From the NCBI RefSeq assembly GCF_900093605.1, contig NZ_FLYE01000044.1, forward strand, positions 1 to 57,095: a DNA stretch of 57,095 nucleotides, in the 5' to 3' direction. Shown here one piece after another: positions 1 through 57,095 of the stretch. The notes below the pieces were generated by a model. That model was not told the DNA's origin. It was given only the letters and a program-made list of their open reading frames with translations, and did not search any database. The position numbers and the translations under genes were made by a program. This DNA comes from Candidatus Terasakiella magnetica. Lineage in GTDB: Bacteria; Pseudomonadota; Alphaproteobacteria; Rhodospirillales; Terasakiellaceae. Every line of letters starts with the position of its first letter. The first letter of the stretch is position 1.

Positions 1-347
1 AACCCAAAGGGAAAGTGTTGATACATTCTGACCAAGGCATTCAATATACCTGTTCTGATTGGCGTAAGTTCCTTGCCGATCACAATCTAGAAGCAAGCAT
101 GAGCCGCAGAGGTAATTGTCATGACAATGCGGTTGCTGAGAGCTTTTTCTCTTTACTGAAGACAGAACGGATTAAACGCAAAATTTATAAAACCCGCAAT
201 GAAGCTCGATCTGAGATATTTAACTATATCGAGCTATTTTACAACCCGAGCCGCCGTCACGGAAATAATGATGGGATATCCCCCGTTGAGTTTGAAAGAC
301 GGTATTTTGAGAAGCTATCAACTGTCTAACAAACTAGGGGCTTGCCA
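1..347 (+). mobile_element. Right-end remnant of an IS3-family insertion sequence
   Basis: The window opens inside an IS3-family transposase whose reading frame ends at 329. The G-rich stretch just after the stop, ending near 347 in a CA dinucleotide, could be the right terminal repeat, because IS3 elements usually end a few tens of bases after orfB with a terminal CA. The left end lies outside the window, so terminal repeats and target duplication cannot be checked. The exact right boundary is a guess. Confidence 0.55.
3..329 (+). CDS. IS3-family transposase (OrfB), C-terminal part, cut by the window edge
   Basis: This is the C-terminal end of a DDE transposase of the IS3 OrfB type (rve integrase core), which cuts and joins the insertion sequence ends. 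Counting from the GTG at 15, the second catalytic Asp (D6 in HSDQG) and the catalytic Glu (E42 in NAVAESFF) are separated by 35 residues, the classical DD35E spacing. The family-typical SMSRRGNCHDNA stretch and the RRH...SPVEFE tail follow. The frame stays open to the first bases of the window, so the N-terminal half and OrfA lie upstream. The C-terminus looks intact with a normal stop. Whether the full element is active cannot be judged from this fragment. Confidence 0.93.
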   Translation, partial: PKGKVLIHSDQGIQYTCSDWRKFLADHNLEASMSRRGNCHDNAVAESFFSLLKTERIKRKIYKTRNEARSEIFNYIELFYNPSRRHGNNDGISPVEFERRYFEKLSTV

Positions 348-477
348 GAATGATATTATGTTGGATAGAGGGAATATTCAAAATGGTATCCTAAGGGGTG
401 CTTCAACCATTTTGGAAGTAGATGAATGTACAGTTTGTCTCCTGTCGAGTTTGACAGACGCTATTGTGAGAAAGCGT

Positions 478-532
478 CAATTCTCTCTTTCTCTTAATCT
501 TATGCCAAGATGAATAGAAAAAGAGAGAATTG
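478..532. repeat. 13-bp perfect inverted repeat between the IS end and kamA
   Basis: Arms at 478-490 (CAATTCTCTCTTT) and 520-532 are perfectly complementary, separated by 29 bases. The structure lies 17 bases past the 3' end of kamA. No T-run follows on either strand, so it is not a textbook intrinsic terminator. It could still stabilise the kamA transcript end, or be a relic of a small mobile element. I see no gene in 330-549. Confidence 0.6.
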
Positions 533-549
533 CAGAGGCAGAAAAAGAT

Positions 550-1776
550 TTAGCCGACAAGGTCGACTTCTGGGAGGTCGTCTAACCAGCCGCCATTTTC
601 TGTGAGTTGATGAACCAGCATGCGCGAGGCTTCTTCATTGTGGCCTGCACGGGCATGAATTTGTTTGAGGATAAGCTTATCCTCAATGCGCCCACAAATT
701 TCCAGCTTTCCAATATCGTGACCCATAATGAATTTGAAGCGTTTGGCATAACCATCAAGACGGCGACGTGTCTCATCAATCATGTCGATACCTTCTTTTA
801 GGGGCACTTGAAAGTGGTGGCGCACTTGGGAAACAGGCATACATTGGTAAAGATAATAAGGGTTCACTCCAATGCGCAACAGGCCATTCATCAGGTCTTC
901 CAAAGCATCAGCACTATCATTCACCCCGCGTAGTAAAACGGCTTGGTTGTTGACCGTAATGCCTGCCCCGCGCAAGCGCGCAACTGCCTCAGTGGCTTGT
1001 GGCGTGATTTCTTTTACATGGTTGAAATGGGTGGGCACATAAAGTGTTTTATCCCGGTTGAAATCAGCTAAATAGTCAATCAGCTCATCTTCTAACAGGC
1101 GTGCGGGGAACACCACGGGGGCACGTGTGCCAATTCGCACGTAGTTGAGATGTTCAATATCGCGCAGTGAATCAAGCATTCTTTTAAGCACGCTTGTTTT
1201 CATCAACATGGGATCCCCCCCAGAGATAACCACATTGGTAATCTCAGGATGGGATTTGATATATTCCGCTGCACCAAGGAAGTTTTTTACCGTATGTTCA
1301 GTTGACATCCCAACAAGGCGTTTGCGGAAACAATGGCGGCAATACATGGAGCAATATTCTGTGGCGACAACGAGCGCTGTATAGTCATATTTATGTAAAA
1401 CGCCATTGCCCTTATCATGCTTGTCATCACCATAAGGATCACCCGTAGTTTCGCCCATGGAGCCCGCAACCACCAACTCATCAGAGCGCGGGATGCAGAG
1501 TTTACGGATTGGGTCGTTCTCATCGTTATTGTCAATTAGGTTGAGGTAATAGCGCGGGATGTTCATGGGGTGAGCCCCCACCACTTGGCGCAGGTCCGCT
1601 TCTTCTTTTTCGCTCAGGACAACATGCTCTTTAAGCTCGTCAATTGTGCGGATATTGTTTTGAAGCTCACGCGCCCAGTCTGAAGTGCCAAAATCTTCAT
1701 CGATGGCAGGGCTTGAGAATGTATCATTATCAATTGAGGGCGTGCTGGTTTTAGATGTAGTGGTTTCGTGTGGCAT
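550..1776 (-). CDS. KamA-family radical SAM amino acid 2,3-aminomutase
   Basis: Radical SAM, PLP-dependent enzyme of the lysine 2,3-aminomutase family, which moves an alpha-amino group to the beta carbon. The CxxxCxxC cluster motif is C142, C146 and C149 within YCSMYCRHCF. SGGDP (185-189) and LLRGVND (281-287) are also typical. At 408 residues it is KamA-sized, longer than EpmB (about 340). The canonical PGGGGK motif carrying the PLP lysine is absent: the aligned stretch reads GHDIGK, making K357 the likely PLP lysine. YQCD of true lysine mutases is YQCM (M313) here. The family is certain but the substrate is not. No kamB/ablB acetyltransferase, efp or epmA lies beside it. The ATG at 1776 opens an acidic, low-complexity N-terminus of about 40 residues. 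Confidence 0.85.
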   Translation of the reverse strand: MPHETTTSKTSTPSIDNDTFSSPAIDEDFGTSDWARELQNNIRTIDELKEHVVLSEKEEADLRQVVGAHPMNIPRYYLNLIDNNDENDPIRKLCIPRSDELVVAGSMGETTGDPYGDDKHDKGNGVLHKYDYTALVVATEYCSMYCRHCFRKRLVGMSTEHTVKNFLGAAEYIKSHPEITNVVISGGDPMLMKTSVLKRMLDSLRDIEHLNYVRIGTRAPVVFPARLLEDELIDYLADFNRDKTLYVPTHFNHVKEITPQATEAVARLRGAGITVNNQAVLLRGVNDSADALEDLMNGLLRIGVNPYYLYQCMPVSQVRHHFQVPLKEGIDMIDETRRRLDGYAKRFKFIMGHDIGKLEICGRIEDKLILKQIHARAGHNEEASRMLVHQLTENGGWLDDLPEVDLVG

Positions 1777-1831
1777 TTGAGGCTGTCCATTTTTAATAAG
1801 CTAAGCTGGGAGATATGCAAAAGGGTGCGCA

Positions 1832-1853
1832 CACGTTTACTTATGTAAGCGTG
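1832..1853. promoter_or_regulatory. Imperfect inverted repeat upstream of kamA
   Basis: CACGTTTAC (1832-1840) and GTAAGCGTG (1845-1853) match in 8 of 9 positions around a 4-base spacer, 56 bases upstream of the kamA start codon. The size and position suit a dimeric regulator site. No regulator can be assigned. Confidence 0.35.
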
Positions 1854-1892
1854 CCAATATTTTTGTTGGCAGAAGGTGCGCTTAAGCGAAGC

Positions 1893-2078
1893 CTAAATTC
1901 GAAATGGAATGAGATGTTCAGAGCACGGCATGGCATGCTGGCCTGTAAAGGCCCAGGTTGGCGGAAGTGTTCCGCACAGGCACATAGGCGTATCAAGCGC
2001 TTCTTGTCGCAAAGAGGTCTCAGCCTCTTCACTAACAAGTGTTTCAACTTCTATAATGCTGTGATTCGTATCTGACAT
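1893..2078 (-). CDS. Possible 61-residue protein with a Cys/His cluster (hypothetical)
   Basis: I do not recognise this small reading frame. It lies in the same orientation as kamA, 116 bases upstream of it. The first half is acidic. The second half carries a CxCG pair followed by GQH and a CxxH, a spacing that could bind zinc. Codon use (GAA, GAT, CTT, ACG) resembles the neighbouring genes, which favours coding. Against it, the ATG at 2078 has no clear ribosome-binding site, an in-frame ATG lies 9 bases earlier, and the other strand is also open here. It may be a small co-transcribed gene or chance. Confidence 0.3.
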   Translation of the reverse strand: MSDTNHSIIEVETLVSEEAETSLRQEALDTPMCLCGTLPPTWAFTGQHAMPCSEHLIPFRI

Positions 2079-2159
2079 ATGGCACATACAATCGCAGATA
2101 CCCGTATGAATGTCAAATTATGCCCGGCTTTATTGAAGAAAGCAGAATGAGGAATTTGT

Positions 2160-3080
2160 TTATTTCTGGGTGAGTTTCAACTGGCGTTGGCTTTTGTTAA
2201 TGTAGCTCCATGCCAGAAAGCGACTTACTTTTTGTCCTTGCGCCATGTCGATTATTTTAACATCAAGGGCTTTGGTTTTCCCTAATATTTTTTGAAGGGG
2301 TTTGAGGTTCTCTTTTTTTGAGACCAAGGTGGTAAACCACAAACATTGCTCAGAAAATTCTGAACTTTCTTCAATCATACGGGCAATAAAACCCATCTCG
2401 CCACCCGGGCACCAAAGTTCACTATTCTGTCCACCAAAGTTGAGCTTTTTGGACTGCCCATGGCCGAGGTTTTTCCACTTGCGTTTGGTGCCTTTTTGGG
2501 CGGCTTGAAGCGAGGCATGAAACGGGGGATTGCACAGGGTGAGGTGAAAGAAATCATGTGGACCAATCACACCCTTAAAAATATGCTCAGAATTCTTTTG
2601 TCGTTTAAGCTTTATGTTCAGCTTATTCAATTGGTTGATTTCTTGGGCAGCTTTAATCGCGACAGGGTCTATATCAACCCCTGTAAAATGCCAGCCATAT
2701 TCGCTTTGGCCTATAAGCGGATAGACTAAATTTGCGCCCGTGCCGATATCTAACACCTTGATATTGTGCCCACACGGGATTTTTTGATTATTATCAGCAG
2801 CCAGTAAATCCGCCAGATAATGGATATAGTCTACACGGCCGGGAATGGGCGGGCAGAGATAATTAGCTGGGATATCCCAAAAATCGACATTGTAATCTGT
2901 TTTAAGTAAGGCCCGGTTAAGTGCGCGAACAGCCTGCACATCTTGAAAATTGATGGTGGTTTGGTCCCTTGGGTTCTTTGTTGTAAAAGCCTCAAGTTCA
3001 GGTGATTTCGCGACTAAACGTGTGAAATCATACCCTTCTTTATGTTTATTGCGCGGGTGCAGTTTGGTTTTACTGTTCAT
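2160..3080 (-). CDS. rlmF: 23S rRNA (adenine(1618)-N(6))-methyltransferase RlmF
   Basis: SAM-dependent methyltransferase that modifies A1618 of 23S rRNA, a cytoplasmic ribosome-assembly enzyme. The 306-residue length matches E. coli RlmF/YbiN (308). The N-terminal LHPRNKHKEGYDF (7-19) and the CPPIPGR-DYIHYLADLL block (76-93) are RlmF hallmarks. The SAM motif DIGTGANLVYP is at 111-121 and the N6-adenine methyltransferase motif NPPF at 184-187. It is monocistronic and divergent from the binding-protein/kinase pair starting at 3256. Confidence 0.95.
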   Translation of the reverse strand: MNSKTKLHPRNKHKEGYDFTRLVAKSPELEAFTTKNPRDQTTINFQDVQAVRALNRALLKTDYNVDFWDIPANYLCPPIPGRVDYIHYLADLLAADNNQKIPCGHNIKVLDIGTGANLVYPLIGQSEYGWHFTGVDIDPVAIKAAQEINQLNKLNIKLKRQKNSEHIFKGVIGPHDFFHLTLCNPPFHASLQAAQKGTKRKWKNLGHGQSKKLNFGGQNSELWCPGGEMGFIARMIEESSEFSEQCLWFTTLVSKKENLKPLQKILGKTKALDVKIIDMAQGQKVSRFLAWSYINKSQRQLKLTQK

Positions 3081-3096
3081 GATAAGCCTTATATGA

Positions 3097-3114
3097 GTTT
3101 ACGTTCTCGTAAAC
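3097..3114. promoter_or_regulatory. Inverted repeat GTTTACG-4-CGTAAAC in the rlmF / binding-protein divergent region
   Basis: A perfect 7-bp inverted repeat with a 4-base spacer (3097-3103 / 3108-3114) lies 17 bases upstream of rlmF. The half-site GTTTACG recurs at 3193-3199, 57 bases before the binding-protein start codon. Two copies in one divergent promoter region suggest an operator, possibly for the OmpR-type regulator encoded at 6920-7621. That link is inference. Confidence 0.4.
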
Positions 3115-3255
3115 AGGTCATGGGGCAACATAGCTTACAATGGGAATGGAGGTCAAAAAAACTTCCACAAGTGATCGGTGTTTCAGATCATAGTTTACGT
3201 GGCAATATAGACCTGCAATAATCGTTTTATTGAGGAACCTTGCTGGGAAAAAAGT

Positions 3256-4278
3256 ATGTTTAGATGGTTTTTATTTGGCTTGTTTTTGAGCCTTTCTTTT
3301 ACAGCAGGTTCTCTTGGGGCCCAAGAGGTGCGACCCGCTATTATTTATGATACTGAATTGATCATGGATGGCTCTTGGAATGAAGCCATTTTAAAAGGGA
3401 TCAAGAAATTTGAAAAGCGAACAGGTGTTCCTGTAAAAATCGAAATTGCGCGCAACTATGATGAACATACGCAAAAGATGAATGATTTTGCGAAACAGGG
3501 CTATAACCCGATTTTGCTCAGTGGCAGTATTTTAACCCAGAAGAAAATCAGAAAAGCGGTGATTGATCACCCTAAAACGAGGTTTATCATTTTCAATGGG
3601 ATCTTTAATCTTCCCAACGCTTATTATTTCTCATTTTCTTATCATACCTCTTCTTTTCTGGCAGGGTATTTAAGTGCGGCAAAAACCAAGTCCGGCAAGC
3701 TTGGGTTTATTGGCGGTATGGAAATACCGACGATTAAAAATTTCCTCTGTGGCTATATTGCCGGGGCGAAATACCAAAACCCCGATATTCAGGTTGAACA
3801 TACCTATGTGGGTCATGACTCAAATGCTTGGACCCGTCCGGATCGGGCACGTGAAATTGCGCTTGAGCAAATTGAACGAGGGGCCGATGTGATTTTCTCA
3901 CCTTCAGGGGGGAGCTCTATTGGGGCTTTAAAGGCCGCCCATGAAAAATCAGTTCTGGGGGTCGGGGTTGATATGAACCAAAACCATTTATATCCCGGCA
4001 GTATTTTAACCTCTGTGATGGTGCGCGTAGATAATGCAGCCTACAGAGCCTTAATGACGGCCCATCGCAACATCTGGGGGGAGCAGAGAAAAGTTATGGG
4101 GCTTCAGGAAAAAGGTGTTGAGCTTGCATTTGATCAACATAATGAAGGGCTGATCCCCAGCGCCTTGAAAAAAGAGATCGAGCAATTGGAGTCTGATATC
4201 ATTTTGGGGAAAGTTACTGTGCCGTATTATGAAGGGGCAAAAGAATGTCTTGTGAACGGAAAAACTCTTTTTAAATGA
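3256..4278 (+). CDS. BMP/Med (PnrA)-type periplasmic binding protein, probable kinase partner
   Basis: Periplasmic ligand-binding protein of the BMP/PnrA family (type 1 periplasmic fold), whose transport members bind nucleosides. A signal peptide is evident, with a hydrophobic core at residues 3-20 and cleavage likely at LGA-QEV (22/23). The family-like opening IIYDTELIMDGSWNE is at 29-43, and the fold-core FIGGMEIP with the following GYIAGAKY lie near 152-172. No ABC permease or ATPase is nearby. The stop codon overlaps the ATG of the hybrid kinase at 4275 (ATGA), so the two are translationally coupled. This points to a sensory role presenting a ligand to the kinase, as TorT does for TorS. 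The ligand is unknown. Confidence 0.88.
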   Translation: MFRWFLFGLFLSLSFTAGSLGAQEVRPAIIYDTELIMDGSWNEAILKGIKKFEKRTGVPVKIEIARNYDEHTQKMNDFAKQGYNPILLSGSILTQKKIRKAVIDHPKTRFIIFNGIFNLPNAYYFSFSYHTSSFLAGYLSAAKTKSGKLGFIGGMEIPTIKNFLCGYIAGAKYQNPDIQVEHTYVGHDSNAWTRPDRAREIALEQIERGADVIFSPSGGSSIGALKAAHEKSVLGVGVDMNQNHLYPGSILTSVMVRVDNAAYRALMTAHRNIWGEQRKVMGLQEKGVELAFDQHNEGLIPSALKKEIEQLESDIILGKVTVPYYEGAKECLVNGKTLFK

Positions 4279-6923
4279 AACACCCGTTTTCCTCCATCGC
4301 GCTTTGGGTCTTTTTAGGATTGTTTGTATCTGTGGCTTTGCCTTTGGGCTTTGCCCAATGGTTTTTGATTGAAGACCAAAAAGAACAAGGCTACGCAAAG
4401 TTTTATCAGCAAGGTCAGGATATGGTTGATAATATCGCCTTATCCATGGTTGACCCCATCCTTACGTTTGACCCAAGTCGGGGCTCCATTGTCTTAGAAT
4501 TGCCGAAGAAAAACCCGCTCATTTCAGAAATTCAGGTTTATGACACCTTTAATGACCTGCCGTTTTTACATTACCGTGTGCCTGACCGCGAAGTGGGGAA
4601 AACACATGAATTTCATGCGATTGTGACAAGCGGATCAGGTGAGGAATTGGGCTGGGTTCGGGTTGTTTATAGTGACCATGTCTTAAGATCAGAAAATATT
4701 GAGCGTCAAAGCTTGCTTGAAACAGCGTTCATTTTGATCTCGCTCTTTTTATTATCCATCATGTTCCCCCTTCTTTATATGAAGGTGGTGCGTCCGCTGC
4801 AAAAACTAACGCAACAGGCTTCACGTTTTCGCGATAACAAGCTTGATAAGGAAGTCCAGTGGCAGGGGCATGACGAGGTTTCCACATTAGGGCAAACGCT
4901 GGAGATGGCGCGTCTGTCTATTTTGGATTTAGTCACGAAATTACAAGAAAAGAAAAAAGAAGCTGAAGAAGCCAATAATGCCAAGTCTGAGTTCCTCGCA
5001 ACCATGAGCCATGAAATTCGAACCCCCATGACCGGGGTGGTCAGTATGGCGGAACTTTTGCAAAATTCTAATTTGAATGACAGCCAGTATAAAATGGCCC
5101 AGACGATTAGAAGCTCAGCCACGCTCTTGCGTCGTATCATTGATGATATTCTTGATGTCTCAAAAGTTGAAGCCAATCAGATTGAATTAGATGTGGCTTC
5201 TTATTGCTTGCGCGACCTTTTTGAAGATGTGGCGAAAACCTTAGGGCCGGAGGCAAAAAATAAGGGGGTGAATTTTCAGATCTATATTGATCCTGCCATT
5301 CCTAATCAACTGGAATGTGACGCCATTCGTTTGCGCCAAGTTTTATTGAATCTTGCCAATAACGCCATCAAGTTTACTGGTAAGGGCGGTTGGGTGCTGA
5401 TGAGTGTCCAATTAGAGGCGTTTAGCCCTGATGGGCACGTGCGTTTGTGTTTTAATGTGCAAGATAATGGCATTGGTATTTCAAAAGAGAACCAGCCCAA
5501 ACTGTTTCAACCCTTTGCGCAGGCCGAGGCCACAACAACGCGTAAATATGGTGGGACGGGCCTTGGCCTTTATATTTGTCAGCAATTGGTCAGCTTGATG
5601 AAGGGGCAGATAAAGCTGCAAAGTGCACCGGGTAAAGGCAGTGATTTTTCTTTTCAACTCGGCTTTAAGGTAAATGAGAAAAGCCCGCTTCATGAAGATG
5701 AATGTAATGATTTTTCTGGCTTGAAATTCTTGTTAATGGCTGGAAATGCCCGACAGGAAAAAAGCTTGAACACTTATTTGGAATATTGGGGAGGCGCTGT
5801 TTCATCCCTTAAAGGGTTCTTTGAAGTGGATGCTTTTTTAAATGAGAACGAACTGGATTTTGATAGTATTATTCTTGATGAAGCTTGGCTCAATACCCAA
5901 ACGCCTGAAGCCTGTCAGGTGTTTTTCAATAAATGTACAGCCTGTGCCATACCGATTGTTTTAATTGGGGAAAAATCCCATGTATCGGCAGCAGAGGTGC
6001 CCGCCCATGTTCATTGTATTAATGAGGTGCCGTTGACGCGCAGGACATTCCTTGCGGAGTTGGGCCTGTTGGTTGAACGTTTTCAGCCCATTAGATCTAG
6101 CGCTAAGCTTGCAGATTTTTCCCAGCATCTGTCTTCTCGTGATGAGGCGGAAAAAAATGGTGAGCTTGTGCTGATTGCGGAAGATAATCTGGTTAATCAA
6201 GAGGTGTTTGCCCGTCAGTTGAACTGGTTGGGCTATTGCGTTGATGTGGTGTCAAATGGTCTTGAGGCCATAGAGAAATTGAAAGAAAATAAATACGGTA
6301 TTCTTTTTACGGATATCCACATGCCCCAATGTGACGGGTTCGAGCTCATTACACTCTTACGCGAGAATGAGGAGATAGATCAGGGGGCTTCTCTGCCTGT
6401 TTTTGCGGTGACCGCGGCAACGGCAGACTTGACGCAAAAGAAGTTTAGGGAGCTCGATGTACAGGGCTTTTTGTTAAAACCAGTTGAGCTTACAGACTTG
6501 CAAGAGGTGATGGATCAATGGTGCGCGCATCAAGCAGGTTGGGAAAATACAGGAGCGCGCCCCGCGGTCATTGCACAAAACCATGAGGTGGATGACGACA
6601 TTATTGATTTAGTCGTTCTTGAGAGCTTTTTTGGTTCTGGCAATGGGCAACTCCAGACGGTTCTGGAGTTGTTTGTCAGCAGTACAGAGCAAATCGCACA
6701 AGGTTTGGCACGGGCCTTTCGTGAAAAAGATTGTGAACAGGTGATAAGCTATAGTCACAAATTTCATTCTGCTGCTGCTAGTATTCGCTGTCAGCGCCTT
6801 GCACAGGGATGCTTACACATGGAAAAGGCTGGCCTGGCAGGGGATTGGGCAGAGGTTGAGAAACTCTTTCCCCAAGTTGAAGCAAGTTATCAAGAGGCGG
6901 TTCGCTTCATTGAGAAGCGTTAA
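4275..6923 (+). CDS. TorS-like hybrid sensor histidine kinase (HAMP, HisKA, HATPase, REC, HPt)
   Basis: Inner-membrane phosphorelay kinase of 882 residues. Order: TM1 (about 9-30), periplasmic domain (31-148), TM2 (149-169), HAMP, coiled coil, HisKA with H246 in MSHEIRTP, HATPase with DNGIG and GGTGLGL, a receiver-like region (about 483-600) lacking a clear phospho-acceptor context, a true receiver with D680 (FTDIHMP), and a C-terminal HPt with H828. In the HPt the usual HxLKG reads HKFHS, so the conserved Lys is replaced by H831. It is coupled by a 4-base overlap to the upstream binding protein. The gene also overlaps the convergent OmpR-type regulator by 4 bases, which fits a complete His-Asp-His-Asp relay. 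Confidence 0.95.
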   Translation: MKHPFSSIALWVFLGLFVSVALPLGFAQWFLIEDQKEQGYAKFYQQGQDMVDNIALSMVDPILTFDPSRGSIVLELPKKNPLISEIQVYDTFNDLPFLHYRVPDREVGKTHEFHAIVTSGSGEELGWVRVVYSDHVLRSENIERQSLLETAFILISLFLLSIMFPLLYMKVVRPLQKLTQQASRFRDNKLDKEVQWQGHDEVSTLGQTLEMARLSILDLVTKLQEKKKEAEEANNAKSEFLATMSHEIRTPMTGVVSMAELLQNSNLNDSQYKMAQTIRSSATLLRRIIDDILDVSKVEANQIELDVASYCLRDLFEDVAKTLGPEAKNKGVNFQIYIDPAIPNQLECDAIRLRQVLLNLANNAIKFTGKGGWVLMSVQLEAFSPDGHVRLCFNVQDNGIGISKENQPKLFQPFAQAEATTTRKYGGTGLGLYICQQLVSLMKGQIKLQSAPGKGSDFSFQLGFKVNEKSPLHEDECNDFSGLKFLLMAGNARQEKSLNTYLEYWGGAVSSLKGFFEVDAFLNENELDFDSIILDEAWLNTQTPEACQVFFNKCTACAIPIVLIGEKSHVSAAEVPAHVHCINEVPLTRRTFLAELGLLVERFQPIRSSAKLADFSQHLSSRDEAEKNGELVLIAEDNLVNQEVFARQLNWLGYCVDVVSNGLEAIEKLKENKYGILFTDIHMPQCDGFELITLLRENEEIDQGASLPVFAVTAATADLTQKKFRELDVQGFLLKPVELTDLQEVMDQWCAHQAGWENTGARPAVIAQNHEVDDDIIDLVVLESFFGSGNGQLQTVLELFVSSTEQIAQGLARAFREKDCEQVISYSHKFHSAAASIRCQRLAQGCLHMEKAGLAGDWAEVEKLFPQVEASYQEAVRFIEKR

Positions 6924-7621
6924 TGCAAATCCAAGCGGTAGCCAATTTCGGGAACAGATGAAATCCGGATCATGTTCAAGTCATTTTCTTTTAATTTCGC
7001 CCGCAGGCGTGAAACCAGCACATCAACAGTGCGTGGATGACCGTCTTTATTGCGCGCGACAATTTCTTGTAAAATCTCGCGACTGACATCTTGACCGATA
7101 GAGCGACTGAGCCGCTCCATTAAAATGGCCTCACCGCGGGTTAAGGAAATTTCTTCCCCCTCAGCAGTAATGAGTTTTCGATGGCCTGTATTGAGCACAA
7201 GCTGTCCAATTTGATGCCCATCAATCATGTATGTATTACGGGTTTGAGAATGGCGTAAAAGATTGTTTACACGATGGATCAGCTCATAAGGATGGAAGGG
7301 CTTGATGAGATAGTCATCTGCACCAATATTAAGCCCTTTTGCGCGGTCATCAGGTTTATGAAGGACCGAGACGATGATGATCGGTAAGTTGGGATGTAGG
7401 TCTTTCACCCAGCTGATCAGCTCCAGCCCGCAGCCATCAGGCAGCTTTAAATCCAGAACGAGCAGGTCAAAGACATGATCTTTTAAAAGCTCTTTGGTGT
7501 TTTCCACATTATAGGTGGCGGTTGTCTCATAGCCCTCGCTTGCGAGGATGTTTTCATTGAGATAGCGTGCCACTTCTTCATCTTCGAGGATTAAGATCTT
7601 GTTTTTTTTATCATTTGGCAT
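6920..7621 (-). CDS. OmpR/PhoB-family response regulator (probable TorR-like partner)
   Basis: DNA-binding response regulator of 233 residues. The receiver domain carries the acidic pocket LEDEE (12-16) and phospho-acceptor D57 in LVLDLKLPDG. A K in IKPFHPYE closes the receiver. The C-terminal winged helix (about 135-230) has the family-typical LTRGEAILMERL and VDVLVSRLRAKL stretches. I chose the ATG at 7621: the receiver begins normally there and a G-rich stretch precedes it, whereas the upstream ATG at 7648 has no ribosome-binding site. It is convergent with the hybrid kinase, overlapping its stop by 4 bases, so it is the obvious final acceptor of that relay. Confidence 0.93.
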   Translation of the reverse strand: MPNDKKNKILILEDEEVARYLNENILASEGYETTATYNVENTKELLKDHVFDLLVLDLKLPDGCGLELISWVKDLHPNLPIIIVSVLHKPDDRAKGLNIGADDYLIKPFHPYELIHRVNNLLRHSQTRNTYMIDGHQIGQLVLNTGHRKLITAEGEEISLTRGEAILMERLSRSIGQDVSREILQEIVARNKDGHPRTVDVLVSRLRAKLKENDLNMIRISSVPEIGYRLDLH

Positions 7622-7883
7622 GTGCCTTGAGCCCCCTAGTTTGCGCAATACTTAGACAGGTGTGTCCCGAGAACCTGATTTAAGTCGGCAAATTAGATAT
7701 TAATACAGTATAGCGTGAAAAGCTTCTGGCAAAATGTCATGTAGGTTTTTTTATTGCTCATGTTTACATCGTGTTAATATCAGTTTCTTTGTAAATTCCA
7801 CTGAAATGCACGAATTTGCATAAACCATTTGGTATCTAAATGATTTAAGGCAATAATCGCTTTGTATAAGGAATAGAGGTCAG

Positions 7884-9869
7884 ATGAGCTACGATTTATT
7901 CACCAAGGAAGAAAAACTGCTTCAAGAAGCTAGCGATATGCTGGAAGAGGCCGAGGGCGCCAGTAAAGAGAAGTTGATTGAGACGATCAAGCATTTGGCA
8001 AAAGGCTATAAGAAGTCTTTGCGTGAAACAAAGCGCTTGCTCAAAATGAGTGATCGCTCAGAGCAGCGCTTGCAAGAAGTGGTGGCTTATCGAACCAAAG
8101 AGCTGGACTTTGAAAAAGCCAAGCTGGAGCGTCTTGTTAAACTCGGTATCGCCATGGCGGCTGAGCGTGATGAGATCAAGCTCTTGGAAATGATCCTTGA
8201 TGGGGCAAAGCAACTGGCAAATGCTGATGGTGGCTCGCTCTATTTACGCCATGATGAAAACAAGCTTGCCTTTGAAATTGTCAAAACGGACAGTCTTGGC
8301 TTTTATATGGGCGGTGTGGATGGCGGTGAGGTCACCATCCCGCCTGTGCATATGTATAATACGGAAAATGGTGCCCCCAATCATAGCAACGTAGTCAGCC
8401 ATTGTGTGCTTTCGCGCGAGACCATTCGTATTGATGATGCTTATGATCCTTGCCTGACCGATGATTGTGGGTTTGATTTTTCTGGCACGCGTTTTTTTGA
8501 TGAAGCTAATAATTATCGCTCTTCCTCTTTTTTGACCGTGCCTTTAATGCCGCGCGGTGGTGAAGTGATCGGGGCGTTACAATTGATCAACTCACAAGAT
8601 GAAAAAGGCAATATTATCCCCTTTAGTGAAGAGATCGTCAGCTTTGTTGAAGCGCTTGCTTCACAGGCAGCGGTTGCTTTAGATAATCAGCGCTTGATGG
8701 ATGCCCAACGTGTCTTGATGGATAGCTTTATTGAGCTGATTGCCGGCGCAATTGACGCCAAGTCGCCTTATACGGGCGGGCATTGTGCGCGTGTGCCGGA
8801 GCTGTCCTTAATGCTGTGTGAGGCCGCAAGTGAGGCTACAGACGGTGTCTTTCATGATTTCGCCTTTACGGATGAAGAAGAGTGGCGTGAGTTTAAAATC
8901 GCGGCTTGGCTGCATGATTGCGGTAAGGTCACCACACCAGAATATGTAGTGGATAAAGCCACCAAGCTTGAAACCATTTATAACCGTATCCACGAGGTCC
9001 GCACCCGTTTTGAGGTCTTGCGCCGGGATGCGGAAATAGACTGTCTAAATGCCCAGTTAAAAGGTGAGGATGGATCAAGCGCCATTGCACGCTTTAAAGA
9101 GCAAGTTGCCCAGCTTGAAGATGATTATGCCTTTGTTGCTGAGAGTAATGTGGGCGGTGAATTTATGTCTGATGAGCGCGTGGCTAGGCTGGCACAAATT
9201 GCTGAAGTTGAATGGACGCGATATTTTGATGACCGTCTTGGGCTTTCACAGCAAGAAGAATTGGCCTTAAGTGACATTGCGCCAGTTGATTTGCCCGCAC
9301 GAGAAAAACTTTTAAGTGATCGTCTGGAACATGTGGTGCCAAGAGAAGCGGGCATGGCAGAGTTTTTAGAAGACCATGGCTTTAAAATGGCTGTCCCTGA
9401 GGCGCTTTATAATAAGGGAGAGCTTTATAACCTTAAAATTGGGCGCGGTACGCTTAATGATGAAGAGCGTTTTAAAATTAATGAACATATGATCCAGACA
9501 ATCATGATGCTGGAACGCCTGCCTTTCCCAAAACATATGGCAAAAATCCCTGAATATGCCGGAGGTCATCATGAAACGATGATAGGAACGGGCTATCCGC
9601 GCAAACTCACTAAAGAAGAAATGTCTATACCTGCGCGCATTATGGCAGTTGCTGATATTTTTGAGGCTTTAACTGCTGCTGATCGCCCTTATAAAAAGGC
9701 GAAAACCTTAAGTGAAGCGGTGCGTATTATGGGCTTTATGGTGAAAGACCAGCATATTGATAAAGACCTGTTTAAGCTCTTCTTGGAAAAAGGCCTGCAT
9801 ATTGAATATGGACAGCGTTTCTTAAAGCCAGAACAGATTGACGAGGTTGATATCTCGGCCTTCTTGTAA
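7884..9869 (+). CDS. GAF and HD-GYP domain protein, probable cyclic-di-GMP phosphodiesterase
   Basis: Soluble 661-residue protein. Coiled coil about 10-88, GAF domain about 90-270, then an HD-GYP domain that would hydrolyse c-di-GMP. The metal pair H344-D345 sits in AAWLHDCGK, HHE is at 562-564, and GYP at 570-572 (HHETMIGTGYP). SIPARIMAVADIFEALTAADRPY follows in the usual order (581-603, split here only as a description). Between HDCGK and HHE there are about 215 residues, far more than in compact HD-GYP domains: a predicted helical insertion (about 365-500) rich in charged residues. All expected metal ligands seem present, so activity is likely. No receiver is attached; the GAF domain is the input. 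Confidence 0.9.
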   Translation: MSYDLFTKEEKLLQEASDMLEEAEGASKEKLIETIKHLAKGYKKSLRETKRLLKMSDRSEQRLQEVVAYRTKELDFEKAKLERLVKLGIAMAAERDEIKLLEMILDGAKQLANADGGSLYLRHDENKLAFEIVKTDSLGFYMGGVDGGEVTIPPVHMYNTENGAPNHSNVVSHCVLSRETIRIDDAYDPCLTDDCGFDFSGTRFFDEANNYRSSSFLTVPLMPRGGEVIGALQLINSQDEKGNIIPFSEEIVSFVEALASQAAVALDNQRLMDAQRVLMDSFIELIAGAIDAKSPYTGGHCARVPELSLMLCEAASEATDGVFHDFAFTDEEEWREFKIAAWLHDCGKVTTPEYVVDKATKLETIYNRIHEVRTRFEVLRRDAEIDCLNAQLKGEDGSSAIARFKEQVAQLEDDYAFVAESNVGGEFMSDERVARLAQIAEVEWTRYFDDRLGLSQQEELALSDIAPVDLPAREKLLSDRLEHVVPREAGMAEFLEDHGFKMAVPEALYNKGELYNLKIGRGTLNDEERFKINEHMIQTIMMLERLPFPKHMAKIPEYAGGHHETMIGTGYPRKLTKEEMSIPARIMAVADIFEALTAADRPYKKAKTLSEAVRIMGFMVKDQHIDKDLFKLFLEKGLHIEYGQRFLKPEQIDEVDISAFL

Positions 9870-9884
9870 AGGGGGACTCGTCTG

Positions 9885-11648
9885 TTATTTATTAAGCGTT
9901 GTTTCAAATTCAATGGCTTTATCCATCATGCGCTTGGCTTCCTCTTTTTTATCCTGCTCTTGTAAAACCTCTGATAAGTTTTTTAAGGTTTTGGGGAAAT
10001 GGTGGGTTTTAACGCCGTTCCATTTATCCTTGGGCAAGGCAGCATAGAGTGAGAGTGCATATTTATAGGTAAATTCCGCTTTGGGCAGGTCTTTCATCAA
10101 GCGCTGGGCAGTAGCCATGTTTTCCATGATATGGATAAGCTGGGGTGATTTTTTGCCTTGTTTTTCCCGGGAAATATCAGCGGCCCGTAAAAAAGTCTCA
10201 ATGGCTTTGCGATAGCGTTTTTGTTTGCTGTAATTTTCGCCTAACAAATTGATAAAAACTTCTTTTTTGTCGCTTTTTTCATCTGTCATATCGACGATAT
10301 TTTGCAAAAGAACTTCTGCTTTACCAAATTCTTTATGTTCTTGATAGGTATGGGCCATATTGAGATGGGCAAGGATCATTTTATCTTTGGCATCTTGCGG
10401 GGCGTTATCATTGATCTGTTGGAGAGAGCGAAAGACGCGTTCTTCATCCTTGCGATAGCCACTGTCGCGATAAAACTTATGGACATGAAGCATATACTCC
10501 AGCCCTTTTTCCGCTTGTTTGGGCGTCAGGTGATTATAGCCAAAAGTTTCTAAAGCCCAGTAAGAACGTAAATGTTCTTCACCAAAAAGGGATTTGGTGA
10601 TGGAATATTCTCTGGCGGCAATCTCGCGGCATTTATCTGTTTTTGACAGCAGGCAATTGAGCTTGGTGAGTTGCTGGATGAAAACATAATCCTGATAGGC
10701 CCCCGTGCCATAAAGGTCGATCATCTTTTTAAAAGCCTCAACGGCACGTTCAATATCGCGTTCTTTTTGGGACTTTTTGACCAGCTCTTTGATCACTTCC
10801 ACATGGCCGCTATGTTCTCTTAACAGCTTTTGCCAAATTTTATCCTCACGTGTGCTTTGATAAAGCCCCCAGTGGGGATCAAAGAAAAACTCATGACGTG
10901 AAATGGTTTTGTTAAAAGAGGCAGCAGCCTTGTCTTTTTGATTGTTTTGATAAGCCAGCCAACCAAGGTTGTTATAAATGTCGCTTACTTTGGGCTCTTG
11001 TTTGGCAGCTTGTTCATAAAATGTGACGGCTTGATCAAAACGTTGTTCTTTAAAGGCCTTGCGCGCCGCCCCAAAACTGTTGAGCCCATCTTTTGTCGCC
11101 AGCCAATCACGCTCAATAAAGGCATGATCGCGTGGTGTTAAACGCATATCAAGATAGCCCATTGCTTGGCGGATCAACTGTTGAATAGCCGGGGCAATAT
11201 CTACATCTTTTTCAATAGGCAGTGTGGTTGACCAAAGATCGTTTTCAAGTGATGGATTGAGGATCTCAAGGCTCAACTGGCGCATGGGCTCGTGGCTGAT
11301 TTTACCTGTGAGCACCCAGTTTGCGCCCCAGCGTTTAAACTCATCTCGCCCAGCTTTTGTATGGGGATCAAATTCATCTGGCTTTTGGCCCTTGGCATTG
11401 ATGGAGGCTAAACCATAATTTGACTTCCACAAAAGGGTCGGCTTTTGATTAAGAAAACTGTCAAACCCATCGGTGATGGCATGGGCTAAATTAACATCAG
11501 CTTCTTTTTTGGTCGCAGGTGTGAAGGTGTAAGACGCAATAAAATATTTCGGACCTGTCTGGTCAAATTCTTCATCTGTAATGGTTTGACAGGCAGAAAG
11601 GGCAAGAGTGCTAAAGCACAAGACGGCCAGAATTAGAAATTTACGCAC
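9885..11648 (-). CDS. TPR-repeat lipoprotein
   Basis: Outer-membrane or periplasmic lipoprotein of 587 residues. The signal peptide ends in the lipobox LSAC with the acylated Cys at C20. Residues about 30-170 form an N-terminal domain with a beta-rich look. From about residue 190 onward the protein is built from tetratricopeptide-like helical pairs (for example YNNLGWLAYQNNQKDKAAASF and INLLGENYSKQKRYRKAIETF patterns), a scaffold for protein contacts. It is convergent with the HD-GYP gene, 15 bases away. It starts 24 bases past the stop of the REC-PAS-LuxR gene on the same strand, so the two are probably one transcript. Specific function unknown. Confidence 0.82.
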   Translation of the reverse strand: MRKFLILAVLCFSTLALSACQTITDEEFDQTGPKYFIASYTFTPATKKEADVNLAHAITDGFDSFLNQKPTLLWKSNYGLASINAKGQKPDEFDPHTKAGRDEFKRWGANWVLTGKISHEPMRQLSLEILNPSLENDLWSTTLPIEKDVDIAPAIQQLIRQAMGYLDMRLTPRDHAFIERDWLATKDGLNSFGAARKAFKEQRFDQAVTFYEQAAKQEPKVSDIYNNLGWLAYQNNQKDKAAASFNKTISRHEFFFDPHWGLYQSTREDKIWQKLLREHSGHVEVIKELVKKSQKERDIERAVEAFKKMIDLYGTGAYQDYVFIQQLTKLNCLLSKTDKCREIAAREYSITKSLFGEEHLRSYWALETFGYNHLTPKQAEKGLEYMLHVHKFYRDSGYRKDEERVFRSLQQINDNAPQDAKDKMILAHLNMAHTYQEHKEFGKAEVLLQNIVDMTDEKSDKKEVFINLLGENYSKQKRYRKAIETFLRAADISREKQGKKSPQLIHIMENMATAQRLMKDLPKAEFTYKYALSLYAALPKDKWNGVKTHHFPKTLKNLSEVLQEQDKKEEAKRMMDKAIEFETTLNK

Positions 11649-11672
11649 TCTGTGTTCCCCTCTCTTTAGGAC

Positions 11673-12635
11673 TTAGTCTTTAAAACTTGGTGTGAGAAGG
11701 ACCGTTCTAATGAGCTCAGGCTGGCCGCTGGTATTTGTCTTTGAGAAAATACGTTTCAGGTATGTCCGTGCAGAACCTTCCGTAATTCCTTGGATGGGGG
11801 CCGCTTCTTGCAGGGAATAGCCTTGAATGATCAGGCGCAATAACTGGGCTTCAGATGGGGCAAGGTCATAGAGGTCTTGTAAGTTTTCCACGCTGGGCGG
11901 GTTATGTTTTTCTGGATCAGATACTAGTATGAGGATTTTATCGTCAATTGAGGAAATGATGACCCGAAGGGAAGTCTCTGATGATTGACGCTCAATGGAA
12001 ATGGCACTTTCTGTTGTGGCGCCTTGGGCGATGGCATCTTGTAATTCACTGCGCGCTGCATTGGACAGGCATCTAACAAAATTACCGCCATCAAGTGAGA
12101 GGCCATCTTGTTCACTACAAATCTCAGCAGCAAACTGATTCATATGCACCACATGGGAATCTTCTTCGCAGATGATCACGCCTACTTGTAAGCGGTCTAG
12201 AACATGCAGGCCAATAAGGTCACCGGCATTTTCAGGTGATTTCATATCTTCAAAACGCTTTAAGCAATCTTCAATGCCTTTGCCCAAATCCGGTGTGGGA
12301 CAAGGTTTTGTATAAAAACGAAAAATTGGCGTGTTGTTGATAATATCCATGGCTGTATTAAGATCAGCCGTACCGGTGAGCATGACAAATTGTGTCGCAG
12401 GCTCAATCTCAAAGAGGTGTGTCGCCAGTTGAAGGCCATTTATTTTAGGCATCTTCAGGTCGGTGATAACCACATGAAACGGGTTTTCTTTTTGATGTTC
12501 AATGGTCTGTTCAGGCGATGTTTCAAACGACATATCCCACTGCCCTTTATGAGAGCGCATAAAGGCGCGCCTTAAGGCATCCAGCAGTAAGGGGTCATCA
12601 TCAACAAAAAGAATGCGGGGTTTTATTTGTGGCAT
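11673..12635 (-). CDS. Response regulator with REC, PAS-like and LuxR-type HTH domains
   Basis: Transcription factor of 320 residues. The receiver has FVDDDP at 10-15 and the phospho-acceptor D59 (ITDLKMP); RFYTKPC supplies the conserved Lys. A PAS-like domain (about 145-245, beginning LDRLQVGVIICEED) follows. The LuxR-type helix-turn-helix is about 255-315 (LAPSEAQLLRLIIQGYSLQEAA). It is transcribed divergently from the LivJ-like binding-protein gene across 147 bases containing the element TTTGTTCCCATTTGGG. It is therefore the best candidate to bind that site and the copy at 18408. This is inference from position. Confidence 0.88.
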   Translation of the reverse strand: MPQIKPRILFVDDDPLLLDALRRAFMRSHKGQWDMSFETSPEQTIEHQKENPFHVVITDLKMPKINGLQLATHLFEIEPATQFVMLTGTADLNTAMDIINNTPIFRFYTKPCPTPDLGKGIEDCLKRFEDMKSPENAGDLIGLHVLDRLQVGVIICEEDSHVVHMNQFAAEICSEQDGLSLDGGNFVRCLSNAARSELQDAIAQGATTESAISIERQSSETSLRVIISSIDDKILILVSDPEKHNPPSVENLQDLYDLAPSEAQLLRLIIQGYSLQEAAPIQGITEGSARTYLKRIFSKTNTSGQPELIRTVLLTPSFKD

Positions 12636-12689
12636 ATATTCTCCTCTTAGCCACAGATTAACCGATAAAATTAGAAAAACAAGATTTGC

Positions 12690-12705
12690 TTTGTTCCCAT
12701 TTGGG
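12690..12705. promoter_or_regulatory. Candidate operator TTTGTTCCCATTTGGG, copy 1
   Basis: A 16-base element identical to the one at 18408-18423. It contains the inverted repeat TTCCCA-TT-TGGGAA (12694-12707), 6-bp arms with a 2-base spacer. It sits in the divergent region between the REC-PAS-LuxR regulator and the LivJ-like gene, 77 bases before the latter's GTG start. An identical 16-mer upstream of two signalling genes 5.7 kb apart is unlikely by chance. Confidence 0.6.
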
Positions 12706-12782
12706 AATAGATAATTCTCAAGAAAGAAGCAAAACTGTTCTAGAGTATAAAGTTAATTCTTTGAAAAAAAGGAAAATGGGCG

Positions 12783-13967
12783 GTGGATCAGGTCAAGTCA
12801 TTGATATTGAGTTTATTTTTACTGACATGCGTTTTTGCCGCTGATGTTTTTGCGCAAACGCCCATATTGCTGGGGCTGGATGCGGATATGAGTTCGGGCT
12901 CGGCGCGTTCTGGTATTGCCATTAAGCGCGGGATTGAACTTGCGATTGAAGAAGTCAACCAAGCAGGCGGTGTTTTAGGGCGCCCTTTAAAGCTTGTGGT
13001 CAAAGACCACCATGGCAACCCGGCACGCGGAGCTGACAATATTGAAGATTTTGCTAAAGATGACGATATGGTCGCGGTCTTGGGGGGCTTGCATACACCC
13101 GTTGCGCTTTATGAACTTAAAAATATTCATAAATATAAGATGATTTATCTCAGCCCTTGGGCAGCAGGTACGCCTGTTGTTGAAAATGGCTATGACCCCA
13201 ACTATGTTTTTCGCCTGTCTGTGCGCGATGAATATGCAGGTGGCTTTCTTGTGGAAAAAGCCCTGAAACGTGGCTTTAAACGCATCGCGCTTGCACTGGA
13301 AAATACCGGGTGGGGGCGCTCAAATGAACGCGCTATGAAGACCGCTTTGGAGGCAAAGGGCTATAATCCGGTTGCCGTTTCGTGGTTTCACTGGGGTACA
13401 GGTACTGCCAAAGAAGCTTTAGGGGATTTAGTGCGCTCAAAGCCGGATGTGATTTTGCTGGTTGCCAATGCACCAGAAGGCAAGGCTATCGTGAAAGCTA
13501 TGGCAGAGCGTGAGGAGAGTGAGCGCGTTGCGATTATTTCCCATTGGGGGGTAACCGGAGGGAATTTTTTTGCGGAGGCAAAAGAGGCGATCTCCAAAGT
13601 TGATTTGACCTTTTTACAAACCTATTCCTTTATTGATCGTATGGATGAAGGACGCGCAAGGCAAGTGATCAACGCGTATGTAAAGCGCTATCCTGATGCC
13701 GATAATGTGCGCGATATTTATGCCCCTGTGGGGACGGCCCATGCCTATGACCTTGTTCATATTTTGGCAAAAGCGATCACACAGGCAGGCACGATAGATC
13801 GGGCAAAAGTCCATGAAGCGCTGGAAAAACTTCCGCCCCATAACGGCTTAGTGCGCCGTTATGCACGTCCGTTTAGTGCGAAAAAACATGATGCGCTGGA
13901 TGTGAGTGATTTTAATCTATCAAAATTTGATAAAGCCGGTGCCATTATCCCCATAGGGTTGGAATAA
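12783..13967 (+). CDS. LivJ-type (Peripl_BP_6) periplasmic binding protein, probable sensor component
   Basis: Periplasmic binding protein of the branched-chain amino acid / urea (LivJ, Peripl_BP_6) family, 394 residues. The signal peptide is residues 1-24 with cleavage at VFA-QTP. The family-typical AIEEVNQAGGVLGRPL is at about 52-67 and AVLGGLHTP near 98-106. The start is a GTG preceded by AAGGA at suitable spacing; no in-frame ATG is available. No ABC permease or ATPase is adjacent. Instead a membrane histidine kinase begins 3 bases after the stop, so a ligand-sensing role is more likely than transport. Ligand unknown; amino acids, short amides or urea are the usual ones in this family. 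Confidence 0.87.
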   Translation: MDQVKSLILSLFLLTCVFAADVFAQTPILLGLDADMSSGSARSGIAIKRGIELAIEEVNQAGGVLGRPLKLVVKDHHGNPARGADNIEDFAKDDDMVAVLGGLHTPVALYELKNIHKYKMIYLSPWAAGTPVVENGYDPNYVFRLSVRDEYAGGFLVEKALKRGFKRIALALENTGWGRSNERAMKTALEAKGYNPVAVSWFHWGTGTAKEALGDLVRSKPDVILLVANAPEGKAIVKAMAEREESERVAIISHWGVTGGNFFAEAKEAISKVDLTFLQTYSFIDRMDEGRARQVINAYVKRYPDADNVRDIYAPVGTAHAYDLVHILAKAITQAGTIDRAKVHEALEKLPPHNGLVRRYARPFSAKKHDALDVSDFNLSKFDKAGAIIPIGLE

Positions 13968-13970
13968 AGC

Positions 13971-15818
13971 ATGGTCAGAAAGTCTCGCGCACCTTCTATT
14001 TTCATTTACCCGTTGCGTTATGTGCTGCCCATCGGTATCGCCTTTATGGTGGCATTGTGGTTTGCGGGTAGTCAATTTTTGGAAATGACGTTGCGCGATC
14101 AGCTTGATCAACATATGAAAGAAATCGGTATTTTAGAAACCGATACAATTCAAGAACGTCTTGATGATTTACAGGAATTTGCCCGCGCAATTTCAGAAAA
14201 TGAATTGACCATCAACGGGATTATTGATCGCCAAGGAAACGCTTCTTATCTTCCTGCTTTTTTCCGCTCTTTATCTTTACCAGGTTCGCCTGCTGGGGTG
14301 ATGTATCTGGTGGATTATAAAGGCCGCTTGATTGCCTCGCACCAATCGGACGCTTTTGATATGGAAAATGTGCCGAGCTATTACGATATGGAGAGCCTTA
14401 TTTTGGATAAACACGGCATTGTGATTGTTCAGCCGGTTTATTATGCAGGTTCTGCTGAAGGGGCGATTGTCCTGAAATATCCCATTGAGGCGTTTGACGA
14501 AATTTTTGAAAGAAACTCTTTCAGTAATGAAGTCTTTATTATCAATGGAAGAGGCCGTGTTATTTATTCTTCAAACACGGAGCTTGCCGGCCTTGGGACC
14601 ATACCCGATGAGAATTTAGAGGGTTGGGTACAGGTTAAAAACAAGCTGTTTGTGAATAACACAGGTGTGATCGTTGCAAGCTCTCTTGAAGAAGCCGCGC
14701 GTTCTTTGCGCACCTTTCAGATTATTCAGTTAGCTGGGTTGGTGATCTTTTTATCCTTGGCGGTGGGGCTGGTTGTCTTATGTGCCTATTTAATCTCGCG
14801 CCCCTTAAACGGTTTTGCAAAATCCATTGCTTCTGTGAGTGATATGGATGGGCTTACTATTCGTTTGGAAACGCAAGGCCCCCGCGAAATTGAACATTTC
14901 GCCAATGCTTTTAACCATATGGCAGGCAAGCTTGAAAATGCCCTGCAAGAACAAACCGAACTGCAAAAAGAATTGCAGCAGGCGCAAAAACTCGAAGCCA
15001 TTGGTCAGCTTGCAGGGGGCATCGCCCATGAGATTAATACGCCGTCCCAATATATCGGGGATAATTTAAGTTTTTTACTGGATAGCGAAAAAGACCTGAT
15101 CGGTTTGATCAATCAGACGGTAGCCTTGAAAGAAGAATGTAAAGAGCATGGGATTTGTCGCGAGCGTGTGGAGCGCATTGATCGTATGATTGAGGATATT
15201 GATCTGGAGTTTCTTGTGGAAGAAACCGGATTGGCAACCCAGCAGTCTCTTGATGGAATTAAGCAGATTTCCAGCATTGTTTTGGCGATGAAAGAATTCT
15301 CACATCCGGGCTCAAAAGAGAAAAAGATGATTGATCTTAATCATGCGCTGGAAACCACGCTGACCGTTTCTAAAAATGAATGGAAGAACCTCGCCACGAT
15401 TGAAAATGAGATGGATCAGAGTTTACCGCATGTTTTATGCCATGCCGGGGAGCTTAATCAGGTCTTTCTTAATCTCATTGTCAATGCCGCCCATGCCATT
15501 GAGGAGGCAGGTCGGGGCGGTGAGGGGAGGATTACCGTTTCAACACAATGTGAGGCCGACATGGTTGAAGTCCGCATTAAAGATAACGGCAATGGCATTA
15601 AGACTGAGAATAAAAACCAGATTTTCAACCCGTTCTTTACCACAAAAGAAGTCGGTCGCGGGACGGGACAGGGGTTATCACTATCACATGATATTGTGGT
15701 GAATAAACATAATGGAAGCCTATCATTTGAAACACAAGAAGGGGTCGGTAGTAGCTTTATAGTGCGCCTGCCGTGTGGTGAGATGGTCGCAAAAGAGCAG
15801 GAGAGAGACAGTGGTTAA
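13971..15818 (+). CDS. Membrane sensor histidine kinase with Cache-like periplasmic domain
   Basis: 615-residue kinase. TM1 about 15-33, periplasmic Cache-like domain (about 40-245, with MYLVDYKGRLIASH typical of a PAS-like periplasmic fold), TM2 about 250-274, HAMP 275-330, then HisKA with H353 in GGIAHEINTPSQYIGDN and HATPase (about 460-605) with DNGNGI and GRGTGQGLSLS. Between the H-box and the ATPase lies a Cys-containing helical insert (about 375-440). It has no receiver. It starts 3 bases after the binding-protein gene and its stop overlaps the GTG of the FIST gene by 8 bases. Its catalytic half is a close paralogue of the kinase at 17010. Confidence 0.93.
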   Translation: MVRKSRAPSIFIYPLRYVLPIGIAFMVALWFAGSQFLEMTLRDQLDQHMKEIGILETDTIQERLDDLQEFARAISENELTINGIIDRQGNASYLPAFFRSLSLPGSPAGVMYLVDYKGRLIASHQSDAFDMENVPSYYDMESLILDKHGIVIVQPVYYAGSAEGAIVLKYPIEAFDEIFERNSFSNEVFIINGRGRVIYSSNTELAGLGTIPDENLEGWVQVKNKLFVNNTGVIVASSLEEAARSLRTFQIIQLAGLVIFLSLAVGLVVLCAYLISRPLNGFAKSIASVSDMDGLTIRLETQGPREIEHFANAFNHMAGKLENALQEQTELQKELQQAQKLEAIGQLAGGIAHEINTPSQYIGDNLSFLLDSEKDLIGLINQTVALKEECKEHGICRERVERIDRMIEDIDLEFLVEETGLATQQSLDGIKQISSIVLAMKEFSHPGSKEKKMIDLNHALETTLTVSKNEWKNLATIENEMDQSLPHVLCHAGELNQVFLNLIVNAAHAIEEAGRGGEGRITVSTQCEADMVEVRIKDNGNGIKTENKNQIFNPFFTTKEVGRGTGQGLSLSHDIVVNKHNGSLSFETQEGVGSSFIVRLPCGEMVAKEQERDSG

Positions 15819-17010
15819 AATTGCAACAGCAGGTAATAGTCACTCCGATACCTTAAAAGCCGTTCAAGAAGCCGTACATGATTTGCGCATAGAGTTGGGT
15901 GAGAACCCAGACTATGTCATGGTGCAGATGAATGCGGCCCTTGATGTGGATGTGGTCAGGCCTTATTTGCACAGCTTGTGGCCCCATTGTCAAATCCACG
16001 GGGCAACTTCTTGCCTTGGCACCATTACGGATAAGGGGGTGTTTAGTGCACCAGATGCGGGGCTGGCCCTTTATGGGGTGGTTGATGAGGCATCTGCTTA
16101 TGGTGTGGGTTTTTCTGCAGCAGGCGACCAAATGGGAAATGCTGCTGTTGATGCGTTACATGAGGCCTTAAAAAATATTGGTCGTGAAGGTGAACTGCCA
16201 GACCTCGTCTGGACAACATGCAGCCCCGGTTTTGAAGAAGAGGCCTTACAAGCACTTCAAAAAGAACTGGGGGCCGATACGCCGATTATTGGTGGGTCCT
16301 GTGCGGATAATGAAATTGCAGGCAACTGGCATTTGTTTAACCAGCAAAATTTTGCCCAAAATGGCTGTGTAGTCACCGTTGTATTTAATGAAGGTTTGAT
16401 GGGTAATAGTTTTCAAAGTGCCTATATGGCAACTGAGAAAAAGGCGGTGATTACCTCTTGTGAAAAACGCACAATTAAGGAAATTGATAACACCCTTGCG
16501 GGGGAGGTCTATGCCAATTGGGTGGGCATAGAGCTGGAAAAAGAGCGCTATGAAAGCCTCAATATTCTTGGGCAGACCACCCTGTCTCCTTTAGGTCGGC
16601 GTGTGGGGGAGCTGGGGGGAACGGATATGTATTTAATGTCTCACCCAGAAACCATTACACCGGAAGGTTATTTAACAGTTTTCACCGATGTTGAAGTGGG
16701 CGATGAGCTTGTTTTAATGACAGGGGATAAGGAAATGTTGCTCAACCGTGCCTCGCGGGTCTGTAGTTTTGCAAAAAGCATGGGCCATATAGAAAGAAAT
16801 AATATTGCTGGTGCCATTATTGTTTATTGCGCAGGCTGTATGTTAAGTGTGCGCGATGATCTTGATGATTTACAAAAACGCATTGCAGGCACTTTACATG
16901 GTGCCCCTTTCATTACGGCCTTTACCTTTGGGGAGCAGGGGCAAGTTATTGCAGGTGAAAACTGTCATGGGAATTTGATGGTTTCTTCCTTGATGTGGGG
17001 GCATCAGTAA
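15811..17010 (+). CDS. FIST-domain sensory protein
   Basis: Cytoplasmic FIST (FIST_N plus FIST_C) protein of 399 residues. FIST domains are proposed small-ligand sensors, often of amino acids, found next to signalling proteins. FIST_N covers about 25-215, with the GATSCLG and GGSCADN motifs; FIST_C covers about 225-375. I chose the GTG at 15811, which has AGGAG 7 bases upstream and gives a normal FIST start (VKIATAGNS); an in-frame upstream GTG/ATG region would add unrelated residues. It is sandwiched with overlaps between two paralogous kinases (8 bases with the first, 1 base with the second). This suggests it feeds or tunes one of them. Confidence 0.9.
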   Translation: MVKIATAGNSHSDTLKAVQEAVHDLRIELGENPDYVMVQMNAALDVDVVRPYLHSLWPHCQIHGATSCLGTITDKGVFSAPDAGLALYGVVDEASAYGVGFSAAGDQMGNAAVDALHEALKNIGREGELPDLVWTTCSPGFEEEALQALQKELGADTPIIGGSCADNEIAGNWHLFNQQNFAQNGCVVTVVFNEGLMGNSFQSAYMATEKKAVITSCEKRTIKEIDNTLAGEVYANWVGIELEKERYESLNILGQTTLSPLGRRVGELGGTDMYLMSHPETITPEGYLTVFTDVEVGDELVLMTGDKEMLLNRASRVCSFAKSMGHIERNNIAGAIIVYCAGCMLSVRDDLDDLQKRIAGTLHGAPFITAFTFGEQGQVIAGENCHGNLMVSSLMWGHQ

Positions 17011-18395
17011 TGAGTGAGCAAATTGACTTAATTGAATCCATTGCAGAACTGGAACATCTCAGGCAGCGCGAAAGCCAGAAGGTTCAGGAAAAGGATGCGC
17101 AGCTTCAAGCGGTGTCAAAGCTGCTTGAGCTGTTTAATGAGGATGAAGGCCAAGTCAATGCGATCCTTGAGGCGATTTTAAGTATTTTTGAAGCCAATGT
17201 GGTTTCACTTTATCAAGAACATAGTGATAAAGGTGTCACGGTTCGATCAACGCAAGCTGAGTTTAATGAAGAGACTTTCCAGCCCTGTGAAGAGTGTGCC
17301 ATTTATCGAAAAGCCAGAAGCGGGCGCTGTGTCAATATACCGGATATAACGAAATTTTCATGTGAACAAAGTGAACATTGTAAATTACTTCATTCCAAAG
17401 AAGGGGCGTTGTTGATTTCGGGTATCACCACTCAAGATGTGCAATACAGCCTGTTTGTTGAACGTGAACAAGGCCGTGTCTTTAGCCGCTCAGAGCTGGG
17501 TATGTTTCAAAGTTTAATCCCCATCTTAAAACAAGCGATTTCAATATCGGCTGTGCGTCATGAGAAAAATTATCTTCTGCAAGAACTTAGAAATGCACAA
17601 AAACTGGAAGCCGTTGGGCATCTGGCAGGTGGCATTGCCCATGAGATCAATACACCCTCGCAATATATCGGGGATAATCTACATTTTATAAAAGAAGGTG
17701 AGGAAGACTTGCGCAAAGTTCTTGATCAAGTTCAGGAACTCCGCACCGCTTGCGTTCAGCAAGGCGTTTGCCAAGAAGAGGCGCAGAAGCTGAGCGATGT
17801 GATCGAAGATGTTGATCTGGAATTCTTGATGGAAGAGTTACCCTTGGCTATTTCTCAGTCAATTTCCGGCATTCAGCAAATTTCAAAAATTGTCTTGGCG
17901 ATGAAGGAATTTTCTCATCCCGGCATCAAAGATAAAGCGCCTTTGGACATTAATCGTTCTTTAGAGACAACTTTGACGGTCTCGCGAAATGAGTGGAAGA
18001 ATGTTGCACAGGTTGAAACTGATTTTGACGAAACTATTGGTTCGGTGAGCTGTCTGGCGGCTGAGATTAATCAGGTTTTCCTTAATCTGATTGTCAATGC
18101 GGTCCATGCGATTGAAGATGCAGACATGCAGGAGCGTGGCAAGATCAGCTTAAGTACAAAACGTTGTGAAGACCATATTGAGATCAGGTTTAAAGACAAT
18201 GGTAGTGGGATTGCCCCGCGCCACCAAAACCATATTTTTACCCCCTTTTACACGACTAAAGATGTCGGGCGCGGCACGGGCCAGGGCCTGCCCATGGCAC
18301 GCGATATTGTGGTGAATAAGCATAATGGAAGTCTGACTTTTGATACAGAGTTAGGCGTGGGTACAACTTTTATTATTCAATTACCAATAATCTAG
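17010..18395 (+). CDS. Soluble GAF histidine kinase with a five-cysteine sensor region
   Basis: 461-residue cytoplasmic kinase without membrane segments. Coiled coil (1-40), GAF-like domain (about 42-185), HisKA with H211 in GGIAHEINTPSQYIGDN, a helical insert, and HATPase ending GRGTGQGLPMA. The catalytic half is nearly parallel to the membrane kinase at 13971, including EFSHPG and ETTLTVS...NEWKN, so one arose by duplication. The GAF region carries C93, C96, C107, C118 and C124, a spacing able to hold a metal or Fe-S centre or act as a thiol switch. The start is the ATG in TAATG overlapping the FIST stop; an upstream in-frame ATG at 16995 lies inside FIST and is less likely. Confidence 0.93.
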   Translation: MSEQIDLIESIAELEHLRQRESQKVQEKDAQLQAVSKLLELFNEDEGQVNAILEAILSIFEANVVSLYQEHSDKGVTVRSTQAEFNEETFQPCEECAIYRKARSGRCVNIPDITKFSCEQSEHCKLLHSKEGALLISGITTQDVQYSLFVEREQGRVFSRSELGMFQSLIPILKQAISISAVRHEKNYLLQELRNAQKLEAVGHLAGGIAHEINTPSQYIGDNLHFIKEGEEDLRKVLDQVQELRTACVQQGVCQEEAQKLSDVIEDVDLEFLMEELPLAISQSISGIQQISKIVLAMKEFSHPGIKDKAPLDINRSLETTLTVSRNEWKNVAQVETDFDETIGSVSCLAAEINQVFLNLIVNAVHAIEDADMQERGKISLSTKRCEDHIEIRFKDNGSGIAPRHQNHIFTPFYTTKDVGRGTGQGLPMARDIVVNKHNGSLTFDTELGVGTTFIIQLPII

Positions 18396-18407
18396 ACATT
18401 ATCTTTG

Positions 18408-18423
18408 TTTGTTCCCATTTGGG
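18408..18423. promoter_or_regulatory. Candidate operator TTTGTTCCCATTTGGG, copy 2
   Basis: Identical in 16 of 16 bases to the element at 12690-12705. It lies in the 90-base gap between the GAF kinase and the REC-HDOD gene, 62 bases before the latter's ATG. The inverted-repeat arm on the right is shorter here (TGGGGG instead of TGGGAA). This suggests that the REC-HDOD gene has its own promoter under the same control as the LivJ-like gene. Confidence 0.6.
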
Positions 18424-18485
18424 GGTATACAACCGCCCCATCAATGTGGAATCCTGTTCATACAATAAGATAAAAAAGGATCGCT

Positions 18486-19697
18486 ATGGATAAGAAGCCG
18501 CATATTCTGTTTGTTGATGATGAGAGCAATATTCTTATGGGTTTGCGTCGTGGTTTACACGGTAAACGTAAACTCTGGAAGATGAGCTTTGCTGAAGGTG
18601 GGCATGAAGCACTTGAGTTGGTGCGCAATGACCATATCGATGTAATTGTCACAGATATGCGCATGCCCATCATGGATGGCGCACAGCTTTTAGAAGAAGT
18701 GCGCGAGCTCTCGCCAGATACGGCCCGTGTAGTGTTATCTGGCTATTCCAAGGATGAAGCGATTTTGCGTGTGGTTGGAGCGGCGCATCAATATTTGGCA
18801 AAGCCCTGTAATTTTGAGCTGCTTGAAGCAACACTTGAGCGCCTCATAACCTTTAGGGCCAATCTGGACAAATATGAAGTGCGTGAAAAAATTACGCAGA
18901 TGAAATCTTTGCCAAGCCTGCCTGATGTGTATCAGGAACTGATGGTGGAATTGCAGAATGATTTCTCGACCAATAAGTCGATTGCAGCCGTCATGGAAAA
19001 AGACTTGGGTATGAAGGCTCAAGTATTGAAGATCTGTAATTCTGCCTTTTTCGGGTTGCCCCAACAGGTCAATGATCTGCCATCTGCGATTAGCCTTTTA
19101 GGAATGGATACATTGCGCAGCATGTCGTTGCTCAGTGGTGTCTTCTCTTCTTATAAAGGCAGTGCACAAGAATTGGCTGTTATGCAAAAAATCTGTGATG
19201 ACAGTCTGGAAATTTCATTGGTCGCGCAAAAACTATCTAAGCTTCTGTACAATAAGTCCGAGTTGGGTGAACTGGTTTCTTGTGCAGGGACGTTATCGCA
19301 TGTGGGCTCACTTGTTATTGCCATTTCTTGGCCGCAAGAATTTAAACAGGTGATGCAGCTTTCACAAAAGCAGGACAAGCCGATTGAAAAGATTGAGCAA
19401 GGCTTGATCGGTGTGGACCATGCATGGATCGGGGCCTACTTTCTCGGCCTGTGGGGCTTTTCATTTAATGTATGTGAGGCTGTGGCATATCAACACCAAC
19501 CGGGGAACTGCCCTGATGTTCCCCAACCTGTGTTGACAGTGGTGTACCTTGCACATGAATTGATCCGTTTTTCTAAAGAAGATAATTCGAACTTTGAGAT
19601 GTTTCTAGATACATTGGATCAGGAGTTTCTCAATAAACAACATATTGATATTGCAGACGTTGATTGGGCTGGGGTTTTGAAGGTTAAGGCTGCTTGA
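18486..19697 (+). CDS. Response regulator with REC and HDOD domains
   Basis: 403-residue protein. The receiver has VDDES at 10-14, phospho-acceptor D57 (VTDMRMP) and a Lys in LAKPC. The output is an HDOD domain (about 140-340; LPSLPDVYQEL, LKICNSAFFGLP, AISLLGMDTLRS), a metal-lacking relative of HD phosphohydrolases that works through protein contacts in signalling. AAGGATCGCT precedes the ATG. It is followed after 11 bases by a second receiver protein in the same orientation. It is a plausible acceptor for one of the two kinases upstream, or for the H-NOX kinase downstream. Confidence 0.92.
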   Translation: MDKKPHILFVDDESNILMGLRRGLHGKRKLWKMSFAEGGHEALELVRNDHIDVIVTDMRMPIMDGAQLLEEVRELSPDTARVVLSGYSKDEAILRVVGAAHQYLAKPCNFELLEATLERLITFRANLDKYEVREKITQMKSLPSLPDVYQELMVELQNDFSTNKSIAAVMEKDLGMKAQVLKICNSAFFGLPQQVNDLPSAISLLGMDTLRSMSLLSGVFSSYKGSAQELAVMQKICDDSLEISLVAQKLSKLLYNKSELGELVSCAGTLSHVGSLVIAISWPQEFKQVMQLSQKQDKPIEKIEQGLIGVDHAWIGAYFLGLWGFSFNVCEAVAYQHQPGNCPDVPQPVLTVVYLAHELIRFSKEDNSNFEMFLDTLDQEFLNKQHIDIADVDWAGVLKVKAA

Positions 19698-19708
19698 GGA
19701 GGTGAATA

Positions 19709-20881
19709 ATGACTTATAAACTCATGATCATTGATGATGATGCAAATCTATTAAGCGGTTTGAAACGCCAATACCACAAGCGTTTTGATTTACTCACAGC
19801 AGAAAGTGGGGCTCAAGCCCTTGAGCTGTTGAAAGAACATCGTGATGTAGGCGTGGTGGTCACCGATATGCGCATGCCTGAAATGGATGGGCTGGAAACG
19901 CTCAAACATATTCGTGAAATTTCTCCTGATGTGGTGCGCATTATGCTAACGGGTAATGCAGATCAGCAAACAGCCATTGATGCGGTGAATGAAGGGGAGA
20001 TTTTTCGGTTTTACAACAAGCCTTGCGATGCAGATGTTCTGGCAAAAGGGATTGATGCAGGTTTTCGTCAATATCGCTTAGTCATTGCAGAAAAAGAACT
20101 CCTTGAACAAACCCTGTCGGGCACAGTTAAAGTGTTGGTGGACCTTTTGGCATTTTCCAACCCACAGGCTTTTGGACGTTCTACGCATATTAAGGAATGG
20201 TGTGATGTGCTCGCCCCTAAATTGGGGATTGAACATCAATGGGTTTTACGGCTTTCAGCCATGCTCCTGCCCCTGTGTGACTTGATCTTGCCGCCTGAAA
20301 TGGTGAGTAAAATGAAATCCGGTGATATCTTAAGTGATAGTGAGAATGAGATATTACAAAATGGGGCTGCTACCGTTCATGACATGATCATGCAAATCCC
20401 TCGTCTTGAAAAAGTTGCAGAAATCATTGCACAGGTGAGAAAACCACTCAAAATCAAAGACCCTGAAGAAATTGCAAAATTGCCGATTGAGGCACGTTTG
20501 TTACATATCCTTGAAGACCTGTCTTGGGTGACGACTGAATTAAGCCTTGGCCCTGATGCTTTTGATAAGCTGATTATCAATCTTGATACGTATGATAATT
20601 CTTTGTATGCCGTGGCGCGTTCAACCTTGTTAAATAAAATCTTCTCTCTAGAAGAACATTATGAAGCTTTGAGCATTCCTGTGATGCAACTAACATCGCG
20701 CCAGATTTTGTTGCAAGATATTAACACCGATGATGGGCGTAAGCTGCTTTCAAAAGGGGCGGTTTTATCAACAATGCAGATTGAAAAGCTGAAACTGATT
20801 GCCATGCAGCAACAGGTCTCAGGCTCTATTCATGTGGCTCAATTGAAAAAATATGCCCCTTCAATGCGCAAGTTGGTTTAG
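19709..20881 (+). CDS. Receiver protein with a degenerate HD-type output domain (HnoD-like arrangement)
   Basis: 390-residue response regulator. The receiver has IIDDDA (7-12), D53 (VTDMRMP) and RFYNKPC. After a short linker helix, residues about 125-310 follow the layout of the RpfG HD region, but the catalytic pair is lost: where active enzymes read a hydrophobic run ending in HDIG, this one reads AMLLPLCDLILPPEM. No HHExxxGxGYP occurs later. It is therefore not expected to cleave c-di-GMP. In Shewanella NO signalling, HnoD is a receiver with a degenerate HD-GYP domain that controls a partner phosphodiesterase. The position immediately upstream of the H-NOX gene suggests a similar job (inference). 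Confidence 0.85.
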   Translation: MTYKLMIIDDDANLLSGLKRQYHKRFDLLTAESGAQALELLKEHRDVGVVVTDMRMPEMDGLETLKHIREISPDVVRIMLTGNADQQTAIDAVNEGEIFRFYNKPCDADVLAKGIDAGFRQYRLVIAEKELLEQTLSGTVKVLVDLLAFSNPQAFGRSTHIKEWCDVLAPKLGIEHQWVLRLSAMLLPLCDLILPPEMVSKMKSGDILSDSENEILQNGAATVHDMIMQIPRLEKVAEIIAQVRKPLKIKDPEEIAKLPIEARLLHILEDLSWVTTELSLGPDAFDKLIINLDTYDNSLYAVARSTLLNKIFSLEEHYEALSIPVMQLTSRQILLQDINTDDGRKLLSKGAVLSTMQIEKLKLIAMQQQVSGSIHVAQLKKYAPSMRKLV

Positions 20882-20927
20882 TTTTAAACCGCTCTTTCGT
20901 GAGAAATGCCCTAAAAAGGTAGAATAT

Positions 20928-21009
20928 AGCGTTAATACGTATATTTATTTTCTTTTCTAAAATTTTTTTTAAATTAGAATAAACACTAGATATATATTGT
21001 ATTAACGCT
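20928..21009. promoter_or_regulatory. 11-bp inverted repeat flanking the AT-rich H-NOX promoter region
   Basis: AGCGTTAATAC (20928-20938) and GTATTAACGCT (20999-21009) are perfectly complementary, separated by 60 AT-rich bases, and end 19 bases before the H-NOX start codon. The left copy runs into the palindrome ATACGTAT. Paired distant half-sites of this kind suit a repressor that loops or brackets a promoter. The regulator is unknown. Confidence 0.5.
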
Positions 21010-21028
21010 CTGTCTATAGAGGTGGCTC

Positions 21029-21580
21029 ATGCTTGGCATTGTTTTTTCAGAATTCACAGAGATGGTTGAAGAAGTATTTTCTGCCGACATGGTGGATGAT
21101 ATTCTTGATGATTGTGATCTTGAAAGCGGCGGGGCCTATACGGCCGTTGGGGCATACAGCCACCATGAGATCATTGCGCTGGTTGTCGCCTTAAGTAAGC
21201 GCACGGGTATGGAGGTCGATGATTTGGTCAAGGCCTTTGGCAAGCATCTCGCGACAGTCTTTAGTGAGCGCTACCCGGTCTTCTTCACAAGCGTGGATAA
21301 CTCGTTTGATTTCTTTAAATCCGTTGATGGACATATCCATAAAGAGGTTCTCAAACTTTATCCCAACGCCACATTGCCAAAGTTCACCTATGAGGAACCA
21401 GATGAAAACACATTGGTGATGCATTATTCATCAGTGCGCCCCTTTAGTGTTTTGGCAAAAGGTTTAATCGAAGGCACATTGGATTATTTCGGCGAAGAGG
21501 CTTCAGTTGACTGTGTAAATCATTCAACAGAAGATGAAAATAAAGTTGAGTTCACCATTCGCAGAACAAGTGCTGCCTAA
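21029..21580 (+). CDS. H-NOX haem nitric oxide / oxygen sensor
   Basis: 183-residue H-NOX (HNOB) domain protein, a cytoplasmic haem sensor of NO or O2. The proximal haem ligand is H104 in the typical [10 protein letters not shown] stretch, and the propionate-binding YxSxR motif is Y133-S135-R137. The tail [11 protein letters not shown] (145-155) is also diagnostic. The start ATG has GAGGTGG upstream. The stop overlaps the ATG of the hybrid kinase at 21580 (TAATG), the standard H-NOX/kinase arrangement, in which the haem state controls kinase autophosphorylation. NO selectivity versus O2 binding depends on a distal Tyr that I could not assign with confidence. Confidence 0.95.
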
Positions 21581-23664
21581 TGGACGAGCAGACCTATAAA
21601 AAACGAATTGACCGAGAAAAAAAGGCACGCAAGGAAGCCGAGAGGCTTTTGGAAGTCAAAAGTGCTGAGCTTTATGAAGCCAATCAGAAGCTAAAACATT
21701 CCCATGATGAGTTAGAAGTTCTTGTTGAAAAGCGCACTCAGGCTTTGAGTGAAGCCTTAGAGCAAGCCAAAGAGGCCAATAAAGCAAAATCAGAATTCCT
21801 TGCCACCATGAGCCATGAAATCCGCACGCCCATGAACGGTGTGATCGGCATGACAGGCCTGTTGATGGATACAGATCTGGATGATGAACAGGTTCATTAC
21901 GCCCAGACCATTTCACAATCGGGCGAAGCCTTACTTCGTATCATTAATGATATTTTGGATTATACAAAAATTGAAGTCGGTAAGCTGGAGCTGGAAGAAT
22001 CAGATTTTAATCTGGTTCAAGTCTGTGAAAGCGTGGTTGACCTTATGGCCTCAAAGGCGCTGGACAAGCAACTTGAATTTGGCTCAATCATCTCACCAGA
22101 TTTAAATGGTACTTACCGATCAGACTCCGGGCGTATTCGCCAAGTGCTTTTAAACCTGATTAACAATGCCATTAAATTTACCGCAACAGGTTCAGTCGCC
22201 TTGCGTGTGCATGGGGTTGAGGGTGGAATCGCCTTTGAAATTGAAGATACGGGTATTGGTATCAGTAAAGAAGATGGCGATAAACTGTTTGAACGTTTCA
22301 CTCAAGTTGATGCTTCCACCACGCGTAAATATGGCGGGACGGGACTTGGCCTTGCCATCTCGCAACTCATCGTCAATGCCCTTGGTGGTGATGTAAAAGT
22401 CGATAGTGAGCTGAGCAAGGGCAGTAAGTTCTGGTTTGTCTTACCCCTTGAGCGCATCAATGATGATGTTGAGCCGATTACGAGCAAGGATGAGGCCGCG
22501 CTTCAAGGTAAACGCGCACTTATCATTGATGATAATCCGGTTAATCAGGAAATCTTCGATGTAAACCTCACCAGTTGGGGCTTTCAAAATACCATTGTCG
22601 ATGCGGTGGAAGAAGGGCTGGAACTCATCTCAAAAGATGATTTTGATGTGGTGGTTCTGGACTTTAATCTCCCGCAATATGATGGGGCGCATTTCCTTTC
22701 AAAATACCGCCAGTTACCGATTGATGAACAAGTCCCTGTGATCTTGACGTCTTCTTCGCCTCATGTGGGTGAAAAGCTGGATTATGATGCGTTTGTTGCA
22801 AAACCTATACGCCAGCAGGTTCTCAAAAATGTGCTGATTTCATGTCTCTTCCCCAAAGCTCCCGTCAGTATGAAATCTGTTGAAAAGTCTGAACAGAGTA
22901 AAGAAGCACAAACCAATGTGCGTTTGCGTATTTTGGTGGCTGAGGATAATCAGGTGAACCAGATGGTGGCAAAAGGCAATATTGAAAAGCTTGGCCATTA
23001 TGTGGATATTGCGGGCAATGGTTTTGAAGCCATTGATGCGGTCTCACGCCTGCCTTATGACCTTGTGTTTATGGATGTGCAGATGCCGGAATGTGATGGC
23101 TATCAGGCCACCCGTGAAATCCGTGCTCAGAACGCCAATTATGCCAATATCCCCATCGTTGCCATGACGGCAAATGCCATGGCGGGGGACCGTGAAAAAT
23201 GTATTTTGGCAGGTATGAATGATTTTCTGTCCAAACCTGTCAGCCGTGAAAAAATCGCCCAATGTATTTTTAAGACTTTAGGGATAGATGAGAATGTTCA
23301 TCCAGAAAGCGACGTGAGTGCGCAAGATAATGTGGACCTAGATATCTGGGATGAAGACATTGTTCAGACTATGATCAATGACCTTGATCTTGATGGCTAC
23401 AAAATGCTGCTTGGTGCATTTTTAGAGAACAGTATCTTACGCGTAGAAAACCTTCATAAAGCGTGGCAGAACAAAGAACATGCCTTGATTAAGCGCGAAG
23501 CCCATAGCCTGAAAGGCGCTGCGGCTTCTATGGGGGCAAAGGCCGTTCGTGACATAGCGCGCGAGATGGAAAATGAACAGATGTCAGCCAGTTTTGAGCC
23601 TGCTGATCTTTCCCGTGCTTTTGACGTGTTTGATAAAGCTGCCCGCAAGCGCTTTCTCTCATAG
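21580..23664 (+). CDS. H-NOX-associated hybrid histidine kinase (HisKA, HATPase, REC, REC, HPt)
   Basis: 694-residue soluble kinase with no membrane segment, as expected for a partner of a cytoplasmic H-NOX. Coiled coil 1-65, HisKA with H79 ([11 protein letters not shown]), HATPase (to about 290) with DTGIG and [10 protein letters not shown], first receiver about 311-425 with D361, second receiver about 449-565 with D499 ([11 protein letters not shown]), and HPt about 590-690 with H642 in HSLKGAAAS. Both receivers keep their acidic pockets and phospho-Asp. The terminal HPt must pass phosphate to a separate receiver; the two receiver proteins just upstream (18486 and 19709) are the nearest candidates. 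Translationally coupled to the H-NOX gene. Confidence 0.95.
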
Positions 23665-23668
23665 CTCG

Positions 23669-23714
23669 AAAAAAAAGGCGCTCACCATAACGGTCAGCGC
23701 CTTTTCTTTTTTTT
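23669..23714. terminator. Bidirectional intrinsic terminator between the H-NOX kinase and pheT
   Basis: A 10-bp perfect stem, AAAAGGCGCT (23673-23682) with AGCGCCTTTT (23696-23705), has a T-run on the plus-strand side (to 23714) and an A-run on the other side (from 23669). It can therefore end both the convergent plus-strand signalling transcript and the minus-strand pheT transcript. Confidence 0.9.
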
Positions 23715-23731
23715 CGGTCGGTTAAGCCGGC

Positions 23732-26143
23732 TTAGCCGCGCAGCTCACCGCCTGTGTTTTTCGCAACATTTGCCACGACCTTATCACAAACCGCTTGGAT
23801 CTGCTCATCGGTCAGGGTTTCTGTTGTGGGTTGAAGTTTAATGGTGATGGCAACTGACTTTTTGCCCTCTTCCATATTTTCACCTTCATACACATCAAAC
23901 ACAGCAGCATCAGTGATCAGTTTCTTATCTGCTGTTTTGGCAGATTGAATGATCTTGGCTGCAGGAATATCACTATCCACCACAAAGGCAAAATCACGAT
24001 CAACCGGCTGGAATTGGGACAAGACCAACAAGGGGCGCAGGGCACCGGTCTTTTTGGCTTTTGGTGCAGGAATAGCATCAAGATAAATCTCAAAACCAAC
24101 CGCAATCCCTTTGTATCCCATCTTTTTAAGCACACCGGGGTGAAGCTCGCCAAAATAGGCCAATGTGTTTTTAGGCCCAAGCTTAAACGCACCAGAGCGA
24201 CCCGGATGGTAATGGGCAGGCGCGCCTTCTGGGTCAACCTGAAGGCTTTCTACCTTCGCACCGGCTGCTTCTAACACAGCCATGGCATCGGCCTTGGCAT
24301 CAAACACATCAACGCGGCGCGGGCTTTCAGCCCAGTTGCGTTGCGCTGTCTGGCCTGTGCGCACACCACAAACTACAATGGGTTGCTGGTCTGCTGTATC
24401 GCCATCAAACTGTGGGCCAACTTCAAACAAACAGCCATTGGGATAGCCATTGTTATTGTTGCGCTGACAGGCTGAAAGCAGGTTAGGCAGCAGTGAGGGA
24501 CGCATGATTTCCAGATCGGTTGAGATCGGGTTTGTCAGGCGCAAGTTCTCATCAGTCCAGCCAAAGAGTTTGGCTTGTTTTTCTGGCAAGAAGGCGTAAG
24601 TCACCGCCTCAGACACACCGCGTGATACAAGGGTGCGTCGCGCCGCATCGCGTTTTTGCTGCATGGGCGTGAGGGCAACGACAGGAAGATTTGTTTCACG
24701 CACGAGTGAAACTTCTTCGATTTTGTCATAGCCATAAACACGGATGACTTCTTCAACAAGACAGGCTTCCATCTCAATGTCAGAACGCCAGCTTGGTGGT
24801 TGTACATCAAAGGTCTCGCCCTTATCAGTCAGCTCACAGCCCAGTGTTTTTAAGATACGGGCCATTTCTTCAACGGGGACATCTACACCGGTTAACTGCT
24901 TAACACGTGCTTTGCGCAAAGTGATGTTTCGTTGCCATTTTGGCTCATCACCGGCAACCACAAGCTTAGAAGCTTCACCGCCACAAATCTCAATGATCAG
25001 GCGAGAGGCCATTTCTGTCATATCAACAACAGCGGCTTCATCCACGCCTCGCTCAAAACGATAGCGCGCATCAGAAATGATATCGAGCTTGCGACCCGTC
25101 ATGGCTGTGCGGATTGGGTCAAACAAGGCACATTCAAGAAAGACATTGACCGTGTCGTCCTGACAGCCAGAGACTTCGCCGCCCATGATACCCGCAAGGG
25201 CATGGGGTGTAGCGTCATCACAGACAACTGTCATATCACCATCAAGGGTGTATTCTTTTTCATCCAGTGCCTTAAGCATTTCGCCTTCTTTGGCAAGACG
25301 CACATGAATATCACCACTAAGTTTATCTGCATCAAATACATGCAGCGGGCGACACAGGCCTTGGGAGAAATAGTTGGTCACATCCACCAATGCAGAGATC
25401 GGGCGCAGGCCAACAGCCAAGAGTTTTTCTTGTAACCATTTTGGTGAAGGACCGTTTTTGACACCACGGATGTAGCGACCGGCAAATTGTGAACAGATCG
25501 CCGGGCCTTCAGCCGGATTATGCAGATTGATCTTAACCGGGCTTTCATAGGTGCCTTCAACCGCATCGGTATTGATGGGTTTCAGGCTCCCAAAACCAGT
25601 TGCGGCAAGATCGCGCGCAATACCGCGCACGCCCGCACAATCACCACGGTTTGGTGTGATGGCAATCTCGATGATTGGATCGGTTAGACCCATGATATCA
25701 ACAGCGCGCGCGCCTACTTCTGTCTCAACTGGTAAATCAACAATACCGTCATGATCTTCAGACAGGAGCATTTCAGCTTCAGACATCATCATGCCAAAGC
25801 TTTCAACACCACGAATTTTGGTTGGCTTGAGCGTAACATCCAAGCCCGGAATGTAAGAACCATCCGTTGCAAAAACACCTTTTAGGCCCTTGCGTGCATT
25901 GGGCGCGCCACAAACCACCTGATAGTCTTTTTCACCATCAAAAACTTTAAGAAGGCGAAGCTTATCAGCATCTGGGTGTTGCTCACACTCAACGATTTCA
26001 GCGATCTTGAAGGTTTCCAGACCTTTAGAACGGTCTTCAACGCCTTCGACCTCAAGGCCGATCATAGAGAGCTTTTCAACAATCTCGTCACAGGATTTAT
26101 CTGTTTCAAGGTGCTCCAAGAGCCAGCTTAATGTGAACTTCAT
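23732..26143 (-). CDS. pheT: Phenylalanyl-tRNA synthetase beta subunit
   Basis: Beta subunit of the heterotetrameric (alpha-beta)2 phenylalanine-tRNA ligase, 803 residues, normal for bacteria. It starts with the PheT-typical [12 protein letters not shown]. The tRNA-binding OB domain (about 40-150) has [14 protein letters not shown]. The B3/B4 editing, B5 and core-like domains follow, and the FDX-ACB anticodon-binding domain closes the protein (about 705-803; [13 protein letters not shown]). The ATG overlaps the pheS stop by 4 bases (ATGA), so the subunits are translated in coupled fashion. Confidence 0.98.
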
Positions 26144-27216
26144 TTGTTTAGCCCTCCCACCATAGATGGCACATCAAGGGCTTTAAAGCCGTAGTGACGC
26201 AACCAGCGTAGGTCAGATTCATAGAATGTACGCAGATCAGGAATGCCGTATTTCAACATGGCAATACGTTCAATCCCCATGCCAAAGGCAAAACCTTGGT
26301 ATTTGGTGGAATCGATGCCGCAGTTTTCCAGAACTTTAGGATGGACCATGCCGCAACCCAAAATCTCAAGCCAGTCATCCCCAGCCCCGATTTTAAATTC
26401 GCCGCCTTCACGGGTACAGCCAATATCTACTTCTGCAGAAGGTTCTGTGAACGGGAAATAACTTGGGCGGAAACGAACGGGCAGTTCATCCACACCAAAA
26501 TAGGCCCGGCAGAAATCAATCAAGGTCCCTTTAAGGTGACCAAAATGTGTTTTCTCATCGATCACCAGACCTTCGATCTGATGGAACATAGGGGTGTGCG
26601 TGGCATCATAATCACAACGATATGTGCGACCCGGACATACGATGCGGATCGGTGCGCCTTTTTCCTGCATGGAACGGATTTGTACAGGAGAGGTATGTGT
26701 GCGCAATACCATACGGTGGCCGTCTTGTTCGCGCGGCAGGTAGAAGGTATCGTGATCTTGGCGTGCAGGGTGTTCAGGGCCGATATTTAGGGCACCAAAG
26801 TTGCGCCAGTCATCTTCAATGTTCGGGCCTTCTGCAACGGTGAAGCCCATTTCACCAAAAATAGCGATGGCTTCATCGATGGTTTGGCTCACCGGGTGAA
26901 TGGTGCCTGCCTGTTCTGGACGCGTTGAAAGCGTCACATCGATTTTTTCAGCCATCAAACGGGCGTTCAGTTCTGCATCGGCCAGCTCGGTTTTGCGCGC
27001 CTCAATGGCTTGGGCAACTTCGCCTTTAACCATATTAAGCTTTTGTCCGGTCTCTTTGCGCTCTTCTGGGCTCAGGTCCTTCATGTTTTTCATCATGGAG
27101 GTGATGGAGCCTTTTTTACCAAGCGCGTTGACACGAATGTCGTCCAAAGCTTTGGAGTCGGTTGCCCCGGCAACAGCGTCCAGCACTTCGGTTTTTATCT
27201 GATCAAGATTTTCCAC
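26140..27216 (-). CDS. pheS: Phenylalanyl-tRNA synthetase alpha subunit
   Basis: Catalytic alpha subunit, 358 residues, full length. N-terminal coiled coil (about 1-90) that contacts tRNA, then the class II core: [10 protein letters not shown], motif 2 with [18 protein letters not shown], and motif 3 with [18 protein letters not shown]. It charges tRNA-Phe in the cytoplasm together with PheT. The start is a GTG preceded by an AGGAACGG ribosome-binding region. A hairpin with a U-run lies between rplT and this gene and may set the read-through level. Confidence 0.98.
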
Positions 27217-27254
27217 TAATTTCCGTTCCTAAAATGAAAAAGCTGTAAACAAGC

Positions 27255-27294
27255 AAAAAGGAGACGAAAGCCTTGAAGGCTTCAGTCCCCTTTT
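27255..27294 (-). terminator. Intrinsic terminator or attenuator between rplT and pheS
   Basis: On the minus strand a long hairpin (arms about 27276-27294 and 27255-27274, with GAAGCCTT/AAGGCTTT at its apex) is followed by a five-T run. It lies 47 bases past the rplT stop and 38 bases before pheS. It could end the ribosomal-protein transcript or act as an attenuator of pheST, as is known in enterobacteria. I saw no Phe-rich leader peptide. Confidence 0.7.
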
Positions 27295-27341
27295 CCAAGA
27301 TATTTCACTGTAAAGCCAACGGCCTTACAGGAGCGTCTTTC

Positions 27342-27698
27342 TTACTTGGCGAGAGCGGCCTGAGCCTGTTCTACCAATGACTTAAACGCTTCTGGCTCAC
27401 GTGCTGCAAGATCAGCAAGAACCTTACGGTCGAGCTCGATACCAGCCAGCTTGAGGCCATTCATGAATTGTGAGTAGGATACACCGTACTGACGAGAACC
27501 GGCGTTGATACGCTGGATCCAAAGCGAACGGAAGTTACGCTTTTTCGTGCGACGATCGCGATACTGATACTGGAGGCCTTTATCGACCTTCTCCATAGCT
27601 ACGCGTAAAACGTTTTTATTACGACCGCGATAACCTTTGGCTTGTTTGATGATTTTCTTGCGACGAGCGCGAGAAGCAACTGCTACTGTAGAACGCAT
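27342..27698 (-). CDS. rplT: 50S ribosomal protein L20
   Basis: 118-residue L20, the usual length. The N-terminal basic extension ([20 protein letters not shown]) and the globular [13 protein letters not shown] segment are diagnostic. It binds 23S rRNA early in 50S assembly. It follows rpmI after 34 bases on the same strand, the conserved order; infC, which often precedes them, is not here. Confidence 0.98.
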
Positions 27699-27732
27699 GT
27701 TTCTAAACCCTTATATATATGTGCGACTGTAA

Positions 27733-27930
27733 TTAAGCGTAAGGCATCATTGATTTTGCCATGCGTGCATCTGCAGCTGACAATACAAAGCTACCACGTG
27801 CTTGACGTTTCATTTTATTGGAACGTTTGCGCAGGTTGTGGGATTTGAATGCGTAAGCACCACGTACTTTACCAGTAGCAGTGATCTTGAAGCGCTTTTT
27901 AGCGCCAGATTTTGTCTTCATTTTAGGCAT
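27733..27930 (-). CDS. rpmI: 50S ribosomal protein L35
   Basis: 65-residue L35 with the hallmark start [14 protein letters not shown] and the [13 protein letters not shown] segment. A component of the 50S subunit. ATAATG context with AAAGGAT upstream supports the start. First gene of rpmI-rplT, preceded by a 174-base gap that must carry the promoter. Confidence 0.98.
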
Positions 27931-28020
27931 TTCATTATCCTTTAGATATCTACATTAAACCCGACGCCTAGGCATGCCTTAGCCACATCCGTCATCATTT
28001 AATGCCTTTAATAAAATACG

Positions 28021-28046
28021 CGTCGCTGACATAAATTTCAGCAACG
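28021..28046 (-). terminator. Possible weak terminator after apaG
   Basis: On the minus strand CGTTGCTGA and TCAGCGACG form a 9-bp stem with one G-U pair and an 8-base loop. Only a short interrupted T-tract (TATTTTATT) follows. It lies about 60 bases past the apaG stop, before rpmI. Confidence 0.4.
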
Positions 28047-28104
28047 AGGTAGCGGGTTATAGACTCAAGACCAGCTGATTGCAAGGGGAAAATGCCCAAT
28101 AAGC

Positions 28105-28500
28105 TTAATTCACCGTATGGGCTTCATAAGGGCTATCTAGTGAAAAGGTCGGGACCATAATATTAAGCCTTTCGCCAACCGCACTGATCATCTCGTATGA
28201 TCCACCCATAAAGCCGCTTGGGGTCTGAAGGGGCACGCCGCTGGTATATTCAAAGCTCTCACCGGGCTGCAAGGTGGGTTGCTCGCCCACAACGCCTTCG
28301 CCGCGCACTTCTTGGGTGCGCCCCATGCCATCGGTGATTTTCCAGTGACGCGAAATCAGCTGGATGGTTTCATAGCCATCATTGGCAATTGTAATGTGAT
28401 AGGCCCATACATATGTGCCTTTTTCTGGCTCGGAGTCGTCTTCCAGAAAAATCGGTTCGACCGAGATGGTCACCATACGTGTTGTTTCTTGATATTTCAT
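28105..28500 (-). CDS. apaG: ApaG domain protein
   Basis: 131-residue ApaG, a fibronectin-III-like protein of about 125-130 residues in bacteria; a role with the nucleotide hydrolase ApaH is known genetically, the molecular function is unclear. Diagnostic stretches are YVWAYHITIANDG, SRHWKITDGMGR, EVRGEGVVGEQP and YTSGVPLQTPSGFMGGSYEM. I placed the start at the ATG at 28500 because alphaproteobacterial ApaG proteins begin about ten residues before this first strand. The frame is open further upstream but there overlaps the thioesterase gene. No ribosome-binding site is obvious. Confidence 0.95.
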   Translation of the reverse strand: MKYQETTRMVTISVEPIFLEDDSEPEKGTYVWAYHITIANDGYETIQLISRHWKITDGMGRTQEVRGEGVVGEQPTLQPGESFEYTSGVPLQTPSGFMGGSYEMISAVGERLNIMVPTFSLDSPYEAHTVN

Positions 28501-28528
28501 AGAGTTAAAGATGGGGCTTCTTTTGCCA

Positions 28529-28936
28529 TTACGCAATAAGGAAATGCGCATGAGCGGTGGCAACGAGACGTTTTTCATCTTTTTGCCAAGCCGTAACACG
28601 CAGATTTGCCACGCGTTTGCCCTGTTTAACCACTTCTGCGCGGGCATAGGTATCTTGATGAAGGGCAGGGCGCAAATAATCAACCGAGATGTTAATAATC
28701 TTGGGCGCAGGGGCATCTTCGCCGAGCTGGTCAAGCAGGTGAAAGGAGGCTGCATGTTCCATCAGGCCAGCCACCACACCGCCATGAACCGCGCCAATGA
28801 TCTCATTACCAATATTATCGGCATTTTCCTTTAAGATGGTCACGAGCCCAAGGTCGTCTTCAAAAAGGCTTAATCCGACAAGTTCTGCATAAGGGATCAT
28901 GTCGTTGAGGGGGGAGAGTTTACGGTGCGGTTTCAA
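28529..28936 (-). CDS. PaaI-type hotdog thioesterase
   Basis: 135-residue hotdog-fold acyl-CoA thioesterase of the PaaI/YigI group. The signature is HGGVVAGLMEHAAS (about 51-64), with the central helix, and the ISVDYLRPA strand after it. The substrate is unknown. The start is a TTG with GGAGAG upstream, overlapping the stop of the preceding thioesterase gene by 4 bases (TTGA). An internal ATG at 28900 is possible. It and the upstream paralogue probably work as two subunits or act on related substrates. Confidence 0.88.
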   Translation of the reverse strand: MKPHRKLSPLNDMIPYAELVGLSLFEDDLGLVTILKENADNIGNEIIGAVHGGVVAGLMEHAASFHLLDQLGEDAPAPKIINISVDYLRPALHQDTYARAEVVKQGKRVANLRVTAWQKDEKRLVATAHAHFLIA

Positions 28937-29385
28937 GAGCTCTCTCCGTCTAGCTGAAGTTGGAAGGTGCCGTTTGTTTTAAAGGTGCCTGTGGCGGTGG
29001 CGATTTTGTGGCTTTCGTCACCCTGCCAAGCCCAGCTGCGTACATACGCCACATCTTCATTAAAATGAAAACATTCAGCACGCCCATAAAGGGTTTGATC
29101 ACCTTTGATGGAGCGCAAATGATCAAGGCGAAGATCAAGTGTCGCCACCGTGCGCCCTTCAGGATAAACCGAAGAGGCAACCGTGCCACATAGGGTATCA
29201 AGCAAGGTGGTGACAATGGCGCTGTGCAGCAAATTCTTTTCTTTATTGCAGACCAGTTCGGCGCGCGGTTGAAGAAACATACAGCCCTGACCTTGGGACA
29301 GGCCTTCAAACCTTAAGCCCAGTTTTTTACAATGGGGCAGGTTTTCAACCGTCTGTCTCATGAAATTATGCAGGGATGTGGACAC
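28933..29385 (-). CDS. PaaI-like hotdog thioesterase with variant active-site motif
   Basis: 150-residue hotdog-fold protein. The usual HGG start of the central helix is HSA here (HSAIVTTLLDTLCG), so the backbone amides that bind the thioester oxygen may be differently arranged. LDLRLDHLRSIKG matches the strand after the helix. The start is a GTG with AAGGA 7 bases upstream. The last codon overlaps the TTG start of the second thioesterase gene, so the pair is coupled. Function beyond acyl-CoA thioesterase class unknown. Confidence 0.85.
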   Translation of the reverse strand: MSTSLHNFMRQTVENLPHCKKLGLRFEGLSQGQGCMFLQPRAELVCNKEKNLLHSAIVTTLLDTLCGTVASSVYPEGRTVATLDLRLDHLRSIKGDQTLYGRAECFHFNEDVAYVRSWAWQGDESHKIATATGTFKTNGTFQLQLDGESS

Positions 29386-29531
29386 CGGATTATCCTTAAA
29401 ATCAAAAAGCGATGAAACAAATGTATGGTATGCGAACAGTCTGTCAATAGCTTTTAAAGGAAGCTTATGATTTTCTTTACTGTTTAGCTGTAATGATGGA
29501 CTATGCGTTAATTGATTTAAGGGAGAGCATC

Positions 29532-29900
29532 GTGGGGAGACTTTTGATTGTCGATGATGACAAGTCAGTGCTCAATGTCATGAAACAGGCATTGATCAAT
29601 GCCCAGTTTGACGTTGAAAGCGCAACCAATGGCAAAGATGCGATTGAGCTGTTGCAATCTTCTTCCTTTGACTTGCTGATCACAGATATTCTAATGCCCG
29701 AAATTGATGGCTTAGCCGTGATTGACCATGCCATTTCTCATCATCAGGATATCGGTATTTTAGCGATTTCCGGGGGCGGGCCGGATAAAGATGGCGGGGA
29801 CTTGCTAGATGCGGCCCTGACCTGTGGTGCCGATGCGATTTTGCAAAAACCGTTTCGCCCAGATGAGCTTATTCGCACGGTTAAAGCATTGTTGCGCTAA
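29532..29900 (+). CDS. Single-domain response regulator (CheY-like)
   Basis: 122-residue stand-alone receiver. LIVDDDKS opens the fold, the phospho-acceptor Asp lies in LLITDILMPEIDG, and the conserved Lys is in LQKPF. No output domain, so it works by protein contact or as a phosphate shuttle. I prefer the GTG at 29532, which has AGGGAGAG upstream at good spacing; an in-frame ATG at 29493 would add 13 residues without a ribosome-binding site. No kinase is adjacent, so its partner is unknown. An orphan HPt-bearing kinase elsewhere in the window could feed it. Confidence 0.92.
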   Translation: MGRLLIVDDDKSVLNVMKQALINAQFDVESATNGKDAIELLQSSSFDLLITDILMPEIDGLAVIDHAISHHQDIGILAISGGGPDKDGGDLLDAALTCGADAILQKPFRPDELIRTVKALLR

Positions 29901-29922
29901 TTACATCTATAGGACCCTCATG

Positions 29923-30627
29923 TTAAGGGTGTGATTTATAGCCTGTAAAACCTTGGCTCCATGGATCGCGCGTTGGCACACTGGGTTTTGTCTCCAAGGC
30001 ACCTTGCTTGCCATAGGTTTTGAATTTCTCCATCACCTCATCCATTTCTTCATCACTTAAGATATGAGGCTCGCCTACTTGTAGGGCGGTGAGATATTGC
30101 TCACACAGAAGCTCCAGCTCTTGCGCGATCTTTAAAGCTTTATCCAGATTACTTGCTGCCACAATCATGCCGTGGTTTGCCAACAAGCAGGCATTGCGGC
30201 TTTGCAAAGCTTTTAGGGCCACGTCTGAAAGTTCTTGTGTGCCAAAGGTGGCATAAGGCGCGCAGCGCACTGTTTTGCCGCCACATACCGCAATCATATA
30301 ATGAAAAGGCGGCAAGTCCCGACGCAGGCACGCCAGTGTGGTGGCAAATTTGGAATGGGTATGGATGATGGCATTCACATCTTTGCGCGCGCTCATAATG
30401 TCATGGTGAAAGAGCCACTCACTAGACGGTTTGAGCTTGCCGTGGTAGCTGCCATCTTTGCGTACCTCCACAATGTCTTGAGGATCAAGCTGATCATAAT
30501 CCATGCCAGAAGGCGTAATGAAAAAGCCGTTTTTTGAACGTGCAGACACATTGCCGCTGGTGCCTTGGTTGATCCCCAAGGCATTCATCTTCAAGGCCGT
30601 ATCAATGACATCTTGGCGCAGGGACAT
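29923..30627 (-). CDS. Class II (FucA-type) aldolase, likely Ald2 of the DHAP shunt
   Basis: 234-residue zinc aldolase. Seen: phosphate-binding GNVS (25-28), TPSG (38-41) and PSSEW with catalytic E70; zinc ligands H89 and H91 (IIHTHS) and H152 (ANHG). Its similarity to L-fuculose-1-phosphate aldolase runs through HYMIAVCGGKTV and CAPYATFGT. It is the last gene of an mtnP-mtnA-aldolase run, 6 bases after mtnA. In Rhodospirillum rubrum the equivalent gene, Ald2, cleaves 5-(methylthio)ribulose-1-phosphate (or 5-deoxyribulose-1-phosphate) to DHAP and an aldehyde. The alternative is MtnB dehydratase of the same superfamily; no mtnC, mtnD or mtnE nearby and the FucA-like motifs favour the aldolase. 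Confidence 0.88.
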   Translation of the reverse strand: MSLRQDVIDTALKMNALGINQGTSGNVSARSKNGFFITPSGMDYDQLDPQDIVEVRKDGSYHGKLKPSSEWLFHHDIMSARKDVNAIIHTHSKFATTLACLRRDLPPFHYMIAVCGGKTVRCAPYATFGTQELSDVALKALQSRNACLLANHGMIVAASNLDKALKIAQELELLCEQYLTALQVGEPHILSDEEMDEVMEKFKTYGKQGALETKPSVPTRDPWSQGFTGYKSHP

Positions 30628-30633
30628 GACAGC

Positions 30634-31728
30634 TTAGACCTTATCAGGAAAGAGGACGGCGAGCCCTTCTTTTGACGCTTTTGCCACGCCGCGCTCGGTA
30701 ATAAGCCCGGTGATATATTTGCGCGGTGTCACATCAAAGGCGTAGTTACCCGCTGTGCAGCTTTCTGGCGTGATCGTGACTGTGGCAACCGTGCCGTCTT
30801 TTAAACGGCCCGTCATTTCGGTGACTTCTGTTGCATCACGTTCTTCAATGGGGATTTCTTTCACCCCGTCGTCAACCGTCCAGTCAATGGTCGGGGAGGG
30901 TAAACCCACATAAAATGGCACATCATTATCATGGGCAGCTAAGGCCTTAAGATACGTGCCGATCTTATTACATACATCCCCAGAGGCGGTGGTGCGGTCC
31001 GTGCCGACAATACAAAGATCGACCTCACCATGTTGCATGAGGTGACCGCCTGCATTATCGACAATTAAGGTATGGTCCACACCATGATTGCCGAGCTCCC
31101 ATGCCGTCAGCGAGGCACCTTGGTTGCGCGGGCGGGTTTCATCTACCCAGACATGAACGGGAATGCCACTGTCATGGGCTTTATAAATCGGCGCGGTTGC
31201 GGTGCCCCAATCAACTGTTGCCAGCCAGCCGGCATTACAATGGGTGAGGATGTTAACCACGCCGGTTTTGCCCTTTTTCTCCCAAATCTCTTGGATGATC
31301 TTGAGACCATGATCACCAATAGAGGAGTTTTGCGCCACATCATCTTCACAAATTTGGGCGGCAAGCTTATAAGCTGCCCCAATGCGTTCGCCCTCAGCCA
31401 AGGGGAAGATTTGTGCGCGCATTTCATCTAAGGCCCAGCGTAAGTTCACGGCTGTGGGGCGCGTGGCATAAAGCTCACTATAGGCCTGATCAAAACCTGC
31501 ATCACTTGCATCCTTTTTAAGGGCAAGTGCCATGCCATAAGCCGCGGTCGCGCCGATTAAAGGCGCACCACGCACCAACATATCAAAAATCGCATGACAG
31601 GCATCCGCCAGATTTTCCATACGCACAATTTCATAAGCATGGGGCAGTTTGGTCTGGTCAATAATATTAACCCCCCAACCATCATCATCCAGCCAGATCG
31701 GGCGCGTTGATGTACCATTAACTTTCAT
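30634..31728 (-). CDS. mtnA: S-methyl-5-thioribose-1-phosphate isomerase
   Basis: 364-residue aldose-ketose isomerase converting 5-methylthioribose-1-phosphate to the ribulose form. The catalytic pair is C164 (ILTHCNAG) and D244 ([11 protein letters not shown]). [13 protein letters not shown] (53-65) is a slight variant of the family's RGAPAIG. Close relatives also isomerise 5-deoxyribose-1-phosphate. AGGAG lies 7 bases before the ATG. It sits 23 bases after mtnP and 6 bases before the aldolase in one operon. Confidence 0.96.
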
Positions 31729-31751
31729 TTTCCAGCTCCTTATTATTTGGT

Positions 31752-32624
31752 TTACTTCAAAATCCGGCCTGCAACCGCATCAAGCTTGGCAACCACTTCA
31801 GGGTCGCGCGCATCGGGGGCGGTGATGAGGGCGTATTCAAGGGCGTTGTGGCATCCGCTGGGGCACGGCAAGGGGGCTGCCGCAATTTTAGGAACGGCGG
31901 CTTTGACTAAAGAGCGGCCTTTTTCGGCATTTTCCAGCAGGACCTTGATGACTTGTTCAACAGTTACATCGTCATGTTCTTCATGCCAGCAGTCATAATC
32001 GGTCACCATGGCAACGGTGGCGTATCCCATCTCGGCTTCACGCGCAAGCTTGGCCTCTGGCATGTTGGTCATTCCGATGACGGAACAGCCCCAACTACGA
32101 TAGAGGTTTGACTCCGCCTTGGTGGAGAATTGCGGGCCTTCCATGGCGAGGTAGGTGCCACCACGGGTATAGTCAATGCCGATTTCTTTTAAGGCGTCTT
32201 CAAGGCAATCAACCAATCGTTTTGAAACCGGTTCGCCAAAGGCCACATGGGCGACACACCCTGTGGTGAAGAAAGATTTTTCGCGCGCAAAGGTGCGATC
32301 AATATAATCATCCGCCAGCACAAAATGCCCCGGTGGCAATTCTTCTTTTAAAGAGCCACAGGCAGAGACCGAAACGATATCCGTAACACCTGTACGTTTC
32401 ATGGCATCGATATTGGCGCGGTAGTTTACTTCTGTGGGGGAAATGCGGTGACCGCGACCATGGCGGGGTAAAAAACGCATTTGAACGCCGTCCAGCTCCC
32501 CAAAAAGGATGTCATCGGAAACTGTACCAAAGGGAGAAGTGATCTTTTCCCAACGGGTGTTTTCCAGCCCGTCGATTTCATAAATACCGCTGCCGCCCAT
32601 AACGCCGATAATTGTTTCTGCCAT
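31752..32624 (-). CDS. mtnP: S-methyl-5'-thioadenosine phosphorylase
   Basis: 290-residue phosphorylase that splits 5'-methylthioadenosine (from polyamine and other SAM-consuming reactions) into adenine and 5-methylthioribose-1-phosphate. GGSGIYEI binds phosphate; [10 protein letters not shown] and the AMEGPQFST stretch are family hallmarks; [12 protein letters not shown] and [13 protein letters not shown] match MTA rather than purine phosphorylases. First gene of the three-gene salvage operon, with AAGGGA upstream of the ATG. With a phosphorylase present, a separate MTR kinase (mtnK) is not needed. Confidence 0.96.
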
Positions 32625-33136
32625 AATTTATGATTCCCTTGATGAAAATTTCCTATGTTGGGAAGTTTTTTGCCATGGAATGAGCAAAAAAGCCATGAAA
32701 ATAAAAAAGGAAGATTCTTTTTAAAAGCGGCTTAAAAAATGATCATTCTGCGCCTCATTTTTCACCACTATTATACGCTGCAATGCACAAAAGTGCCTGA
32801 AATATATTCAGAAAATTAAAATATATACCCACTACTACGCAGAGATGTTGAGTGTCTGGTCAAAAAAAATGTTTTTCTGAAAATTTGGTCTTGCCAATCG
32901 GTTAATTAAGGGTAAAGCTGCAGTATGTGCATTTGAAACTGAGAATGTGTTTCATCTGTGCAAACAAATAATATTGAAGGGCCTCCACCGGTGCTTCAGT
33001 TGAATGATCTGATAATAAAAAACAAGTTACTTAGTGGTTAGGGAGCTTTAAGGCGCGATTTTGATGAACTTAAAAAAAGTCATGAAATCGGACCTGTCAG
33101 ATTATTCTGTTTTTCAATTCACGGGAGATTTCTAAA
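32625..33136. other. 512-bp AT-rich divergent region between mtnP and aapJ
   Basis: No gene is supported here. The stretch is AT-rich and must hold the divergent mtnP and aapJ promoters. It has the inverted repeats GCAC-AAAA-GTGC (32785-32796) and TGAAAC-9-GTTTCA (32934-32954). I looked for a sigma-54 -24/-12 element, which would fit nitrogen control of the transporter, and found none that keeps both GG and GC at correct spacing. A long leader upstream of aapJ is possible. GGGAGA precedes the aapJ ATG. Confidence 0.5.
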
Positions 33137-34159
33137 ATGAAAAAAACTCTATCTGTCCTGACTGGCGCACTCGTTGCAACAGCCGTTTCTGCAACAGCTG
33201 CGATGGCAGCGAACACTTTGGATACTGTAAAGGCGCGTGGTGAGCTTCTTTGTGGTGCCTCTACTGGTCTGCCGGGTTTCTCTCTGCCCGACGAAAAAGG
33301 TAACTGGACAGGTCTTGATGCGGATACCTGCCGTGCAGTAGCTGCTGCCGTTTTGGGCGATGCAAATAAAGTTAAATTCATTCCTTTGACAGCAAAAGAA
33401 CGTTTCACAGCCCTTCAGTCTGGTGAAATTGACGTGCTGTCACGTAACACAACTTGGACACATACACGTGATACATCACTGGGTCTGAACTTTGCTGGCG
33501 TAAACTATTACGATGGTCAAGGCTTCATGGTTCAAAAAGAGCTCGGCGTTAAATCTGCGCTGGAACTTGATGGCGCGTCTGTTTGTATTCAAGCAGGTAC
33601 AACAACTGAATTGAACCTTGCTGATTATTTCAAGCTTAACGGCATGAAATTCAGCCCGGTTGTTTACGATACATCCGATCAAACTGTACAAGGTTTCGCT
33701 GCAGGTCGTTGTGACATTCTGACTTCTGACCAATCACAGCTTTATGCGCTTCGTTCTAAACTGGACGACCCATCTAAAGCAGTTGTACTGCCAGAAGTTA
33801 TTTCTAAAGAGCCTTTGGGCCCAGTTGTTCGCCAAGGCGATGACCAGTGGTTCAACATCGTGAAGTGGACATTGTTCGCTCTCGTGAACGCTGAAGAAAT
33901 GGGTGTAACATCTGCAAATGCAGCTGACATGCTGAAAAGCAAAAACCCTGGTGTTCAACGTCTTGTTGGTACATCTGGTGATGCCGGTGCGAAACTTGGT
34001 CTTGGTGCAAACTGGGCATATGATGCGATTAAACAAGTCGGTAACTATGGCGAAATGTTTGACCGTAACGTTGGTCCAAAGACTCCGCTGCAAATCTCTC
34101 GTGGTTTGAATGCGCTATGGTCTAAAGGTGGTCTACAATACGCACCGCCAGTTCGCTAA
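33137..34159 (+). CDS. aapJ: General L-amino acid ABC transporter substrate-binding protein
   Basis: 340-residue periplasmic binding protein of the AapJ/BztA type, which captures a broad range of L-amino acids. The signal peptide is residues 1-24 with cleavage at AMA-ANT. The mature N-terminus (LDTVKARGELLCGAS), VLSRNTTWTHTRD and the C-terminal NYGEMFDRNVG are characteristic of AapJ. It is the first gene of aapJQMP. A strong terminator-like hairpin follows at 34185-34240, which should leave more binding protein than permease. Confidence 0.96.
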   Translation: MKKTLSVLTGALVATAVSATAAMAANTLDTVKARGELLCGASTGLPGFSLPDEKGNWTGLDADTCRAVAAAVLGDANKVKFIPLTAKERFTALQSGEIDVLSRNTTWTHTRDTSLGLNFAGVNYYDGQGFMVQKELGVKSALELDGASVCIQAGTTTELNLADYFKLNGMKFSPVVYDTSDQTVQGFAAGRCDILTSDQSQLYALRSKLDDPSKAVVLPEVISKEPLGPVVRQGDDQWFNIVKWTLFALVNAEEMGVTSANAADMLKSKNPGVQRLVGTSGDAGAKLGLGANWAYDAIKQVGNYGEMFDRNVGPKTPLQISRGLNALWSKGGLQYAPPVR

Positions 34160-34184
34160 GAACTAACGGTTTAGACGATTATGA

Positions 34185-34240
34185 GTGGGTGTGTTTTTTC
34201 GAAGAAACCTTCGGCGAACACACCCACTTTTTCTTTTTTT
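34185..34240 (+). terminator. Strong hairpin with T-run between aapJ and aapQ (partial terminator)
   Basis: GTGGGTGTGTT (34185-34195) pairs perfectly with AACACACCCAC (34217-34227), with an inner CGAAG/CTTCG stem, followed by a 13-base T-rich run. It lies between the binding-protein gene and the permease genes, where partial termination commonly raises binding-protein expression over that of the membrane subunits. Confidence 0.9.
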
Positions 34241-34258
34241 TGAGTTTGGAGTGTGCAT

Positions 34259-35455
34259 ATGTCGCAAAAAGAGAACGACAACGCCACTGAGCCCAAACCC
34301 ACTTCCTCGGTGCTTTATGACCCGCGTGTGCGTGCGGTTGTTTTTCAGGCGCTTCTTTTTAGTGTTCTGATCTGGTTAGGCTGGACAATTTTCCAGAATA
34401 CCCTGCAGAATATGGAAAGCCGTGGAATTACAACGGGCTTTGATTTTCTAACTAATCCTGCCGGCTTCGAAATTTTAATGAGCTTGGTCGAATATGATGC
34501 CTCCCACACCTATGGGAAGACCTTCATTGTCGGCCTGTTAAATACAGTTCTGGTCTCACTACTCGGGATTTTTGTGGCAACCATTTTGGGCTTTGTGATG
34601 GGTGTTGCCCGTCTGTCCAAAAACTGGTTGATTGCAAAGATTGCCACTGTCTATGTGGAGACCCTTCGCAATATTCCTTTGCTGTTGCAGATTTTCTTCT
34701 GGTATTTCGCTGTTCTTCAACCCCTGCCAAGCCCGCGCCAAAGTATAAGCGCAGGTGAGGCTTTTTTCCTGAATAACCGTGGTTTTTATTTCCCTGAACC
34801 CATTGCCGGAGAGGGCTTTGGTGCTGTTTGGGTCGCTTTGATCATTGGTATTGTTGGTGCCATCGGTGTGAGCCGTTGGGCAAGTAAACGTCAGGAAGAA
34901 ACAGGCCAGCCCTTCCCCGCCTTTATGACAGGTTTGGGCTTGATTATCGGTTTGCCGCTTTTGGCTTTTGTGGTTATGGGCGCGCCTTTAACATGGGGAA
35001 TACCTGAACAGACCCGCTTTAATTTAAAAGGCGGTGTGCAAGTTATTCCTGAACTGATCGCACTGTTGCTGGCTTTATCAACTTATACAGCGGCCTTTAT
35101 TGCCGAGATTGTACGCGCTGGTATTCTGGCGGTACCTCATGGGCAAACAGAAGCGGCTGAATCTTTGGGGGTCAAGCGTAGTGTGACATTGCGCAAGATT
35201 ATTATTCCCCAAGCCATGCGTGTGGTGATCCCGCCTTTGACCAGCCAATATCTCAATCTTGCCAAGAACTCTTCTTTGGCAACGGCAATTGGTTATCCAG
35301 ATATCGTGAGTGTCTTTATGGGCACGACCTTGAACCAGACCGGTCAAGCCGTTGAAATTGTGGCCATGACCATGGCGGTCTACCTAACCATCAGCCTGGT
35401 CCTATCAGTAATGATGAACTGGTATAATAAAGCCATGTCGTTGAAGGAGCGTTGA
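34259..35455 (+). CDS. aapQ: General L-amino acid ABC transporter permease AapQ
   Basis: 398-residue inner-membrane permease of the polar amino acid (HisMQ) family, at the AapQ length. Several membrane segments are visible (for example about 26-44, 92-112, 180-205, 220-240, and more near the C-terminus). The EAA loop that docks the ATPase reads AAESLGVKRSVTLRKIIIPQA. I chose the ATG at 34259, 8 bases after GGAG, over the in-frame GTG 6 bases earlier. It pairs with AapM, starting 1 base after its stop. Confidence 0.96.
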   Translation: MSQKENDNATEPKPTSSVLYDPRVRAVVFQALLFSVLIWLGWTIFQNTLQNMESRGITTGFDFLTNPAGFEILMSLVEYDASHTYGKTFIVGLLNTVLVSLLGIFVATILGFVMGVARLSKNWLIAKIATVYVETLRNIPLLLQIFFWYFAVLQPLPSPRQSISAGEAFFLNNRGFYFPEPIAGEGFGAVWVALIIGIVGAIGVSRWASKRQEETGQPFPAFMTGLGLIIGLPLLAFVVMGAPLTWGIPEQTRFNLKGGVQVIPELIALLLALSTYTAAFIAEIVRAGILAVPHGQTEAAESLGVKRSVTLRKIIIPQAMRVVIPPLTSQYLNLAKNSSLATAIGYPDIVSVFMGTTLNQTGQAVEIVAMTMAVYLTISLVLSVMMNWYNKAMSLKER

Positions 35456-35456
35456 G

Positions 35457-36560
35457 ATGGGAAAATTTGTTGAAAAAGAAGCGCTCCCACCTCCTGTATC
35501 ATCAACAGGTGCGGTTGCATGGGTGCGACAGAACTTACTATCGACCCCGCTTAATACGGTTATGACCTTATTTGCAGCTTACTTGCTGTGGGAGTTTGTC
35601 CCGCCAATTTTAGACTGGGCATTTTTTAGTGCGAATTTTGCAGGTGACTCACCCCAAGCCTGTAGTGGAGCTGGGGCCTGTTGGGTCTTTATCAAAACGC
35701 GATTAGGCTTCTTCACTTATGGTTTTTATACCGAGGCGGAACGCTGGCGTGTGGATTTAAGCTTCCTGTTATTGGCGCTTATCGTTGTTCCCCAGTTCTT
35801 CTCTCAGGTCTCTGGCGAGGTTAAAAAGTGGCTGGGCATTGCTGGTTTAACGATACTGCCGGTGATCGTTGGTATCTTGTTACTTGGCGGTATGTTTGGC
35901 CTTGAACATGTTGAAACGCATCAATGGGGCGGTTTGATGCTGACGTTGGTTTTATCCTATGTTGGTATTGTTGCAGCCTTGCCGATCGGTGTGGTTCTGG
36001 CTTTGGGACGTCGCTCTGAAATGCCGATGGTTCGTATGGTCTGTGTGGCCTTTATTGAACTGTGGCGTGGTGTGCCGTTAATCTCGGTGCTGTTTATGGC
36101 TTCAGTCATGTTGCCTTTGTTCTTGCCGCAAGGTTGGGATTTTGAAAAGCTCCTGCGCGCACTCATCGGGATTATCATGTTCCAATCAGCCTATATGGCT
36201 GAAGTGATCCGTGGCGGCCTTCAAGCCATACCGAAAGGTCAGTTTGAGGCTGCGGCTTCGCTTGGTCTGGGCTATTGGCGCTCCATGGGGCTGATCATTT
36301 TGCCACAGGCTTTGAAGCTCGTTATTCCGGGCATCGTAAATACATTCATCGCCCTCTTTAAAGATACAACACTTGTGTTGATCATTGGTCTGCTCGACGT
36401 TTTGGCAACCGTGCAATCTTCCATCGTTGACCCTGCATGGGGCGGCGTTGCAACTGAGGGTTATATTTTTGCAGCGTTCTGTTTCTGGGTTTTCTGTTTC
36501 GGCATGTCACGATACAGCCAAGCTTTGGAGCGCAAACTTCACACCGGACACAAACGCTAA
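35457..36560 (+). CDS. aapM: General L-amino acid ABC transporter permease AapM
   Basis: 367-residue second permease. Membrane segments flank a periplasmic-loop region with the cysteine pair ACSGAGACW near residue 69. The EAA loop reads AAASLGLGYWRSMGLIILPQA. AAGGAG precedes the ATG. It forms the membrane heterodimer with AapQ and lies 21 bases before aapP. Confidence 0.96.
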   Translation: MGKFVEKEALPPPVSSTGAVAWVRQNLLSTPLNTVMTLFAAYLLWEFVPPILDWAFFSANFAGDSPQACSGAGACWVFIKTRLGFFTYGFYTEAERWRVDLSFLLLALIVVPQFFSQVSGEVKKWLGIAGLTILPVIVGILLLGGMFGLEHVETHQWGGLMLTLVLSYVGIVAALPIGVVLALGRRSEMPMVRMVCVAFIELWRGVPLISVLFMASVMLPLFLPQGWDFEKLLRALIGIIMFQSAYMAEVIRGGLQAIPKGQFEAAASLGLGYWRSMGLIILPQALKLVIPGIVNTFIALFKDTTLVLIIGLLDVLATVQSSIVDPAWGGVATEGYIFAAFCFWVFCFGMSRYSQALERKLHTGHKR

Positions 36561-36581
36561 GCAAAGAAATTTGAGGATAAT

Positions 36582-37403
36582 ATGACTAAAGATCCTGATG
36601 CTATTACAGATACAGTAACCGAAGCGGAATTGCGCGCCGGTCACAACCTAGACCACGAAGTGGCACCTGAAGACGTGATCCAATTGATCGGAATGAACAA
36701 ATGGTATGGCGATTTTCATGTGCTTCGTGACATTAACCTGAATGTTCATAAGGGCGAGCGCATCGTTATTTGCGGGCCGTCTGGTTCAGGTAAATCAACC
36801 ATGATCCGTTGTATCAACCGCCTTGAAGAACATCAGGCGGGCCAGATTATTGTTGATGGTGTGGAACTCACCAACGATCTTAAAAATATTGATAAGATCC
36901 GCCGTGAGGTTGGCATGTGTTTCCAACACTTCAACCTGTTCCCGCATCTCACCATTTTGGAAAACTGCACGCTTGCGCCCATGTGGGTGCGCAAAGAAAG
37001 CAAGGCGGAAGCTGAAGAGCGCGCCATGCATTATCTTGAGCGTGTAAAAATCCCTGAGCAAGCCCATAAATTCCCCGGTCAGCTTTCTGGTGGTCAGCAA
37101 CAACGTGTTGCCATTGCGCGCTCACTTTGTATGCAGCCCAAAATCATGCTGTTTGATGAACCAACCTCAGCCCTTGATCCTGAAATGATCAAAGAGGTGC
37201 TCGATACCATGGTTCAGTTGGCCGAAGAAGGCATGACCATGTTGTGTGTAACGCACGAGATGGGCTTTGCCAAAACGGTTGCCGATCGGGTGATCTTTAT
37301 GGCGGAGGGTCAGATTGTGGAAGAAAATGAACCTCATGAGTTCTTTAACAACCCACAAGAAGAACGTACCCAAGAGTTCTTGAGCCAAATCATCGGCCAT
37401 TAA
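36582..37403 (+). CDS. aapP: General L-amino acid ABC transporter ATP-binding protein
   Basis: 273-residue ABC ATPase powering the AapQM channel. Walker [10 protein letters not shown] (65-73), Q-loop region [12 protein letters not shown], signature LSGGQ (168-172), Walker B LFDEP (190-194) and the switch His in CVTHEMG. An acidic N-terminal extension of about 30 residues precedes the core, which many AapP proteins lack or have shorter. Last gene of the operon, followed by an intrinsic terminator. Confidence 0.97.
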
Positions 37404-37408
37404 GGAGA

Positions 37409-37441
37409 TGTCGCCCCTACTTTTGTGGGGGCGACATTTTT
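37409..37441 (+). terminator. Intrinsic terminator of the aap operon
   Basis: TGTCGCCCC (37409-37417) and GGGGCGACA (37428-37436) form a GC-rich 9-bp stem followed by five T residues. It starts 6 bases past the aapP stop and abuts the 3' end of the convergent rnhB gene. There is no A-run on the other side, so it acts on the plus strand. Confidence 0.92.
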
Positions 37442-38053
37442 CTATTCAATCCCCAATATCTTTTTGATGGGTTTGAAGCTTTTGCGATGATGTGGTGTGG
37501 CGCCAAGCTGTGCCAATCCTTCTTGATGTAGTTTCACCCCATAGCCTGCATTTTTCTCCCAGCCATAGCCGGGGAAGTCTTCTGCCAGTTTTGCCATCTG
37601 TTCATCACGCGTCACTTTGGCGATGATGGAGGCTGCGGCAATAGAGCAGGATAACCCGTCGCCCTTTACCACAGGATGCCCCTTGACCCCCAGTTTGGGC
37701 GGCATTTTATTGCCATCAATTAGAGCGTAATCGGGTTTTTGTGAGAGGCCTTGAACGGCGCGGCGCATGGCAAGGAAAGTGGCTTGTAAGATGTTGAGCT
37801 CGTCAATTTCTTCAACGCTGGCTTCGCCTAAGGCCCAGATGCTTTCCCCTTTGATCTGATCGATCAGGGCTTCGCGTTTTTTGGCAGAAAGTTTCTTTGA
37901 ATCATTGAGGCTTTGGGCAAGGGTTGGGGTGAGGGTTTCCTGATTGAAAATGACAGCCGCTGCTGTGACTGGGCCAGCCCAAGGGCCACGTCCGGCTTCA
38001 TCCACACCGCAGACGATACCGTCTTGCTCGTTTTCCAGTTCAAAATCAGGCAT
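37442..38053 (-). CDS. rnhB: Ribonuclease HII
   Basis: 203-residue RNase HII, which removes RNA from RNA-DNA hybrids and single ribonucleotides. The active site motif DEAGRGPWAGP is at 18-28 (D18 and E19 bind metal). YALIDGNKMP carries the next catalytic Asp, and ASIIAKVTRDEQM matches the family. The size is typical. It is a lone minus-strand gene convergent with aapP. Confidence 0.97.
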   Translation of the reverse strand: MPDFELENEQDGIVCGVDEAGRGPWAGPVTAAAVIFNQETLTPTLAQSLNDSKKLSAKKREALIDQIKGESIWALGEASVEEIDELNILQATFLAMRRAVQGLSQKPDYALIDGNKMPPKLGVKGHPVVKGDGLSCSIAAASIIAKVTRDEQMAKLAEDFPGYGWEKNAGYGVKLHQEGLAQLGATPHHRKSFKPIKKILGIE

Positions 38054-38146
38054 AATAAACTTCCATATGTGTGTTCCTGCGCACAGCCTTTTTATTGTCG
38101 GCTTGTTATGATTAAAGGCAGGTTATGAATTTATTTGAGTGTTGTT

Positions 38147-38818
38147 ATGTTAAGCATAGTCATCCCCACCTACAATAGCGCAATGTCTTTAAAAAAGACA
38201 ATCGCCAGCCTCGTGCCGCCACCTTATGCGCGCGAGATTATTGTTGTGGATGGCGGATCAAGTGATGCGACACTTAAGATCGCACAAGAATTAGCTGACC
38301 GTATTGTGACAGCACCAAAAGGACGCGGGGCCCAGTTAAAGGCAGGCGCAGAGGCTGCATCTGGGGATTGGTTGCTTTTTTTACATAGTGATACCCATTT
38401 GCCCGATCATTGGGGGGCAGAGGTAGCGAGCTTTATTGCCGGACAAAGTTCAGATGTAAGGGCGGGGTATTTTACCTTTGCATTGGATGAGGAGCATGAA
38501 AAAGCCAAAAGATTGGAAAAGATTGTTTCATGGCGTTGTCGTTTGCTCGGACTGCCATATGGAGATCAGGGTTTATTGATTAGTCGAGATCATTATGATC
38601 AGGTTGGTGGTTTTAGTGATATCCCACTGATGGAAGATGTCGATATGGTGCGCCGCATTGGTAAAAAACATTTAAAGCAGCTGTCTGTAAAAGCTGTAAC
38701 CTCAGCCGTAAAATATCAAAAAGAAGGCTACCTGCGTCGCATGATGAGAAATGCCACTTGTTTAACGCTCTATTTCTTGGGACTATCGCCCCAACGTATC
38801 TTGAAGATTTATGAGTAA
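38147..38818 (+). CDS. Family 2 glycosyltransferase, TIGR04283 type
   Basis: 223-residue GT2 enzyme of the TIGR04283 group. MLSIVIPTYNS starts the nucleotide-sugar fold; VVDGGSSDAT carries an acidic pair, and FLHSDTHLP the DxD-like metal site. YGDQGLLISRDHYDQVGGF and LMEDVDMVRR follow. The ATG at 38147 gives a clean GT2 start; a TTG 12 bases earlier is less likely. It is next to a TIGR04282 (DUF2064) gene. Members of these two families are commonly neighbours or fused; their product is not established, though some lie in arsenosugar-type clusters. Confidence 0.88.
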   Translation: MLSIVIPTYNSAMSLKKTIASLVPPPYAREIIVVDGGSSDATLKIAQELADRIVTAPKGRGAQLKAGAEAASGDWLLFLHSDTHLPDHWGAEVASFIAGQSSDVRAGYFTFALDEEHEKAKRLEKIVSWRCRLLGLPYGDQGLLISRDHYDQVGGFSDIPLMEDVDMVRRIGKKHLKQLSVKAVTSAVKYQKEGYLRRMMRNATCLTLYFLGLSPQRILKIYE

Positions 38819-38823
38819 ACCGC

Positions 38824-39417
38824 GTGCGCCAAAAACACCTTGTTATCCTTGCTAAAGAACCCCGCATAGGCCGGGTTAAAACACGTCTGGCCCGTGATGT
38901 GGGGAAGCTTGCGGCTTGGCGGTTTTATCGTGAAATGTTGCACGCATTACCTAAACGTTTGAGCGTGGATAAAAGCTGGCAAGTTTGGCTGTCCATTAGT
39001 CCAGATCACGCGCGCTTTAGAAGCTTTAGCCAAGGGCCTGTGCGATATCTTAAGCAAGGCAGCGGTGATTTGGGTGCACGTATGATAAGGCCTGCACAAC
39101 ACTTGCCAAAAGGGGCGTTTATTGTTGTGGGGGTAGATATACCGGAGATCAAGGCGGATTATATCAAGAAAGCTTTTAAGCTTTTGGGCACAAATGATGC
39201 TGTTTTTGGCCCCGCAGAAGATGGCGGCTTTTGGCTGGTTGGACTAAAACGCCACCCTGTTCTCGCCAATCCCTATGGTAAATCTGTAAGCTGGTCACAA
39301 AGTGATACGTTGCAAGCCTGCCTTGATAACTTGAAAGGCAAGAAAGTTGCTTTTGTTGAGACGCTTTCAGATATCGATTCAGGGGATGATTTACGGCGCT
39401 GGCGTGAAAAAAGATAA
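38824..39417 (+). CDS. TIGR04282 / DUF2064 nucleotidyltransferase-like protein
   Basis: 197-residue protein with a nucleotide-diphospho-sugar transferase fold. The N-terminus LVILAKEPRIGRVKTRLAR (with the KEP...GRVKTRL loop) and GPAEDGGFWLVGL are the hallmarks of this family, related to MobA/CofC. GTG start 5 bases after the glycosyltransferase stop, so the two form an operon. It probably supplies or processes an activated precursor for the transferase (inference). Confidence 0.87.
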   Translation: MRQKHLVILAKEPRIGRVKTRLARDVGKLAAWRFYREMLHALPKRLSVDKSWQVWLSISPDHARFRSFSQGPVRYLKQGSGDLGARMIRPAQHLPKGAFIVVGVDIPEIKADYIKKAFKLLGTNDAVFGPAEDGGFWLVGLKRHPVLANPYGKSVSWSQSDTLQACLDNLKGKKVAFVETLSDIDSGDDLRRWREKR

Positions 39418-39425
39418 GAACCTGT

Positions 39426-39462
39426 AACTTTGGCAGAAGTCTGTAGACTTCCATCTAAAGTT
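39426..39462. repeat. Nested inverted repeats upstream of the NarL-type regulator
   Basis: An inner perfect stem GAAGTC-TGTA-GACTTC (39436-39451) is framed by AACTTT (39426-39431) and AAAGTT (39457-39462). No T-run follows on the plus strand. It may be a transcript-end structure for the glycosyltransferase pair or an operator for the regulator that starts 142 bases on. A second GGAAGTC occurs shortly after. Confidence 0.45.
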
Positions 39463-39603
39463 GGGGAAGTCAGTCTTTGGAATAAAATTTAGCTGAAAAT
39501 ATATGTAAAAACCCATATTAAATAGCTTAGAAACGCTTTGATTGGACCGCGAGGAATGCTAAATATAATCTATCGGCTCAAATAAAAAATTAAAGGTGCT
39601 TTC

Positions 39604-40266
39604 GTGAAAGTTTTACTCGCTGACGACCATTCTATTGTCCGCACAGCTTTAAAATATGTTCTCTCTGAATTGGCACCCGAGCTTAATGTTGTTGAAGCGC
39701 GCAATAATGGCGATATTTTAAAAGCCCTTGATGACAACAGCGAAGGGTTTGATCTGGTCATGCTGGATTTGCGCATGCCGGGTATGGATGGCAACGGGCA
39801 GGCTATTGCCCAAGTGGTAGAACGGGTTGATCCAACACCGGTTTGTGTGTTCACGGTTTCTGAAGACCCCGATGAAATGCGCGCGGTTCTGGCTGCTGGC
39901 GTGCGTGCTTATATCCCTAAAACAACCGATGACGGTCTGATCGCAACGATCTTAAAACTAGTCTTAAGTGGCGGGTCTTATGTCCCACCTGTTTTGGGCG
40001 GGCTTGATACCAGCGTCGCGATGGAAAATCCAAACCAATCGGCATCAAGCTCAATGGCAACCAAAGATATTTTCCCCGATTTGACACGGCGTCAACGCGA
40101 AGTTTTGGCGCTGTTGGCTGAAGGTCTGTCTAATCAGGAAATTGGTGAGCGTCTTGATTTGAACCTAAGTACCGTCAAAAGCCATGTGACAGCTATTTTG
40201 CGTACCCTTGATGTGGAAAATAGAACCCAAGCGGTTTTGAAGTTTCAAAATGCAATTGGCAAGTAA
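39604..40266 (+). CDS. NarL/FixJ-family response regulator
   Basis: 220-residue transcription factor. LLADDHSIV opens the receiver, phospho-acceptor D55 (VMLDLRMPG), Lys in YIPKTTDD. A LuxR-type helix-turn-helix occupies about 155-215 (LTRRQREVLALLAEGLSNQEIGERLDL, described only in part: SNQEIGERL helix). The start is GTG with AAAGGTG upstream. It faces the PilJ/NarX-like kinase gene, whose stop is 3 bases away, so they are a cognate pair. With the nap operon next door, nitrate control is likely. Confidence 0.9.
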   Translation: MKVLLADDHSIVRTALKYVLSELAPELNVVEARNNGDILKALDDNSEGFDLVMLDLRMPGMDGNGQAIAQVVERVDPTPVCVFTVSEDPDEMRAVLAAGVRAYIPKTTDDGLIATILKLVLSGGSYVPPVLGGLDTSVAMENPNQSASSSMATKDIFPDLTRRQREVLALLAEGLSNQEIGERLDLNLSTVKSHVTAILRTLDVENRTQAVLKFQNAIGK

Positions 40267-40269
40267 GCT

Positions 40270-41718
40270 TTAATCTGTTTCTTTTAAGGGCAGAAGAATG
40301 GCAAATTTAGACCCTTTGCCAACCTCAGACTCACAGGAAATTTCCAACTCAAGAAGGTCGGCGAGACGTTTAACGATGGCAAGCCCAAGGCCGATACCTT
40401 CACTTCGGTCACGCTCAGGATCATCGAGCTGGGAAAATTCCGTAAAGATTTTATCCATACCTTCTGCAGGGATGCCGGGTCCGCTATCCCAAACTTCGAT
40501 ACTAATGTGATCATCAACACGGCGACAGCCAAGCAAGATACGCCCCTCTTTGGTATAGCGAATGGCGTTGGACAGGAAGTTGCGCAAAATTCTTTCTAGT
40601 AAAAGCGGGTCAGTATGGAGCTTTAAGCTTGAAGGCACCATGCGCAAGCCCAATCCTTTGGCATGGGCAGAAACACGATATTCGCGGGTGAGCTGGGTTA
40701 GAAGCGGTTGCAGCTCAAAGTGCGATGGATTGGGCTCGATTACGCCTGCCTCAAGCTTGGAAAGCGAAAGGATGGAGTCTAAAAGGGAGCGCATGGAACG
40801 TTGTGCATCATGCATATCGCGCATAATCGCCGCACTTCGATCATCAGGCATGCGACGCTCTAACATGCCGGAAAACATGCCGATGGCTTCAAGGGGTTGT
40901 TTGAGGTCATGACCCGCAGCTGCCAAAAACTTTGATTTGGCTGCATTAGCTTTTACTGCGGCCGTTTTGGCCTCTTCAAGCTGTTGGGTACGTTGGGTCA
41001 CGGTTTCTTCAAGCCCATCGGAGAAGTCTTTAATGCGCATCATCTGTAAAGACACATGGCGCACCATCGGTCTGAAGATGAAAAAGGCTTCAACGGTGAG
41101 GACCAATATGGTCAGGCTCAGAAAAACCGCCTCAAGCCAACGCAGGAAATCAAACGCTTTTTCACCTTCTTCCTGATAAAATTTCACCATGGAATCAAGG
41201 GCTTCAACCAGTTTACCCGGTGCTACCTCCAGAACGAATTTAACGGAAGGGTGCTCCGGTGAAAGCTCGTCTGATGGCATGTCAATAATTTCACGCAACA
41301 CTTCGATATAGCCCCGCATCTGTGCATTAAGCGGGTAGGCCCCTTTAAAATAGCGTTTGCGCGCCTCCGGTGACATATCGATGGACATGTTAATGGCATT
41401 TGCCCGCCCGGTGAGGGCAAGGTGGGCTTGTTGCAGCAAGATTGTGGAATGGCGCAGTTCTTTTCTAAATTTTTGCTGTTTTGAATAACTGTCGGCTGCA
41501 GCCAGTTGGGCAACGAAAAGGGCGGTGCGCTGAGACAGCATACGCTGGCGTCCGGAAATATTTACAACCGAGAGCGTGCTTTTATGTTCCGCAATCAATA
41601 AGCCCACAGTTCCAAAGGCAGATGCCGCCAGAATCGCAATTGCCATAAGCGCAAAAATATAGCGCTTGGTCATCCAGAAACCGGGGTTCTGTTCATCGGG
41701 TTTGAGTAATCTTTCCAT
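40270..41718 (-). CDS. Sensor histidine kinase with PilJ/NarX-like nitrate-type sensor domain
   Basis: 482-residue membrane kinase. TM1 about 20-43, a periplasmic four-helix PilJ-type domain, TM2 about 195-216, coiled coil, HisKA with H270 in GHDLKQPLEAIG, and HATPase with DSGPGIP and GIGLGLAI. The periplasmic start VVNISGRQRMLSQR (51-64) resembles the P-box of NarX/NarQ, which binds nitrate or nitrite between two subunits. Its gene is divergent from napF, 195 bases apart, and convergent with the NarL-type regulator. This is good context for nitrate sensing, though ligand binding is inference. Confidence 0.9.
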   Translation of the reverse strand: MERLLKPDEQNPGFWMTKRYIFALMAIAILAASAFGTVGLLIAEHKSTLSVVNISGRQRMLSQRTALFVAQLAAADSYSKQQKFRKELRHSTILLQQAHLALTGRANAINMSIDMSPEARKRYFKGAYPLNAQMRGYIEVLREIIDMPSDELSPEHPSVKFVLEVAPGKLVEALDSMVKFYQEEGEKAFDFLRWLEAVFLSLTILVLTVEAFFIFRPMVRHVSLQMMRIKDFSDGLEETVTQRTQQLEEAKTAAVKANAAKSKFLAAAGHDLKQPLEAIGMFSGMLERRMPDDRSAAIMRDMHDAQRSMRSLLDSILSLSKLEAGVIEPNPSHFELQPLLTQLTREYRVSAHAKGLGLRMVPSSLKLHTDPLLLERILRNFLSNAIRYTKEGRILLGCRRVDDHISIEVWDSGPGIPAEGMDKIFTEFSQLDDPERDRSEGIGLGLAIVKRLADLLELEISCESEVGKGSKFAILLPLKETD

Positions 41719-41913
41719 ATAAGCTTTATAGGTGAGTCTGATCTTTTTGTGTAGGAAAAATCAAGCGGTATTACCTTTAGGGACTTAGCTTGGAAATTTG
41801 AATTATTCTAATTAAATAGTACTAAAGTATGAGATTTTCTTGCAAAAAGCAGGGTGCTATGGTAGATATTCATCCATCCAAAGTATGATTTTTGGAATGT
41901 GGGAGGGGGTCCC
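41719..41913. other. Divergent promoter region between the sensor kinase and napF
   Basis: 195 bases carrying the nap promoter. The symmetric TAGTACTAAAGTATGAG stretch (TACT-AA-AGTA core) near 41818-41828 could be an operator. I looked for an FNR box (TTGAT-N4-ATCAA) and for paired NarL heptamers and found neither in convincing form. GGGAGGGGG precedes the napF ATG. Confidence 0.45.
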
Positions 41914-42426
41914 ATGAGAAATGAAGTTTCAAGACGAACAATGTTGTTTGGGCATTCCGGTCTGAGCGGTCAAGACGATGTCATTCGTCCACCTTGGTCT
42001 CTCAAACGTGATGCTTTTGCCAAAAAATGCACTGGCTGTGGCGAGTGTGTGACGGCTTGTCCTGAAAATATTCTCAAAATCGATGAGCGTAAGTTGGCCA
42101 AAGTGGATTTCTCGAAAGGGGAATGCACTTTTTGTCGTGATTGCGTCGCATCGTGTCGTGATGGCGCATTGGTGATGCTCGATCCTGAAACCCCTTGGTC
42201 ACTAAGCATTTCTATTGAGGGGAAATGTTTGGCGATGAAGGGGATCGAATGCAGGGCTTGTGATGACCAGTGTGAACCCCGTGCCATCCGTTTTCGTCTC
42301 ACTGCGGGGGCGGTTGCAGTGCCTCAACTAGACCAACATCAATGCACAGGCTGTGGTGCTTGTGTATCAGTATGTCCTAGTGAAGCGATTGTGATTAAAC
42401 CCGAACTTAATGAAGAGGGGGAATGA
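41914..42426 (+). CDS. napF: Ferredoxin-type protein NapF
   Basis: 170-residue cytoplasmic iron-sulfur protein, an accessory of periplasmic nitrate reductase that helps mature NapA. First cluster CTGCGECVTACP (C39, C42, C45, C49), second ECTFCRDCVASC, third near the C-terminus CTGCGACVSVCP; an extra Cys-rich stretch (CRACDDQC) lies between. The ATG at 41914 has GGAGGGGG upstream; the frame's earlier GTG is not needed. First gene of napFDAGHBC. Confidence 0.95.
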   Translation: MRNEVSRRTMLFGHSGLSGQDDVIRPPWSLKRDAFAKKCTGCGECVTACPENILKIDERKLAKVDFSKGECTFCRDCVASCRDGALVMLDPETPWSLSISIEGKCLAMKGIECRACDDQCEPRAIRFRLTAGAVAVPQLDQHQCTGCGACVSVCPSEAIVIKPELNEEGE

Positions 42427-42427
42427 A

Positions 42428-42772
42428 TTGAAAGTTAATAGTCGTTTTCTTGCTGAAGGAAAAGAGCTTGCGACGGTGCCGGGTGCAATGCCCTCACCAG
42501 AGAAGCCCTTTAATGTGTGTGGGCTCATCGCTCATGTGGCCAAAGGCCGCATCGACGAAGTGTGCGCTGCATTAAATGAACTAGAGGGTGTGGATGTCCA
42601 TACCCAAACCGAAGATGGCCGTTTGGTCATTACCATCGAAGATACCGAAGACTGTCTGGCTTCTGAAATGATCACAACAGTGGATCGTACCAGTGGCGTT
42701 ATCAACAGCTCTCTCGTCTATCATCAATTTGAATCTCAAGACTCGCTAGAAATGGAGGAGGTTTCCTCATGA
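42428..42772 (+). CDS. napD: Periplasmic nitrate reductase chaperone NapD
   Basis: About 114 residues. NapD binds the Tat signal of NapA and holds back export until the cofactor is in. The NapD core is [16 protein letters not shown] followed by [23 protein letters not shown] (split by loops) and [11 protein letters not shown]. It has an N-terminal extension of about 25 residues over short NapDs. Start: the TTG at 42428 has GAGGGGG upstream, 1 base after the napF stop; an ATG at 42410 has no ribosome-binding site. Its stop overlaps the napA ATG. Confidence 0.9.
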
Positions 42773-45279
42773 AACTGACCCGGCGCGAATTTATGAAAGC
42801 CAATGCTGCTGCAGCGACTGCTGCCGTTGCAGGCGTTTCTCTACCCGCCAAAACTGCCCAAGCCGCTATGCCCGGAAATATCCGTTGGGATAAAGGCGCT
42901 TGTCGTTTTTGTGGCACAGGCTGTGGTGTTCTCATTGGTACACGTGACGGTAAAATCGTCGCAACCCAAGGGGACCCTGATGCACCTGTGAACAAAGGTC
43001 TAAACTGTATCAAGGGCTATTTCCTGTCCAAGATTATGTACGGTAAAGATCGTCTTACTCAACCGCTGTTGCGCAAAACAAACGGCAAGTATGATAAAGA
43101 AGGTGATTTCGAGCCCGTAAGCTGGGATGAAGCTTTCGACATAATGGCTGTTAAATGGAAAGAAGCCCTTAAGAAAAAAGGCCCAACTTCCATTGGTATG
43201 TTTGGTTCTGGTCAATGGACAGTGATGGAAGGCTATGCGGCCTCTAAACTGTTTAAGGCGGGTTTCCGTTCTAACAACCTTGATCCAAACGCACGTCACT
43301 GTATGGCTTCAGCCGTAGGTGCGTTCATGCGTGCTTTCGGTATTGATGAGCCGATGGGCTGTTATGACGATTTGGAACATGCCGACACGTTCGTCCTTTG
43401 GGGCGCCAACATGGCGGAAATGCACCCGATCCTATGGTCGCGTATGACAAACACTCGTTTGACAAAGCCGGGTTGTGAAGTTCACGTCCTGTCTACATAC
43501 GAGCATCGTTGTTTTGAGCTGGCTGATAACGGTATGGTCTTTAATCCGCAAACGGATTTGGCTATTCTGAACTATATCGCCAACTACATCATTGAAAATA
43601 AAGCATATAACAAAGACTTTATTTCCAAGCATGTGAACTTCAACTCAACAACAACTGATATTGGTTACGGCCTGCGTCCTGAGCATGCTTTGGAAAAAGC
43701 TGCCAAGAACCCGGGTAAAGGTAAATTCAACAAAATCTCATTTGATGAATATGCTAAATCCGTTGCTAAATATACGTTGGATTACGCTGCAGAACTTTCT
43801 GGTGTGCCAAAAGAGTCCCTGTTGAAACTGGCTCAAGCTTATGCTGATCCAAAACGTAAGGTTTCTTCATACTGGACAATGGGCTTTAACCAGCACACAC
43901 GTGGTGTTTGGGTAAATGGTCTGCTCTATAACGTTCACCTCTTGATGGGCAAAATCTCTGAGCCGGGCAACAGCCCATTCTCATTGACAGGTCAGCCGTC
44001 TGCTTGTGGTACTGCTCGTGAAGTTGGTACATTTGCACACCGTCTGCCTGCCGATCTGGTTGTGAAAAAAGAATCTCACCGCAAGTTTGCTGAGAAAATC
44101 TGGAAACTGCCTGATGGCACAATTCCACCAAAACCAGGCTATCACGCAGTGCTGCAAAACCGTATGTTGAAAGATGGCAAACTCAATGCCTATTGGGTTA
44201 TGTGTAACAACAACATGCAAGCTGCACCAAACATGAACGAAGAAGGTTATCCGGGCTATCGTAACCCAGAAAACTTCATCGTTGTGTCTGATCCATATCC
44301 AACAGTTACGGCTTTGGCAGGGGACTTGATCCTTCCAACTGCAATGTGGATGGAAAAAGAAGGTGCCTATGGTAACGCGGAACGTCGTACACAGTTCTGG
44401 CGTCAACAGGTGAAAGCACCGGGTGAAGCCAAGTCTGACATGTGGCAGATGATGGAATTTGCCAAGCGTTTCCAAATCGAAGAAGTCTGGCCTGAAGAGC
44501 TGCTTGCAAAAGCACCTGAGCTTCGCGGCAAGACCATGTACGAAGTGCTATATGAAAACGGTAACATCAACAAATACCCTGTTGAGAAAATTACCGATGG
44601 CGCGGGTAACGTTTATGACAACGATGATGCCGATCACTTCGGTTATTACGTTCATAAAGGGATCTTCGAAGAATACCGTATGTTCAACTCTGCTGAAGGT
44701 ATCATCAAAAAGGGCCACGAAATGGCACCGTTTGAAACATACCATAAAGCACGTGGGCTACGTTGGCCTGTCATTGACGGTAAAGAAACACTGTGGCGTT
44801 TCCGTGAAGGCTATGACCCGCACGTTAAAGCCGGCGAAGGTGTTCGTTTCTACGGTAAAAAAGATGGTCGTGCGAACATCATCTTTGCACCATACGAGCC
44901 ACCAGCTGAAAGCCCGGATAAAGAATTCGATTTGTGGCTCTGCACAGGTCGTGTTCTTGAACACTGGCATTCAGGCTCCATGACACGTCGCGTAGAAGAA
45001 TTGCACCGTGCATTCCCAAGCGCTGTCGTGTTTATGCACCCGACGGACGCGAAAAAACGCGGTCTTCGTCGTGGGCAAGAAGTCAAAGTCTCCTCGCTTC
45101 GTGGTGAAATTAAGGTTCGTGTGGAAACACGTGGCCGTAACCGCGTGCCGGAAGGCCTCGTCTTCATTCCGTGGTTTGATGAAGGTGCACTTGTGAACAA
45201 GTTGACATTGGATGCGACTGATCCGCTTTCCAAAGAGACTGATTACAAGAAGTGTGCTTGTAAAATCGAAAAAGCCTAA
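42769..45279 (+). CDS. napA: Periplasmic nitrate reductase catalytic subunit NapA
   Basis: 836-residue molybdopterin enzyme reducing nitrate to nitrite in the periplasm. Twin-arginine signal TRREFMKA (4-11). The 4Fe-4S ligands are C45, C48, C52 (CRFCGTGC) and C80. The Mo ligand is C178 in [10 protein letters not shown], followed by the NapA-typical [26 protein letters not shown] near the C-terminus contacts the cofactor. Full length compared with the family (about 830). Codon use appears more biased than its neighbours (few rare codons), suggesting high expression. Confidence 0.98.
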
Positions 45280-45322
45280 AAAACATTAACCGTCCTTCCT
45301 CATAAAAAGGGAGGGGAGAGCC

Positions 45323-46141
45323 ATGACCTATAAAACGCATAAAAATAAGAAAAAGGTTACACGCCGGGATTTTCTCGGTGATGCAGCCAAAGGTGCCTGT
45401 GGTGTCGGACTGTTTAGTCTGGCACTGGGTACTGCTGTGCGTGAAGCGGAGGGTAAACTGCCGGCTGATGCGATCCGTCCACCGGGCGCGATTGCAGAAG
45501 GAAACTTCTTATCAGCTTGTGTGCGTTGTGGTTTGTGTGTGAGGGATTGCCCTTACGACACGTTGGACTTGGCCGATCAGGGCACTGATAATGTGACCGG
45601 TACGCCGTTCTTTACAGCCCGAGATATCCCATGCGAAATGTGTGAAGATATCCCGTGTGTAGAGGCGTGCCCCACAGGTGCTCTGGACAAGTCTCTGACC
45701 AATATTGATGATGCCAAAATGGGTGTTGCCGTATTGGTTGGGCATGAGACCTGTCTCAATTATCAGGGTTTGCGTTGTGATGTTTGTCACCGCGTTTGCC
45801 CGTTGATTAATGAGGCAATTACACTGGAACGTTCCGCCAATGAACGTACAGGGAAACATGCGATTTTCATCCCCACTGTCCATAGCGACAAATGTACCGG
45901 GTGTGGCAAGTGTGAAAAAGCATGTGTTTTGGAAGAAACGGCTATCCGTGTCTTACCTGAGCGCATCGCACTTGGACAACTGGGTGAGCATTATCGTTGG
46001 GGCTGGGTTGAAAAACGCAAAAAAGGTGAATCCCTCATTGAGGGGCAAGGCATCATTGATCTTCCAGATCGCGGATATAACCCTGCATCACCATTCCCTG
46101 AGAAAACAACAAACGGCGGCTATAAGGGGTTTAAGCCATGA
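45323..46141 (+). CDS. napG: Ferredoxin-type protein NapG
   Basis: 272-residue periplasmic MauM/NapG protein. Twin-arginine motif TRRDFLG (13-19). Four 4Fe-4S motifs: [34 protein letters not shown] and [11 protein letters not shown]. With NapH it forms a quinol-oxidising complex passing electrons to NapC/NapB or NapA. GGGAGGGGAGAG upstream of the ATG. Its stop overlaps napH by 4 bases. Confidence 0.97.
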
Positions 46142-47055
46142 GTATGCAAAACCCCGGACAAAGTGCCGTTGAAAAGAAAGGTTGGCTGGCTGCGCATAAG
46201 TGGCTGGTGTTGAGACGTCTGTCTCAGGCCTTGGTTGTTTTCGTGTTTCTTGTTGGGCCGTTGACAGGTTTCTGGTTGGTGAAAGGGACGTTGGCGTCAT
46301 CCATAACTTTGGATGTGTTACCGCTAACTGATCCGTTCATCTTCCTCCAGTCCTTGATGAGCGGACATGTGATGGAAACAAGCGCCATTATTGGCGTTGG
46401 AATTGTACTGCTGGGCTATTTTTTAGTCGGTGGTCGCACATTCTGTTCTTTTGTATGTCCCATCAATGTGATTTCCGATACAGCCACATGGCTGCGCCGT
46501 AAATTGGGCTGGAAGAAAACAGGTATTCGTTTGAACAGAGGGACGGCTCTTTGGATCATGGGGGGTGTCTTACTCACATCTGCTGTGACGGGGACCATTG
46601 CCTGGGAATTTCTAAACCCGGTGACGATCTTGCATCGTTCCCTTGTTTTTGGAAGTTTTGGCACTGTCTTTTTGGTAACGCTCTTGTTGTTCTTGATCGA
46701 ATTGGTCGGGGGCGAGAACATCTGGTGTTCACGCATCTGTCCGGTTGGGGCTTTTTACGGCCTGATCGGTAAGGTCAGTCTGATCAAGATAAGTGCAAAC
46801 AATCGTAAAGCCTGTAACGACTGTATGGATTGCTATACCGTCTGCCCAGAATCTCATGTTATTTCGCCTGCTTTAAAAGGGGAAAAGGACGATCAGGGTC
46901 CGATTATCCTGTCTGGGGACTGCACAAACTGTGGTCGCTGTCTGGATGTCTGCTCTGAAGATGTTTTTAAATTTTCGCTTCGAACTAAAAATAAATTGGA
47001 TGATGTCCGCCCACATAAAGAGAGTGCTAAGGATAGCACGACGAGGGCGGCATGA
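46138..47055 (+). CDS. napH: Quinol dehydrogenase membrane component NapH
   Basis: 305-residue membrane ferredoxin-type protein. Four membrane segments (about 25-45, 75-97, 137-157 and 170-192) bear the conserved Cys motifs CSFVCPINV and [10 protein letters not shown] near the cytoplasmic side. Two C-terminal 4Fe-4S motifs follow ([12 protein letters not shown] and [11 protein letters not shown]). Works with NapG. ATGA overlaps join it to napG and nearly to napB. Confidence 0.97.
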
Positions 47056-47075
47056 GACTTGAAGGAGATATGACT

Positions 47076-47504
47076 GTGAAACGAGTCCTAATCCCTGTTG
47101 TCTGTTTCTTTGCTGCAGTTTTCATGTTGATGAATGCAGCAAGTGCAGAGAACTTTAAATCGTTACGTGGCCAAGCAGATTTGGAAGAAACAAATGCTGC
47201 AGCCTCAATTAACCAAGTGATTGAAGGTGGTCGTTTTTCGCAAAACTATCGTCAACAACCACCGCTGATCCCGCATAAGATTGAAAAATACCAAATCAAT
47301 CTGAAGGTTAACCAGTGTATGCGTTGCCATAACTGGCAGTATGCTGCCAAAGAAGGTGCGCCAAAGATCAGTGAAACTCACTATCTAGACCACCGCACAG
47401 GTAAGCCTCTGGACGATGTGGTACCGGGTCGCTGGTTCTGCACACAATGTCACGTACCGCAAGTGGATGCCAAGCCGCTGGTGGAAAATACCTTCACCAA
47501 ATAA
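47076..47504 (+). CDS. napB: Periplasmic nitrate reductase dihaem cytochrome c subunit NapB
   Basis: About 142 residues with a signal peptide (hydrophobic 3-20, cleavage at ASA-ENF). Two c-type haem sites: C81-H85 (CMRCH) and C122-H126 (CTQCH). It passes electrons from NapC to NapA. I chose the GTG at 47076 because GGAG lies 8 bases before it. An ATG at 47070 is too close to the ribosome-binding site, and an ATG at 47052 overlapping the napH stop would add eight polar residues before the signal peptide. Confidence 0.94.
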   Translation: MKRVLIPVVCFFAAVFMLMNAASAENFKSLRGQADLEETNAAASINQVIEGGRFSQNYRQQPPLIPHKIEKYQINLKVNQCMRCHNWQYAAKEGAPKISETHYLDHRTGKPLDDVVPGRWFCTQCHVPQVDAKPLVENTFTK

Positions 47505-47522
47505 GGCCAAGGGGAACTTGCT

Positions 47523-48143
47523 ATGAGTGAACTTGAAGAAAAACCGGGTTTTTTCAACCGGATCTGGTCCTTGATTAAAAGGCCAAGTAAAACGACATCT
47601 GCAGGTATGCTGTTGTTTGTCGGGTTGATTACCGGTGTCATTTTCTGGGGTGGTTTTAACTGGACCATGGAAATGACCAATACGGAAACTTTCTGTCTGT
47701 CTTGTCACGAGATGGAACAGAATGTGTATCGTGAATTTACAGGTACAGTGCACGATACAAACGCTTCTGGCGTTCGTGCAACTTGTCCTGATTGTCACGT
47801 ACCGCGTCCATGGATTCACAAGATGAAACGTAAAATCCAGGCGTCAAACGAAATCCTTCATAAAATCTTGGGTACAGTTGATACCCGAGAGAAATTTGAA
47901 GCCCATCGTCTGACTATGGCTAAACGTGTATGGACGACCATGAAGGAAACAGACAGCCGCGAATGTCGTAACTGTCACAACTTCATGGCAATGGACGTGT
48001 CACGACAAAACTCCCGTGCGCGCAATCGCCACCTTGAGGCTCAAGATCAGGGTAAGACCTGTATTGACTGTCACAAAGGCATTGCACATGAGCTTCCTGC
48101 TGAGGCCTTTTCGGCTGAAGAAGAGCTTAACAACGCACATTAA
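47523..48143 (+). CDS. napC: Tetrahaem cytochrome c quinol dehydrogenase NapC
   Basis: 206-residue NapC/NirT protein anchored by one membrane segment (about 27-46). Four CxxCH haem sites: C58-H62, C88-H92, C148-H152 and C180-H184. It oxidises quinol and feeds NapB. It is the last gene of the operon, followed by a terminator. The presence of both NapC and NapGH gives two possible quinol entry routes. Confidence 0.97.
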   Translation: MSELEEKPGFFNRIWSLIKRPSKTTSAGMLLFVGLITGVIFWGGFNWTMEMTNTETFCLSCHEMEQNVYREFTGTVHDTNASGVRATCPDCHVPRPWIHKMKRKIQASNEILHKILGTVDTREKFEAHRLTMAKRVWTTMKETDSRECRNCHNFMAMDVSRQNSRARNRHLEAQDQGKTCIDCHKGIAHELPAEAFSAEEELNNAH

Positions 48144-48207
48144 AAGCCTATAGATGACGGTATTGGGGCCTGAACCTACCCCCTCATCGCCCTAAATACC
48201 CATCTTA

Positions 48208-48261
48208 GCCGGCCCTTCCCCAAATGTTTTTCGCAAATAGGGAGGGTCGGCGCTTTTTTTT
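48208..48261 (+). terminator. Intrinsic terminator of the nap operon
   Basis: An imperfect GC-rich stem, GCCGGCCCTTCCC (48208-48220) with GGGAGGGTCGGC (about 48240-48251), ends in an eight-T run (48254-48261). It lies about 65 bases past the napC stop. Confidence 0.85.
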
Positions 48262-48400
48262 CCTGTTTAAAAAAATGCTGAACAAGCGTATATCCATTGC
48301 AACAGGTTTAAAACTAAGGCGTCATTCCCAATTTGATTGGGAGTCTCTTCATTGAAAAAAGATCTTTGCCCATGCGAGGATGACGTTGTGTGATGGATAT

Positions 48401-51400
48401 ATGAACATGCTCCCGATATTGACACCCGATCGCGCCCTTGATGATGTGACTGTGCGCTTTTTAAAAGCGTTGGAAAACTCATCTTTTACAGGTGAGGTTT
48501 ATGCGGATTATCCCACCCGTTTACTCAGCGCAACGGACAATAGTGTCTATCAGGTGATGCCTCAAGCCGTGGTCTATCCGGTCTGTGAAGACGACCTCAA
48601 TGTGATTGCCAAACTCGGTGCCCAAGAAGAGTTTCGGGGCATTTCCTTTGCCCCGCGCGGGGGCGGCACGGGCACAAACGGTCAATCACTTAATAACGGT
48701 GTGGTGGTTGATACCTCCAAACATATGAATAACATCCTTGAGTTTGATGAAGAGGCGCAACTGGTCACCATCCAGCCCGGTGTGGTGCTTGATCAGCTCA
48801 ATGCATATTTAAAAGAACGTGGCTTTTTCTTTCCCCCTGCGGTGTCCACATCATCACGCGCCACATTGGGCGGCATGACAGGGACCGATGCATCGGGCAA
48901 AGGCTCGCGCATTTATGGTAAGACATCTGATTATATTCATGAGATGGGTGTGGTTCTTTCTGGTGGTCAAAGCTGGACGTCCAAGCCCTTAAGTGCGCCT
49001 GAGATGAAAGAGGTTATGGCGCGCGAAGATATTGTTGGAGATATCCATCGCCAAGCTTACAATTCCATTGTTGAAAATGAAGAACTGATTGATCAGACTT
49101 TTCCAAAAATGAACCGTGGGCTGACAGGCTATAACCTTGAACATGCCCTAGATAATAACGGCACCTTTAACCTGTCTTATCTGCTGGCAGGCTCTGAAGG
49201 TTCGCTTTGTTTAACGCAAAAACTAACGTTTCGTGTGATCCCACTGCCGAAGAATAAAGGGCTGGTAACGGTGCGTTATTCCACCTTCAATGAAGCCTTG
49301 GAAGGGGTGCAGTTGATTTTACAGGCTGATCCGGCTGCTGTGGAAGTGGTGGATGACAAGATTATGAGTATGGCCCAGCAAGATATCATCTGGACGCAAG
49401 TGGGCGATATGCTGGGCGGTGAAGAAGGTGAGCCCCCTGTCATGGGGATGAACTTTGTCGAGTTTGTGGGCAATTCCCAAGAAGAAGTTGATGCTCAAAT
49501 TGCCAAGCTTGAAAAACTTTTGGATGATGCTTTAGAGTTAGAGGGTCAAGCCACGGGCTGGCGCGCGACCTCAAACCCGGCGCAGATTTCAGCGCTGTGG
49601 GAAATGCGCAAAAAATCAGTGGGTCTGCTCGGGGCCTTGCAAGGTAAACGCCGCGCAATTCCATTTGTGGAAGATACCGCCGTGCCGCCAGAAAATCTCG
49701 CACCTTACATTCGTGAGTTTCGCGAGCTTCTTGATGGGCATGGGGTGGATTACGGTATGTTTGGTCATGCCGATGTGGGCTGCTTGCATGTGCGCCCGAC
49801 CCTTGATCTCACCGATGTGATGGATGAGCCCAAACTGCGTGAAATCTCAGACGGTGTGGCAGACCTGACCAAGAAATATGGCGGCCTGTTGTGGGGCGAA
49901 CATGGAAAAGGCTTCCGTGGGGAATATTCACCAAAATTCTTTGGACCCGAACTTTATGACGAGCTGCGCAAAATCAAGTCGGCTTTTGATCCGCATAACC
50001 TGTTTAACCCCGGTAAAATCGCCACGCCTTATACCATGCCTGAGGTGGAACTGACGCCCATTGATAAGGCCACGTTGCGTGGACAGGTTGATCGCACCTT
50101 AGATGACAAGATCAAGGCGGCTTATCCAAAAGCGACCTTATGTAATGGTAATGGCGCTTGTTTTACATGGGATGCGTTTGATCCCATGTGCCCAAGTTAC
50201 AAGGCCACGCGTGATCGGGTGCAATCACCAAAAGGGCGCGCAGGCTTGTTGCGAGAATGGATGCGTTTGCGCACCATGGCTGAAAAGCCTGATGCACCCA
50301 AAGCCTTGGCGGAAGGTAAAGACTTTAACCTTGATGTTTATGAGGCCTTAAAGACGTGCCTGTCTTGTAAAACATGTGCGACCCAATGTCCGGTCAAGGT
50401 GGATATCCCTGAAATGAAGGCTCAGTTCCTTGATGCCTATCATGAACGTTATGACCGTCCACGACGTGATCATCTGGTTGCCCTGTTGGAAAAGCTGGCA
50501 CCGCTGACCCAGAAGTTTGCAGGCTTAAGCAATTTCATGCAGGCCTTGCCCCCTGTAAAAGCCTTTATGAAAAATGGTTTTGGCTTAATTGATTTGCCTA
50601 AAGTCAGTTCCTTAAAAGTGGAAAAAGAACTGAGTAAACGCAAAGCCCCTGCTTTTGACCTGAGTGCCATGAGCGCCCTTTCTAAGGAGGCCAAGGAAAG
50701 GTCGGTCATTTTGGTGCAAGACACCTTTACAACCCATTATGATAGCGAAGTCGTGATAGCGCATTATGATTTACTGGTTGAGCTGGGCTATCAGGTGTTT
50801 GTTGCGCCCTATCGCCCCAATGGTAAACCATTGCATGTGAAAGGCTTCTTAAAAGAGTTTGATGCGCTTGCCACAGAAAATGATGCTTATTATGCATCTG
50901 TCAGTGCCACGGGTATTGAGATGGTCGGGATTGAGGCCGCTGTTACCTTGATGATGCGCCAGGAATATAACCAGCGTCTTGAAAATCGCCCGGATTATAC
51001 GGTTTATCAATTTCATGAATGGCTGCATGGTAAATTAAGAGCAGGCGCATTGAGCTTACCTCAAACAGGCTCGTCCCAAGAATATGCCCTGTTTGCCCAT
51101 TGTACGGAAAAGACGTCTTTGCCCCAAACACCAAGCCAATGGAGCGATATCTTTGCCGCCTTTAACCAAAGTTTGCGCATTGAAAAAACAGGCTGTTGCG
51201 GCATGTCAGGCATGTTTGGTCATGAGGTGGAAAATGAAGACATGTCGAAAAAGCTGTTTGCTCTAAGCTGGAAAGACAAGGCGGCCAAAGTGGGTGCAGA
51301 GCGTATGTTGGCAACAGGATTTTCCTGTCGTTGCCAAACAAAACGTTATGGCAATTTCAAACCCCGCCATCCGGTTCAGGTCTTACTTGAATTGGCGAAA

Positions 51401-51406
51401 ACCTAA
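48401..51406 (+). CDS. YdiJ-like FAD and Fe-S dehydrogenase (D-2-hydroxyglutarate/D-lactate type)
   Basis: About 1001-residue flavoprotein with YdiJ architecture, close in length to E. coli YdiJ (1018), whose relatives oxidise D-2-hydroxyglutarate. FAD-binding domain (about 40-250; RGGGTGTNGQSLN and TGTDASGKGS), FAD-oxidase C domain (about 270-545; GHADVGCLHVRP), then Fe-S motifs near 580 (CNGNGAC...CP) and 650 (CLSCKTCATQCP), and a C-terminal CCG domain with TGCCGMSG near 930. Start chosen by alignment with YdiJ; ATG at 48380 or 48407 are alternatives. It feeds electrons probably to the quinone pool. Its stop overlaps the convergent membrane-sensor gene. Confidence 0.9.
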   Translation: MNMLPILTPDRALDDVTVRFLKALENSSFTGEVYADYPTRLLSATDNSVYQVMPQAVVYPVCEDDLNVIAKLGAQEEFRGISFAPRGGGTGTNGQSLNNGVVVDTSKHMNNILEFDEEAQLVTIQPGVVLDQLNAYLKERGFFFPPAVSTSSRATLGGMTGTDASGKGSRIYGKTSDYIHEMGVVLSGGQSWTSKPLSAPEMKEVMAREDIVGDIHRQAYNSIVENEELIDQTFPKMNRGLTGYNLEHALDNNGTFNLSYLLAGSEGSLCLTQKLTFRVIPLPKNKGLVTVRYSTFNEALEGVQLILQADPAAVEVVDDKIMSMAQQDIIWTQVGDMLGGEEGEPPVMGMNFVEFVGNSQEEVDAQIAKLEKLLDDALELEGQATGWRATSNPAQISALWEMRKKSVGLLGALQGKRRAIPFVEDTAVPPENLAPYIREFRELLDGHGVDYGMFGHADVGCLHVRPTLDLTDVMDEPKLREISDGVADLTKKYGGLLWGEHGKGFRGEYSPKFFGPELYDELRKIKSAFDPHNLFNPGKIATPYTMPEVELTPIDKATLRGQVDRTLDDKIKAAYPKATLCNGNGACFTWDAFDPMCPSYKATRDRVQSPKGRAGLLREWMRLRTMAEKPDAPKALAEGKDFNLDVYEALKTCLSCKTCATQCPVKVDIPEMKAQFLDAYHERYDRPRRDHLVALLEKLAPLTQKFAGLSNFMQALPPVKAFMKNGFGLIDLPKVSSLKVEKELSKRKAPAFDLSAMSALSKEAKERSVILVQDTFTTHYDSEVVIAHYDLLVELGYQVFVAPYRPNGKPLHVKGFLKEFDALATENDAYYASVSATGIEMVGIEAAVTLMMRQEYNQRLENRPDYTVYQFHEWLHGKLRAGALSLPQTGSSQEYALFAHCTEKTSLPQTPSQWSDIFAAFNQSLRIEKTGCCGMSGMFGHEVENEDMSKKLFALSWKDKAAKVGAERMLATGFSCRCQTKRYGNFKPRHPVQVLLELAKT

Positions 51407-52428
51407 ACGTCTTCGTCAATATGGCGGCTGACTTCGCCGTAGAGATTGACATAGCCCGCATCTAAAACCGGGATGGCCCTGAAGGTGATGATGGTGTCGC
51501 CACAGCGGATATCGCCATAGACTTGTTTTGTCTCGTAAAAAGCTTTGCGCACCAGTTCAGAAAGGGCCGGGGCGACGAACTCTTTTGTGTCATCGCCAAA
51601 AAGGGCGCTTTGATTGCGCGCAGCCACATTTGAATAAAGCACCTTGCGATTTACCGAACAGCGCAGCAAGGCATAAGGTGTTTCATGAAGAAAGCGGGCT
51701 TCAAAATCAGACTTACCTTTGGCCTCGCTAATTTCAATGCGCATGGCTTCAATCTGTTTTGCCAAAAGGGCTACGTCGTCTTTGGATTTGGTGATGTCTT
51801 GCGCCACAGGGGTACTGGCAAATTTTCCATTATTGCTTTTAAGAAAATCAGAAATGCGGTGTAAGGGTTTGATGCTGTAGCTGCCATATAGCCATAAACA
51901 GACAAGCGCGAGGATAAAGGCAAAAAGGGGTGCGACACCCCAGTTGATCAGTGTTCCCCATAACGGGTGAGGCATCAAATCTGCCCCATCTAGGCGCAGC
52001 ACAATCCAGTCAAAATCCAGCTCGGGCTCTAAACGAATGGCGATATCAACCACGCTCTTGGTATCATCCCAATGGGTCAGCTGAAACTCTTGTGAGGTCA
52101 GCGGGGGAAAGTCACTTTGTGTCTCGCCTACACTTAAGGGGATATCGCGCCCTTGGAGGAGACGCACGCCCAAGACAGATTCTACATTGAGCAGGTCATT
52201 GACCTTAAGCAACATATCATCGGCCTCTCCCCCTGCACTTAGGGCTGTGGAGGAAAGGGTGCGTGCAAATTTAGTCAGGCTGTTTTCACGAAGCTTTTCT
52301 TCTTGTTCGCGCAACAAGCTGCCAAGCAAAACAACCAAGGCAAAGCTGCACAGCGCAATTGCCCAAGCCGCTTTGCGTGCATTTGGGGACTGCCAAGCCA
52401 GTTTGATTGATCCGTGTTGTTTTGTCAT
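51403..52428 (-). CDS. Membrane PAS-domain sensor without output domain
   Basis: 341-residue membrane protein. TM1 about 18-38, periplasmic domain 40-158, TM2 about 160-183, HAMP-like segment 184-235 and a C-terminal PAS-like domain (about 245-335). No kinase, cyclase, GGDEF or methyl-accepting region follows: the protein ends after the PAS-like fold. It could pass a signal by direct contact, perhaps to the LuxQ-like kinase transcribed divergently from it. Start: I use the ATG at 52428; the frame is open 69 bases further to a second ATG that would add an unusual hydrophobic stretch. The 3' end overlaps the YdiJ-like gene by 4 bases. Confidence 0.75.
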   Translation of the reverse strand: MTKQHGSIKLAWQSPNARKAAWAIALCSFALVVLLGSLLREQEEKLRENSLTKFARTLSSTALSAGGEADDMLLKVNDLLNVESVLGVRLLQGRDIPLSVGETQSDFPPLTSQEFQLTHWDDTKSVVDIAIRLEPELDFDWIVLRLDGADLMPHPLWGTLINWGVAPLFAFILALVCLWLYGSYSIKPLHRISDFLKSNNGKFASTPVAQDITKSKDDVALLAKQIEAMRIEISEAKGKSDFEARFLHETPYALLRCSVNRKVLYSNVAARNQSALFGDDTKEFVAPALSELVRKAFYETKQVYGDIRCGDTIITFRAIPVLDAGYVNLYGEVSRHIDEDV

Positions 52429-52568
52429 CTGTAGGGCCTGCTCATATAAAAGCGCCAAGTAATTGTAGCATTTTAATAAAAAACTGACTCCCTGCAATGC
52501 AATTTCGGGTTATACTCATATAAAATAATAAGAATTGGCATTTAAATGTGCTTTTTTGGGAGGTAGAG

Positions 52569-53708
52569 ATGATACGTATACTCTGTATATCTCTTTTGCT
52601 CGTATGGGCAGGGGAGGGTTTTGCAGGATCAAACGGGTCTGATTATTGGACCTATCATGAATATATGTCAGCTAATCCTGAGCAACGAGAAAAGACAGAT
52701 AAATTTTCACAACGAGTGCGCGCTAAAGCTTCTGAAGTGCAAAATATTCAAAAGCCTGTGAAAGTGGCGGTCGTCTATCCGGGTAAGCAGGTTAGCGATT
52801 ATTGGTGGCGCAGCGTATCGTCCTTTGAAGCGCGCTTGCAGGAGTTAAACTTACCTTATGAAATCCACCCAAGCTTTACTGAGCCTGGGGTTGGTGTGAG
52901 ATTACAAGAACGGCAAATTGCACAGGTTTTGCAAAAAGATCCTGATTATCTTGTCTTTACACTGGATGCTTTTCGCCACCGCACAATCATTGAACGCATT
53001 ATGCAGCGCGGTCGACCTAAGCTGATTTTACAAAATATCACCACCCCTGTGCGCGCCTGGGCCAAACAACAGCCATTTTTATATGTAGGATTTGACCATG
53101 CAGTGGGCAGTGTTTTACTTGCTGAAAAATTCTTAAAAACTTTCCCAAAGAAAACCGATTATGCATTGTTTTATGGGACGCGTGGTTATGTGAGTTCTGT
53201 GCGCGGCGGGACGTTTATGGAACATGTCTTGCGTGAGGGGCAAGCAAAGGTAAGCGATTCCTTTTATCTGGATTTCAATCGTGAAAAGTCCAAAAAGGCG
53301 GCTTTGAATGTGTTGGCGAAAGAGAATAAGCCACCCTTTATTTATGCCTGTTCAACAGATATTGCCCTTGGGGTGATTGATGCAGCAAAAGAACTTGGCA
53401 TTCTGGATCAAATTACGGTCAATGGCTGGGGTGGTGGCGGTAATGAGCTTAAAGCCATTGCGGCTGGCGAACTTGATTTTACCGTGATGCGCATGAATGA
53501 TGATAATGGTGTTGCCATGGCGGATGCGATTGCTATGGATTTACAAGGCATGGGCGCTTCTGTTCCGACAGTTTATTCTGGGGATATGGAGTTGATCGAA
53601 AAGGGTATGTCAGCGGGTCACATTGAAGCCTTGCGCAAACGCGCCTTTCGATATTCTGATCACTTTAAGACCCAGACGGATCAAGTCGTCAGGTTTGGTG
53701 GACGTTAG
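52569..53708 (+). CDS. luxP: LuxP-like autoinducer-2 binding protein
   Basis: 379-residue periplasmic protein with a signal peptide (about 1-19), strongly similar to Vibrio LuxP from YWTYHEYMSANPEQR to AFRYSD. The residues that contact AI-2 in V. harveyi LuxP (Q77, S79, W82, N159, R215, T266, D267, W289, R310) align here with Q74, S76, W79, N156, R212, T263, D264, W287 and R308. All nine are kept. GGGAGG lies before the ATG at 52569; an in-frame GTG upstream is not needed. The next gene, 6 bases on, is a LuxQ-like kinase. luxS is not in the window, so AI-2 may be produced elsewhere or sensed from other species. Confidence 0.93.
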   Translation: MIRILCISLLLVWAGEGFAGSNGSDYWTYHEYMSANPEQREKTDKFSQRVRAKASEVQNIQKPVKVAVVYPGKQVSDYWWRSVSSFEARLQELNLPYEIHPSFTEPGVGVRLQERQIAQVLQKDPDYLVFTLDAFRHRTIIERIMQRGRPKLILQNITTPVRAWAKQQPFLYVGFDHAVGSVLLAEKFLKTFPKKTDYALFYGTRGYVSSVRGGTFMEHVLREGQAKVSDSFYLDFNREKSKKAALNVLAKENKPPFIYACSTDIALGVIDAAKELGILDQITVNGWGGGGNELKAIAAGELDFTVMRMNDDNGVAMADAIAMDLQGMGASVPTVYSGDMELIEKGMSAGHIEALRKRAFRYSDHFKTQTDQVVRFGGR

Positions 53709-53714
53709 ACTATT

Positions 53715-56700
53715 ATGAGTGAAGCAAAAAAGGGCCTTCATTTATCGACTTTTATTTTAGCGCTGTCTTTTGGCGGCGTTTTAATGGTGTCTACCCTTTT
53801 TGCGATTTCGAGCTATTTTTCAGCACGTGATCTAATTGATCATGAAATCCAACAGTCCTTTGATTTTCGCCATCGCATTATTAATTTTAGCCTAGATGAA
53901 AAATTGGGCCGCGCGGCGAGTCGTTTGTCGGCCATGTCCGATTCTGAACAGCTGATTAAAGCGATCAATAGCAATGAGCGCGAGGCTATTGAAGAAAGCT
54001 TATTCTCTATTTTGCAACATGAAGAGACACAGAACCTTGATGTCTTGATGCTCAGTGGTGAAAACGGTGTGTTGTTAGGGGATGTGAGCTCTCCTTTAAG
54101 TGTGATCAATGCCAAAAAAGAAATGTTGATCACGCAATCTTCCAAGGCGTTTCAGAAATGGACCTTGGTGCAGCTTAATGATGCTGAACAAACCAACGCT
54201 TTGTTGTTTAGTGTGCCTGTGATTGAGGCCGAGCTGGGCCGGGTCATTGGTGCCATTCACAGCGCGATAGCCATTAGTGAGAATTTCTTGTTTGCCAAAG
54301 AGCTTAAAGAGGCCTCTGGTGTTGATCAGTTGCTTTTGCTGCAAGATAATCATGTGCTTGTTCATTCCTTTGGGCCCAATCCTGATGAAAAAACAGCCGC
54401 AAAAATAAGAGAAATTTCACAAATTTCAGCAGGTAAAACAGTTCAGGTTAATGATCATATTGCCCAGCGTTTTAATATGGGTGTTAAGGAAGAAAATCGC
54501 GCGCAGCTGTCTGTTATTTTGTTACTGCGCCGTGATAATGTGGCCTCTCTCTTTGATGTTTATTCAAAAGGGGGTGTTTATCTGATCGTCGGGGCTTTGC
54601 TCACGGCCTTATTCATTGCTTATATGGTGCGCCGTCTGATTGGCAGCAGTACGGATCATTTGATTGATTATGTCGCAGATATCAAAAAGCATCGCCACCA
54701 TGCACGTTTTACCCCCGGTCCGGTGCAGGAGTTTAACCATATTGGTGGTGTGGTCAGTGAAATGGTCACGACCATTCATGAAAATGAACGTTATTTGACA
54801 AACCTGATTGAGTTGGCGAACTCCCCGATCATTGCGTGGAATGGGGAGGGGCGTATTACCAAGTTTAACCGGGCAGCGGAGAGAATTTTTGGGCGCACCC
54901 AGACAGAAGTCGAAGGTATGGCCGTTCAAAAGGTGATCGCCATGATCGGCTTGGCTGAAAAAGACAAAGACAGTGTCTTGGATCGGTCTTTAAAGGGTGC
55001 CGTGATTGATAACTGGGAAATGGCACAGAATAACCCCAAAAGCGGGCAAGACTATCATATGTCTTGGAGTATTTCACCCGTTGCCTTTCATCAGGATAAT
55101 TCGGTTGCAACCATTTTAGCTCAAGGTCTGGATTTAACGCAGCGCAAACTGGCTGAAGAAGAACTCCATCGGGTCAATGAAGAGTTAGAACTGCGCGTCA
55201 TGCATCGCACACGCGCCATGGAAGAAGAGATTACCGAAAGACGCCATATTGAGGCGGAGCTGCGCCAAAGTGAAGAGCGTTTTCGCGATATTGCCGAGGC
55301 TTCTTCTGACTGGTTCTGGGAGATGGGGGACGACCTCCGTTTCACCTTTATGTCTGAACGGGCCTTGAAAGTAACGGGCTTTGGGCCAAAGGATATTTTA
55401 GGCAAGACCCGCATGGAGTTGGTCACGCCTGAGCGCATGGCAAATGAGGGTGAGAAATGGCGCGAACATCAAGCCCTTTTGGAGCGCCATGAAGCCTTTA
55501 GAGTCTTTGAATATACCATTGTAAATACCCATGGGGATGAACGGGTGTTTCGCATCAGCGGAAAACCCATTTTTGATGATACGGGAAAAACTTTCTTGGG
55601 CTATCGGGGCTCCGGGCGTGATGTGACGGATGAATATCTTCGTGCTCAAGAGTTGCGCCTTGCCAAGGAAGAGGCCGAAAATGCCAGTCAGGCCAAATCA
55701 GAATTCCTGTCTTCCATGAGCCATGAGCTGCGCACGCCGCTTAATGGTATTTTGGGCTTTGCTCAACTTCTTTTGATGCCACGAAAAACTGAGCTGGATG
55801 AGGGGCAAAAAGAATTCGTCAACCAGATTTTGAAGGCAGGCCAGCACCTGTTGGATTTGATCAACGAAATCCTTGATCTCGCCAAGATTGAAGCGCGCAA
55901 AGTTCAGGTCTCTTTAGAAGCCGTCACACCTTGGCGGGTGATGGGGGATGCTTCAGACCTGCTTGAAGGCCTGTCTACTGAATATGGCATTGAGGTCATT
56001 AATGAGATTACTGAAGATAACGCAGTTCAGGTTGAGGCCGATTACACCCGTTTAAAACAAATTCTCGTGAATTTAGGCAGTAATGCCATCAAATATAACA
56101 AGCCAAATGGTCAGGTGCGTTTCAGCTGTGAAATTTGCACTGATGAAAATATGCTTCAGTTTGATGTTGTTGATAATGGTCCGGGCATTCACCCCGATGA
56201 AATCGAAGAGCTCTTTACACCCTTTAACCGTTTGAATGCGGAAATGTCCGGTGTGGAAGGCACAGGCATTGGCCTGACCATTACCCATAAGCTGGTCGGT
56301 CTTATGGGCGGGCGCATGGGCGTTGAAAGTGAGTTGGGTAAAGGGAGCCATTTCTGGTTTAGAATTCCGATTTTCCAAGAAGATAACTTGGAAGAAATAG
56401 AGAGACGTCGCAAACCCTCAATGATGCCAGAAAAATCAATCCTGCAATTGGAACGCGATGCAAAAATCCTCTATGTGGAAGATAACCCCAACAACAGTAA
56501 GCTCATGGAAGAGGCTCTTTTACCTTATGGGGAAATCTCATTAGAGATCATTCGCACTGCCGAAGAAGGGTTGGAGTATCTTGAAAATGCGAATGTAGAT
56601 TTGATTTTTCTAGATATCAATTTACCCGGTATGGACGGCTGGCAAATGATGGAAGTTTTGCGCAATCAGTCTGAAACAAAAAATATTCCGGTTGTAGCGG

Positions 56701-56828
56701 TAACAGCCCAAGCCATGCATAAGGATATTGAACGCGGTAAAGAGGCAGGTTTTGTCGATTATTTACCCAAGCCGTTTAATATTAATGATCTTTATAAAAT
56801 CATTCAGACCTACACGCGGGCAGATTGA
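53715..56828 (+). CDS. luxQ: LuxQ-like hybrid sensor histidine kinase (PAS, PAS, HisKA, HATPase, REC)
   Basis: 1037-residue membrane kinase. TM1 about 12-33, periplasmic domain (34-285) with two PAS-like lobes as in LuxQ, TM2 about 287-305, a HAMP-like segment, PAS1 (about 358-475), coiled coil, PAS2 (about 518-640), HisKA with H670 (MSHELRTPLNG), HATPase with DNGPG and GTGIGLTI, and a C-terminal receiver with D967 (FLDINLPGMDG). LuxQ of Vibrio lacks two cytoplasmic PAS domains, so this is an enlarged version. No HPt is present; a separate HPt like LuxU would be required, and none is in the window. It follows luxP by 6 bases. Confidence 0.9.
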   Translation: MSEAKKGLHLSTFILALSFGGVLMVSTLFAISSYFSARDLIDHEIQQSFDFRHRIINFSLDEKLGRAASRLSAMSDSEQLIKAINSNEREAIEESLFSILQHEETQNLDVLMLSGENGVLLGDVSSPLSVINAKKEMLITQSSKAFQKWTLVQLNDAEQTNALLFSVPVIEAELGRVIGAIHSAIAISENFLFAKELKEASGVDQLLLLQDNHVLVHSFGPNPDEKTAAKIREISQISAGKTVQVNDHIAQRFNMGVKEENRAQLSVILLLRRDNVASLFDVYSKGGVYLIVGALLTALFIAYMVRRLIGSSTDHLIDYVADIKKHRHHARFTPGPVQEFNHIGGVVSEMVTTIHENERYLTNLIELANSPIIAWNGEGRITKFNRAAERIFGRTQTEVEGMAVQKVIAMIGLAEKDKDSVLDRSLKGAVIDNWEMAQNNPKSGQDYHMSWSISPVAFHQDNSVATILAQGLDLTQRKLAEEELHRVNEELELRVMHRTRAMEEEITERRHIEAELRQSEERFRDIAEASSDWFWEMGDDLRFTFMSERALKVTGFGPKDILGKTRMELVTPERMANEGEKWREHQALLERHEAFRVFEYTIVNTHGDERVFRISGKPIFDDTGKTFLGYRGSGRDVTDEYLRAQELRLAKEEAENASQAKSEFLSSMSHELRTPLNGILGFAQLLLMPRKTELDEGQKEFVNQILKAGQHLLDLINEILDLAKIEARKVQVSLEAVTPWRVMGDASDLLEGLSTEYGIEVINEITEDNAVQVEADYTRLKQILVNLGSNAIKYNKPNGQVRFSCEICTDENMLQFDVVDNGPGIHPDEIEELFTPFNRLNAEMSGVEGTGIGLTITHKLVGLMGGRMGVESELGKGSHFWFRIPIFQEDNLEEIERRRKPSMMPEKSILQLERDAKILYVEDNPNNSKLMEEALLPYGEISLEIIRTAEEGLEYLENANVDLIFLDINLPGMDGWQMMEVLRNQSETKNIPVVAVTAQAMHKDIERGKEAGFVDYLPKPFNINDLYKIIQTYTRAD

Positions 56829-56858
56829 TTTAAATTCAGCTCTGTGTCAGTTGTGCTT

Positions 56859-57095
56859 TTAATGTGAAATTTCCTCAATTACATCCCCGTCTTTTGCGCG
56901 CTGGCGATGTTTAGCAAGATATAGCGGTGTAAAAGATTTAGGCTCGCGCAAGACAAACTTATAGCGCGCCACATGATAGCTTGGATCAAAGCCAAAGAAA
57001 TTGAGTTTCATTTTCTCAAGCTCATCTGCGCGATAACTCGCAAGTGGCTTTTCAGCTTCATCTCGTATGCGGGTTTCTTTTTTATCAGCAATGAT
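56859..57095 (-). CDS. Unrecognised protein, C-terminal 78 residues, cut by the window edge
   Basis: The frame is open from the window end to the TAA at 56859-56861 on the minus strand. The fragment contains FFGFDPSYHVARYKF and ends in EEISH. Codon use matches the neighbours (GAT, CTT, GCG, CGC), and the two other minus-strand frames carry stops, which favours a real gene. I do not recognise the family. It is convergent with the LuxQ-like kinase gene, 30 bases between stops. The N-terminal part lies outside the window. Confidence 0.75.
   Translation of the reverse strand: MIADKKETRIRDEAEKPLASYRADELEKMKLNFFGFDPSYHVARYKFVLREPKSFTPLYLAKHRQRAKDGDVIEEISH

Follow-up and report, generated by a model that had tools for sequence, protein, structure and literature searches.

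A luxP-luxQ tandem is encoded in the window, by which we mean the whole 57,095-nt stretch of Candidatus Terasakiella magnetica DNA analysed here, and the assembly to which it belongs contains no match to luxS. Given an intact AI-2 sensing pair without luxS, this bacterium probably listens to other species. We think it likely that LuxP and the LuxQ-like kinase serve as an AI-2 receptor for a signal made by others, switching the kinase and a relay via HPt.

Organization of the luxPQ locus

The first-pass annotation described a luxP gene followed after 6 bases by a kinase gene. Both reading frames are indeed open and separated by 6 bases, in the following arrangement:

48380..51406, + strand: GlcD-type FAD/Fe-S oxidoreductase, the last gene of the nap region; a context gene outside the luxPQ system
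51403..52428, − strand: divergently read; by eye a membrane protein, about 341 aa (ORF)
52569..53708, + strand: luxP, periplasmic AI-2 binding protein, 379 aa (ORF, matches to LuxP structures, contacts, predicted fold)
53715..56828, + strand: luxQ-like hybrid sensor kinase, 1037 aa (ORF, Pfam, NCBIfam)
53829..54548, + strand: LuxQ-type periplasmic (double-Cache) domain of the kinase, residues 39–278 (PF09308, E 9e-23, structure model)
54780..55166, + strand: first cytoplasmic PAS of the kinase (sensory_box residues 356–484, PAS 363–405)
55296..55637, + strand: second cytoplasmic PAS of the kinase (PAS_4 528–641, PAS_9 532–639)
55692..55895, + strand: HisKA of the kinase, with phosphoacceptor motif SHELRTPL from residue 669 (Pfam, motif)
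56040..56372, + strand: HATPase_c of the kinase, with N-box-like NAIKYN and G-box-like DNGPGI and EGTGIGL (Pfam, motifs)
56466..56804, + strand: C-terminal receiver of the kinase, with DLIFLDINLP from residue 962 (Pfam, motif)

The luxP gene starts with ATG, with GGAGG close upstream, and the N-terminus of its product looks by eye like a signal peptide. The gene for the divergently read 341-aa protein is matched in all six genomes of the genus, and in each of the four that bear the kinase it adjoins either the kinase gene or the luxPQ tandem; the protein has no match in Pfam or NCBIfam. We conclude that the 341-aa protein is a possible partner of luxPQ.

LuxP retains the AI-2 contact residues and a LuxP-type predicted fold

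The window LuxP is 51% identical to V. harveyi LuxP. In a search of PDB sequences it matched the V. harveyi LuxP structures 1jx6, 1zhh, 4yp9 and 2hj9 with 370–371 bits (E about 1e-109). A residue alignment upheld the initial claim that all nine AI-2 contacts are kept: Q74, S76, W79, N156, R212, T263, D264, W287 and R308, corresponding to Q77, S79, W82, N159, R215, T266, D267, W289 and R310 of V. harveyi LuxP, of which we take D267 and W289 to be AI-2 contacts. Seven of the nine V. harveyi residues are listed as hydrogen-bonding AI-2 in 1JX6 (PMC9687752). The nine contacts are identical in 58 of 63 aligned LuxP rows, the window included; four Roseobacter-group relatives in this alignment lack the identical set.

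A collapsed or blocked pocket had been named as one finding that would speak against LuxP. The predicted model (pLDDT 88.8) instead has the fold of AI-2-bound LuxP, with TM 0.97 by target length and an rmsd of 1.2 Å to 1jx6, as against 3.8 Å to the apo structure 1zhh_A. We conclude that, by sequence and modelled fold, the protein is a true LuxP-type AI-2 binding protein.

The kinase is a LuxQ homologue with two PAS regions

The periplasmic domain of the kinase scores 81 bits with the PF09308 LuxQ-periplasm model (cut-off 25.7), and the HisKA, HATPase and receiver domains have their catalytic motifs. A model of residues 1–336 (pLDDT 81.6) is closest to V. cholerae and V. harveyi LuxQ (TM 0.73–0.79 by target length), and all six of its top PDB matches are LuxQ. 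With the NCBIfam LuxQ_Vibrio equivalog model, the kinase scores 405 bits, below the cut-off of 1200, indicating that it is a LuxQ homologue rather than the Vibrio equivalog.

The LuxQ-like domain and receiver reported earlier are thus both confirmed by Pfam, whereas the description of both PAS domains as extra holds perhaps for the second only. The window kinase is longer than V. harveyi LuxQ (1037 versus 860 aa), and Pfam recognises two PAS regions in it as against no PAS in the V. harveyi protein, yet a stretch of V. harveyi LuxQ aligns with the first of these. Two Pfam PAS stretches also occur in the LuxQ partners at two other LuxP loci, L047 and L055. It is plausible that the PAS domains have a putative role in integrating a cytoplasmic signal.

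The protein encoded from G000:C1:217591 onwards was rejected as a paralogue of the kinase; Pfam finds in it two PAS domains, GGDEF and EAL, and no PF09308 at 1e-3. Its likeness to LuxQ consists of weak profile matches.

luxS and the Vibrio relay

The first-pass annotation saw no luxS in view, and this absence of a match now extends to the whole assembly; the same search matched in 5 of 14 control genomes. None of the 12 genomes of the order with a LuxP match that were searched, six of them named-locus genomes, has a luxS match. More widely, LuxP was confirmed in 295 stretches of genome contigs, the best 80 of which were kept as named loci. We submitted 50 of these 80 to the luxS survey and 49 genomes were searched (L072 is missing); three non-Vibrionaceae loci (L077, L084 and L093) and 27 Vibrionaceae lie outside it. 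Among these genomes from the best 80 of 295 stretches, luxS was unmatched in 36 of 49, several of the negatives being draft genomes or metagenome bins in a survey that carries no completeness figures. All 28 named alphaproteobacterial LuxP genomes were negative, and all three Vibrionaceae searched were positive. AI-2-like furanones can arise without LuxS, so the absence of luxS is no proof that the ligand is foreign.

The reported lack of luxU also stands: no protein of this genome reaches the LuxU cut-off of 140 bits, the best scoring 28, compared with 159 for V. harveyi, 158 for V. ostreicida and 85 for Thaumasiovibrio, the last itself below the cut-off. What the LuxU search did give was weak matches to HPt proteins. 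A stand-alone 116-aa HPt protein at G000:C47 was rejected as LuxU, since it scores 22 bits against the same cut-off and the TorS and ArcB models score higher. HPt proteins, which the annotation had left to be sought in the rest of the genome, are not lacking (11 matches, 10 over the cut-off). A search for Qrr small RNAs gave no match in this genome and equally none in the control genomes.

The absence of a luxS match would also suit a metabolite sensor, in which the ligand of LuxP is some other sugar-like molecule, plain or borated, such as a deoxyxylulose- or formose-type borate ester. Structures of V. harveyi LuxP exist with 1-deoxy-xylulofuranose borate and with a formose-derived analogue (titles of 4yr7 and 4yp9), and genes for the GlcD-type oxidoreductase and a molybdopterin oxidoreductase (nap) adjoin the pair. 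However, a changed ligand would not require that nine of nine listed AI-2 contacts be kept, and remoter relatives adjoining ABC-transporter genes do alter some of them. We therefore consider a sugar-like ligand unlikely, though it is the leading alternative to AI-2 reception.

Coupling of LuxP and kinase within Terasakiella

LuxP was found in 13 of 199 genomes of the order, including two remote matches of 30 and 37% identity (G416 and G406). The best named match in the LuxP scan of genome contigs is T. brassicae (70%), where LuxP adjoins the kinase as it does in the window. In two genomes of the same genus, G434 and G418, an orthologue of the kinase occupies this locus without LuxP beside it, and G434 has no LuxP match at 1e-10. 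In three relatives within the genus, LuxP is present but away from any LuxQ gene. The periplasmic domain of the window kinase shares 37% identity with its T. brassicae counterpart and 19–21% with those of G434 and G418, while the kinase cores are 58–69% identical; PF09308 scores fall from 81 bits in the window to 57 in T. brassicae, 29 in G434 and 20, under the cut-off, in G418. We conclude that the coupling of LuxP and kinase is not stable within the genus.

The kinases without an adjoining LuxP could mean that the double-Cache domain senses the ligand directly and that LuxP is accessory or now dispensable, and double-Cache domains of other receptors do bind AI-2 directly (PMC7584622). Yet the divergence of the G434 and G418 periplasmic domains is as expected if the partner had changed, LuxP adjoins the kinase in the window and in T. 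brassicae, and a LuxQ-domain gene lies directly downstream of LuxP in 76 of the 80 named loci (best 80 of 295). Direct sensing is hence improbable in our judgement, and we retain LuxP as the putative AI-2-binding half of the receptor. Presence of the tandem in so many of these loci suggests that the pairing is old.

LuxP phylogeny

In both LuxP trees, quick and careful, the window protein lies inside LuxP, away from the included binding proteins of sugar and ABC type. The careful tree puts it in a Terasakiella clade of five rows (support 100/99). This clade is nested in a 34-row group (91/85) of Alphaproteobacteria and one Magnetococcales bin, and Vibrionaceae LuxP forms a separate clade (100/100). 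Two genomes of the order, L034 and L036, cluster with Gammaproteobacteria (98/92 and 89/64) and not within the alphaproteobacterial group, so that there is no clean split by class. The long branches L038, L163 and L164 were left out of the careful tree and kept in the quick tree.

The alphaproteobacterial setting that the first-pass annotation stressed is therefore real, but the locus is not a displaced Vibrio system: LuxP is a wide family of 295 stretches, with non-Vibrio, luxS-negative carriers in print since 2008 (PMC2561040). Gene order and a receiver-bearing hybrid kinase are as in Vibrio, but the position of the Terasakiella clade, in a mainly alphaproteobacterial group apart from Vibrionaceae, and a luxPQ base composition that fits the window (45.6% versus 46.4% GC) speak against a recent Vibrio import, to which we give almost no weight. 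Equally negligible is a common sugar-binding protein that merely neighbours a sensor kinase unrelated to it; although Pfam gives LuxP only the general Peripla_BP_4, this is ruled out, as far as sequence and fold reach, by the tree, by 371 bits for LuxP against 35 for the best non-LuxP PDB protein, a sugar-binding protein, by a TM of at most 0.89 to the listed non-LuxP proteins and by the LuxQ-specific periplasmic domain encoded next door. A viral carrier was likewise rejected, the viral contig scan giving 15 pattern matches and no relatives.

Outputs of the LuxP family

Because the 80 named loci are the best of 295 stretches, shares among them apply to the closest relatives, and Vibrionaceae make up 30 of the 80. 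Among the 75 loci whose partner frame is complete, 53 have a kinase as output (38 with a receiver, 15 with no receiver seen), 18 have GGDEF-EAL, one has SpoIIE and three have PAS only. The remaining five are two at contig ends (L046 and L059), two with no LuxQ partner (L043 and L044, both of the Terasakiella clade) and one with a 391-aa partner frame (L075). The script's output classes before Pfam held 35, 14 and 18 partners, with 9 unassigned. Pfam covered the partners at 19 of the 80 loci and, in addition, those of L042 and L114. It moved L078, L103 and L121 to kinase with receiver, L066, L080, L083 and L098 to kinase (in L098 HATPase is over and HisKA under the cut-off), L054 to SpoIIE, and L084, L093 and L110 to PAS only. 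The remaining partners were classed by phmmer, with segments of the window and L036 sequences as seeds.

These outputs may reflect a broader design, which we put forward tentatively: LuxP would be an AI-2 clasp plugged into several transmembrane outputs across Proteobacteria, Desulfobacterota and Campylobacterota, often without luxS. In Terasakiella it would be in the course of exchanging partners, and orphan LuxPs may act in trans with other Cache-type receptors, for example the conserved GGDEF-EAL protein whose gene neighbours a pst-like one.

Discussion

LuxPQ is usually described as a Vibrio system through which a cell hears its own AI-2. The window pair shares with V. harveyi LuxP-LuxQ the listed AI-2 contacts, the LuxQ-type periplasmic domain, a receiver-bearing hybrid kinase and tandem genes; unlike V. 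harveyi, its genome has neither a luxS match nor a LuxU over the cut-off. We propose that periplasmic LuxP would bind AI-2, or a closely similar borated furanose, from other species, and that it would clasp the double-Cache domain of the kinase. Clasping is predicted to shift the kinase/phosphatase balance of the HisKA/HATPase core in one direction or the other, the receiver of the kinase would hand phosphate to an HPt protein encoded in this genome, from which a response regulator would take it, and the PAS domains may tune the kinase.

LuxP outside Vibrio is not new to the literature, nor is its occurrence in bacteria that lack luxS. PMC2561040 reports LuxP homologues without luxS in Oceanospirillales and Desulfuromonas, two adjoining a PAS-containing regulator, proposes recognition of a signal that the carrier cannot make, and regards LuxPQ as confined to Vibrionales; its passages on LuxP carriers do not name Alphaproteobacteria, the class to which the window belongs. 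A 2025 survey counts 267 LuxP proteins, mainly in Proteobacteria, and three tested sensory domains bound AI-2 (PMC12268683). In its passages on LuxP, that survey treats the protein as a sensor domain only and for transport, without partner outputs, which are classed here. PMC4822843 places LuxQ-periplasm in the Cache superfamily, with kinases in 112 of 115 proteins and a c-di-GMP-type output in one, compared with GGDEF-EAL partners at 18 of the 80 LuxP loci here (best 80 of 295). Other AI-2 receptors are tied to c-di-GMP, namely the YeaJ/GAPES1 and dCache (CahR) types (PMC12268683) and a V. furnissii kinase (PMC11796354); as described there, they have no LuxP and LuxQ-periplasm pair, unlike the LuxP/GGDEF-EAL loci.

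Since some genomes of this genus have LuxP at the kinase locus and others do not, they form a natural experiment on the assembly and loss of a two-part sensor. A conserved LuxPQ in luxS-less bacteria would, if true, be a clean model of interspecies eavesdropping, without feedback and without the metabolic disturbance that luxS mutants bring. If the wider pattern is one AI-2 clasp whose outputs can be exchanged, perhaps for direct control of c-di-GMP among others, the setting of biofilm or motility decisions by foreign AI-2 becomes testable in genera such as Stappia, Labrenzia and Oceanospirillum.

A LuxP-like protein and an adjoining LuxQ-like kinase

The two genes lie in tandem, separated by 6 bases:

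52569-53708, forward strand: LuxP, 379 aa
53715-56828, forward strand: LuxQ-like hybrid kinase, 1037 aa, with a LuxQ-periplasm domain at residues 39-278 (Pfam, 81 bits; cut-off 25.7)

The first-pass annotation held that the nine residues contacting AI-2 in V. harveyi are all kept in this LuxP, and we find each of them identical, including the counterparts of D267 and W289, which we take to be AI-2 contacts in V. harveyi LuxP. A PDB search returned V. harveyi LuxP structures at 370-371 bits, with non-LuxP proteins at no more than 35 bits among the matches listed. The predicted LuxP model (pLDDT 88.8) lies 1.2 Å from the AI-2-bound form of LuxP but 3.8 Å from the apo form; hence, this check by structure prediction gives no sign that the pocket is collapsed. 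Seven of the nine contacts are described as hydrogen bonds to AI-2 in structure 1JX6 (PMC9687752).

All nine contacts are also identical in 13/13 rows of a first alignment and in 58 of the 63 LuxP rows of a larger one, the five deviating loci having an ambiguous residue (L067), E for Q (L083), S for D (L090) or several changes (L038 and L039). In four Roseobacter-group relatives adjoining ABC-transporter genes, one of which also has an lsrK annotation nearby, the contact glutamine is replaced by E or D and the aspartate by A. A Roseicitreum antarcticum plasmid (L026:4956-6092) encodes a LuxP-like binding protein with changed pocket residues amid ABC-transporter genes; not far from it, a gene carries the annotation lsrK (autoinducer-2 kinase).

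C-terminal to its periplasmic domain, the kinase has two PAS regions, HisKA, HATPase_c and a receiver by Pfam, and H, N, G and D motifs are recognisable; the reading frames and domain matches thus agree with the arrangement proposed for it. It scores 405 bits against the NCBIfam Vibrio LuxQ model, below the cut-off of 1200. When residues 1-336 were modelled (pLDDT 81.6), the six best PDB matches were all V. cholerae or V. harveyi LuxQ, with rmsd of 3.7-4.3 Å. The description of two extra PAS domains may hold only in part: a Pfam search of V. harveyi LuxQ found no PAS, but the first PAS of the window kinase aligns with a stretch of that protein.

Signal source and relay in the host genome

The assembly (3.68 Mb, rated 100% complete; the window is in contig 43) has a single PF09308 match. 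The absence of luxS and luxU, first noted for the window, extends to the whole assembly: luxS gave no match in a search that was positive in 5/14 control genomes, and no LuxU exceeded the cut-off (best 28 bits; cut-off 140), with V. harveyi, V. ostreicida and Thaumasiovibrio scoring 159, 158 and 85 bits against the same model.

The immediate neighbours of luxPQ are a divergent membrane protein on one side and, on the other, an open frame of 503 aa read in the opposite direction; we saw no response regulator or HPt gene among them. Given that the assembly contains 11 HPt matches, 10 over cut-off and one on a stand-alone 116-aa protein, a phosphorelay beyond the kinase is possible. The nap-like genes of the window are preceded (39604-41718) by a NarL/GerE-type response regulator and, on the opposite strand, by a PilJ-domain kinase; these possibly regulate that cluster.

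Distribution and phylogeny of LuxP

LuxP matches occur in 5/6 genomes of the genus and 13/199 of the order, two of the latter remote (30-37% identity); of 385 genomes from the class, 9 match PF09308, 8 of them above its cut-off. In a scan with each species represented by a single genome, 295 stretches were confirmed, and the 80 best were retained; the closest LuxP among these is that of Terasakiella brassicae (70%).

A maximum likelihood tree of 66 rows pairs the window LuxP with T. brassicae (support 98/93), and this pair with three other Terasakiella-clade LuxPs (100/99), inside a 34-row group of Alphaproteobacteria and one Magnetococcales bin (91/85). Vibrionaceae, Campylobacterota and Aeromonadaceae form separate clades (100/100 each), and Desulfobacterota rows join one unclassified proteobacterium (99/95). 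Two loci from the window's order (L034 and L036) fall outside the alphaproteobacterial group, with Gammaproteobacteria. The tree thus makes Vibrio a single branch within an old, partly mobile LuxP family.

luxS is present in 13/49 genomes of LuxP loci, many of them drafts or derived from metagenomes, and of unstated completeness: Alphaproteobacteria 0/28, Gammaproteobacteria 9/11 (Vibrionaceae 3/3, others 6/8), Campylobacterota 3/3, Desulfobacterota classes 1/5, Magnetococcia 0/1 and unclassified 0/1. The alphaproteobacterial carriers probably do not make AI-2 via LuxS. Since SahH in place of LuxS is reported as the general rule in Alphaproteobacteria (PMC524169), this absence is by itself no sign of adaptation.

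LuxP and kinase genes are unlinked in some Terasakiella genomes

In the genus, the kinase belongs to a conserved stretch in which the nap genes are followed by a GlcD-type oxidoreductase, a 341-aa membrane protein read divergently (with matches in 6/6 genomes) and then the kinase itself. LuxP directly precedes the kinase in the window and T. brassicae. Two other genomes, G434 and G418, have an orthologous kinase at the same locus without LuxP; at 1e-10, the G434 genome gave no LuxP match, and the one match in G418 lies on a different contig. In G400 and G459 we saw no kinase at this locus, and LuxP lies elsewhere without a LuxQ neighbour. Profile searches for a LuxQ-like periplasmic domain found none in the G400 genome and, in G459, no more than weak fragments on a frame of 1014 aa, the counterpart of a GGDEF-EAL protein in the window's genome.

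Identity to the window kinase, and PF09308 score
T. brassicae: core 69%, periplasmic domain 37%, 57 bits
G434: core 64%, periplasmic domain 19%, 29 bits
G418: core 58%, periplasmic domain 21%, 20 bits (under cut-off)
Window: 81 bits

On the simplest reading, the sensor half of the kinase tracks LuxP, and its periplasmic domain has drifted or been replaced where LuxP does not adjoin. Named loci from other genera generally have LuxP and LuxQ linked, so loss of linkage is probably the derived condition. The orphan LuxPs of the Terasakiella clade keep the nine contacts and have no LuxQ neighbour:

L029:9654-10802 (G400)
L030:9822-10970
L031:9807-11012

By eye, the G400 orphan is flanked by a hydrogenase-small-subunit-like gene on one side and by receiver-domain genes on the other. 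The GGDEF-EAL protein of the window's genome (L159:6592-9627; G000:C1:217591 on) is a 1011-aa PAS-PAS-GGDEF-EAL protein whose N-terminus is weakly LuxQ-like in a profile search. It is matched in 5/6 genus genomes, a gene that looks PstS-like by eye lies nearby, and it is a candidate second LuxP partner.

Partner outputs of LuxP

A LuxQ-domain gene lies directly 3′ of luxP in 76 of the best 80 loci; two run off the contig and two lack a partner. One partner frame is only 391 aa (L075:11014-12189, Vibrio owensii DY05). The remaining 75 comprise 38 kinases with a receiver, 15 with none seen, 18 GGDEF-EAL proteins, one SpoIIE phosphatase and three ending after PAS. In a stool isolate of Vibrio fluvialis, luxPQ (L025:5001-8687) is carried by a linear sequence record of 83.5 kb that is classed as a mobilizable plasmid.

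LuxP then LuxQ-periplasm-GGDEF-EAL: L048, L049, L052, L056, L057, L058, L061, L063, L065, L067, L074, L077, L081, L091, L096, L107, L109, L111
The same, additional to the 18/80: L036:5921-9097 (window's order)
SpoIIE-type phosphatase end: L054:11218-13455 (Desulfococcaceae)
LuxQ-like, ending after PAS domains: L084:2633-4228, L093:2646-4319, L110:2943-4709 (Oceanisphaera, Oceanimonas)

The GGDEF-EAL partners come from Stappia, Labrenzia/Roseibium, a Rhodobacteraceae bin, an alphaproteobacterium, Oceanospirillum, Oceanisphaera, Zobellella and Marinobacterium. Changes between kinase and GGDEF-EAL require at least four events among 52 rows of the LuxP tree. In the fetched PAS-only loci, kinase, receiver, GGDEF and EAL were sought at 1e-5 and none matched; the related L058 has GGDEF-EAL. 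LuxP with a GGDEF-EAL partner could form an AI-2 to c-di-GMP switch. A 2016 survey lists one c-di-GMP-type protein among 115 LuxQ-periplasm proteins (PMC4822843), and c-di-GMP control by AI-2 through other receptors is already published (PMC12268683; PMC11796354). Among the matches listed from titles and abstract openings of openly licensed literature, we found no report of LuxP with GGDEF-EAL partners.

A putative receiver of foreign AI-2

The genes, pocket, fold and motifs of the pair are present in the window. In V. harveyi, the AI-2-LuxP complex is reported to act on LuxQ, shifting it from kinase to phosphatase (PMC3386761). By homology with that system, from which every step beginning with AI-2 binding is drawn, window LuxP would bind AI-2 and the complex would act on the LuxQ-like kinase, whose activity would shift toward phosphatase; its receiver would exchange phosphate with an HPt protein, and then a regulator. 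A second input could enter through the PAS domains, which lie between the membrane and the kinase core.

LuxP outside Vibrio, LuxP in luxS-negative bacteria and receiving without sending are already published (PMC2561040; PMC12268683). What appears new, as far as we have seen, is an alphaproteobacterial receiver that uses this kinase, how many and how independent the GGDEF-EAL and other outputs of LuxP are, and the uncoupling of LuxP and kinase inside one genus. Our confidence is slightly lowered by the rapid fading of the LuxQ signature among same-genus orthologues; even so, we consider it likely that the window pair is a LuxP-LuxQ AI-2 receptor serving as a receiver of AI-2 made by other species.
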